From the NCBI GenBank assembly GCA_020055845.1, contig JAGVIV010000005.1:1-43151 (forward strand): a stretch of DNA of 43,151 bases, read 5' to 3'. The notes under the pieces are model-generated. The model did no database searches. It was given only the letters and a program-made list of their open reading frames with translations, and was not told where the DNA came from. Origin of the DNA: Betaproteobacteria bacterium. Lineage in GTDB: Bacteria; Pseudomonadota; Gammaproteobacteria; Burkholderiales; Gallionellaceae. Position 1 is the first letter of the stretch. Every line of letters starts with the position of its first letter. The position numbers and the translations under genes were made by a program. Of this stretch, positions 1 to 43,151 are shown piece by piece.

Positions 1-786
1 CCCGGCGTAATGGTTGCCGTCAATGGTGTTGAACAGCAGCGCGGGAACCGCCACGCCCAACAACATCGCCACCGGCGCATGCCAGGTGATGATGCGGCGC
101 GCAATAAGAAACAGCCCACCCGCCAGCAACAGCAGTGCTCCCGTTTCGCCCAGACTGCCGGCGCGGCTGCCGATCAGCGCATCGAGCGGCGTGTAGTATC
201 CGCTCAAAGCCTGATCCAATCCGATGCCGCGTGTAAACTCAGTTTTCACATGACCAAGCAGCGACGCACTCGCCATGCCATCTATAGGTTGGCTCAAGAA
301 AGTCACACTCAAACTTTCCAACCAACTTGGCGCATTTGCCGAACCCATAGACTGCGGCGCAACCCATGTCGTCATCTCCAGAGGGAAGGAAATCAGCAGC
401 ATCACACGCGCCGCCATCGCGGGATTGAATACGTTCTGCCCCAAGCCGCCAAAGATCTGCTTGCCGATGATCACCGCGAACAAGCTGCCCAACACCGCGA
501 TCCACCAAGGTGCATACGGCGGTAACGACACGGCCAGCAGCCACGCTGTCAAAATGCCGGAGCCGTCCATCAGTGCAGGACGAATCGCGCGCTCCTGCAG
601 CCGCAACACGAATGCCTCGCCAACAATGGCCGCAATCAGCGACACCGCCCACAGATTGATCGCAGGCCAACCGTACAACCAGAAACCGAACAGCGTGGCG
701 GGCAACAGCGCCGCCATCACCGTGAGCATCACTTTAGAGATGGAAATAGGGGCATGCGCATGGGGGGAATGGGCAATTTGATTCAT
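1..786 (-). CDS. rnfD: Electron transport complex subunit RnfD (NqrB/RnfD family), 3' end truncated by window start
   Basis: Open minus-strand frame from ATG at 786 to the window edge (absent from the ORF track, presumably because no stop lies in the window). Translates to MNQIAHSPHAHAPISISKVMLTVMAALLPATLFGFWLYGWPAINL...GGLGQNVFNPAMAARVMLLISFP..., an RnfD-type FNPA/MAARV context. It directly follows rnfC. Confidence 0.9.
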   Translation of the reverse strand, partial: MNQIAHSPHAHAPISISKVMLTVMAALLPATLFGFWLYGWPAINLWAVSLIAAIVGEAFVLRLQERAIRPALMDGSGILTAWLLAVSLPPYAPWWIAVLGSLFAVIIGKQIFGGLGQNVFNPAMAARVMLLISFPLEMTTWVAPQSMGSANAPSWLESLSVTFLSQPIDGMASASLLGHVKTEFTRGIGLDQALSGYYTPLDALIGSRAGSLGETGALLLLAGGLFLIARRIITWHAPVAMLLGVAVPALLFNTIDGNHYAG

Positions 787-799
787 AGCTGAAAACCTT

Positions 800-993
800 T
801 CACCACAGAGACACAGAGGCACAGAGAAAAACACAAGAGAAAAAATCGTTGCGGAGCAACGTCAAATAAATTCTGCGAGGCCGTTTGAAAAGTTATGAAC
901 TTGCCTTTCTCCGTGTCTCTGTACCCGCAAGGAGTAGGCCGTGGTTGTAAGGAGCTAAAGCCCCAACAACTCACGCTCTGTCTCTGTGGTGAA
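800..993. repeat. Non-coding MITE-like element with 15-bp terminal inverted repeats, between rnfC and rnfD
   Basis: TTCACCACAGAGACA (800-814) is exactly inverted as TGTCTCTGTGGTGAA (979-993). Internal CACAGAGGCACAGAG-type motifs. Confidence 0.7.
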
Positions 994-1003
994 TGCTTTT
1001 GAC

Positions 1004-2482
1004 TCATACGACCCCCGCCTTGGCAGCCGCTTCTTTGGCTGCGCGTTCTTTCGCCTCGCGCGCGGCTTTGCGTTTCGCGGCGGCCTCGGCGCGCTCGCGC
1101 TCGATACGCGCCATCCGCTCGCTGCGGGCTTCCGCCATTTTTTTAGTCGCTTCCTGTTTCAGCTTGGCGCGTTCCTGTGCGGCAAGATCACCCTTGGCAT
1201 AGTTAAAATAATGCACCAGCGGGATGTGTGCAGGACAGACGTAGGAACACGATCCGCAGGAGATACAGTCTTTCAGCCCCAGCGTGACCGCACCGGACAG
1301 ATCAGAAGTGCGGATATGTGCCGCCATCTCCAATGGCAACAGGCCGACCGGACAGGCGCGCACGCAAGTCGAACAACGAATGCACGGAGACGGCTCCGCC
1401 TGACCGATCTCGCTTGCGAGCAACGCGAGCACACCGCTTGTTCCCTTGACCACCGGCACGCTCGTGTCGGTAAATTGTTGTCCCATCATCGGCCCGCCCA
1501 ATACCAGACGGGTCGCCGGCTGCGAATAACCATCGGCGAAAGCAATCAACTCCTGCACCGGCGTACCGATCAGCGCCTCCACATTGCACGCGGTCTTGAT
1601 CGCACCGCCACTCACCGTGACGATGCGCGAAACCAATGGTCTGCCGTAACGGATAGCCTGCTGCACGGCATAAGCGGTGGCAACGTTGTGCACCAGCACG
1701 CCGATGTCGGCAGGACGGCCTCCGGCGGGAATCTCTTTGCCGGTGAGCACTTGGATAATTTGCTTCTCCGACCCCATGGGATACATGCTGGGCATAACCA
1801 CGATTTTGACCGCACCATCCGCCGCCGCGGCCTGCATCGCGGCGATAGCTTCCGGTTTGTTGTCCTCGATACCCACCAGTATTTCTTTGGCCGCAACCGC
1901 GAGTGCAATCAGACGAATACCCTCGACGATCTCTTGCGCGCGTTCGCGCATGATGCGGTCGTCACAGCTAAGGTAAGGCTCGCACTCTCCGCCGTTCATG
2001 ATGAGTGTCTGCACGCCGCTGTTGCGGCTGAGATTCAACTTAAGCGCGGCGGGAAAAGTCGCACCGCCCAAACCGACGATACCGGCAGCAGCCACGCGCG
2101 CCGCGATGTCTTCGGGTGCAAGCGCCAACGGCTCCATCACGACATCCGTCTCTATCCACTTGTCTTCACCGTCGCTTTCCAGCGTGATAGTCGGCACCGG
2201 CAAACCGGATGGGTGCGGCGCGGCATAGTCGCCCAAGGCAACGATTTTCCCCGAGGTGGGCGCATGCACGGAAGAAGAAACAGCCCCCTGCGCACCGGCG
2301 ATGAGCTGGCCTTTCAGCACAGACTCCCCGACACGCACGACCGGGGTCGCGGGTGCACCTATGTGCTGCTGCAAAGGCACGAATAATCGCTTGGGCAGAG
2401 GCAATACGCGAATGCGCCGTTGCGCCGACATCTCCTTGCGGCCTTCGGGATGCACGCCACCGCGCAGGTCAAATAGCTTCAT
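1004..2482 (-). CDS. rnfC: Electron transport complex subunit RnfC
   Basis: 492 aa. GGATFPAALKL and NGGECEPYLSCDDRIM motifs plus two 4Fe-4S motifs (CIRCSTCVRACP, CISCGSCSYVCP). ATG overlaps the rnfB stop. Confidence 0.95.
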   Translation of the reverse strand: MKLFDLRGGVHPEGRKEMSAQRRIRVLPLPKRLFVPLQQHIGAPATPVVRVGESVLKGQLIAGAQGAVSSSVHAPTSGKIVALGDYAAPHPSGLPVPTITLESDGEDKWIETDVVMEPLALAPEDIAARVAAAGIVGLGGATFPAALKLNLSRNSGVQTLIMNGGECEPYLSCDDRIMRERAQEIVEGIRLIALAVAAKEILVGIEDNKPEAIAAMQAAAADGAVKIVVMPSMYPMGSEKQIIQVLTGKEIPAGGRPADIGVLVHNVATAYAVQQAIRYGRPLVSRIVTVSGGAIKTACNVEALIGTPVQELIAFADGYSQPATRLVLGGPMMGQQFTDTSVPVVKGTSGVLALLASEIGQAEPSPCIRCSTCVRACPVGLLPLEMAAHIRTSDLSGAVTLGLKDCISCGSCSYVCPAHIPLVHYFNYAKGDLAAQERAKLKQEATKKMAEARSERMARIERERAEAAAKRKAAREAKERAAKEAAAKAGVV

Positions 2483-3012
2483 GCCGCCACCTCTTGTGGT
2501 TTATGCCAGTGCCACGATTGCAGCGTCACGGGTATGGGGTGTAACTTGATCGACTCGGTCGGGCACACGGCCTCGCATTTACCGCAGGCGGTGCAGGCTT
2601 CGCGGAACACCACATGAATCTGTTGCGCCGCACCCATGATGGCATCGGTGGGGCACACTTTGAAACAACGCGTGCAACCGATGCAGATTTCCTCTTTCAC
2701 TTCGGCAACCATCGGCACACTTTCTTTTACGCCGGAAAGATCGGCCTCGACGCCCATCTTGGCGGCCAGCACTTGCACCAATGCTTTACCGCCCGGCGGA
2801 CACAGTGTGACGGGTGCGTTGCCGTCCGCCAGCGCCTGTGCAGCCCCCGCGCAACCGGGAAAGCCGCACTGCCCGCATTGTGCCCCTGGCAACAACTGCT
2901 CGATTTCGGCAACCAGCGGATTGCCTTCGACTTTGAACACGCGGGCAGCCACACCAAGCCCCAACCCCAGCACCAAACCCAGAACCGTCAAACTCAGCAA
3001 TGCAGAAATCAT
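2479..3012 (-). CDS. rnfB: Electron transport complex subunit RnfB (ferredoxin-type)
   Basis: 177 aa. N-terminal TM, CGQCGFPGC Fe-S motif and two CxxCxxCxxxCP ferredoxin motifs. Confidence 0.95.
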   Translation of the reverse strand: MISALLSLTVLGLVLGLGLGVAARVFKVEGNPLVAEIEQLLPGAQCGQCGFPGCAGAAQALADGNAPVTLCPPGGKALVQVLAAKMGVEADLSGVKESVPMVAEVKEEICIGCTRCFKVCPTDAIMGAAQQIHVVFREACTACGKCEAVCPTESIKLHPIPVTLQSWHWHKPQEVAA

Positions 3013-3033
3013 TTTCTTTCCTCTGCTCTCAAC

Positions 3034-3615
3034 TCAATGCGAAGCCAGCCCGGCAAAACCCATAAACGCCAGCGACAACAATCCCGCCACAACAAAACCG
3101 ATAGGCGCGCCGCTGAATGCGGGCGGCACTTGCGCCAGTGTCAGCCGGATACGCAATCCGGTGAACAGCAGCATCACCAACGTAAAGCCCACCGCCGAGC
3201 CGAAGCCATACAACAAACTGTGCATAAAGCCGTTTTGCTCTTGCACATTGAGCAGCGCGATGCCCAACACCGCGCAGTTGGTGGTGATGAGCGGCAGATA
3301 AATACCCAAGACTTGATACAAACCGGGGCTGTATTTGCGGATCACCATTTCGGTGAACTGCACCACTGCGGCGATGCTGAGAATAAAAGCCAGAATGCGC
3401 AAATATGGAATTCCCAGCGGGGCCAACAACCAGTGCTCCAACATCCAGGTGACAGCGGTGGTGAGCGTCAACACAAAAGTGGTCGCCATACCCATGCCGA
3501 GCGCACCGTCCATTTTTTTGGACACACCCATAAAGGCACACAAGCCCAGAAACTTCACCAGCACCACGTTATTCACGAGTGCGGTAGCCAGCAACAACAA
3601 CAGGTATTCGCTCAT
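3034..3615 (-). CDS. rnfA: Electron transport complex subunit RnfA
   Basis: [50 protein letters not shown] is typical RnfA. The ORF-track start at 3675 is rejected in favour of ATG at 3615, because a perfect sigma-54 promoter lies at 3641-3656 with an RBS-like GAGAGGG downstream of it. Confidence 0.95.
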
Positions 3616-3640
3616 ATTGACCCTCTCCTGTCCTGCCATC

Positions 3641-3656
3641 TGCAAGCCTCGTGCCA
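3641..3656 (-). promoter_or_regulatory. Sigma-54 (-24/-12) promoter for the rnf operon
   Basis: Minus strand reads TGGCACG-AGGC-TTGCA, an exact match to the TGGCACG-N4-TTGCA consensus, 25-40 bp upstream of the rnfA ATG. Confidence 0.85.
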
Positions 3657-3762
3657 GCTCCACCTCACAAAACACGAGAACGCAGGATCAAGTGCTTGGT
3701 GCACGAGCGCACCGAAGCAGTGCAAAAAACCTTTGTCGTTGTCGGGTCTGCGCACAAACGGA

Positions 3763-3778
3763 TGTAGCAAAACCTACA
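3763..3778. promoter_or_regulatory. NifA upstream activator sequence (UAS)
   Basis: TGT-AGCAAAACCT-ACA matches TGT-N10-ACA exactly and lies between divergent nifL and rnfA. Confidence 0.65.
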
Positions 3779-3822
3779 TTTCATGCCGCATCACAAACCT
3801 TTGTTGCACACTTCCCGACACT

Positions 3823-3838
3823 GGGCATGGTTATTGCT
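3823..3838 (+). promoter_or_regulatory. Candidate sigma-54 promoter upstream of nifL
   Basis: GGGCAT-GGTTA-TTGCT has correct GG/GC spacing and two mismatches to TGGCAC-N5-TTGCW. It lies 45 bp upstream of the nifL ATG. Confidence 0.5.
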
Positions 3839-3883
3839 GATTCTTTTAATCATCAACCTTGAATCGCACACAACGGAGTTCCC

Positions 3884-5464
3884 ATGGCCCAACCACCTGC
3901 CCCATCTGCCGGCACCGAGCAGGACATGAGCAAAGAGATCCCGGCACATCTGTTCCGGCAAGCCGTCGAACAAGCCGCTTTGGCAATTTCCATCACCGAT
4001 GCGAATGCCAACATCCTGTACACCAACGCCGCGTTCCAGCGTATCAGCGGCTATGGGCACGAGGAGATTGTGGGACACAACCAATCCATCATGTCCTACC
4101 GCGTCACACCCAAGCTGGTGTACGAAACGCTGTGGGCACAGATTCAGCGCCAGCGTCCGTGGAATGGTCTGCTAGTAAATAAACGCAAGGACGGCAGCCG
4201 CTATCTGGCCGATGTCACCATCACGCCGGTGGTAAGCCGCGCAGGTATCACCACGCACTATCTCGGCATGCAGCGCGATGTGACCGAGGTGCACCGCTTG
4301 GAACACCAGGTGCAGAATCAGAAGACCCTCATCGAATCAGTGGTGGATGCGGCGCAGGTCGCCATCGTGCTGCTCGACGAAAACGAGCGTGTGCTGCTGG
4401 ATAATCAGGAATACAAAAAACTCATCGGCGATCTGGGTAAAGAGCCTGCTCTCAAATTGCTGGCCTCGCTGCGCGAACAGATGGGGGAAACTTTCGTCAA
4501 AGCCTACGACAAGCATCGCAATATCGCCGCGCGCGAGGTGGGTATAGAGATAGGCAATCGTACAACACGCTGGTTCTCGTGTGCCGTGTCATGGTTCGAG
4601 GAAAGGGATGTCGGCGCGGATGCCTTTTACGAACCCGTGCGCCGCCACTATCTGCTGCTCACCATACAGGACATCAGCGAGCTAAAACGCCAACAAGAGG
4701 CCCTGCGCATCAACGGTGTGCGCGCCCTGCTGTCCGAACAGGAACGCATCCAGAGCCTGCGCGAGACATTGGCCGGTGCGGTGTATCAACTGGAAGGCCC
4801 GCTCAATATGCTGAGCGCTGCGGCACATATGCTGGAGCGACGTCTCACCAATCAGTCTCCGCTACCCACCAAGAGTGGCGCGGAAGGCATTCCCGCCAGT
4901 GCACTCGGTGAGGCCATCCAGAAGAGCCGCGAGGCACTGGAAACTTTGCGCGCCTGCATGCCCGACGAAAGCCGCGAAACTTTGCAGCTGGTTGACCTCA
5001 ACGAAGTCTTGTCGGATGTGCTCAAACTCGCCACCGCCAGCATGCTTAATGCGGGTGTGGTGGTGGAATGGTCACCGTCGGAGAAACCCGCGCTGGTGAA
5101 CGGCCATCTGGCTCAGCTTTCGAATCTGTTCAAACAATTGCTCGCCAATGCCATCGAGGCGGTGAACGAACAGCGCGGCAAACAGCGTGAACTGCATCTC
5201 ATCTGCACCGCCCGCGCCGATCACATCGAAGTGTTTGTCGAAGACAGCGGGCCCGGCATCGCCGAAGAGTCACGCTATAAAGTATTCCAACCCTTCTTCA
5301 CCACCAAAGGCGCGGCCAAACAACATCTGGGTCTGGGCCTGGCCATGGCACAGGAAGTGGTGATCCGCCACAGTGGCACGATCGACATCGATCCCACTTA
5401 TCACAACGGTTGCCGCGTGCGCGTGCAACTGCCGTACATGGCGGGAGGAGCCAAACATGTCTAA
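3884..5464 (+). CDS. nifL: Nitrogen fixation negative regulator NifL (two PAS domains and a GHKL-type ATPase)
   Basis: 526 aa. N-terminal PAS ([36 protein letters not shown]), second PAS, C-terminal N/G boxes ([25 protein letters not shown]). Immediately upstream of and overlapping nifA. Confidence 0.92.
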
Positions 5465-7010
5465 ACCAAACATCGACGCGAACAGTAAACCCGAAGTCGA
5501 TCTGCTGCGTTCCGAACTGGAGACGCTGTATCAGGTGAGCCGCGTGCTATCCCATTCGCTCAATTTCAAAGAGACACTAGACGGTGTGCTGCACGCCCTG
5601 CACGAGGGCATGGAGCTGGAGCGCGGCATGGTGAGTCTGATCGATGCCGCAAGCGGCGAGTTACAGGTATCGCTGGTGTACGGCGTATCGGACACGGTCA
5701 CCGAAGAGGTGAGTTATCTGCCCGGCGAGGGCGTGGTGGGTAGCATACTGAAGACCGGCAACAGCATCGTCGTGGAACGCATCATGGATGAACCGCGTTT
5801 CCTGTCCAGGCTCGGCATCTATAACCCGCGCGGCGCTTTCGTCGGTGTTCCCATCCGTCTGGGCAAAAAAGTGGTCGGGGTATTGGCGGCGCAACCCGCG
5901 CCCGGCGACACGCTCCAGCTCAGTGAATACCAGCACTTTCTCGAGATGGTCGCCAATCTGATCGGTCAAAGTGTGCGTCTGTCGCAGGAAGTCGCGCAGG
6001 AAAAACAGGAGATAGTGGAAGAGCGCGATGTGCTGCGGCGCAATGTGCGCAGCCAATACGGCTTTGACAATATCATCGGCCACACCCAACCCATGCGCCG
6101 CATCTTTGAACAGGTGCGTCTGGTGGCCAAGTGGAACACCACGGTGCTCATACGCGGCGAAACCGGGACGGGTAAAGAACTTATCGCCAACGCCATTCAT
6201 TACAACTCGCCGCGCGCGCGCGGCAGCTTCGTCAAACTCAACTGTGCGGCACTGCCCGAGACCCTGCTGGAATCGGAATTGTTCGGCCACGAAAAAGGCG
6301 CGTTCACCGGTGCCGTGGCGCAGCGCAAAGGTCGTTTCGAGCAGGCGGAAGGGGGCACCGTGTTCCTCGATGAGATCGGTGAGATCTCCGCCTCATTCCA
6401 GGCAAAATTGCTGCGTGTGTTGCAGGAGGGCGAACTGGAACGTGTTGGCGGTACCCGTACAATCAAGGTCGATGTACGCATCGTCGCAGCGACCCACCGC
6501 GACCTTGAATCCGAAGTCGAATCGGGCAAGTTTCGCGAAGACTTGTACTATCGCCTCAATGTCATGCCGCTATTCCTGCCGCCTTTGCGCGAACGCATGG
6601 AAGACATCCCCGAGATCGCGCGCTTTCTGGTGGACAAGATCGGCACGCAGCAGGGACGCACGCTGACTTTGAACGAGACCGCCCTGCGCGTGCTGATGCA
6701 CCACGATTGGCCGGGCAACGTGCGCGAACTGGAGAACTGCCTGGAACGCGCATCGGTAATGACCGAGGGAAATCTGATCGACCGCGATGCCATCCTGCTC
6801 ACCGGCATCGACGAAAAGATTTCCGCCAGCCGCGGTTCCATCCAGAATCTCGATCTGGACGACCCCAATCTGGACGAACGCGAAAAAGTCATCGCCGCGC
6901 TTGAGCAGGCCGGCTGGGTACAGGCCAAAGCCGCACGCCTGCTGGACATGACCCCGCGCCAGATTGCTTACCGGATCCAGACACTCAATATCAAAGTGCG
7001 CCAGATATAG
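5457..7010 (+). CDS. nifA: Nif-specific sigma-54-dependent activator NifA (GAF, AAA+, HTH)
   Basis: [11 protein letters not shown]... with GAF domain, GETGTGKE Walker A, GAFTGA loop and C-terminal Fis-type HTH ([26 protein letters not shown]). ATG at 5457 overlaps the nifL stop; the ORF-track start at 5373 lies inside nifL. Confidence 0.93.
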
Positions 7011-7022
7011 CCAGCTTCTATC

Positions 7023-9212
7023 ATGCATGACATTTCCACCCTCCTTGCCGATCTCGGGATTGACAACCAAGAGATCGGCAGACGACGCGAGTTCCTGTCC
7101 TTTGACGAGCGTGACACGGCCACCCTCGCGGCCGTGCACGACATGCTGGAAACGCATCACGAATATTTGACCGAGGTGTTTTACACGCATCTGCTGAGCT
7201 TTCCAGAGATCCGCCCCTTACTCGGCGATGCGGGCATGCTGGAACGCCTGAAACACGCGCAAACAGCCTATTTCAGCCAGCTCACCGCGGGCAAATACGA
7301 TCTGGAGTATGTCGAGAACCGCCTGCATATCGGTGTCGTGCATCAGCGTGTGGGGCTGACACCCAAATGGTATATGAGCGCGTATTGCAAATATCTGAAT
7401 ACCGCCATCCCGCTGTTGCTGGAGCATTTCAGCGGTGATTCCGTACGCGGTCAGGAAGCCTGCCGCGCTTTGCTCAAAATCGTTTTCTTCGATATGGGGC
7501 TGGCACTGGACACGTATTTCCACGCCGAACACAAAGCGCTGCTGCTGGCGCGCAGTTACACCGAACAGATTGTAAGCAACATGCCGATTGGCTTCATCGT
7601 CCTGGATGCGCACGGCAATATCCGTCTCGCCAACAACGCCATGCTGCACATGTTCGGCTTGAGCCGGGACGACAACTGGCACGGCAAAACCGCGGGCAGC
7701 TTCCTGCAACTTGCCGCTGTGGATGACTATATTGCCGCCGTGCTGAAAAACCGGAGCAACCTAAAAGACCTGAACTTCGAGCGCGCTGATGCGGGAGTCG
7801 CCCGCACTTATCTTGCCGATATATCGCTGGCGCAAATGGGCGAGGAACATGTCGTACTGCTTATGATGCAGGACATCACGCTGCGCAAACAGTCCGAAGA
7901 AGAGGTTCACCGGCTGGCGTTTTACGACACACTCACGCAACTCCCCAACCGTCGTCTGTTGCAGGAACGGCTGGCGCAAAGCATGTCACTCAGCAGCCGC
8001 AGCGGCAAATTCGGCGCGCTCATGTTCATCGACCTAGACAACTTCAAGACGCTCAACGACACACAGGGACACGACATCGGTGATCTGTTGCTGAAAGAAG
8101 TCGCGCAACGTCTGCTGCGCAATGTGCGCGAAGGCGACACCGTGGCCCGCCTCGGCGGGGACGAGTTCGTGGTGGCACTCGAGTCGCTGAGCAGCATCGC
8201 CCAGGAGGCCGCGACATTGTCCGAAATCATTGCGGAAAAAATCCGGGCCGAACTGAGCCAGCCCTACAATCTTAATTCCTTTGAGCACAACAGCTCGCCC
8301 AGCATCGGTGTCAGCCTGTTTCGCGGCCACCAGAGCAGCATGGACGAGATATTGAAGCAGGCCGACCTCGCCATGTATCAGGCCAAGTCTGCGGGGCGCA
8401 ATAAAGTCTGTTTCTTCGATCCCACCATGCAGGCGAAGATGGAATACCGCGCCGAACTGGAAAAAGACCTGCGCGCATCTTTGCGTCTGCAGCAGCTCGT
8501 GCTGTATTACCAGATGCAGGTGGACGAGAGCGGGCACATCCTCGGCGCGGAGGCATTGATACGCTGGAATCATCCGCTGCGCGGAATGATCTATCCCGGA
8601 CAGTTCATCCCGCTCGCGGAAGAAACGGGAATGATTCTGCCCATCGGTGACTGGGTGATTGAGCAAGCCTGCGCCCAACTGCGCTTGTGGGAAATGGATC
8701 CGGTGATGCGCAAGATCAAACTTTCCGTCAACGTCAGCGCACGCCAATTAAGCCAGCCGTATTTCGTCGAGCAAGTGATAGATGCCATAGAAAAGACCGG
8801 CATCCGCGCCTCGCAACTCAAACTGGAACTCACGGAAAGTTTCATCCTGCACGATGTGGACGAAGCCATCGAGAAGATTCAGGAGCTGCGCCATATCGGC
8901 GTCCGCTTCGCCATGGACGATTTCGGCACCGGCTATTCCTCGCTGGCCTATCTCACACGTCTACCGCTCGAACAACTCAAAATTGACCAGTCTTTTGTGC
9001 GCGACATCGCACGGGATAAAAACAGCAAAGTAATGGTGCGCACCATCATCAACATCGCCAGCAACTTCGGACTGGAAGTCGTCGCCGAAGGCGTGGAGAC
9101 CGACGAGCAGCTCGCCTTCTTGCGTCAATACGGCTGCCACAAATTCCAGGGCTATCTGTTCGGGAAACCCGTATCCCTAACCGAGTTCGAACAGTTGTGC
9201 CTGCGCCAGTAA
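7023..9212 (+). CDS. Globin-coupled sensor-PAS-GGDEF-EAL cyclic-di-GMP protein
   Basis: 729 aa. N-terminal globin-sensor signature (VENRLHIGVVHQRVGLTPKWYMSAY), PAS, RLGGDEF, GAEALIRW, DDFGTGYSSL. Begins 12 bp after the nifA stop. Confidence 0.9.
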   Translation: MHDISTLLADLGIDNQEIGRRREFLSFDERDTATLAAVHDMLETHHEYLTEVFYTHLLSFPEIRPLLGDAGMLERLKHAQTAYFSQLTAGKYDLEYVENRLHIGVVHQRVGLTPKWYMSAYCKYLNTAIPLLLEHFSGDSVRGQEACRALLKIVFFDMGLALDTYFHAEHKALLLARSYTEQIVSNMPIGFIVLDAHGNIRLANNAMLHMFGLSRDDNWHGKTAGSFLQLAAVDDYIAAVLKNRSNLKDLNFERADAGVARTYLADISLAQMGEEHVVLLMMQDITLRKQSEEEVHRLAFYDTLTQLPNRRLLQERLAQSMSLSSRSGKFGALMFIDLDNFKTLNDTQGHDIGDLLLKEVAQRLLRNVREGDTVARLGGDEFVVALESLSSIAQEAATLSEIIAEKIRAELSQPYNLNSFEHNSSPSIGVSLFRGHQSSMDEILKQADLAMYQAKSAGRNKVCFFDPTMQAKMEYRAELEKDLRASLRLQQLVLYYQMQVDESGHILGAEALIRWNHPLRGMIYPGQFIPLAEETGMILPIGDWVIEQACAQLRLWEMDPVMRKIKLSVNVSARQLSQPYFVEQVIDAIEKTGIRASQLKLELTESFILHDVDEAIEKIQELRHIGVRFAMDDFGTGYSSLAYLTRLPLEQLKIDQSFVRDIARDKNSKVMVRTIINIASNFGLEVVAEGVETDEQLAFLRQYGCHKFQGYLFGKPVSLTEFEQLCLRQ

Positions 9213-9417
9213 GCATCCCTATCCGGCCTACGCGCCGATTCACAATCGCAACAATCACTCCTAGCTGCGGCTAATCGCACACGCGAACTGCTCGCACTGA
9301 TCACTTCAATAGCTGCATTCAGCACTACTAAATAATCTGCCCGAGAATATCCCAGATGGCTTTCACAATCTCCCGGATCAAATTAATTTTGATGCCGTCC
9401 GACATCATGAGTACGCA

Positions 9418-9448
9418 TAAAAAAAGGGCTCCTTGCGGAGCCCTTGAA
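9418..9448 (-). terminator. Rho-independent terminator downstream of amtB
   Basis: Minus strand AAGGGCTCCGCAAGGAGCCCTTTTTTT: GC-rich hairpin followed by a T tract. Confidence 0.9.
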
Positions 9449-9483
9449 CGAAGCCATAGACAGCTTCGGGAGGAGACTAAATC

Positions 9484-10986
9484 TTAGAGGTTGTAAGCAC
9501 GTTCGCCGTGGGCTGTAGTATCCAGACCTTCGCGTTCGTCTTCTTCTTTCACACGCAGACCGATTGTCAGGTCAACAATCTTGTAGCAGATGAAAGCAAC
9601 CACACCGGACCAGATCAATGTCGTCAGCACGGCTTGTGCCTGAATCCACAATTGACCGGAGATGGTTGTATCAACAATGGTGTTGTTCACGTAGTCAACG
9701 ATACCGGTGCCGCCCATGTGCCAAGTGTTAAACACACCGGTGAGCAACGCGCCCAGAATACCGCCGATACCATGGATACCGAATACGTCCAGCGCATCAT
9801 CCGCACCCAGCAGCTTCTTCAGACCAGTTACACCCCAGAAGCACACTACGCCTGCCAGAGCACCGATCACCAGACCGCCGCCGATACCGACCCAACCGCA
9901 AGCCGGAGTAATCGCAACCAGACCCGCTACCGCGCCGGAAGCCGCACCCAACAAGCTGGGCTTGCCGCGCAACAGCCATTCAGCCGCCATCCAGGTCAAC
10001 ACTGCCGCTGCAGTTGCAATCAAAGTGTTAGCAAAAGCCAGCGTTGCTGTACCGCCCGCTTCCAAAGCAGAACCTGCATTGAAACCGAACCAACCCACCC
10101 ACAACAGCGAGGCACCAATCATGGTCATCACCAGATTGTGCGGAGCCATTGGCTCTTTGCCGTAACCCACACGCTTGCCAATCAGGAAAGCACCTACCAA
10201 GCCGGCGATAGCTGCATTGATGTGCACCACTGTGCCGCCGGCAAAGTCCAGCGCGCCTTTTTGGAACAACCAACCTGCTGTCGCATTCGCTGCATCAGCC
10301 GCAGCTTGGTCGGTGTAAGCATCAGGACCCGCCCAGAACCAGACCATGTGTGCGATAGGCAAGTAAGCGAAAGTGAACCACAGTGCGGAGAACAACAACA
10401 CAGCGGAGAACTTCATACGCTCGGCGAAAGCACCCACAACCAGTGCCACGGTGATAGCCGCGAACGTCGCTTGGAAAGCCACAAAAGCGAACTCAGGAAT
10501 CACGACACCTTTGCTGAAGGTCGCGGCATTGGCAACTGCACCAGTGACCGGATCAAAGATACCCTTCAGGAACAAACGGTCGAAACCGCCGATGAAAGCA
10601 TTGCCGGTGGTGAATGCCAGCGAGTAGCCATAGATTGTCCACAACACAGTGATCAGTGCAAAGATGGCAAACACTTGCATGAGCATAGACAACATGTTCT
10701 TACTGCGCACCAGACCACCGTAGAACAAAGCCAGGCCGGGGATGGACATCATGATCACCAACAGGGTCGCTGTCAGCATCCAAGATGTGTCGCCCTTGTT
10801 GGGAACAGGTGCCGCTACCGGTGCCGCCACTGCCGCCGCGGGAGCTTCCGCTGCAGGGGCAACTGCCGGAGCTGCTACCGCTGTCGTTACCGCCGATGCG
10901 GCGGCTTCTTCAGCAAAAGCCGGGACGTTGATCAGGCAGAGCCCGAAGCAAAGCGCGATGAGCGCCAAAAACTTTTTCATGGTCAT
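9484..10986 (-). CDS. amtB: Ammonium transporter AmtB
   Basis: 500 aa. Signal peptide, DTSWMLTATLLVIMMSIPGLALFYGGLVRSKN, DFAGGTVVHINAAIAGLVGAF, DVFGIHGIGGILGALLTGVF; adjacent to glnK. Confidence 0.96.
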   Translation of the reverse strand: MTMKKFLALIALCFGLCLINVPAFAEEAAASAVTTAVAAPAVAPAAEAPAAAVAAPVAAPVPNKGDTSWMLTATLLVIMMSIPGLALFYGGLVRSKNMLSMLMQVFAIFALITVLWTIYGYSLAFTTGNAFIGGFDRLFLKGIFDPVTGAVANAATFSKGVVIPEFAFVAFQATFAAITVALVVGAFAERMKFSAVLLFSALWFTFAYLPIAHMVWFWAGPDAYTDQAAADAANATAGWLFQKGALDFAGGTVVHINAAIAGLVGAFLIGKRVGYGKEPMAPHNLVMTMIGASLLWVGWFGFNAGSALEAGGTATLAFANTLIATAAAVLTWMAAEWLLRGKPSLLGAASGAVAGLVAITPACGWVGIGGGLVIGALAGVVCFWGVTGLKKLLGADDALDVFGIHGIGGILGALLTGVFNTWHMGGTGIVDYVNNTIVDTTISGQLWIQAQAVLTTLIWSGVVAFICYKIVDLTIGLRVKEEDEREGLDTTAHGERAYNL

Positions 10987-10994
10987 CTCCTAAA

Positions 10995-11345
<351 letters not shown>

Positions 11346-11347
11346 TC

Positions 11348-11374
11348 AAAAAAGGGGCGGCAAGCCGCCCCTGC
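11348..11374 (-). terminator. Rho-independent terminator/attenuator between porin and glnK
   Basis: Minus strand AGGGGCGGCTTGCCGCCCCTTTTTT, only about 15 nt upstream of glnK. Confidence 0.85.
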
Positions 11375-11378
11375 GTGA

Positions 11379-12146
11379 TTAGAATGCGTGAAGTACCGAC
11401 AGGGCAACAGTGCTCTTACCCCATTGTTCGCCGTTGTAAGTCCATGCCGCAGTAGCATTGGTATTGGTATAAGCCAAACCGACGACATAACCACTGAAGT
11501 CTTTGCTAGCACTCAGCTTGTAATCACTATAACCAATATCGTTACCGGCAGATTGTGTCGTTCCAACAAAAGTTTGCTTGCCGTAATGCGCACCGATAGT
11601 CACACCGGAATCAGCCAGCGGGTAGTTGACGCTCAAATCGATGTAGTTTGTACCTTTGGTGCCTGGAACGGTCAGGAAGCCATCCAACAGACTGTAAGAA
11701 TACTTCAACGATACAATCTTATAAGAACCTGCAACATATGCCTCAGCCGTGTCTGCATTGTTGAATCCAGATGCCGGTGTATAGGTACCCAGATAGTTGT
11801 AACGCACATAACCCACGTCATAGCCAAAATCTGTGGCAACGGTGTTCTTGAAACCGAAATAAGTATCCAGCTCAATGTTGGAGTCACCGGTAGCGATTGC
11901 GCCGCTGTCCTTGATCCAGCTTACATTGGAAGCCCATGCACCGACATACAAACCGCTAGCGTGCGCATAATCAACCCCGCCTTGCAATGCAGGCTTGTGG
12001 CTGGTTTGTGTGAGGCCACGATAGATGTAATTTGAAACAGCGCCAACGTTAAAGGAAAGAGGCGATGCTGCAGGTGCATCTTCAGCCATTGCAGGAAGAG
12101 CGAACGCTGCGCCCAGAGCGATAACGAGCAACTTTGTCTTAAACAT
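11379..12146 (-). CDS. TorF family putative porin (TIGR02001-like outer membrane protein)
   Basis: 255 aa with signal peptide; SFNVGAVSNYIYRGLTQTSHKPALQGGVDYAHASGLYVGAWASNV is characteristic of the family; C-terminal aromatic F. Confidence 0.85.
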   Translation of the reverse strand: MFKTKLLVIALGAAFALPAMAEDAPAASPLSFNVGAVSNYIYRGLTQTSHKPALQGGVDYAHASGLYVGAWASNVSWIKDSGAIATGDSNIELDTYFGFKNTVATDFGYDVGYVRYNYLGTYTPASGFNNADTAEAYVAGSYKIVSLKYSYSLLDGFLTVPGTKGTNYIDLSVNYPLADSGVTIGAHYGKQTFVGTTQSAGNDIGYSDYKLSASKDFSGYVVGLAYTNTNATAAWTYNGEQWGKSTVALSVLHAF

Positions 12147-12210
12147 GGTATTTCCTTTTCTAGGTAGTTAAAAAACGGGATTCAAATCAATTCATCCGCA
12201 AAATTGTTAC

Positions 12211-12226
12211 AGCAGATTCCGTGCCA
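12211..12226 (-). promoter_or_regulatory. Candidate sigma-54 promoter upstream of porin-glnK-amtB
   Basis: Minus strand TGGCACG-GAAT-CTGCT: perfect -24 element, -12 GC at correct spacing, 65-80 bp upstream of the porin ATG. Confidence 0.65.
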
Positions 12227-12320
12227 GACAAAAGATTCCTGTAGATTCAATTGGTTTGCGCCAATGCGCAAGCTCATACAGACATAATCGCACCATCTCT
12301 AAGCGCGTTTTTTGCATCGC

Positions 12321-12335
12321 GCACCCAAGCGGTGC
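12321..12335. promoter_or_regulatory. Candidate NtrC-binding site
   Basis: GCACC-CAAGC-GGTGC palindrome matches the GCACC-N5-GGTGC NtrC consensus, about 95 bp upstream of the sigma-54-like promoter. Confidence 0.65.
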
Positions 12336-12430
12336 ACATCTGACATTTCCGGTTAAAACAGATTAATTCATTTGTGCGGCGGCTTACGCTTGCAACGACT
12401 CCGACTTATTGCGTCGCCTAGATGTTGAGG

Positions 12431-13213
12431 CTACTCGTGCCAATGCGGAAATAGCCTTAGTGAGCGGAAGAATTCCATGTCATGGTTGGGCCAAAGCTGG
12501 GCGTGTTCTTGCTGCCCCAGTTTTTTCAACTTGCGAATACTTTCCAGCGCCAGGTCTTCGCGGTCTTGCCAGCACAAGCCGGGGGCGATTTCTTTTTCCA
12601 GATTCTCCTTCAGGTCGGCCGCATCCCCGCACAGCACTACAGGATCGCCTTGGGGGAGTTCAACCCATAACGACATGTGTCCTGCGGTATGCCCGGGTGT
12701 AGAAATCGCGCGCACTCCGGGTAGCAAATCATATTCTCCCTGCTTGATCTGCCACGGGTAGTCACCTGCAAAATCGGAAGCAAAGTAGGCTACATCTTCG
12801 CCCGTCTGTGCTGCCGCCAGTTCGTCCTGTTGCACATGCACCTCGGTGCCACAGACATCACACAGGCCTCCCGCATGATCGAAATGCAAATGACTCAAGA
12901 ACACCACATCCACGTCAGCCGGTGTCAATCCAAGTTTGCTTAGATGATGGGGCAAACGTTGCGGCTCTTGCATATCGGGTGCGCCAAAAGAAAAACTCTC
13001 TTGGTCATAATAGTTCGCACGCAAAAATGGATCCGCAATCTTGGCGTAGTCACAACCGACATCGAACAGGATACGTCCGTTCGTAGTTTCGATCAGATAA
13101 GCCAGAATGGGTGCCTGAATGATCTTGCCTTTGCCGCGATTGCGTGTGGACAAAGATTTGTCGTAACGGTGGGTGGCCGTCAGTAACGGCCACAGACGCA
13201 AGACCTGACTCAT
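12431..13213 (-). CDS. MBL-fold metallohydrolase, N-acyl homoserine lactonase-like family
   Basis: SHLHFDHAGG (HxHxDH) and TPGHTAGHMSLW motifs; overall resemblance to AttM/AiiA-type lactonases. Start at MSQVLRL overlaps the upstream gene. Confidence 0.8.
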   Translation of the reverse strand: MSQVLRLWPLLTATHRYDKSLSTRNRGKGKIIQAPILAYLIETTNGRILFDVGCDYAKIADPFLRANYYDQESFSFGAPDMQEPQRLPHHLSKLGLTPADVDVVFLSHLHFDHAGGLCDVCGTEVHVQQDELAAAQTGEDVAYFASDFAGDYPWQIKQGEYDLLPGVRAISTPGHTAGHMSLWVELPQGDPVVLCGDAADLKENLEKEIAPGLCWQDREDLALESIRKLKKLGQQEHAQLWPNHDMEFFRSLRLFPHWHE

Positions 13214-13848
13214 GACGATACCTCCCATGTGTTGATGACGGATTGCGTAGCGGCGACCCGACCGAAGATGCCACCTTCGACGGCAACCATCTGCAAGGCG
13301 GCCTCATGCAAGACCGGATGGGCGGAGCCACAGGCATCTGCCACCAGCACACACTCAAATCCACGGTCTACCGCTTCGCGTAACGTGGAGTGCACACAGA
13401 CTTCGGTGGTGACGCCGCAAAGGTACAGGCGGCGGATACCTCGCGTTTCCAATATCTGTGCGAGATCCGTTTGATGGAAAGCGCCATAGCCCGGCTTATC
13501 CACCACAGGCTCACCAGTCAGCGCTTGCAGTTCGTCAATGATGTCGTGCCCGTATTCACCGCGCACCAGCAGCCGGCCGAGCGGCCCCTTGCTGCCGATC
13601 TCGGCACCGGCCTCACGGCTGCGCGCAAGTTTTGCTGGCGGACAATCGCTCATATCGGGACGGTGTCCTTCGCGCGTATGCACCACCAACATGCCACTGT
13701 TACGCGCCTGATCCAGCAACATGCGGACAAATGGAATCGGTCGGCGCAAGGCAGCGACCTCCATGCCCGCCTTCGCCGCATAGCCCTCGGGAGCCAGAAA
13801 ATCCCTCTGCATGTCGATCACGATGAGTGCGCTAGGCTGTCTGTTCAT
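13210..13848 (-). CDS. Isochorismatase-family cysteine hydrolase
   Basis: ALIVIDMQRDF (Asp) and LCGVTTEVCVHSTLREA (catalytic Cys) motifs. Confidence 0.88.
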   Translation of the reverse strand: MNRQPSALIVIDMQRDFLAPEGYAAKAGMEVAALRRPIPFVRMLLDQARNSGMLVVHTREGHRPDMSDCPPAKLARSREAGAEIGSKGPLGRLLVRGEYGHDIIDELQALTGEPVVDKPGYGAFHQTDLAQILETRGIRRLYLCGVTTEVCVHSTLREAVDRGFECVLVADACGSAHPVLHEAALQMVAVEGGIFGRVAATQSVINTWEVSS

Positions 13849-14734
13849 GCGTCCTCACAGGAGCTTCTGTGCCCGCTTCGATCACGGCAGCAGAAAGGAT
13901 CAAAGTGCCACCAAGCACTTCGCGCCAAGACAGATGCTCACCGCCGATCACCACCGCTGAGAACACCGCCACCACCAACTCCGACAGCAGCAAAATAGCT
14001 GCCTTACCGGCATCCAGACGTGCGACGCCATAGAACGTGGCGAGCGTACCCGGCAATATCCATAACAAGCCGAACACCAGCATTGACCCCACCTGAGCCA
14101 CAGCTAGTGGCTGTATCGGTTGCGCGCCAAACAACAGGAATCCCAGAGCGATCAGCGCGCAGCCACCTATCATGGCGGTCGCCCGCACCGAGTCCGCTAG
14201 ACGATGGCCGATTCGTACCGCCACATTGTTGAGGGCGAACGCCAGTCCCGATGACAATGCCAACAAGTCGATCATCGAGAGTGGCGTCGAAAACAGTTGC
14301 GGGCCGCCCAGGGTCGCCGCCAGTCCAAGCAGCGCCAGTAGCAGCGAGACGAAACGCATACGGGTAAACGCTTCGCCCAGAAAGATGCGTGCAGCAAGAA
14401 TGGTCCACACCGGTGCCAAGAAAAACAGCAACATCACGCGCACGACACTTCCCTCACTGAGGGAAGTAACGAGTGAGGCATTGGCCCATCCGCCCATCAA
14501 GGTGATGATCGCCAGCACGCCCAATTGCCCGCGCCATTCACGCATACTGCGTAAAGCGAACGGCAGCAGGATCAAAGCAGCAAGGCCATAGGCAAACACC
14601 TGCACGATACTACCGGAAACGCCGATCCCGCCCAATGCCTTGAGTGGCCACCAGAGCATGCCCCAGAACAGCGCGCCCACCAGCACCGCAGAGATTGCCT
14701 TGCCCTCGCGGGAGGCATAGATGGCTGTCGTCAT
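13832..14734 (-). CDS. EamA/DMT family transporter
   Basis: 300 aa with about 10 hydrophobic segments and two EamA-like halves (GALFWGMLWWPLKAL; SELVVAVFSAVVIGGEHLSWREVLGGTLILSA). Confidence 0.85.
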   Translation of the reverse strand: MTTAIYASREGKAISAVLVGALFWGMLWWPLKALGGIGVSGSIVQVFAYGLAALILLPFALRSMREWRGQLGVLAIITLMGGWANASLVTSLSEGSVVRVMLLFFLAPVWTILAARIFLGEAFTRMRFVSLLLALLGLAATLGGPQLFSTPLSMIDLLALSSGLAFALNNVAVRIGHRLADSVRATAMIGGCALIALGFLLFGAQPIQPLAVAQVGSMLVFGLLWILPGTLATFYGVARLDAGKAAILLLSELVVAVFSAVVIGGEHLSWREVLGGTLILSAAVIEAGTEAPVRTHEQTA

Positions 14735-14735
14735 A

Positions 14736-15746
14736 TCACACCGCAGTCAGAAAAGAGACTGACACCGCTCCGATGAAACCATCCGCTTTTCCGGCAGCGG
14801 TATCGACCACACCGTAATCGTCGGACAACACGCGCGTCACCCGATGCCGGTGGAAGGGCAATAGCAAACGGGACATGGGGATGACCTGCCGGTTGTTGTC
14901 ACCATACAGCTTGTGATGCAGCGCAGGGAGACGATACCAAGGCAGCGCCAGTTGTTCATGGTGCGCATTGTGGTAAGGAAAATTGAGGATCAACAGATTC
15001 AACCAGGGCCAGCGCACACTGACCAAATTGGTATAGGTATTGGCCTGCTCGTAAGCCTTGTCGCGCAGCTTATCTTCCGGCACCTTGTCGCTTTCCAAAA
15101 TGGCATAGGCATCGTAGGTGTGCTGGAAAGCATCAGCGAAACGCAACACGGTGACCATGATCAGGTAGGCGATGACATACAACAGCAAAGCCTGTATCGA
15201 GTAATACGCCAGCACAGTGAAAGCGGAGATGCGCACGAGCAGGATAAATGCCGCACGCTTGCGCTCCCTATGCCGCTCCTCGTGCAAAAAGGGTAAGGCG
15301 ATGACAAAGGCATGCATCAACAATTCGATTGCCGGGATGTAACACCACTCCAGCAGCAATACGCAGCGCCGCAACAGGACAGGTGAAGACTGAATCAAGA
15401 CCTTGGTATCGAGGCTGATGACATCAGCCCGATCCACATGATGGCGCACATGTTTGCGCCGAAGATGTTCGTATCGTGCGTAACAACTGCCCGTGAGCCA
15501 GGTCGTCAATACTCCGCCCCAATGATTGGCTTCGTGGCGGGCAAAGACCGTATCGTGAGCGAACTCATGAAAAAGATATGCGGCGATGATAAGCGCGTGG
15601 GCGAACCACAGCGTGGCCGCTAATGCGAGCAAAAGGTCGTGACTCATCATCAGCCACAAACCGACCCCGTAGCCACTCAGGGCATACGTGATCGCTAGAG
15701 AATTCGGGATGACGCCATCTGCGTGACGAAAGATGCGCGAACGCAT
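14736..15746 (-). CDS. Fatty acid desaturase-like membrane di-iron protein
   Basis: Histidine boxes HEFAHD, HLRRKHVRHH, HNAHHE with transmembrane segments. Start at MRSRIFRHADG (15746). Confidence 0.85.
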   Translation of the reverse strand: MRSRIFRHADGVIPNSLAITYALSGYGVGLWLMMSHDLLLALAATLWFAHALIIAAYLFHEFAHDTVFARHEANHWGGVLTTWLTGSCYARYEHLRRKHVRHHVDRADVISLDTKVLIQSSPVLLRRCVLLLEWCYIPAIELLMHAFVIALPFLHEERHRERKRAAFILLVRISAFTVLAYYSIQALLLYVIAYLIMVTVLRFADAFQHTYDAYAILESDKVPEDKLRDKAYEQANTYTNLVSVRWPWLNLLILNFPYHNAHHEQLALPWYRLPALHHKLYGDNNRQVIPMSRLLLPFHRHRVTRVLSDDYGVVDTAAGKADGFIGAVSVSFLTAV

Positions 15747-15805
15747 AGATACTCCTTTGCAGTGAGGTCTCCCGCCAAACCTGCTGACGGGAGACGCACA
15801 CATCT

Positions 15806-16783
15806 TTACTTCAGCACTGCTTTGACGAAGCTGTCATCGATGGTGGCGGAGATCGCGACTGCCTTTTTGATCTGACCACTCTTCAACAGAATCTCATTGA
15901 TCACTTCACCGCTAACAAAATACGACTTGGTGTCTTTACCCTTGGTGAAGGGCTGTTTCATCTCGCTCGGCGGGATGTTGTAAACACCGTCCAGTTGCTC
16001 CAACACTTCCTTGCCGGACACGCCGATGGCCTTGCCGATGATCTCGGAAGCTTCTTTGGGATGTGCCTTCATGTAGGCCAGACCATCCAGATAGGCTTTC
16101 ACCACGCCGGTGATCTCTTTACCGTTCTTCTTGATGTGCTCTGCGTCGAACACCAGCACGTCGGCGATCAAACCCGGCGCTTCTTTCGAAGAATAGATCA
16201 CGTGGAATTTCTTGCCGCCTTCCAGCGCGAGGATCTGCGACACGTTCGGCTCATAGGTCACGCCTGCAGGAACGGCTTTGGACGCCATCGCCGAAGGAAT
16301 CGCTTCCGGTGTCATGTTGACCGGACTGATATCCTTATCCGTCATGCTGTTGATCTTGAGCGCATAGGAAATCAAAAAGTCGGAAGGAGACAAAGGTGCG
16401 TAGGCGACCTTCTTCCCTTTCAGGTCAGTGATCTTGTTGATGGACATATCCGCCAGCACTGCATCGCCACCGTTGGAATAATCGATGGGCATCACCACCT
16501 TGAGCGCTTGGCCTTGTGCAGCGGCACCAATCACCTGGTCGTAAGTCATCAACGCACCATCGACCGCTTTGCTCGAAACCGCAGAGGGCAGCATGGCCGG
16601 ATCGGAGAAAGTCTGCAACGTCACTTTCAGATTGTATTTCTTGTACATGTCCATACCGTCGGCCACATAGAACGGTGAGTAACCGATCCAAGTGGTCAAT
16701 GCGAGTTTAAACGGTGTTGCTGCGCAGGCAGAAAATGATGCCGTCAACAACGCGACGGTGGCGATGAGTTTCTTAATATCCAT
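15806..16783 (-). CDS. ABC transporter substrate-binding protein, NitT/TauT (SsuA/ThiY-like) family
   Basis: Signal peptide (MDIKKLIATVALLTASFSACAA), FKLALTTWIGYSPFYVADGMDMYKKYNLKV, LKGKKVAYAPLSPSDFLISYAL. Confidence 0.88.
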   Translation of the reverse strand: MDIKKLIATVALLTASFSACAATPFKLALTTWIGYSPFYVADGMDMYKKYNLKVTLQTFSDPAMLPSAVSSKAVDGALMTYDQVIGAAAQGQALKVVMPIDYSNGGDAVLADMSINKITDLKGKKVAYAPLSPSDFLISYALKINSMTDKDISPVNMTPEAIPSAMASKAVPAGVTYEPNVSQILALEGGKKFHVIYSSKEAPGLIADVLVFDAEHIKKNGKEITGVVKAYLDGLAYMKAHPKEASEIIGKAIGVSGKEVLEQLDGVYNIPPSEMKQPFTKGKDTKSYFVSGEVINEILLKSGQIKKAVAISATIDDSFVKAVLK

Positions 16784-16990
16784 CTTGGCACTCTCCTAAA
16801 ATTAAAGTTAACGAATCACTAATGAGGGTGGTGTTCGCCCTCTCTGTCTTTCCTACCTTTCGTAGCAGGTTGTATGCCAACCATGCTGCGCGGCGTTCTG
16901 GCTTGTTTCACCGTTACAACCACTGCTTGATGCAGATACTTGTGCACCCGATTCGGGCATGCGAGATTGCATATGCACGATGTTGAACAT

Positions 16991-17851
16991 TCATGTTTTT
17001 TCCTCTTGCGCGATACGCGTGCGCCATTCTTGAAAATGCATGTGTTCCGTCCTAGCCACCCAAGCGTTGATCTCCCACAGATCAGCGACCGGTTGTTGCG
17101 TGAACGGCATCGTATGCAGATAACCATCCGGGCCGAATTCCGGTGTCATACTGGTAAATGCGCGGCCACTGTTATGCTGCACCCTCCAGATCGCTTCCCA
17201 ATAGCGCTGATGGGATGCCAGTGCAGCGGCGTATTCCGGCGCAGCCGGATGCGGCACCTGCGGTCCCTGGTCGTAACCGACACGGGCATGGATATGCTGC
17301 GCATGCTTGGCTACTTCCAACACCGCATCCCAGTCGTCGTCCAGTTGCCGTTCCAGCACCACCACCCAGTGGCTGAAATCGCAGGTGAGACGCAGTTCGG
17401 GCAGACGCTCCAGCACGGCCAGCGTGACCCACGGGTTGAACAGCGAGCGGCTACGATGTGTCTCAAAGCTGCACACGATGCCCATGCGTGCCGCGATCTC
17501 TTGCGCCTCGCCAAAAAAACGCACACTCTGTTGCAGTGACCACGCATCGCAGCCACCGATGATGGTCACCTGTTGCGGATGAAGCGCGCGCCCCAACTGC
17601 AACTGTCGTTCTACATCGGCGATGTGTTGCTCCACCGTGTCGTGACGACGCGGCACATAGTTGCCCGCCGTGACGATCTCTTGAATGTAGGCCAATTGAT
17701 GCGACTGCAAAACCGAATGGAGATCATCGCGCGGCAGCCTGTCGGCATTACCTTCGAGTCCGACGAACCCGGCTTCTACCGCCTGATCGCCTGCAGCAGC
17801 CAATGCACCGGTATGTCCCCACAATGTTTTGAACAATTGCAGTTCCATCAT
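16991..17851 (-). CDS. Xylose-isomerase-like TIM-barrel (sugar phosphate isomerase/epimerase family) protein
   Basis: MMELQLFKTLWGHTGALAAAGDQAVEAGFVGLEGNAD...IGGCDAW...CDFSHW...HIHARVGYDQGPQVPHP. ATG overlaps the stop of allophanate hydrolase. Confidence 0.75.
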   Translation of the reverse strand: MMELQLFKTLWGHTGALAAAGDQAVEAGFVGLEGNADRLPRDDLHSVLQSHQLAYIQEIVTAGNYVPRRHDTVEQHIADVERQLQLGRALHPQQVTIIGGCDAWSLQQSVRFFGEAQEIAARMGIVCSFETHRSRSLFNPWVTLAVLERLPELRLTCDFSHWVVVLERQLDDDWDAVLEVAKHAQHIHARVGYDQGPQVPHPAAPEYAAALASHQRYWEAIWRVQHNSGRAFTSMTPEFGPDGYLHTMPFTQQPVADLWEINAWVARTEHMHFQEWRTRIAQEEKT

Positions 17852-19614
17852 TTTTCCTTGCTTGCAAGGTACGCGCGCCAACCGCCGAAATGTGTGATGT
17901 CTTCGGCATCGGCAATCGCATACTGCTCGCACACGAAGCCCTGCACTTTTTCACCGCCCGCCAACATAATCGTGCCGATACCGAGCGGCGAGGGGATACC
18001 GGCAACAAAGGAGCCGAACTCCGTTGCTGCCATTTCCCACACTTCCACTTCGATGGCGCTGCCGCTCTCGCCTTGCTTCGCTCGCACCATGCCCGGCCGA
18101 TACGGAGGCCCTCCCGGCAGTGCATACAATTTGTAATCTGCTGAACTTTTGGTGCTGGCGACCAGGTGCGCGCCGCGCGAGGTGAGTTGATGATTGAGCG
18201 GTAAACCTTCGAGGTGTGCGCCGCACACGGCGACACGGATCCTGCCGGGTAGCAATGCCTGCACTGTAGGATTTTGCCCTCCATCGAGTAGCTTGCTCGC
18301 CAGATGCAACAAGGGCACATCCTGGTGCGCGGGGGCAAGCAGTGTGATACCGAATGGCAGTCCGTTACTTTGAAACCCGGCCGGAACCGCGACCGCTGCG
18401 CAATCCAACAAGTTCATGAAGTTGGTGTAGTAGCCCAGATTGGCGTTCAAGTGGATGGGGTCAGCCAGCATCTCGTCGATGCGATAGATCGTGCCTGCGG
18501 TCGGTGTGACCATGCAATCGATCTTGCCCCAGACCAAGGCGGCTTCTTTACGCAGCGCTTCCAGCTTGTACATACCATCGAAAGCATCGGCTGCGGAGAA
18601 TCGCTTCGCACCCGCAATGATCTCGCGCACCACCGGATGGATAGATTCAGGCCGCGCATCGAAGAATTCGCGGATCGCTGCGTAACGCTCAGCGACCCAA
18701 GGCCGTTCATACAACAAACGCGCTGCCTTTAAGAAGGGCAGAAAATCGATCTCGACCTTCTGACCACCGCTGTCTTGCATTGCCGCGACACTTTTTTGGA
18801 ACAGCGCGGCTGCTTCTGGATTACCGAAGAATTGCAATTGATCGGCGCGCGGCACACCAAAGCGAAAAGTCTTGGCTAGTCCAAAATCGAATCCATGCGT
18901 CAGCATCTGGCGTGAGTAGGCATCCTGTTCGTCGTAACCGGCTGCCACCGCCAACACGCTGTGAGCATCCGCCGTGTTGAGTGCAAAAAGGGAGACACAG
19001 TCCAGCGAACGGCACGCCGGGACGACACCGCGCGTGGAAAGCCAGCCACGCGTGGGTTTCACGCCAACCAGATTATTGAACGCAGCCGGTACACGACCGG
19101 AACCGGCAGTATCCGTACCCAAACTGAAGCTCACCTGTCCCAGTGCTACAGCCACCGCCGAACCGGAGCTGGAGCCACCGGAGATGTAATCCGGGTCATA
19201 GGCATTGCGGCACACACCATAGGGCGAACGTGTCCCGTTCAGCCCGGTGGCGAATTGATCGAGGTTGGTCTTGCCGATGGGGATCGCACCTGCATTGATG
19301 AGATTGCGCACGACGGTCGCGTGGTGCTGCGGATGATAGGCGTACTCGGCGCATCCCGCCGTGGTTGGCACTCCCGCCAAATCGATGTTGTCCTTGATCG
19401 CGAACGGGATGCCATACAAGGGCAGCGTAGCCGGGTCTTTATCCTGCAGCGCGGTCACGTATTTTTTGATCTCATCGAACGACAGACGATGTATCCAAAC
19501 ATGGTGGGTATCGTCACCAATATGCGCGAGGATATCCTGCACCACATCGAGAGGATGCAGCTCCCCCGCCAGATAGCGCCGACGCAGCGAGACAATATCA
19601 AGATCATATTTCAT
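17848..19614 (-). CDS. atzF: Allophanate hydrolase (amidase signature family)
   Basis: Amidase signature (AIKDNIDLAGVPTTAGC, GKTNLDQFATGLNGTRSPYG, SGGSSSGSAVAVALGQVSFSLGTDTAGSGRVPAAFNN) plus C-terminal AtzF-type domain; adjacent to urea carboxylase. Confidence 0.93.
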   Translation of the reverse strand: MKYDLDIVSLRRRYLAGELHPLDVVQDILAHIGDDTHHVWIHRLSFDEIKKYVTALQDKDPATLPLYGIPFAIKDNIDLAGVPTTAGCAEYAYHPQHHATVVRNLINAGAIPIGKTNLDQFATGLNGTRSPYGVCRNAYDPDYISGGSSSGSAVAVALGQVSFSLGTDTAGSGRVPAAFNNLVGVKPTRGWLSTRGVVPACRSLDCVSLFALNTADAHSVLAVAAGYDEQDAYSRQMLTHGFDFGLAKTFRFGVPRADQLQFFGNPEAAALFQKSVAAMQDSGGQKVEIDFLPFLKAARLLYERPWVAERYAAIREFFDARPESIHPVVREIIAGAKRFSAADAFDGMYKLEALRKEAALVWGKIDCMVTPTAGTIYRIDEMLADPIHLNANLGYYTNFMNLLDCAAVAVPAGFQSNGLPFGITLLAPAHQDVPLLHLASKLLDGGQNPTVQALLPGRIRVAVCGAHLEGLPLNHQLTSRGAHLVASTKSSADYKLYALPGGPPYRPGMVRAKQGESGSAIEVEVWEMAATEFGSFVAGIPSPLGIGTIMLAGGEKVQGFVCEQYAIADAEDITHFGGWRAYLASKEK

Positions 19615-19621
19615 GGCGCGC

Positions 19622-22600
19622 TCACTCTTCACTCTGAATGACCAGGATGTCCTGACCCGCCGCGACTTGGCCTCCCGTGCGGCAATTCAACTGCACGATC
19701 TCGCCGTCACACGGCGCAACCACGGCAATCTCCATCTTCATCGACTCGATCACCACCAGCGTATCGCCCGCTTTCACCTTGCTTCCAAGCTTGGCCGGAA
19801 TCGCCCACACATTGCCTGCCACATGGGCGGCGACGGCACGACTGCCCGGCGGCAGATCGAGTTCGCTGTCCACACCTGCTTCAGCCACGAGACTGTCGCT
19901 AGCGTATTCGGCCTGACCGTTGGCTTTCCACATCTCGCGCTCCGCAGCGAAGGCGGCGCGCTGTGTGTTGCGGAACGCGCTGATCTCTTTGTCGTTGGCT
20001 TCCAGATACCGGTTGTATTCCTTCAGGCTGAAGGTGGTTTCTTCGATCTTGAGTTGGAAGCGTCCGGCTACAAAGTCCTCGCGCATCTTGAGCAGTTCCT
20101 GCTCCGATACGGGGTAGAAGCGAATCTGGTCGAAGAAGCGCAGCAGCCACGGCTTGCCTTGCTCGAAATCTTGCGTCTGCTTGTAGCGGTTCCACATCTG
20201 CACGGTGCGCCCGACGAACTGATAACCACCGGGGCCTTCCATACCGTACACGCACATGTAAGCACCGCCGATGCCGACCGCATTTTCAGGCGTCCAGGTT
20301 CGCGCCGGGTTGTATTTGGTGGTGACCAAGCGGTGACGCGGATCGAGCGGCGTTGCTACCGGTGCACCGAGATAGACATCGCCCAGACCCAGCACCAGAT
20401 AACTTGCATCGAACACGATGCGTTTTACCTGTTCAATATCGGGAATGCCGTTAATGCGACGAATGAACTCGATGTTGCTCGGGCACCAGGGCGCATCCTT
20501 GCGCACCGACTGCATGTATTTCTCGATCGCCAGTTTTGTCGAAGGATCGTCCCATGACAGCGGCAGATGCACGATGCGTGTCGGCACTTCCATGTCCGCG
20601 ATGGAAGGCAGCTTCTTCTCCGCTTTGACGAGTTGCTTCACCAGTTCCGCGCGCGACAACACGCGACTATCAAAATGGATCTGCAAAGAACGGATTCCCG
20701 GGGTCAGGTCGAGGATGCCTTGCAACTTGCCTGCTTGCATCGCCTGCTCTACCCATTGCATCAGCGCATGCACACGGAATCGCAGATTGATGTCGAGTAC
20801 CAGCGGGCCGTATTCGACCAGCAGATTGCGATCTCCGGATTGGCGATATACCACCTGCACCTGCTCGCCCTTGGCGGGGATGCTATGCACGACGGGGCTA
20901 CCCATCTTCTTGGCGAGCGGGAACGCATCCCATTTTTTGGGCAAGCGCAATTGCGCGATGGTTCTATCCTGCAAAGCTTCCAGATAGTTGGCTTGCTCCA
21001 GGGACATGAAGTGGAAGCGCACCGTATCGCCCGGACGCAACTGGCCCATTTTCCACAACTCGGCATGAGCGATGGTCACCGGACATACGAAGCCGCCGAG
21101 ACTGGGGCCGTCCGGCCCGAGGATGACCGGCATGTCGCCGGTAAAGTCCACGGCACCGATAGCGTAAGCGTTGTCATGAATGTTGGACGGATGCAGTCCC
21201 GCCTCGCCGCCATCCTGGCGCGCCCATTCTGGCTTGGGACCGATCAGACGCACACCGGTACGGCTGGAGTTGTAGTGCACTTCCCAGTCGGTAGTGAAAA
21301 AGGTCGTAATGTCGGATGGCGTGAAGAAATCGGGTGCACCATGCGGGCCGTACAACACCCCAATCTCCCACTCCTTGCTGTAGCTCGGCACCAGCTTGGA
21401 TGGCAGCGTGCGCGGCACATACGCTTCAGATGCAACACCCAGATGCAGCACATCGCCGGTGCGCAAGGTGCGCCCACCGTGACCGCCAAACAGGCCCAGC
21501 GTGAAGGTCGACTTGCTACCCAGATAATCCGGCACATCGAAGCCGCCCGCAACGGAAAGATAAGTACGGCATCCGCCGCCCACCACCGCGCCCAGTCGCA
21601 GCACACTGCCCACCTTCACCGCATGACTGCGCCAGAACGTCAGCGGCTCGCCATCCAACTCGGCTTTCATCCCCGCGCCGGTCAAAGCGATGACGGTGTC
21701 CTTGTTGAATTTCAGCGTTGGCCCCGACACCGTCAGCTCCAGTCCGGCTGCATCTTCAGCATTGCCCACCAACTGATTGCACAGGCGGAACGCCAATGCA
21801 TCCATCGGACCCGACGGCGGCACACCAATGTTCCAGTAGCCGAGACGGCCGGGGTAATCCTGAATGCTGCTCTGCACGCCGGGCTCCAGAACATCGATGG
21901 TATGCGGCTGATAGTGGAAAGCGTTCAGGTAACGCGTGGTCTGGCGACCTTCGCTGAACACAGGATCGGCCACGATCTGGCGCAGATAATCGAGGTTGGT
22001 TTCGATACCGTCTACACGTGTCTCGGCCAGCACATCGCGCATCTTTTCTAGGGCGGCATCACGGTTCATCGCCTTGACGATAATCTTGGCGATCATGGGA
22101 TCGTAGTAGGGAGGCACTTCACTGCCGCGCTCCACCCAGGTTTCATTGCGTGCATTGCCGGAAAATTCGACGCCGCTCAGCACTCCGCTGGAGGGCTGGA
22201 AGTTCTTGTTCGGGTCTTCCGCGTACAGGCGCACTTGTATCGAAGCGCCTTTGGGTTTGATCTGCACTGCATCCAGGCCATGCAATTCGCCCGCTGCCTG
22301 CAATACCATCCATTCAACCAGGTCGACACCGGTGACTTCTTCGGTGACGCCGTGTTCGACTTGCAGACGTGTATTCACTTCGAGGAAATAGAATTCGCCG
22401 CTGAGTGCATCGAACACGAACTCCACCGTGCCTGCCGACTGGTAACCCACGGCTTTTCCCAAACGCACTGCAGTATCCAGCAGATGCTGCCGGACTTCCG
22501 GGGTGATGTTAGGTGCGGGTGTTTCTTCGATTACTTTCTGATTGCGGCGCTGCACCGAGCAGTCGCGCTCGCCCAGTGCGATCACCGCGCCCTTGCCGTC

Positions 22601-23242
22601 GCCGAACAATTGCACCTCGATGTGACGGGCATGTTCGACGTATTTTTCCAGATAGATGCCAGCGTCCTTGAAGTTGGCCCGGGCCAGACGCTCCACCGAC
22701 TGGAACGCCTCGTTCAATTCGTCCGCGCTCCAGCACAGACGCATGCCGATACCACCGCCACCGGCAGTGCTCTTGATCATCACCGGATAGCCGATGCGTG
22801 CTGCCTCGGCGTGCGCGTGACCGACATCGCTCAGCAGTCCGCTACCGGGCAGCAAGGGCACTCCGTTCTGTTCGGCAATTTCGCGCGCGGTGTGCTTGAG
22901 CCCGAAACGGCGCATCTGATCCGGTGTCGGGCCGATAAAGACCACGCCTGCTTGCGCACACTGTTCGGCAAAGCCGGCGTTCTCAGACAAGAAACCGTAG
23001 CCGGGATGGATAGCTTGTGCGCCGGTGCTCAGCGCGACTTCGAGGATGTGTTCGCCACGCAGGTAGCTGTCGGCCGCAGCGGCGGTGCCGATGCACACGG
23101 CTTCGTCTGCCATCTGTACATGCAAGGAGCGCGCATCGGCTTCCGAGTACACCGCCACCGAACGGACACCCATCTTGTTCAGGGTGCGGATGATGCGGCA
23201 TGCGATCGCACCACGATTAGCTATCAAGACTTTATCGAACAT
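19622..23242 (-). CDS. Guanidine/urea carboxylase (biotin carboxylase, KipI/KipA-like carboxyltransferase, biotinyl domain)
   Basis: 1206 aa. N-terminal biotin carboxylase ([35 protein letters not shown]), central KipA/KipI-like regions ([39 protein letters not shown]), C-terminal biotin site [12 protein letters not shown]. Confidence 0.95.
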
Positions 23243-23310
23243 GGTTCTTCACCTGTGTTGCAGGTCGTCCTGCGTATTTGTCATGCAACCGGTCGTCCGG
23301 CCACGCTGAA

Positions 23311-23961
23311 TTAATGAGTAAGCGCATCCCAGATCAACAGCTGCACCGGTGTCGGGTTGTAGGCGTTGCACGGGTTGTTCAGCTGCGGGCAGTTGGAGAT
23401 CAGCACGAACACATCCATCTCGGCGCGCATCTCCACATACTTGCCGGGCGCGGAGATGCCGTCGGCAAAGGTCAGTTCGCCCTGTGGTGTCACGGGCACG
23501 TTCATAAAGAAATTCACATTGGCGGTGAGGTCGCGCTTATCCATGCCGCAATCGCAATGGCCGAGTGCATGCAGAAAACTGTCGCGACAACTATGCATAA
23601 ATTTTTTATCGATGGCGTAGCGCACCGAGTTGCTCTCGGCTGCGCAGGCACCGCCCAAGGTGTCGTGACGACCACAGGTATCAGCAACAATCGTCATCAG
23701 TACATTGCCTTCGCTGGACAACAACTTGCTACCGGCGGTCAGGTAGATGTTGCCCTGTTCGCGGATGGTATCCACCGCGCTGTAGCGCTCTTCCGGATCA
23801 CGGGCGTTGTAGAACAAGGTGTCCACGGCCTGATTGCCTTCCAGATCGAGGATGCGGAATACCTGGCCGCGCTTCACTTCATGCAGCCAGGATTCGCCGG
23901 CGGGCAGCACCCGGTCGTAACTTGCCTGCTGCGGGGTCAATTTGCTTTCAATAATGCTCAT
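23311..23961 (-). CDS. Urea carboxylase-associated protein 1 (UAAP1; putative carboxyguanidine deiminase subunit)
   Basis: 216 aa. [58 protein letters not shown] with Cys-rich [22 protein letters not shown]; tandem with UAAP2. Confidence 0.9.
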
Positions 23962-23975
23962 GATCTCTCCTCAGC

Positions 23976-24704
23976 TCAACGGAACAACAGTTCTGTGTTG
24001 TGGAAGCCGCGCACATTCTCGGGACGGAAATTGCGGCATTGGTCTTGTTCATCCGGCGTGCCGCAGTGCCATGCCTGCAGCAATACCGGCTTGGGGGCGT
24101 AGTCCGGATTCGGATCGAGCGGATGCTGGGTGGCGGACAGCAGCACCAGCACATTCATCTCGAAACGCAGTTCGACGTAGTTGCCTGCTTTGGAATGATC
24201 AATCTCGTAGTGCATGGCACCGGCATCGTCCGCGCTCACCTTGCTGAAAAAATTCACGTTGGGCACGATGTCGCGCTTGCCCAGCCCCCACTTGCCGAGC
24301 TCGATCAGCATGCTGTCGCGTGCGTTACGATGCATGGCGTTGCGTGCCTGCTGGTAAGTCGCCTTGCCGTATTTATTCTCGACCAGTGCGGCGTTGCTCA
24401 TGCCGCTGATGGTGTCGTGCCAGCCCACGCTGTCACCGATGACTGAAGCCAGCACGCGCCCCATGTCCGAATACAGCACGAAGCCAGTGGTGAGATGCGC
24501 GGTGTGCTGCGCCTTCAGCGTATCCGGCATGTTGTAACGTTCCAGCGTCTCTTCCTTGTTGTAGAACAACGCGGATAAATTGGCCCCGCCTTTCACATCG
24601 GTGATGCGCAATGCGGTGCCGCGCTTCATCTGAAAAGACCAATGCGCGCCGCCGGGAATGGTTTCTTCCCATAGAAGGTTGGTTTTAGATAAGGGTTCGC
24701 TCAT
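23976..24704 (-). CDS. Urea carboxylase-associated protein 2 (UAAP2; putative carboxyguanidine deiminase subunit)
   Basis: 242 aa. WSFQMKRGTALRITDVKGGANLSALFYNKEETLERYNMPDTLKAQHTAHLTTGFVLYSDMGRVLASV; paralogous to the neighbouring UAAP1. Confidence 0.9.
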   Translation of the reverse strand: MSEPLSKTNLLWEETIPGGAHWSFQMKRGTALRITDVKGGANLSALFYNKEETLERYNMPDTLKAQHTAHLTTGFVLYSDMGRVLASVIGDSVGWHDTISGMSNAALVENKYGKATYQQARNAMHRNARDSMLIELGKWGLGKRDIVPNVNFFSKVSADDAGAMHYEIDHSKAGNYVELRFEMNVLVLLSATQHPLDPNPDYAPKPVLLQAWHCGTPDEQDQCRNFRPENVRGFHNTELLFR

Positions 24705-24714
24705 GTTGTATTTC

Positions 24715-25569
24715 CTATTCCATGTCGTTTTGTTGCTGGGCTTGCCGGGTCATTTTTTCCAGCAGCTCATAATCGGTGCGCATGCCGGCGGTCTCGCGGA
24801 TGCGCGACAGAATTTCTTTTTTCTGTTGTAAAAATTCTGGCGCAAGTTTCATGTCCTGATCGCGCCGGGCGGGCAGATTGACCGGATAGATGCTGTCAAT
24901 TCGCCCAGGTCGCGGTGCCATCACGACGACCCGCTGGCCGAGATAGATTGCCTCTTCCACGTCGTGCGTGACGAATACGATGGTGGTCTTCTCCAGTTTT
25001 GACACATGCAGGATCAGGTCGTGCATCACTTCGCGGGTCTGTGCATCCAGTGCGCCGAACGGTTCGTCCATCAGCAGGATTTGCGGGCGAGGCAGCAAGG
25101 CCCGCGCAATCGCCACACGCTGTTGCATGCCGCCGGAAAGCTGGTTGGGATAAGCATCGCGCACATGAGTGAGTCCCATCAGATCAAGCAGAGCATCTGC
25201 CCGGCCGGATGCCCTTTCGACATCTGCGGAAGTAAGGTTTTCACGGCCCGCACGCAACAGGCGAGTGAATTTGATGTTGTCTATCACCGTCAACCAGGGG
25301 AACAGACTGTAGTGTTGGAACACCATGGCCCGGTCAACGCCGGGGCCGCTAATGGGCTGCCCCTCAATGCTGATACAGCCCGAGCTTAGTGTTTCCAATC
25401 CGCCGATACAGCGCAGCAAGGTGGATTTTCCGCACCCCGAAGCTCCGACAAAAGTCACGAACTCGTTATTGCCTATAGTCAGGTTTACATCCTGCAAGGC
25501 AACGATGTTGCGATTGCCATCGGCGAATATTTTGCCTGCCGCTTCAATATTGATTTTGCTATTCATCAT
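24715..25569 (-). CDS. ABC transporter ATP-binding protein (nitrate/sulfonate/taurine type)
   Basis: GASGCGKST Walker A, LSGGMQQRVAIARAL signature, ILLMDEPFGALD Walker B. Confidence 0.93.
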   Translation of the reverse strand: MMNSKINIEAAGKIFADGNRNIVALQDVNLTIGNNEFVTFVGASGCGKSTLLRCIGGLETLSSGCISIEGQPISGPGVDRAMVFQHYSLFPWLTVIDNIKFTRLLRAGRENLTSADVERASGRADALLDLMGLTHVRDAYPNQLSGGMQQRVAIARALLPRPQILLMDEPFGALDAQTREVMHDLILHVSKLEKTTIVFVTHDVEEAIYLGQRVVVMAPRPGRIDSIYPVNLPARRDQDMKLAPEFLQQKKEILSRIRETAGMRTDYELLEKMTRQAQQQNDME

Positions 25570-25575
25570 TTCCGC

Positions 25576-26394
25576 CTATTTTTTGTACAGCCACGGAAAA
25601 TTTTTCCGGTGCAGCCAACGGAACAGTTGGTCTATTGCGAGTCCGATCAGCCCGATCAGGATGATTCCGGCAAAAATTTTGTCGGTCTGCATAAAACGTT
25701 GCGCTCTGAGTATGGAATAACCCAGACCCGAATTTGCGGCGACCAGTTCGGCCACCACCAGATAGGTCCAAGCCCAACCCATGGTGACACGCAGTGTGTC
25801 GAGCAATGCCGGCTTGGCCGATGGCACGATCACCAGTGAAACGATTTCGCTGCGGCTGGCTCCCATGGTTTGCGCTGCTTCAATCTGGGTGATAGGAACG
25901 CGGCGGACATCTTCGGCCACCATCAGCACCATCTGAAAAAATGTGCCGATGAAAATAATGGCGATCTTGGAACTCTCCTCAATGCCTACCCACAACATAA
26001 CCAGCGGAATGAAGGCGACAGCGGGCATATAGCGGATGAAGTCGGTCAGTGGCTCAAGCATGGCTTGCACCGGACGGTACGTGCCGATCATGAGACCCAA
26101 TGGAATGGCGAGCAGCGCAGACAAGGTAAAGCCTGACACGACGCGGTAAGTGCTGATCCAGATGTCATGCAGCAGATTGTCATCCTTGAGCCAGATATAG
26201 GTGCGCGACAGCACATCCAGCGGGCCGGGCATGAAGACTTTGTCCATCCAACCACTGACGGATATTCCCCACCATGCGGCCAGCGGCAACAACATGCCGA
26301 CGAGTGCAAATAGTAGATATGTCCGGCGGCTTAACTGGCCGCGCACCACCCAAAGGCTGCACCACCCGGCGATGATTTTGTGACGTGATGACAT
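25576..26394 (-). CDS. ABC transporter permease (nitrate/sulfonate/taurine type)
   Basis: Binding-protein-dependent permease EAA-like loop (EAAQTMGASRSEIVSLVIVPSAKPALLDTLRVTMGWAWTYLVVAEL). Start at ATG 26394 (MSSRHKI); the ORF-track start at 26451 lies inside the terminator. Confidence 0.9.
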   Translation of the reverse strand: MSSRHKIIAGWCSLWVVRGQLSRRTYLLFALVGMLLPLAAWWGISVSGWMDKVFMPGPLDVLSRTYIWLKDDNLLHDIWISTYRVVSGFTLSALLAIPLGLMIGTYRPVQAMLEPLTDFIRYMPAVAFIPLVMLWVGIEESSKIAIIFIGTFFQMVLMVAEDVRRVPITQIEAAQTMGASRSEIVSLVIVPSAKPALLDTLRVTMGWAWTYLVVAELVAANSGLGYSILRAQRFMQTDKIFAGIILIGLIGLAIDQLFRWLHRKNFPWLYKK

Positions 26395-26403
26395 TACATG
26401 CTC

Positions 26404-26462
26404 CTGAAAATAAAATAGCCCGAGAGGGTGCCAATAGAATCTTGGGCACATCCTCCCGGGCT
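26404..26462 (-). terminator. Intrinsic terminator (expression platform) of the guanidine-I riboswitch
   Basis: Minus strand AGCCCGGGAGG-N...-CCCTCTCGGGCT pairs over about 11 bp, with an inner GTGCC/GGCAC stem, followed by ATTTTATTTT. The 5' arm overlaps the conserved aptamer 3' strand (AAAAGCCCGGGAG). Confidence 0.8.
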
Positions 26463-26552
26463 TTTATCCCTCCGTGGAGCCTTGTCATCGACAAGACCGA
26501 GAGCTCTCGGTCCAGACACCGTCAATGATTGAAAACGGCCGGAACCCTAGCT
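26452..26552 (-). ncRNA. Guanidine-I riboswitch (ykkC family)
   Basis: Minus strand contains the conserved ykkC blocks in order: CTAGGGTTCCGG ... CTGGACCGAGAG ... CACGGAGGGATAAAAGCCCGGGAGG, directly upstream of the carboxylase/ABC operon. Recognised by eye, not by covariance model. Confidence 0.93.
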
Positions 26553-26601
26553 CTTCTGTAAGCGGCCGATCAGCAATAATCGACACCCTCGCCATTTACT
26601 A

Positions 26602-26617
26602 AGCAGTAAGCGTGCCA
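26602..26617 (-). promoter_or_regulatory. Candidate sigma-54 promoter of the guanidine operon
   Basis: Minus strand TGGCACG-CTTA-CTGCT: perfect -24, -12 GC at proper spacing. Places the TSS about 40 nt before the riboswitch aptamer. Confidence 0.65.
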
Positions 26618-26670
26618 CGCCTCAAAGGCTGCATGGTTATAAGATTCCATTAATCGACACTCCGTTTCTT

Positions 26671-26685
26671 GCACCCAATCGGTGC
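26671..26685. promoter_or_regulatory. Candidate NtrC-binding site
   Basis: GCACC-CAATC-GGTGC, matching GCACC-N5-GGTGC and nearly identical to the site at 12321. Confidence 0.65.
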
Positions 26686-26815
26686 AAAGTGTTAAATAAA
26701 TGCACCAAGGAAGTGGCAAGGACTGGCGAGTAATCACACCATGAAGCAAAGCGGTATACCGTGGCAAATTTGCTACACTTGCCGCACCATTGATAGCAAC
26801 CCAGGAGAAAAAATC

Positions 26816-27028
26816 ATGTTGAACCCAAAGTTTTTTGAAGACATGTCGTCAAAACTGAACGATGCCATGAGCAACAGTCCGGCCAAAGATTTTGAAAAGA
26901 ATGCCCGTGCACTACTGGCACAAGGTTTCGCCAAACTCGATCTGGTGTCACGTGAAGAATACGAAGTGCTGGAGCAACGTCTGAATAAACTGGAAGCACG
27001 TCTCGCCGCGTTAGAAAGTCAAAAGTAA
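26816..27028 (+). CDS. ubiK: Accessory factor UbiK family protein (YqiC/BMFP)
   Basis: MLNPKFFEDMSSKLNDAMSNSPAKDFEKNARALLAQGFAKLDLVSREEYEVLEQRLNKLEARLAALE with C-terminal coiled coil. Start inferred at 26816. Confidence 0.88.
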   Translation: MLNPKFFEDMSSKLNDAMSNSPAKDFEKNARALLAQGFAKLDLVSREEYEVLEQRLNKLEARLAALESQK

Positions 27029-27034
27029 TCCGTC

Positions 27035-28528
27035 ATGGGACTGGCTGTTCTATACAGCAGAGGATTGGCGGGCATGGAGGCCGCGCTGGTCACCGTCGAG
27101 GTGCACCTTGCCAACGGCCTGCCCCAATTCACCATCGTTGGCTTACCCGAAGCCGAGGTGAAAGAAAGCAAAGACCGCGTGCGCGCTGCGTTGCAGAACT
27201 GCCAGTTTGAATTTCCCGCACGCCGCATCACTGTGAATCTCGCGCCGGCCGACCTGCCCAAAGAAAGCGGGCGCTTCGATCTTCCCATCGCGCTGGGCAT
27301 CCTTGCTGCATCAGGACAGATTCCCGCGGAGCACTTGAAAGATTACGAATTCGCCGGTGAACTGGCGCTGACCGGCGAGCTGCGCGCGATACGCGGTGCA
27401 TTGGCGATGACCTATCGTGCGGCCAATAGCGGACGTGCCTTCATCCTGCCCGCCGTGAACGCGGAAGAGGCGGCGCTGGTGGAAGATGCCGTTGTCTATC
27501 CGGCGCAATCACTGCTGCAAGTCGCGGCACACCTCGCCGGACGCGATGCACTGACCCGCCACATTCCAACCACGCAAGCAGTTGCACCCCATTATCCCGA
27601 CATGCGCGAGGTTAAAGGACAGTCACAATCGAAACGTGCGCTGGAAATTGCGGCCGCGGGCGGACATAGCATCCTGTTGTCCGGCCCGCCCGGCACAGGC
27701 AAGAGCATGCTGGCAACACGCTTCCCCGGTATTTTGCCCGCCATGACACAGGAGGAAGCGCTGGAATCCGCCGCCATGCAATCGCTGGGCGGCATGTTTG
27801 AAGTGGCCAACTGGAAACGCCGCCCCTATCGTTCGCCGCACCATACCGCATCGGCGGTGGCACTCGTGGGAGGGGGAAGCAATCCGCGTCCCGGTGAGAT
27901 TTCCGTGGCCATGCACGGTGTGTTATTTCTGGACGAATTACCTGAATTCGACCGCGGCGTATTGGAAGTATTGCGCGAGCCGCTGGAGAGCGGACGCATC
28001 ACCATTTCACGCGCCGCGCGCCGTGCCGATTTCAAAGCGCAGTTCCAACTCGTCGCCGCCATGAATCCCTGCCCCTGCGGTTATCTCGGCCATTACAACG
28101 GCAAGTGCCGTTGCACGCCGGATCAAATCGCGCGTTATCGCGGCAAAATCTCTGGGCCGCTGCTCGACCGTATCGACATCCAGATCGAAGTGCCCGCCGT
28201 ACCCCAGGAAGAGTTACTCAAACACGGCGACGGGGAGAGCAGCGCCACGATACAGGCACGGGTGGAAGCGGCGCGACAACGGCAGCTCAGCCGCCAAGGC
28301 AAACCCAATTCGCAGCTCTCCGTTAGCGAGATCGACACGTTCTGCGCGGTCGACACACAGGGAGAAGCCTTATTACGGCAGGCGATCAGCCACCTGAATT
28401 TGTCGGCACGCGCGTATCATCGCGTGCTCAAAGTGGCACGCAGCATCGCCGACTTGGAGAACAGCGAACATATCCTGACTGCACACATCGCCGAAGCGGT
28501 ACAGTACCGGCGCATGGATAAAAACTAG
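27035..28528 (+). CDS. comM: YifB/ComM family Mg-chelatase-like AAA ATPase
   Basis: 497 aa MGLAVLYSRGLAGMEAALVTVEVHLANGLPQFTIVGLPEAEVKESKDRVRAALQN, GPPGTGKSMLA, NPCPCGYLGH. Confidence 0.94.
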   Translation: MGLAVLYSRGLAGMEAALVTVEVHLANGLPQFTIVGLPEAEVKESKDRVRAALQNCQFEFPARRITVNLAPADLPKESGRFDLPIALGILAASGQIPAEHLKDYEFAGELALTGELRAIRGALAMTYRAANSGRAFILPAVNAEEAALVEDAVVYPAQSLLQVAAHLAGRDALTRHIPTTQAVAPHYPDMREVKGQSQSKRALEIAAAGGHSILLSGPPGTGKSMLATRFPGILPAMTQEEALESAAMQSLGGMFEVANWKRRPYRSPHHTASAVALVGGGSNPRPGEISVAMHGVLFLDELPEFDRGVLEVLREPLESGRITISRAARRADFKAQFQLVAAMNPCPCGYLGHYNGKCRCTPDQIARYRGKISGPLLDRIDIQIEVPAVPQEELLKHGDGESSATIQARVEAARQRQLSRQGKPNSQLSVSEIDTFCAVDTQGEALLRQAISHLNLSARAYHRVLKVARSIADLENSEHILTAHIAEAVQYRRMDKN

Positions 28529-28574
28529 ACTCCCAGCAAGAAAAAACCTATTTCAATTACCCGGATGCCCCGCC

Positions 28575-29027
28575 ATGTTCGAACAGAAACTTATCAATAG
28601 CATGAAGAATTTCAATCAGCTTATCCACGTTTTGCTGGCGCTGGCACTCGGTGTGGCATGCGTGATGGTGATCTGGGATTTCGGCCTAAAAGCCGCCGAA
28701 GCATGGCAGGCGGGAAATGCGACCAGCGGATTCTTCCATGCACTGGGCTCGTTGTTCATCCTGTGGACACTCTCCACGCTCATCTCGGCCGAGATGAGTT
28801 ATCTGCAAACCGGACGCATCTATGTGCGCGTGTTTGTCGAAGTCGCCATGATTTCGGTGATACGCGAAATGATTGTGCAACCGGTGCAAGTCATCAGCAG
28901 CCCCGGCGGCAGCGAAGCGAATTTCAATCCTCTGCATTACGGTTTGTTGCTTGCCGCGCTGCTGGTAATCGGTCTCGTTTACAGGCTGGTGAGCGACCCG
29001 CAGATCGCTCGCGATTCCGAAGATTGA
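28575..29027 (+). CDS. Phosphate-starvation-inducible PsiE family membrane protein
   Basis: 150 aa, four hydrophobic helices; GRIYVRVFVEVAMISVIREMIV resembles PsiE. Confidence 0.7.
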   Translation: MFEQKLINSMKNFNQLIHVLLALALGVACVMVIWDFGLKAAEAWQAGNATSGFFHALGSLFILWTLSTLISAEMSYLQTGRIYVRVFVEVAMISVIREMIVQPVQVISSPGGSEANFNPLHYGLLLAALLVIGLVYRLVSDPQIARDSED

Positions 29028-29036
29028 AACCCGAAG

Positions 29037-29492
29037 CTATTTGAACAAGCGCGCAAAGAATCCTTTTTTCTTTTCCACAAAATCGCCCTGCTGTTGCAGA
29101 TAAACTTTCACCGTCTCGACATAGTCGGCATCGTCGCGCTTGATGTGGTTGAACAACCAGGTGACCAGCATGCTGTTCAGCGCCTTGGAAACATCCTCGC
29201 CTTGTTCGAATTTGGCCTGATATTCGCCCACGCGCTGGGCAAACAATTCATGCACTTTTTTGTGCGATTTGATGAACGGATATTTCGCCTCTTCCTGCAT
29301 ACTTTCTTCAAAGCCGAAATGCGAGATGGTGTAATCCACCAGATCGTTTATCAGCCAGGTCATTTCTTCGCGCGAAGCCCCGTTGGTGCGGGCATCATCC
29401 AGTTGATTGATATATTCAACGATTCTGCGATGCTGCTGGTCGATCACCTCGATGCCGATATTCAGTTGATCGGTCCAAACAAACTTGCTCAT
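29037..29492 (-). CDS. Bacteriohemerythrin
   Basis: VWTDQLNIGIEVIDQQHRRIVEYIN, HFGFEESMQ, HKKVHELF, WLFNHIKRDDADY: the hemerythrin diiron ligand pattern. Confidence 0.93.
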   Translation of the reverse strand: MSKFVWTDQLNIGIEVIDQQHRRIVEYINQLDDARTNGASREEMTWLINDLVDYTISHFGFEESMQEEAKYPFIKSHKKVHELFAQRVGEYQAKFEQGEDVSKALNSMLVTWLFNHIKRDDADYVETVKVYLQQQGDFVEKKKGFFARLFK

Positions 29493-29636
29493 TAAGCTCT
29501 CCTAAAAATATCGCCAACCCCCGCATTGAAGCAAGGCATGGGGTATAACCATGTGGATGGTATTGATTTATTCGGCGCATATCAAGCACCGTGACTCGCA
29601 TGCTAAAATCCGCGCTCATTTTTTGAGTCTCGTACT

Positions 29637-32600
29637 ATGAACCCCACACCACACCGCATCGAAAAACTTCTGCAACAACGCATCCTCATTCTCGACGGAG
29701 CCATGGGCACCATGGTGCAGCGTTACAAACTGACCGAAGCGGACTATCGTGGCACGCGTTTCGCGGACTGGCACCGCGACCTTAAAGGCAACAACGACCT
29801 GCTGGTGATCACCAAACCGGAAGTCATCAAAGCCATCCATTGCGAATATCTGGCGGCGGGTGCGGACATCATCGAGACCAACACCTTCGGCGCAAATGCC
29901 ACCACGCTGCACGCCTACGGCATGTCATCGCTCAATTACGAGCTCAACGTGGCGGGAGCTAAGCTGGCCCGTGCAGCTTGCGACGAATACGCCACACAGG
30001 ACAAGCCGCGCTTCGTGGCGGGCGTGCTCGGCCCTACCGACAAGACCTGCACCATCTCGCCCGACGTGAACGACCCGGCCGCGCGCAACATCACTTTCGA
30101 CCAACTCGTGGCCGACTACTCCGACGCGACACGCGGCCTGATGGACGGCGGTGCAGACACCATTCTCATCGAAACTATCTTCGACACGCTCAACGCCAAG
30201 GCCGCCATTTTCGCGGTGCAGTCGGTGTTCACCGAACGCGGCACCTCGCTGCCCATCATGATCTCCGGCACCATCACCGACGCCTCCGGGCGTACGCTCA
30301 CCGGCCAAGTCACCGAGGCTTTTTACAACTCGCTGGCTCATGCCAACCCCATCTCCATCGGTTTGAACTGCGCGCTGGGTGCGGAAGAGCTGCGCCAATA
30401 TGTGCAAGAGATGTCGCGCGTCGCCAACTGCTATGTGAGCGCGCATCCCAATGCCGGACTGCCCAATCCGTTGGCCGAATCCGGCTACGACGACACGCCG
30501 GAGAACATGTCCGGCCACATCAAAGAGTGGGCGAGCAGCGGTTTCCTCAACATCATCGGCGGTTGCTGCGGTACTTCGCCCGCCTTCATCAAAGCTATCG
30601 CCGAAGTCGTCAAAGACATCCCGCCGCGCAAGATACCGAGCAACCCGGTCGAGTGCCGCCTGTCCGGTCTGGAGCCGTTCAACATTAGCGACGAATCGCT
30701 GTTCGTCAACGTGGGCGAACGCGCCAACGTCACCGGTTCGGCTAAATTCAAACGCCTCGTGCTGGAAGGCAAATACGACGAAGCACTCGAAGTCGCCAAA
30801 CAGCAGGTAGAAACCGGCGCGCAGGTGATTGACGTGAACATGGATGAAGCCATGCTCGACGGCGAAGCCGCGATGGTGAAGTTTCTCAACCTGATCGCGT
30901 CCGAGCCAGACATCTCCAAAGTGCCGCTGATGATCGACTCCTCCAAATGGAACATCATCGAAGCCGGTTTGAAATGTGTACAGGGCAAGTCCATCGTCAA
31001 CTCCATTTCGCTCAAAGAAGGCGAAGAGAATTTCATCAAATACGCCACGCTGGTACGCAAATACGGCGCGGCCGCCGTGGTGATGGCCTTCGACGAAGCG
31101 GGTCAAGCCGATACCTACAAGCGCAAGATCGACATCTGCAAACGCAGCTACGACATCCTTGTGCACAAAGTCGGCTTCCCGCCCGAAGACATCATCTTCG
31201 ACCCGAATATCTTCGCGATTGCCACCGGCATCGAAGAGCACAACAACTACGCGGTGGACTTCATCGAAGCCTGCGCGTGGATCAGAAAAAATCTGCCTTA
31301 CGCAAAGATTAGCGGCGGTGTGTCCAACGTGTCGTTCAGCTTCCGCGGCAACGAGCCGGTGCGCGAAGCGATCCACACCGTGTTCCTGTACCACGCCATC
31401 AAAGCGGGTATGAACATGGGCATCGTCAACGCCGGACAACTCGGCGTGTACGAGGAGATTCCGAAAGACCTGCGCGACGCGGTGGAAGACGTGGTGCTCA
31501 ACCGCCATCCCGATGCGGGCGAAAAACTAGTCAAGATGGCCGAGTCTGTTAAAGGCGGTGGCAAGGAACAAGTCGAAGATTTGGAATGGCGCAAAGGCAC
31601 GGTGCAGGAACGCCTTTCACACGCCTTGGTGCGTGGCATTACCACCTTCATTGTGGAAGATACCGAAGAAGCACGCCTGCAAGCCAAACTCCCGGTCGAG
31701 GTCATCGAAGGCCCACTGATGACCGGCATGAACGTGGTCGGCGATCTGTTCGGTGCAGGCAAGATGTTCCTGCCACAGGTGGTGAAATCCGCGCGCGTGA
31801 TGAAGCAGGCCGTGGCGCACCTCATTCCCTACATCGAAGCGGAAAAATTGCGCTCTGGCGATACCAGCACCAAGGGCAAGATACTGATGGCGACGGTCAA
31901 AGGCGACGTGCACGACATTGGCAAGAACATCGTCACCGTGGTGTTGCAGTGCAACAACTTCGAAGTCATCAACATGGGCGTGATGGTGCCCGCCCAGCAG
32001 ATTCTCGATGCGGCGCGTGAACACAAGGTCGATATCATCGGTCTCTCCGGCCTCATCACCCCGTCGCTGGAAGAAATGGCGCACGTGGCGAAAGAGATGG
32101 AACGCCAAGGCTTCAAGATACCGCTGCTCATCGGCGGCGCGACCACTTCGCGTGTGCATACTGCCGTGAAAATTGAACCCAACTACCCAAGCGGCACTGT
32201 GGTGTACGTCACCGATGCCTCACGCGCCGTTGGCGTGTGCAGCAACCTGTTGAGCAACACCACGCGCGACAGCTACATCCGCGAACTCAAGGCCGACTAT
32301 CAGGCGGCGCGCGACCAGCACGAAGGCAAAAAGGGCAAAGCAAGTTATGTCTCCTTGGACGAAGCACGCAAACATGGCTTGAAGACCGACTGGAAAAAAG
32401 TCACCCCGACCAAACCCAAGCTGCTCGGCGTGCAGAAGCTGGAGAACTATCCGCTCGATATCCTCGTGGACTTCATTGACTGGACACCGTTCTTCCAAGC
32501 CTGGGAGCTGGCCGGACGTTACCCGAAGATTCTGCAAGACGAAGTGGTGGGCGTGGAAGCGAGCAAGCTGTTCGCCGATGCACAAGCCATGCTAAGCAAG

Positions 32601-33323
32601 ATCGTCAAAGAGAAATGGCTCAGCGCCAACGCCGTGTTCGGCCTGTTCCCTGCCAACACAGTGAACAGTGACGACATCGAAATCTACACCGACGACAAGC
32701 GTAAGAACGTGGCGATGACATGGCACAACCTGCGCCAACAAACCAAAAAACCAGCCGACATCCCCAACTACTGTCTGGCCGATTACATCGCGCCCAAAGA
32801 CAGCAAGGTGCAGGATTACATCGGCGGCTTCGCGGTTACCACCGGCCTCGGCATCGAAAAGAAGATGAAGGAATTCGAAAAAGCCAACGACGACTACAGC
32901 GCCATCATGCTGCAAGCACTGGCGGACCGCCTCGCCGAAGCTTTCGCCGAACACCTGCACCTGCGCGTGCGCCGCGAGTTCTGGGGCTACGCTGCAGATG
33001 AAGGCTTAAGCAACGACGACCTCATCACCGAAAAATATCGCGGTATCCGCCCCGCCCCCGGCTACCCCGCCTGCCCCGAGCACAGCGAAAAAGGCCCGCT
33101 GTTCGAGCTGCTGCAAGCAACGAAGAACGCGGACATCACGCTCACTGAAAGCTTCGCCATGCTGCCTACCGCAGCGGTGAGCGGCTTCTACTTTTCGCAC
33201 CCGCAAGCGCAATACTTCGCCACGGGCAAGGTGGATAAGGATCAGGTGGCGGATTACGCCAAGCGCAAGGGCTGGACGGTGGAAGAGGCGGAGCGGTGGT
33301 TGGCACCGGTGTTGAGTTATTGA
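29637..33323 (+). CDS. metH: Cobalamin-dependent methionine synthase MetH
   Basis: 1228 aa. Hcy-binding ([23 protein letters not shown]), pterin ([10 protein letters not shown]), B12 ([10 protein letters not shown]) and AdoMet activation domains ([22 protein letters not shown]). Confidence 0.97.
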
Positions 33324-33335
33324 TGGAGTAAGAGA

Positions 33336-33749
33336 ATGGAAACAGTTAAAGAATTTATGCAAAGTTTCTTCGCGGAGCGAGCGGCAATAGATAGAGCCGC
33401 TGAAGCAAGAGGCGCTCCATTCGTGGAGAAGTACTATACAACTGAATACTTGGCCGCTAGCAGAAGAGTTCATGACAAAGCGCATACCTACGGAAAATTG
33501 ATTCCGTCGGTTATTTTGCAAGTGAATATCAGCGATAGCACTGCGACAGTTATTACGTCAGAACCAAGTTATGAGACTTCGGAACGCCATATCTATAAGT
33601 TGCGCAAAGCCACTAAGGGCTGGCAAATTGATCAGCGAGGGGACGAGTGCTATTTATGTGATGGAACAGGTGTATTCCAGGGTGAAACTTGCAACAAATG
33701 CGATGGAAAGAAATGGAGGTATTCCTCGGCATCCGAAGGACGAGATTGA
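33336..33749 (+). CDS. Hypothetical protein with NTF2-like appearance and C-terminal DnaJ-like zinc motif
   Basis: 137 aa, low-GC ORF directly after metH. C-terminal CYLCDGTGVFQGETCNKCDGKKW (two CxxCxG repeats). NTF2-like fold is a guess. Confidence 0.65.
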   Translation: METVKEFMQSFFAERAAIDRAAEARGAPFVEKYYTTEYLAASRRVHDKAHTYGKLIPSVILQVNISDSTATVITSEPSYETSERHIYKLRKATKGWQIDQRGDECYLCDGTGVFQGETCNKCDGKKWRYSSASEGRD

Positions 33750-34228
33750 TGTATAACTTAATAAATTTGGACGAGGCGAAATATGAACTTGTTGCCTCGT
33801 TTCGAAAGGTAGCTGCGCTGGCGGGTGTTCTTTTACCAGAGGATGCTATTGAGATTAGCCATTGGGGCACCCAACATATAGTAAAGCCCCTCAGCAAGGA
33901 CAACATGGCTATTTACGTCTTTGTATTAAATGGCAGGTGTTTAAAGGTCGGCAAGGTCGGATCGAAAAGCCAGGCTCGATATATCAGTCATCATTACAAT
34001 CCTCTGAGTTCCAAAAGCAATTTAGCAAAATCAATACTTGAGCATCGCGATGACTCTAATTTTTCTGGTGTAACTGAGGAGAATGTTGGCGAATGGATCA
34101 AGAAAAATGTGGATCGCGTGAATTTTATTTTGAATAAAGAGGCGGGGATTTCTACACTTAATTTATTTGAATCGTTCCTGCAATGTCGACTGAACCCTTT
34201 ATTCGAGGGCTTTCAAAGCCAGCGATAG
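33749..34228 (+). CDS. GIY-YIG-like domain protein
   Basis: MYNLINLDEAKYE...MAIYVFVLNGRCLKVGKVGSKSQARYISHHYNPLSSKSNLAKSIL...LNLFESFLQCRLNPLFEG: GIY-YIG-like strand pattern with conserved R and E positions. ATG overlaps the preceding stop by one base (TGATG). Confidence 0.65.
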   Translation: MYNLINLDEAKYELVASFRKVAALAGVLLPEDAIEISHWGTQHIVKPLSKDNMAIYVFVLNGRCLKVGKVGSKSQARYISHHYNPLSSKSNLAKSILEHRDDSNFSGVTEENVGEWIKKNVDRVNFILNKEAGISTLNLFESFLQCRLNPLFEGFQSQR

Positions 34229-34295
34229 TCAGGGTGGGCACTCGTGCCCACGCGGAAAGAATCGGTGGGCAACGCCGCGCTTTTGCCCACCCTAC
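34229..34295. repeat. REP-like palindromic repeat
   Basis: CAGGGTGGGCACTCGTGCCCACGCGG...CGGTGGGCAACGCCGCGCTTTTGCCCACCCTAC: nested inverted repeats (GTGGGCAC/GTGCCCAC and GGTGGGCA/TGCCCACC). Confidence 0.75.
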
Positions 34296-34322
34296 AATAA
34301 TCATCAACCATAGGGAACCAGC

Positions 34323-35009
34323 ATGACTACTCTCACCATTATCGACACCCAACTTGGCGAAGGCGCGGAAGCGCAAGCCGGACAAACCGTCATCGTGCAT
34401 TACACCGGCTGGCTGTTCGACGAAAGCGCACCGGACAACAAGGGCGCGAAATTCGACAGTTCGCTCGACCGCAACGACCCGTTCGATTTCCCGCTCGGCG
34501 CGGGTCATGTCATCCAAGGTTGGGATGAAGGCGTACAAGGCATGAAAGAAGGCGGACACCGCACCCTCATCATTCCCGCAGAGATGGGGTATGGCGCGAG
34601 CGGTGCGGGCGACGACATTCCACCCAATGCGACCTTGGTGTTTGAAGTGAAGCTGCTCAAAGTGATCAAGACCGACATCACCGACACCAAGCTCGGCGAA
34701 GGTGAAGAGGCCACGGCTGGACAACAGGTAACCGTGCATTACACTGGCTGGCTGTTCGACAAGAATGCCGCAGACAACAAAGGCACGAAGTTCGACAGTT
34801 CGCGCGACCGCGACGAGCCATTCGATTTCCCGCTCGGCATGGGTCGCGTCATCTCGGGTTGGGATACCGGCGTGCAAGGCATGAAGGTGGGCGGACAGCG
34901 CACACTGGTGATTCCGCCGGAGATGGGTTACGGACGACGCGGCGCGGGCGGCGTGATTCCACCGAATGCGACGCTGGTGTTCGATGTTGAGCTACTGGGT
35001 GTGCAGTAA
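34323..35009 (+). CDS. Tandem two-domain FKBP-type peptidyl-prolyl isomerase
   Basis: Two FKBP domains in one ORF, each with VHYTGWLFD...FDSS.DR..PFDFPLG.G.VI.GWD.GVQGMK.GG.RTL.IP.EMGYG...[13 protein letters not shown]. Confidence 0.92.
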
Positions 35010-35044
35010 CGCACCGTTCTTACAATGAAAAAATTGAGATTCAA

Positions 35045-35494
35045 ATGAAGAAATTTCCCAAGTTGTTACTCGCGCTGTTGCTATCCGCCGCATGCGTGAC
35101 CACCGCCTGCTCGCAGCAGGATTTAGCCCCTATGGAGAACAGTAAAGTGGCCGAACTCATCAAAAACGATATGACCAAAGGCGATGGCGCGGAAGCCAAA
35201 GCCGGCCAACAGGTGACGGTGCATTACACCGGCTGGCTGTATGACGAGACCGGCCCAGAGAACAAGGGTAAGAAGTTCGACAGCTCGCGCGATCGCGGCA
35301 CGCCGTTTGCTTTTTCGCTCGGCGCCGGGGAAGTCATCAAGGGCTGGGACGAGGGCGTGCAGGGCATGAAGGTGGGCGGTCATCGCACGCTTGTCATTCC
35401 GCCCGCGATGGGCTACGGCAAGCGTGGTGCGGGCGGTGTCATCCCGCCGAATGCAACGCTAGTATTTGATGTCGAGTTACTGGGCGTGAATTAA
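35045..35494 (+). CDS. FKBP-type peptidyl-prolyl isomerase, putative lipoprotein
   Basis: 149 aa with lipoprotein-like signal ([16 protein letters not shown]) and one FKBP domain. Confidence 0.92.
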
Positions 35495-35567
35495 TACAAT
35501 TTGCACTGCGTAATTTTGATGCAGTGAGAGTTGTATAATGAGCCTAAATGTTTGCAGGGAGAATCCA

Positions 35568-35756
35568 ATGCAAGTCGCCAAACAACAAGTCGCTTCAATG
35601 CTTCAGACGCTGCCGGACGATTGCTCACTGGAAGATATTCAATATCACCTCTATGTCATTGAGAAGATAAAAAATGGCGTGGCGCGAGCCGAAACAGAGG
35701 GTGCGATTTCTCAGCAAAACGCAGAGCAGCAATTGGCCAAATGGGTACGCGAGTAA
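35568..35756 (+). CDS. Putative type II antitoxin (partner of RelE/ParE toxin)
   Basis: Small ORF MQVAKQQVASMLQTLPDDCSLEDIQYHLYVIEKIKNGVARAETEGAISQQNAEQQLAKWVRE overlapping the toxin start. Confidence 0.8.
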   Translation: MQVAKQQVASMLQTLPDDCSLEDIQYHLYVIEKIKNGVARAETEGAISQQNAEQQLAKWVRE

Positions 35757-36043
35757 GTTGGTCGCCAGAGGCGATTGACGATGTAGATACCATCGCGGCT
35801 TATATTGCCAAGGATTCGCCATACTACGCTTCCGCAGTGGTGAAGAAAATTCTCGATACGGCTAATAGCCTCAACAGCTTCCCGTACATTGGCCCGATTG
35901 TCCCCGAACTTGGCGAGCCGGAATTTCGTGAACGATTTGTTTACAGCTATCGGCTGATTTACCGCGTGCTTGATGAAGAAGTATTGATCGTTGCGGTGAT
36001 ACACGGACGGCGATTGCTCGATCCGGTAACGTTGTTACGGTAA
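35741..36043 (+). CDS. Type II toxin, RelE/ParE family
   Basis: MGTRVSWSPEAIDDVDTIAAYIAKDSPYYASAVVKKILDTANSLNSFPYIGPIVPELGEPEFRERFVYSYRLIYRVLDEEVLIVAVIHGRR. Confidence 0.9.
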   Translation: MGTRVSWSPEAIDDVDTIAAYIAKDSPYYASAVVKKILDTANSLNSFPYIGPIVPELGEPEFRERFVYSYRLIYRVLDEEVLIVAVIHGRRLLDPVTLLR

Positions 36044-36050
36044 CTACGCA

Positions 36051-36090
36051 GCAATAAAGAAGGGCAGCCTAGGCTGCCCTTCTTTATTGC
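36051..36090. terminator. Bidirectional intrinsic terminator between convergent genes
   Basis: Perfect 20+20 bp inverted repeat GCAATAAAGAAGGGCAGCCT/AGGCTGCCCTTCTTTATTGC; GC core flanked by A- and T-rich arms. Confidence 0.9.
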
Positions 36091-36108
36091 GCAACACACG
36101 CTGCAGCG

Positions 36109-36669
36109 TCAATCTTCCCAGTCGGGATAGTTGGGAATCTTCACTGTGTCTTCGTCGAATACGCCTTTGGCCGCCTGGGTGTGGCAGGCATCGCAGTAGC
36201 TCAGCGATTTCACGTCTTTGTTGCCCTTGATCATTTTGTCGGGAATCTCGTGGTGCTTGCGTTTGATGTAGCGTACTTCGGTAATGCGCAACGGGGCTTC
36301 GATGTTTTCCATGGCAATGGCGATCTTGCGCGAGCGTTTGTGGTAGCTCTTGTCCGCCGCATTCGCCAATGCATAGTCGCGGATGACCTTGAGGGTGTCG
36401 GCATCCAGTTCTGCATTTTCACCGAAGTGTTCGCTCAGGGCTTTGTCGTTAAGCAGCTTTTCCCACGACTTGCTCGGCAGCAAGCCCGGCTGGTAAGCGA
36501 AGTGGCAGGAGCCGCATTCGTCCTGGTATTGTTTGTTGTCGACGGGCACGAGTTCTTTTTGACGGAACGGGGTGACCACGGCTTGCAGCAGGCTTTCCTC
36601 GGCCACGGCGATGCCGCTCAGGCTCAGGAGTCCGGCCAGCAGTACGGCGCTTTTATATCGCTTGTTCAT
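36109..36669 (-). CDS. Diheme cytochrome c (periplasmic)
   Basis: Signal peptide and two CxxCH motifs (CGSCH, CDACH). Confidence 0.88.
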   Translation of the reverse strand: MNKRYKSAVLLAGLLSLSGIAVAEESLLQAVVTPFRQKELVPVDNKQYQDECGSCHFAYQPGLLPSKSWEKLLNDKALSEHFGENAELDADTLKVIRDYALANAADKSYHKRSRKIAIAMENIEAPLRITEVRYIKRKHHEIPDKMIKGNKDVKSLSYCDACHTQAAKGVFDEDTVKIPNYPDWED

Positions 36670-36685
36670 TCTTGTCTCTCCAATA

Positions 36686-37306
36686 TCACCAGGTTAGTTT
36701 GATCGCAACGGCCATGCCCAATGCGCCCAGTTCGGCGATACCCGCGTGGCTCACCTGACCGGTACTCTGGCTGGCGGATTTTTGCACCGCATAAGCCATG
36801 AGTGCTGCACCGGCCACACCCAGTAATACGTGCAGATTATCTGGGTCGCTCCAGCCGTCTTCCGTGCTGAAATCCCCCCAGTGCGAGATCAGACCGCTGG
36901 TGATGGTCGCAGCAGCCATTGCCGTGGTCGCATAAGCCAGCTTTGCATGAGTGCTATTCAAATCGCGCGTCTGGTTGGCCGGACAGTTGTGTTCACAGCC
37001 TTCCGATGCCGTCATCGCAGTGAGTCCCGCCAAGACCACCGTACCCAAGCCCAAATATTTATGCGCATTGCTTCCCGAGAGCAGCGGTGCATCAAACTCC
37101 GCGGCGGGAGCTACGGCTGCCGATACGTCTTTGGCCTTTGCCGTTTCTTCCGTATTGGCCGCCAAAATAAACGACTGCCCGGGGGCATAGAATCGCTGTG
37201 CCGGCAAAGTGAGGTCTAGCGTCTGCTCCGCGGCGGCGACACTTCCGCCCCATGCGGCCAGACAAAATATCGCGGCCCATTGCCACGGTGTGGAATTCAT
37301 CTTCAT
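36686..37306 (-). CDS. Membrane protein with conserved histidines; candidate b-type heme partner of the diheme cytochrome c
   Basis: Signal peptide followed by 4 hydrophobic segments each near His (NAHKYLGLGTVVLAGL, STHAKLAYATTAMAAATITSGLISHW, DNLHVLLGVAGAALMAYAV). Sixteen bp upstream of the cytochrome c gene. Confidence 0.6.
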   Translation of the reverse strand: MKMNSTPWQWAAIFCLAAWGGSVAAAEQTLDLTLPAQRFYAPGQSFILAANTEETAKAKDVSAAVAPAAEFDAPLLSGSNAHKYLGLGTVVLAGLTAMTASEGCEHNCPANQTRDLNSTHAKLAYATTAMAAATITSGLISHWGDFSTEDGWSDPDNLHVLLGVAGAALMAYAVQKSASQSTGQVSHAGIAELGALGMAVAIKLTW

Positions 37307-37721
37307 ACTTCTCTCCATTATTCCTGTTTCAGATTGATTTATCCTAAACGCCTTCAGTGCACCACAGGCAGGGGATAGCCAAGCTCTTGTATTGAATACA
37401 CTGGCCACCATAACAACGTGGTTCGCGTTTCCTCTCTGCATCCCCGTGGTTGGGCGTTTAGATTTATTGATTTTCCAGCTGACCGGAATGTGTTCAGCGT
37501 GCCCCTGAATCCAAGGGAGGCACTATGGTAACAGAGCCAGCATTTTTGCAAACTTGACAAGCCACAGCACCTGATCTAGCTGAACATCCCGAATCGGGGA
37601 ACTCTGACACACAACAACATTATTTGGTTCCAATGCAGCAAATAAACCCGCCCTCGCGTAAAATCATCCCCGTATGTTTTTGTTCTTACCCTGCCCCGCG
37701 CTTTATTTAGACCCATAACCC

Positions 37722-39653
37722 TTGCTCACTTCCGAACAACTTGCCGCCTTGTTTTCTCCCGCTGGAGCATTGTCCGCGCACATCGAAAATTTTCGCGCGC
37801 GGCCGCAACAGGTGGAACTCGCGCAGGCCATCGCCGAAGCCATCAACAGCAACGGCCAGCTGATCGCCGAAGCGGGCACCGGCACGGGTAAGACCTTCGC
37901 CTATCTGGTTCCCGCCCTGCTGGCCGGGGGCAAGGTGGTCATCTCGACCGGAACGAAAAACCTGCAGGACCAGTTATTCCAGCGCGACTTGCCCACGGTG
38001 CGCGATGCCCTCAAAGTTCCCGTGAGCATCGCACTGCTCAAAGGCCGCTCCAATTATGTGTGCCACTACCATCTGGAGCGTGCGCAAACCGAGGGCACGT
38101 TCAAGACTCGCGACGACATTCGCCATCTGGGCAAAATCACCAAATATACCCAGATGACGCAATCGGGCGACAAGAGCGGGCTATCCGACGTGCCGGAGAA
38201 CGCACCGATCTGGATGCAAGTGACTTCCACGCGCGAGAACTGTCTGGGTCAGGAATGTCCGCAGCACAAAGAATGCTTCGTATTGAAGGCGCGCAAAGAG
38301 GCGATGGAGGCCGATGTAGTGGTGGTCAACCATCACCTGTTCTTTGCCGATGTGATGCTGCGCGACGAAGGCGTGGCCGAACTGCTGCCCGCCTGCAACA
38401 CGGTCATATTCGACGAGGCGCACCAGTTACCCGAGACTGCCAGCCTGTTTTTCGGCGAGAACACGTCCACCTCGCAACTGCTGGACCTCGCCCGTGACAG
38501 CCAACTTGAGGCGCTCACCAGCGCCAAAGATTTCGCACCTCTGCCTCCGGCCTGCGACGCGCTAGAAAAAGCGGCACGCGATCTGCGTCTGGTATTCAAG
38601 AAAAACGAGGGGCGCATGCCCGCCAATGCCGCGCTGGAACTGTCCGGCTGGACGGATGCGCTCAGCGCATTGAACAAACAACTCGCCCTGCTGAATGAGC
38701 TGCTGGAAAAACAAGCCGAACGCAGCGAAGGTCTGGAGAACTGCCGCCAACGCGGGCATGCATTGGCAGTGCAACTCAAACAATGGCAGGACGGAGACGT
38801 GGTGGACAAGGTGCGCTGGCTGGAAGTATTCCACCATGCGGTGGTGCTCAACACCACCCCGCTGTCCATCGCGGAAATCTTTGCCAAACAGATCAGCAGC
38901 CATCCGCGCGCCTGGATATTCACTTCCGCCACACTGGCGGTGAAGCAGAGTTTCGGGCACTACCAGGCCGAAATGGGCTTGCCGGATGCGCGCACCGCCT
39001 GCTGGGACAGTCCGTTCAACTATCAGGAACAGGCGCTGCTGTATGTGCCGCAGGATATGCCTGAACCGAACAGTCCCGGTTACACCGAAGCCGTGATGCA
39101 GGCCGCGATGCCCCTGATCGAAGCCAGCAAAGGGCGCGCATTTTTACTGTTCACCAGTTTGCGCGCCATGCAAACTGCCTACGACATTCTGCAAGCCGAG
39201 TTTGACCGCAAAAACCTTAAGTACCCCATCATGATTCAGGGCGAAGGCTCGCGCAACGAACTACTCAGCCGCTTCCGCGAACACGGCAACGCGGTATTGC
39301 TGGGCAGCCAATCGTTCTGGGAAGGTGTGGACGTGCGCGGTGAAGCGTTATCACTGGTCATCATCGACAAGCTGCCGTTCGCCTCGCCGGACGATCCGGT
39401 GCTCGCGGCGCGCATCGCGCAGATCAGCAAGCAGGGGCGCAACGCCTTCATGGAATACCAGTTGCCGCGCACCATCATCAACCTCAAACAGGGTGCCGGA
39501 CGCTTGATTCGCGACGAGAGCGACCTCGGCGTGCTGATGATCTGCGACCCGCGCCTGATTTCCAAGCACTACGGCAAACGCATCTGGCAAAGCCTGCCAC
39601 CGTTTAAACGCACGCGCGACGCGGGCGAAGCCGTTGCGTTCTTTTCCAGATAG
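37722..39653 (+). CDS. ATP-dependent DNA helicase, DinG/YoaA (XPD-like) family
   Basis: 643 aa. GTGTGKTFAYLVPAL, Fe-S cysteines (CHYHLERA, NCLGQECPQHKECF), DEAH box, QGAGRLIRDESDLGVLMICDPR. TTG start. Confidence 0.92.
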   Translation: MLTSEQLAALFSPAGALSAHIENFRARPQQVELAQAIAEAINSNGQLIAEAGTGTGKTFAYLVPALLAGGKVVISTGTKNLQDQLFQRDLPTVRDALKVPVSIALLKGRSNYVCHYHLERAQTEGTFKTRDDIRHLGKITKYTQMTQSGDKSGLSDVPENAPIWMQVTSTRENCLGQECPQHKECFVLKARKEAMEADVVVVNHHLFFADVMLRDEGVAELLPACNTVIFDEAHQLPETASLFFGENTSTSQLLDLARDSQLEALTSAKDFAPLPPACDALEKAARDLRLVFKKNEGRMPANAALELSGWTDALSALNKQLALLNELLEKQAERSEGLENCRQRGHALAVQLKQWQDGDVVDKVRWLEVFHHAVVLNTTPLSIAEIFAKQISSHPRAWIFTSATLAVKQSFGHYQAEMGLPDARTACWDSPFNYQEQALLYVPQDMPEPNSPGYTEAVMQAAMPLIEASKGRAFLLFTSLRAMQTAYDILQAEFDRKNLKYPIMIQGEGSRNELLSRFREHGNAVLLGSQSFWEGVDVRGEALSLVIIDKLPFASPDDPVLAARIAQISKQGRNAFMEYQLPRTIINLKQGAGRLIRDESDLGVLMICDPRLISKHYGKRIWQSLPPFKRTRDAGEAVAFFSR

Positions 39654-39773
39654 ACTTTTTCTCCCCGCATACACCGTCACGAACGGCTATCGTTTAAAAA
39701 CAGGATTTGACAACCGCCCTCCCACTCCGCCAAAATACTTAGCAAGCCAACAATTAGCAGGCCAACAATATCC

Positions 39774-40205
39774 ATGAAGTCGCTGAACGAACAATTTTCG
39801 GAATCCATGTTTCTGATAAATCACGCCTGGCGTACCGAGCTGGACAGGCGGCTGCGCCCCTTGGGATTTTCGCATTCGCGCTGGCTGCTGCTGCTGCACC
39901 TGTCGCGCCATGACGGTTGCACCCACCGCGAGCTGGCGCAGTTTATGGGCATAGAGGCCGCCACACTGGTCAGATCGGTCGACCACATGGAGCAGGAAGG
40001 CTTACTCAAGCGTTGCGGCAGCGAAACCGACCGCAGAGTCAAACATCTGCATCTGAGCGATGCGGGAAAAAAAGTCGTGGAAAATATTCGCAGCTACGCC
40101 GCAGATTTGCGCAAAGAATTGCTGGCAGGAGTGAGCCAGGACGAGATCAAAACCGCACTCATGGTTCTAAACAATATACGCAGCAAACTGGGAGCACTCG
40201 CATGA
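39774..40205 (+). CDS. MarR family transcriptional regulator
   Basis: 143 aa winged-helix (LSRHDGCTHRELAQFMGIEAATLVRSVDHMEQEGLLKRCGSETDRRVKHLHLSDAGKK) in an operon with emrAB-type efflux genes. Confidence 0.92.
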   Translation: MKSLNEQFSESMFLINHAWRTELDRRLRPLGFSHSRWLLLLHLSRHDGCTHRELAQFMGIEAATLVRSVDHMEQEGLLKRCGSETDRRVKHLHLSDAGKKVVENIRSYAADLRKELLAGVSQDEIKTALMVLNNIRSKLGALA

Positions 40206-41188
40206 AACGTATCCTCTCGAACAAAAAGCCCGTCATCATCGCGCTACTGCTGCTCGCTGTCCTCGGTGGCTTCGCCTATGTGCATTTCTCCGCCGCCACG
40301 CGCAGCACCGAAAATGCCTATATCAATGCCGACGTGGTGAACGTGGCCGCACAGGTATCCGGCCGCGTCACCGCGGTGCATATCAAAGACAACCAGTTTG
40401 TGCACAAAGGCGATGCCCTGATTGACCTTGATGCCGAACCTTTCACCATCGCGCTGACCCGTGCCCAGGCCGATCTCGCGCTTGCCCAGCAAAGCGCGCG
40501 CCAGGACAACGCGGAGATTCGTGTGGCGCGGGCACAAGTCGCGCAGATGGAAAGCGATCTCGCCAATGCACGCGCCAGTCACGCGCGCAACCAGGAATTG
40601 GTCGCGCAAAATTTTCTTACCCAACAGGCGGCCGACGACACCCATGCGCGCGTGCAAGCCTTACAGGCATCCCTGAATCAGGCCCGTGCCAAACTGAGCA
40701 AAGCCCTCTCCGCGCCGGAGAACATTGAAGAGCGTGGTGATGTGCTAAAGGCGCAAGCCGCCATCGACCAGGCTAGACTGGATCTGCAACACACCCACCT
40801 CAGCGCGACGCAAGACGGGCAGATCAGCAATCTCAGCCTCGCCGCCGGTTCGCTGGTCAACAACGGCACGCCACTGTTCGCGCTCATCGCGCAGGACAGT
40901 TTCCATATCGATGCCAACTTCAAAGAAACCGAACTGGCGGGCATCCATCCGGGACAGAACGCGGACATTCAGATCGATATGTATTCCGGCCAGCATTTCA
41001 AAGGCACGGTGGAAAGTATCAGCGGCGGCACAGGCACGGCGTTCTCGCTGCTGCCCCCGCAAAATGCCACCGGCAACTGGGTCAAGGTCGCGCAACGCGT
41101 GCCAGTGCGCATCAAGTTTGCGCCCACGGATGCCGGTCATCCGCTGCGCATCGGCGCAACGGCGACTGTGACTGTTCAACTTAAATAA
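40202..41188 (+). CDS. emrA: HlyD/EmrA family efflux periplasmic adaptor subunit
   Basis: MKRILSNKKPVIIALLLLAVLGGFAYVHFSAATRSTENAYINADVVNVAAQVSGRV. Start overlaps the marR stop; the ORF-track start at 39917 lies within marR. Confidence 0.9.
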   Translation: MKRILSNKKPVIIALLLLAVLGGFAYVHFSAATRSTENAYINADVVNVAAQVSGRVTAVHIKDNQFVHKGDALIDLDAEPFTIALTRAQADLALAQQSARQDNAEIRVARAQVAQMESDLANARASHARNQELVAQNFLTQQAADDTHARVQALQASLNQARAKLSKALSAPENIEERGDVLKAQAAIDQARLDLQHTHLSATQDGQISNLSLAAGSLVNNGTPLFALIAQDSFHIDANFKETELAGIHPGQNADIQIDMYSGQHFKGTVESISGGTGTAFSLLPPQNATGNWVKVAQRVPVRIKFAPTDAGHPLRIGATATVTVQLK

Positions 41189-41205
41189 TTCAAACTTCAA
41201 TTCAA

Positions 41206-41283
41206 GCCACAGAGTTCACAGAGAGAGTTGAGCCAAGCTTATAAACCTATGGTTTTCTCTGTGACCTCGGTGTTCTCTGTGGC
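41206..41283. repeat. CACAGAG-type inverted repeat element between emrA and emrB
   Basis: GCCACAGAGTTCACAGAGAGA ... TCTCTGTGACCTCGGTGTTCTCTGTGGC: inverted ends from the same repeat family as 800-993. Confidence 0.65.
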
Positions 41284-41309
41284 TAAATGTTTCTTCAAGG
41301 ATATATTCC

Positions 41310-42824
41310 ATGAGTAAAAGCCGCTTACTCACCAGCGTCGCCGTGATGGCTGCCACCATCATGCAGGTGCTGGACACCACCATCGTCAATGTGGCGCTGC
41401 CCAGCATGGCGGGACAGCTTGATGCCACACCGGACAATATCAGCTGGGTGCTCACCTCCTATCTGATTGCATCCGCCATCTTCATGCCGCTCACCGGTTT
41501 CTTCACCGACCGTCTCGGGCAGAAACGTTTTCTGCTCGTCAGCATCGCCGGTTTTGTCATCACCTCGGCGCTGTGCGGCATGGCAACCAGTCTCGCGCAA
41601 ATGGTGCTGTTCCGTTTCCTGCAGGGCGTTTTCGGCGCGGCGCTGGTACCCCTGTCGCAATCCATCATGCTGCAAACCTATCCCGCCGAGCAGCGCGGCA
41701 AAGCGATGGCCATCTGGGCAATGGGGGTGATGGTCGCGCCCATCCTCGGCCCGACACTGGGCGGCTGGCTCACCGAGGTCATCAGCTGGCGCTGGACCTT
41801 CTATATCAATTTGCCGGTCGGCATCGTTTCCTTCTTGCTCGCCGTGCGTTACGTCCCGGACACCGCAGTGCGCGAACGGCGCATGGACTGGTTGGGTTTC
41901 GCCTCGCTGGCGCTAGGCATCGGCGCCCTACAGCTGGTGCTGGACCGGGGCAATCAGGACGACTGGTTCAGCTCGCAGAACCTGGTTGCGGCGGCGATTA
42001 TCGCGGCACTGGCCTTTGCCTTTTTCATCGTTTATACACTCACCGGCAAACACCACCCGCTGTTCGATCTGCGCCTGTTCAAAGACCGCAACTTTCTTGT
42101 GGCGAGCCTCATCATGACCACAATCGGTGTGGGTTTCTTCGGCGGCATGCTGCTGCAATCCCTGTTCATGCAAAATTTCTTGGGCTACCCCACCTTCGAA
42201 GCGGGGCTGTATATGGCACCGCGCGGACTGGCCTCGCTGTTCGTGATGATTTTTGTGGGGAAATTTTCCGGCCGATTTCCGCCGCGCAATTTCGTGCTCG
42301 CGGGCATCTTTTGCAGCATAGCGGGCAACTATCTGATGACCCGTTTCACCGGAGACATCACGGCGGGCGATTTGATTCTGCCAATGATTCTGCAAGGCAT
42401 GGGCATGGGACTGATCTTCGTTCCCATCTCCACGCTGGCATTCACCACACTGCCCAAAGAACTCGGCGCGGAAGCGGCTGGCATCTACAGCCTGATACGC
42501 ACCGTAGGCTCGGCACTGGGAATCTCCGTACTCGCTACATACTTTTCGCGCAGCAGCCAACAAAGCTGGGGGCTCCTGCGCGGCGACATCACCCTGTACA
42601 ACGATGCACTGCACAGCTATCTCGCCCCGCTCCATCTGGATATATCCGATCCGCAGGGTATTGCGCTCGCCGCCAAGGCCGTTCTGCATCAGGCGCAAAA
42701 CGTCGCGTATATCGACAGCTTCTGGTTCGCCACGCTGAATTTCGTGCTGATGCTGCCCTTGCTACTACTGCTGCGAGCTCCGGCCAAAGGCGTTGCACCT
42801 GCGGCCCACACCAGCCCGGAATAA
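41310..42824 (+). CDS. emrB: DHA2 family MFS multidrug efflux permease (EmrB-type)
   Basis: 504 aa, 14 TM-like segments, MQVLDTTIVNVALPSMAGQLDATPDNISWVLTSYLIASAIFMPLTGFF. Confidence 0.92.
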   Translation: MSKSRLLTSVAVMAATIMQVLDTTIVNVALPSMAGQLDATPDNISWVLTSYLIASAIFMPLTGFFTDRLGQKRFLLVSIAGFVITSALCGMATSLAQMVLFRFLQGVFGAALVPLSQSIMLQTYPAEQRGKAMAIWAMGVMVAPILGPTLGGWLTEVISWRWTFYINLPVGIVSFLLAVRYVPDTAVRERRMDWLGFASLALGIGALQLVLDRGNQDDWFSSQNLVAAAIIAALAFAFFIVYTLTGKHHPLFDLRLFKDRNFLVASLIMTTIGVGFFGGMLLQSLFMQNFLGYPTFEAGLYMAPRGLASLFVMIFVGKFSGRFPPRNFVLAGIFCSIAGNYLMTRFTGDITAGDLILPMILQGMGMGLIFVPISTLAFTTLPKELGAEAAGIYSLIRTVGSALGISVLATYFSRSSQQSWGLLRGDITLYNDALHSYLAPLHLDISDPQGIALAAKAVLHQAQNVAYIDSFWFATLNFVLMLPLLLLLRAPAKGVAPAAHTSPE

Positions 42825-42829
42825 ACGCG

Positions 42830-43151
42830 CTAGACCACGCTTACCCGTGCCGCACCCGGGTCAAGTTTGCCGATGACACAGGCACTCACAAAACCGTCCG
42901 CATGGAAGGCCGCCAGCACCTCGTCTGCCGTTTCCTCGGCACAGGCGACCAGCAGGCCGCCACTGGTCTGCGGGTCGCACAGCAATTTGCGCTGCCATTC
43001 CGGGAAGTCCCGCGGCAAATCCACTTCTGCTCCGTAACTGCTCCAGTTGCGCTCTGCCGCACCGGTGGCATGACCTTGTTGTGCCAGATGCAAAGCAACA
43101 GACAGGAAAGGCAACGCGGCAAAAACGATCTCCGCTCCCAGCTTGGAACCC
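42830..43151 (-). CDS. selD: Selenide, water dikinase SelD, C-terminal part (5' portion beyond window end)
   Basis: GSKLGAEIVFAALPFLSVALHLAQQGHATGAAERNWSSYG...WQRKLLCDPQTSGGLLVACAEE: SelD C-terminal DPQTSGGLL motif; frame open to the window edge. Confidence 0.9.
   Translation of the reverse strand, partial: GSKLGAEIVFAALPFLSVALHLAQQGHATGAAERNWSSYGAEVDLPRDFPEWQRKLLCDPQTSGGLLVACAEETADEVLAAFHADGFVSACVIGKLDPGAARVSVV

Follow-up and report, generated by a model that had tools for sequence, protein, structure and literature searches.

A predicted stand-alone GIY-YIG-type nuclease of an uncatalogued family, located in a metH–FKBP hotspot of variable genes in Gallionellaceae

We analyzed two overlapping genes, here called A and B, in a 43,151-nucleotide stretch of DNA (the window) from a Betaproteobacteria bacterium of the family Gallionellaceae (GenBank assembly GCA_020055845.1, contig JAGVIV010000005.1). 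The genes lie between metH and a gene for a peptidyl-prolyl isomerase, with the following arrangement in window coordinates:

29637..33323, forward strand: metH (cobalamin-dependent methionine synthase), taken from the ORF list and identified by sequence; the conserved upstream anchor
33324..34322, no strand: variable slot from the metH stop to the FKBP start, 999 bp, GC 0.45, with unrelated genes in other Gallionellaceae
33336..33749, forward strand: gene A (protein P0001), 137 aa, stop TGA at 33747–33749, with a C-terminal Cys4 (DnaJ/anti-TRAP-like) zinc knuckle
33648..33716, forward strand: the Cys4 knuckle of A (C105-x2-C108 ... C119-x2-C122, W127), invariant in five A-like sequences
33749..34228, forward strand: gene B (protein P0002), 159 aa, start ATG at 33749, a predicted GIY-YIG-type nuclease of an uncatalogued family
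34230..34296, no strand: inverted repeat GGGTGGGCA...TGCCCACCC between B and the FKBP gene, REP/terminator-like and stable (fold z −3.8)
34323..35009, forward strand: two-domain FKBP-type peptidyl-prolyl isomerase, the conserved downstream anchor, which recurs downstream in the slots of relatives

A preliminary description of this DNA had reported two ORFs overlapping as TGATG, more AT-rich than metH upstream and the two FKBP genes downstream, and had suggested that they were recently acquired. The neighbors were as described, and A and B share exactly one base. The GC and GC3 values were 0.454 and 0.428 for A and 0.415 and 0.438 for B, as compared with 0.581 and 0.762 for metH and 0.58–0.59 and 0.69–0.71 for the FKBP genes, so that a GC3 of about 0.43 stands against 0.69–0.76 in the flanks. 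Recent acquisition was likewise upheld: the pair was missing in all seven of the other genomes of the same genus, the slot holds unrelated low-GC genes in relatives, and the pair is not core, B being present in only 3 of 158 Gallionellaceae genomes, at three unrelated loci of which one is an integron cassette.

The metH–FKBP slot is a family-wide hotspot of variable genes. Orthologues of metH were found in 142 of the 158 Gallionellaceae genomes, and 101 metH 3′ regions were read (loci L059–L078 and L109–L188), 94 of them with a recognizable downstream FKBP gene. The slot held no ORF of at least 60 aa in 28 of these 94 genomes and one or more such ORFs in the other 66. Among slots of 250 bp or more, all 67 had a lower GC content than the metH end (median 0.44 versus 0.61). 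Of the 66 filled slots, we counted about 27 with a recognizable nuclease, toxin–antitoxin or defense-type gene; among these are HNH genes (with homing-associated repeats in some cases), PIN, BrnT, HicA, ParE, HEPN/nucleotidyltransferase, Mrr, GmrSD and NYN genes, an AAA gene with an AbiLi match and the second small GIY-YIG-like gene described below; PaiB-like, PhzF-like and membrane proteins were also encoded there. Not every junction is variable, since the gap between the DUF486-like gene and mpl, examined as a control in the same loci, did not exceed 193 bp in any of 10 genomes. The aroC 3′ end (L079–L108) is another variable junction of the family; it is empty in G016, G002, G001 and G005, filled in others and occupied by B in G025. 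The metH slot resembles the MGE-free hotspots flanked by core genes (PMC5635113) in that variable genes turn over between conserved genes without an integrase; it differs in that one to three genes are docked at the metH 3′ end and that some inserts have metH 3′ duplicates behind them. A second small GIY-YIG-like gene, of 91 aa and recognized by motif only, was seen in the metH slot of seven genomes (L114, L116, L120, L123, L129, L145 and L067); it is unrelated to B by profile and is truncated to 66 aa in G003.

In gene A, the CxxCxG...CxxCxG knuckle noted in the preliminary description proved genuine: it reads CYLCDGTG...CNKCDGKKW (residues 105–127), and its four cysteines were kept in all A-like sequences found. 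Within its own family, P0001 had relatives in only two genomes, amounting to four sequences, three in G500 (one stand-alone and two as repeats) and one in G502, and no match was obtained against plasmids, phages, viral contigs and 369 genomes of the class. The two repeats lie in a 439-aa protein with a twin-arginine-like signal (L287, 6097–7416). No family was assigned to A by Pfam, NCBIfam, PHROGs or PADLOC; its only PADLOC hit was PDC-M01B (E 0.0017) over the knuckle, which weakly resembles the knuckles of DnaJ and anti-TRAP. A weak Lumazine_bd_2 match (E = 0.019) was found in one of five A-like sequences, and the AlphaFold model of A, built from a single sequence, was unusable (pLDDT 46.6).

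The preliminary description had also proposed a coupled nuclease/partner or toxin-immunity pair. According to such a reading, B would be a toxic nuclease neutralized by A, an NTF2-like protein with a Cys4 knuckle, in a toxin-immunity or toxin–antitoxin arrangement. Co-translation is implied by the one-base overlap, toxin–antitoxin modules are common in the slot, and G500 has several A-like copies, as is often the case with immunity genes. However, no A-like neighbor was found beside any of the approximately 30 B homologues and no B beside the four A-like sequences in the two other genomes. The A–B combination is so far confined to the source genome, and the partners do not co-occur elsewhere. 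Since the relatives of A never adjoin B, the pairing is unsupported; the closest B homologues also stand alone, and one of the A-like proteins combines two repeats with a Tat-like signal sequence. We consider a toxin-immunity pair quite unlikely.

Gene B belongs to a real family of about 30 diverse homologues with 33–54% identity, spanning Proteobacteria, Firmicutes, Bacteroidota, Spirochaetes and phages, the hosts including Nitrosomonadales, Mollicutes, Chryseobacterium, Poribacteria, Clostridia, Butyrivibrio and a spirochaete. The closest known homologue (54%) lies on a phage contig, L277. A search with P0002 matched 2 of 60 relatives (the source genome G000 itself and G025), one plasmid and one phage, whereas alignment-based searches yielded 21 B loci in genome contigs and 2, later 10, viral loci; the viral collection gave no match to P0002 alone and did match the alignment queries. 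A Micrarchaeota MAG record with B is probably mis-binned, its locus being identical to a phage record. No model passed for B in Pfam, NCBIfam, PHROGs or PADLOC scans, the PADLOC defense models included, and none of 21 B members matched Pfam at E<1.

In an alignment of 30 B sequences, H43, L48, F58, G68, S74, R77, H82, Y83, S90, L92, S95, W116, I117, R123, G133, L137, P150 and G154 were invariant, and Y56, K66, K69, E141 and E153 were nearly so. Only L286 departs strongly from this pattern: Y56, K66, E141 and E153 are all missing from it, as expected of a copy in decay. The GIY-YIG-like residues of the preliminary description are among these positions, H82-Y83 included; since they are invariant or nearly invariant across the alignment, their presence is not due to chance. 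The motif positions in the window are as follows:

33914..33955, forward strand: Y56-x-F58 at the GIY position and L65-K-V-G68-K69 at the YIG position of B, conserved and aligned with GVYIF...YIGKA of UvrC
33977..33979, forward strand: R77 of B, putative catalytic Arg, invariant and in an AlphaFold helix (76–80)
34169..34171, forward strand: E141 of B, putative metal-binding Glu in helix 134–148, lost only in the degenerate L286 and aligned with the Glu of ILEANL..P in UvrC

The AlphaFold model of B (pLDDT 89.7, pTM 0.86), for which row L003 was omitted, had a core in the order strand–strand–helix–helix–helix–strand–helix. This arrangement is that of the GIY-YIG fold, as in I-TevI and UvrC. 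Y56 and K66/G68 lie on two hairpin strands (52–60 and 63–70) and place the GIY and YIG elements about 10 residues apart, R77, kept in all 30 sequences, lies in the helix after the second strand, and the nearly invariant E141 lies in the helix that follows the third strand (122–129); the corresponding Arg and Glu are conserved in UvrC (PMC12923530). When the B profile was searched against 177,635 PDB sequences, the best matches were UvrC GIY-YIG domains at a non-significant E of 0.35, in two collinear blocks, LAPEEPGVYIFKNKGVPIYIGKA and ILEANLIKKYRPKYN, that cover GIY/YIG and the catalytic-Glu helix. With hhalign, B aligned with UvrC (P 0.018, above 40 of 40 column-shuffled controls) and with T5orf172 (P 0.024, above 39 of 40), the motifs being in register in both cases. 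Foldseek returned no GIY-YIG structure from the PDB for the B model, and among its weak matches in a viral library several were named GIY-YIG; FKBP-like PDB matches were rejected as spurious (TM about 0.17). The B profile matched neither the small GIY-YIG-like protein encoded in the metH slot of relatives nor other small GIY-YIG proteins.

B shares with the UvrC GIY-YIG domain the collinear GVY..F...YIGKA and ILEANL..P blocks, catalytic Glu included. It differs in that its 159 residues form a single domain, which has an additional helix and strand at the N terminus and an EGFxSQ tail at the C terminus, and in that Lys takes the place of the first Tyr of YIG. T5orf172/MUG113 proteins (PF10544, PF13455) resemble B in this KIG variant, which occurs in T5orf172 members, and in their sporadic, phage-borne distribution; they differ in that the 21 B members lack any such Pfam match. 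Together, the topology, the residues and the UvrC and hhalign alignments provide good but formally non-significant evidence for the preliminary assignment of B as a GIY-YIG protein. The fold class is well supported, and B is very probably a member of the superfamily.

Two alternatives concern what B does. The resemblance could be superficial, with B a non-nuclease or the pair a decaying passenger of no function, as the negative PDB Foldseek search and the sub-threshold profile matches would allow; we regard this as highly improbable, given that the residues fitting an active site are strictly conserved across phyla and lost only in L286, which is already degenerate. B could instead be a DNA-repair or phage-replication nuclease that, like UvrC or a flap- or junction-cutting enzyme, benefits its own element rather than serving in defense. 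The UvrC nuclease domain is indeed its best sequence resemblance, but the distribution of B is sporadic and cargo-like, B lacks the other domains of UvrC and G000 has a UvrC of its own, and we judge this very unlikely.

B homologues mostly stand alone, and their contexts identify B as mobile cargo, since they are integrase-adjacent (L279–L281, where B follows a phage-type integrase by 10 bp, and L008, where it adjoins an integrase region), defense-flanked (L278 and L004) or cassette-like (L289). In L278, B lies between AbiEii-like and Mrr-like genes, the names being read by eye. G504 (L289) carries a truncated IntI-type integron integrase (5350–5850) with B as the next gene, and attC-like imperfect inverted repeats ending in (A)CGTT(A/G)G follow successive genes of the array (1978–5850); the B homologue has both marks of an integron cassette, an adjacent integrase and an attC after each gene, with attC judged by eye. 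The gene family, its conserved residues and its mobility, like the hotspot, were established by computation. In Clostridia (L019 and L021), the genes flanking B encode a macro-domain protein and a VWA protein, with an ADP-ribosylglycohydrolase nearby, and a phage version of this cluster, L004, lies beside type III- and type I-like restriction-modification genes. The order macro-domain/HTH gene, B, VWA gene, in some cases with an ADP-ribosylglycohydrolase, was seen in L004, L019–L021 and L023 and recurs in Clostridia, and it possibly represents an ADP-ribosylation-linked system. In a Poribacteria MAG, a TonB-dependent receptor continues in frame, at its C-terminal end, into a B homologue (L009, 2923–6462).

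The same contexts bring in the main rival to a defense function, next to which toxin-immunity is the less likely: B could be a free-standing homing endonuclease that cuts B-less alleles near its own insertion point and is copied in by repair, so that sites after stop codons (metH and aroC) and between essential phage genes would reflect target choice. Phage copies of B are found between the tail-chaperone and tape-measure genes (L010/L027, L028 and L285) or adjoin terminase or portal genes (L277 and L286), and such sites are typical of homing nucleases (PMC10448857). Its insertion site recurs among some phages (L010, L028 and L285), in L006 it starts 1 nt past the aroC stop, and the metH slot also hosts HNH genes with homing-associated repeats and the second small GIY-YIG-like gene. 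B thereby resembles the free-standing phage homing endonucleases (Seg, I-TevI and T5orf172 HEGs; PMC10448857) in nuclease type and in insertion by essential phage genes; it differs from them in that its loci have no common target, even within one bacterial family, and in that an integron-cassette form exists. Moreover, most B members lack a typical homing DNA-binding module, some having an N-terminal wHTH-like region (an extension in L011, L012, L016 and L017), and the slot also accepts genes other than nucleases. We consider homing unlikely.

The reading we favor, to which we give about an even chance, treats B as a small, stand-alone member of the GIY-YIG endonucleases whose family is uncatalogued; it travels as single-gene mobile cargo and most likely cuts incoming phage or plasmid DNA. 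We infer nuclease activity, its target, a defense role and any role of A. Phages, integrative elements, integrons and also hotspots in chromosomes serve as carriers of B, with Y56, K66/G68, R77, H82/Y83 and E141 forming a putative single-metal active site and the conserved N-terminal ~50 residues and the C-terminal EGFxSQ tail probably steering substrate binding. In this genome it would have arrived together with A in the metH–FKBP slot, a small toxin/nuclease/defense hotspot, and A, presumably co-transcribed, may help or restrain B here but is not a regular partner. The defense role is plausible by guilt by association, since the slot neighbors by orthology include HNH, Mrr, GmrSD, PIN, BrnT, HicA, ParE, HEPN and AbiLi-type genes. 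Counting against this reading are the UvrC E-value, the blank PDB Foldseek search, the unmatched Pfam and PADLOC models, the Lys in YIG, the many homologues within structural modules of phages, a location shared with homing nucleases, and the metabolic and membrane genes (PaiB-like, PhzF-like) in the slots.

Two known defense nucleases offer comparisons. CMoRE (PD-T4-3, PMC12923530) is likewise a single gene with a GIY-YIG core closest to UvrC, and defense, its role, is only proposed for B; CMoRE senses modification through a separate domain at its C terminus and has the motif form GIYxY-YIG, and no homology between it and B is claimed. SNIPE (DUF4041 plus GIY-YIG, PMC13190303) is a defense nuclease that shares GIY-YIG with a catalytic Glu, but it has a membrane anchor and DUF4041, neither of which was recognized in B, which has no Pfam matches. 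As a predicted nuclease family, B has been missed by current defense and domain databases despite its presence in several phyla and many vehicle types, and the metH slot provides a short list of candidate defense genes.

Six genomes (G497, G530, G467, G468, G514 and G017) have a second, partial copy of the metH 3′ end on the downstream side of the insert, 49–188 bp long and with 75–94% identity. The duplicate in G497 runs as far as the stop codon, and between it and FKBP lies a second cargo gene. The slot of the source genome has no such metH 3′ repeat of its own, and no clear nearest-neighbor switch, as a trace of imported 3′ sequence, was found along the last 600 bp of its metH. The duplicates would fit single-crossover entry of a DNA circle bearing a metH 3′ end and cargo, which suggests homology-driven stacking; alternatively, they may reflect insertion with a long target duplication, a process that has reportedly been proposed for restriction-modification genes. 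A broader proposal, doubtful and offered tentatively, is that B is the founding member of a family of mobile, single-gene GIY-YIG nucleases that act against phages and extend across phyla, and that the Gallionellaceae metH 3′ end is an integrase-free docking site, where cassettes with their own metH 3′ end would recombine by homology and stack (cargo, metH 3′ fragment, older cargo, FKBP) into a serial archive of defense and toxin genes. With 94 genomes carrying both anchors, the slot is a compact and well-replicated natural hotspot in relatives of iron oxidizers, and the duplicated metH ends make an integrase-free mechanism of gene acquisition directly testable.

Two further elements were observed around the pair. 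No Rfam RNA was found in 33000–36500, a region that includes the inverted repeat at 34230–34296; elements like this repeat precede FKBP in G020, and another sequence version occurs in G004 (before FKBP) and after B in L002. Downstream of the second FKBP gene, a ParE-type toxin gene (PF05016) with an upstream partner lies at 35538–36043, and the same module was seen next to FKBP in G004 and within the metH slot of G501.
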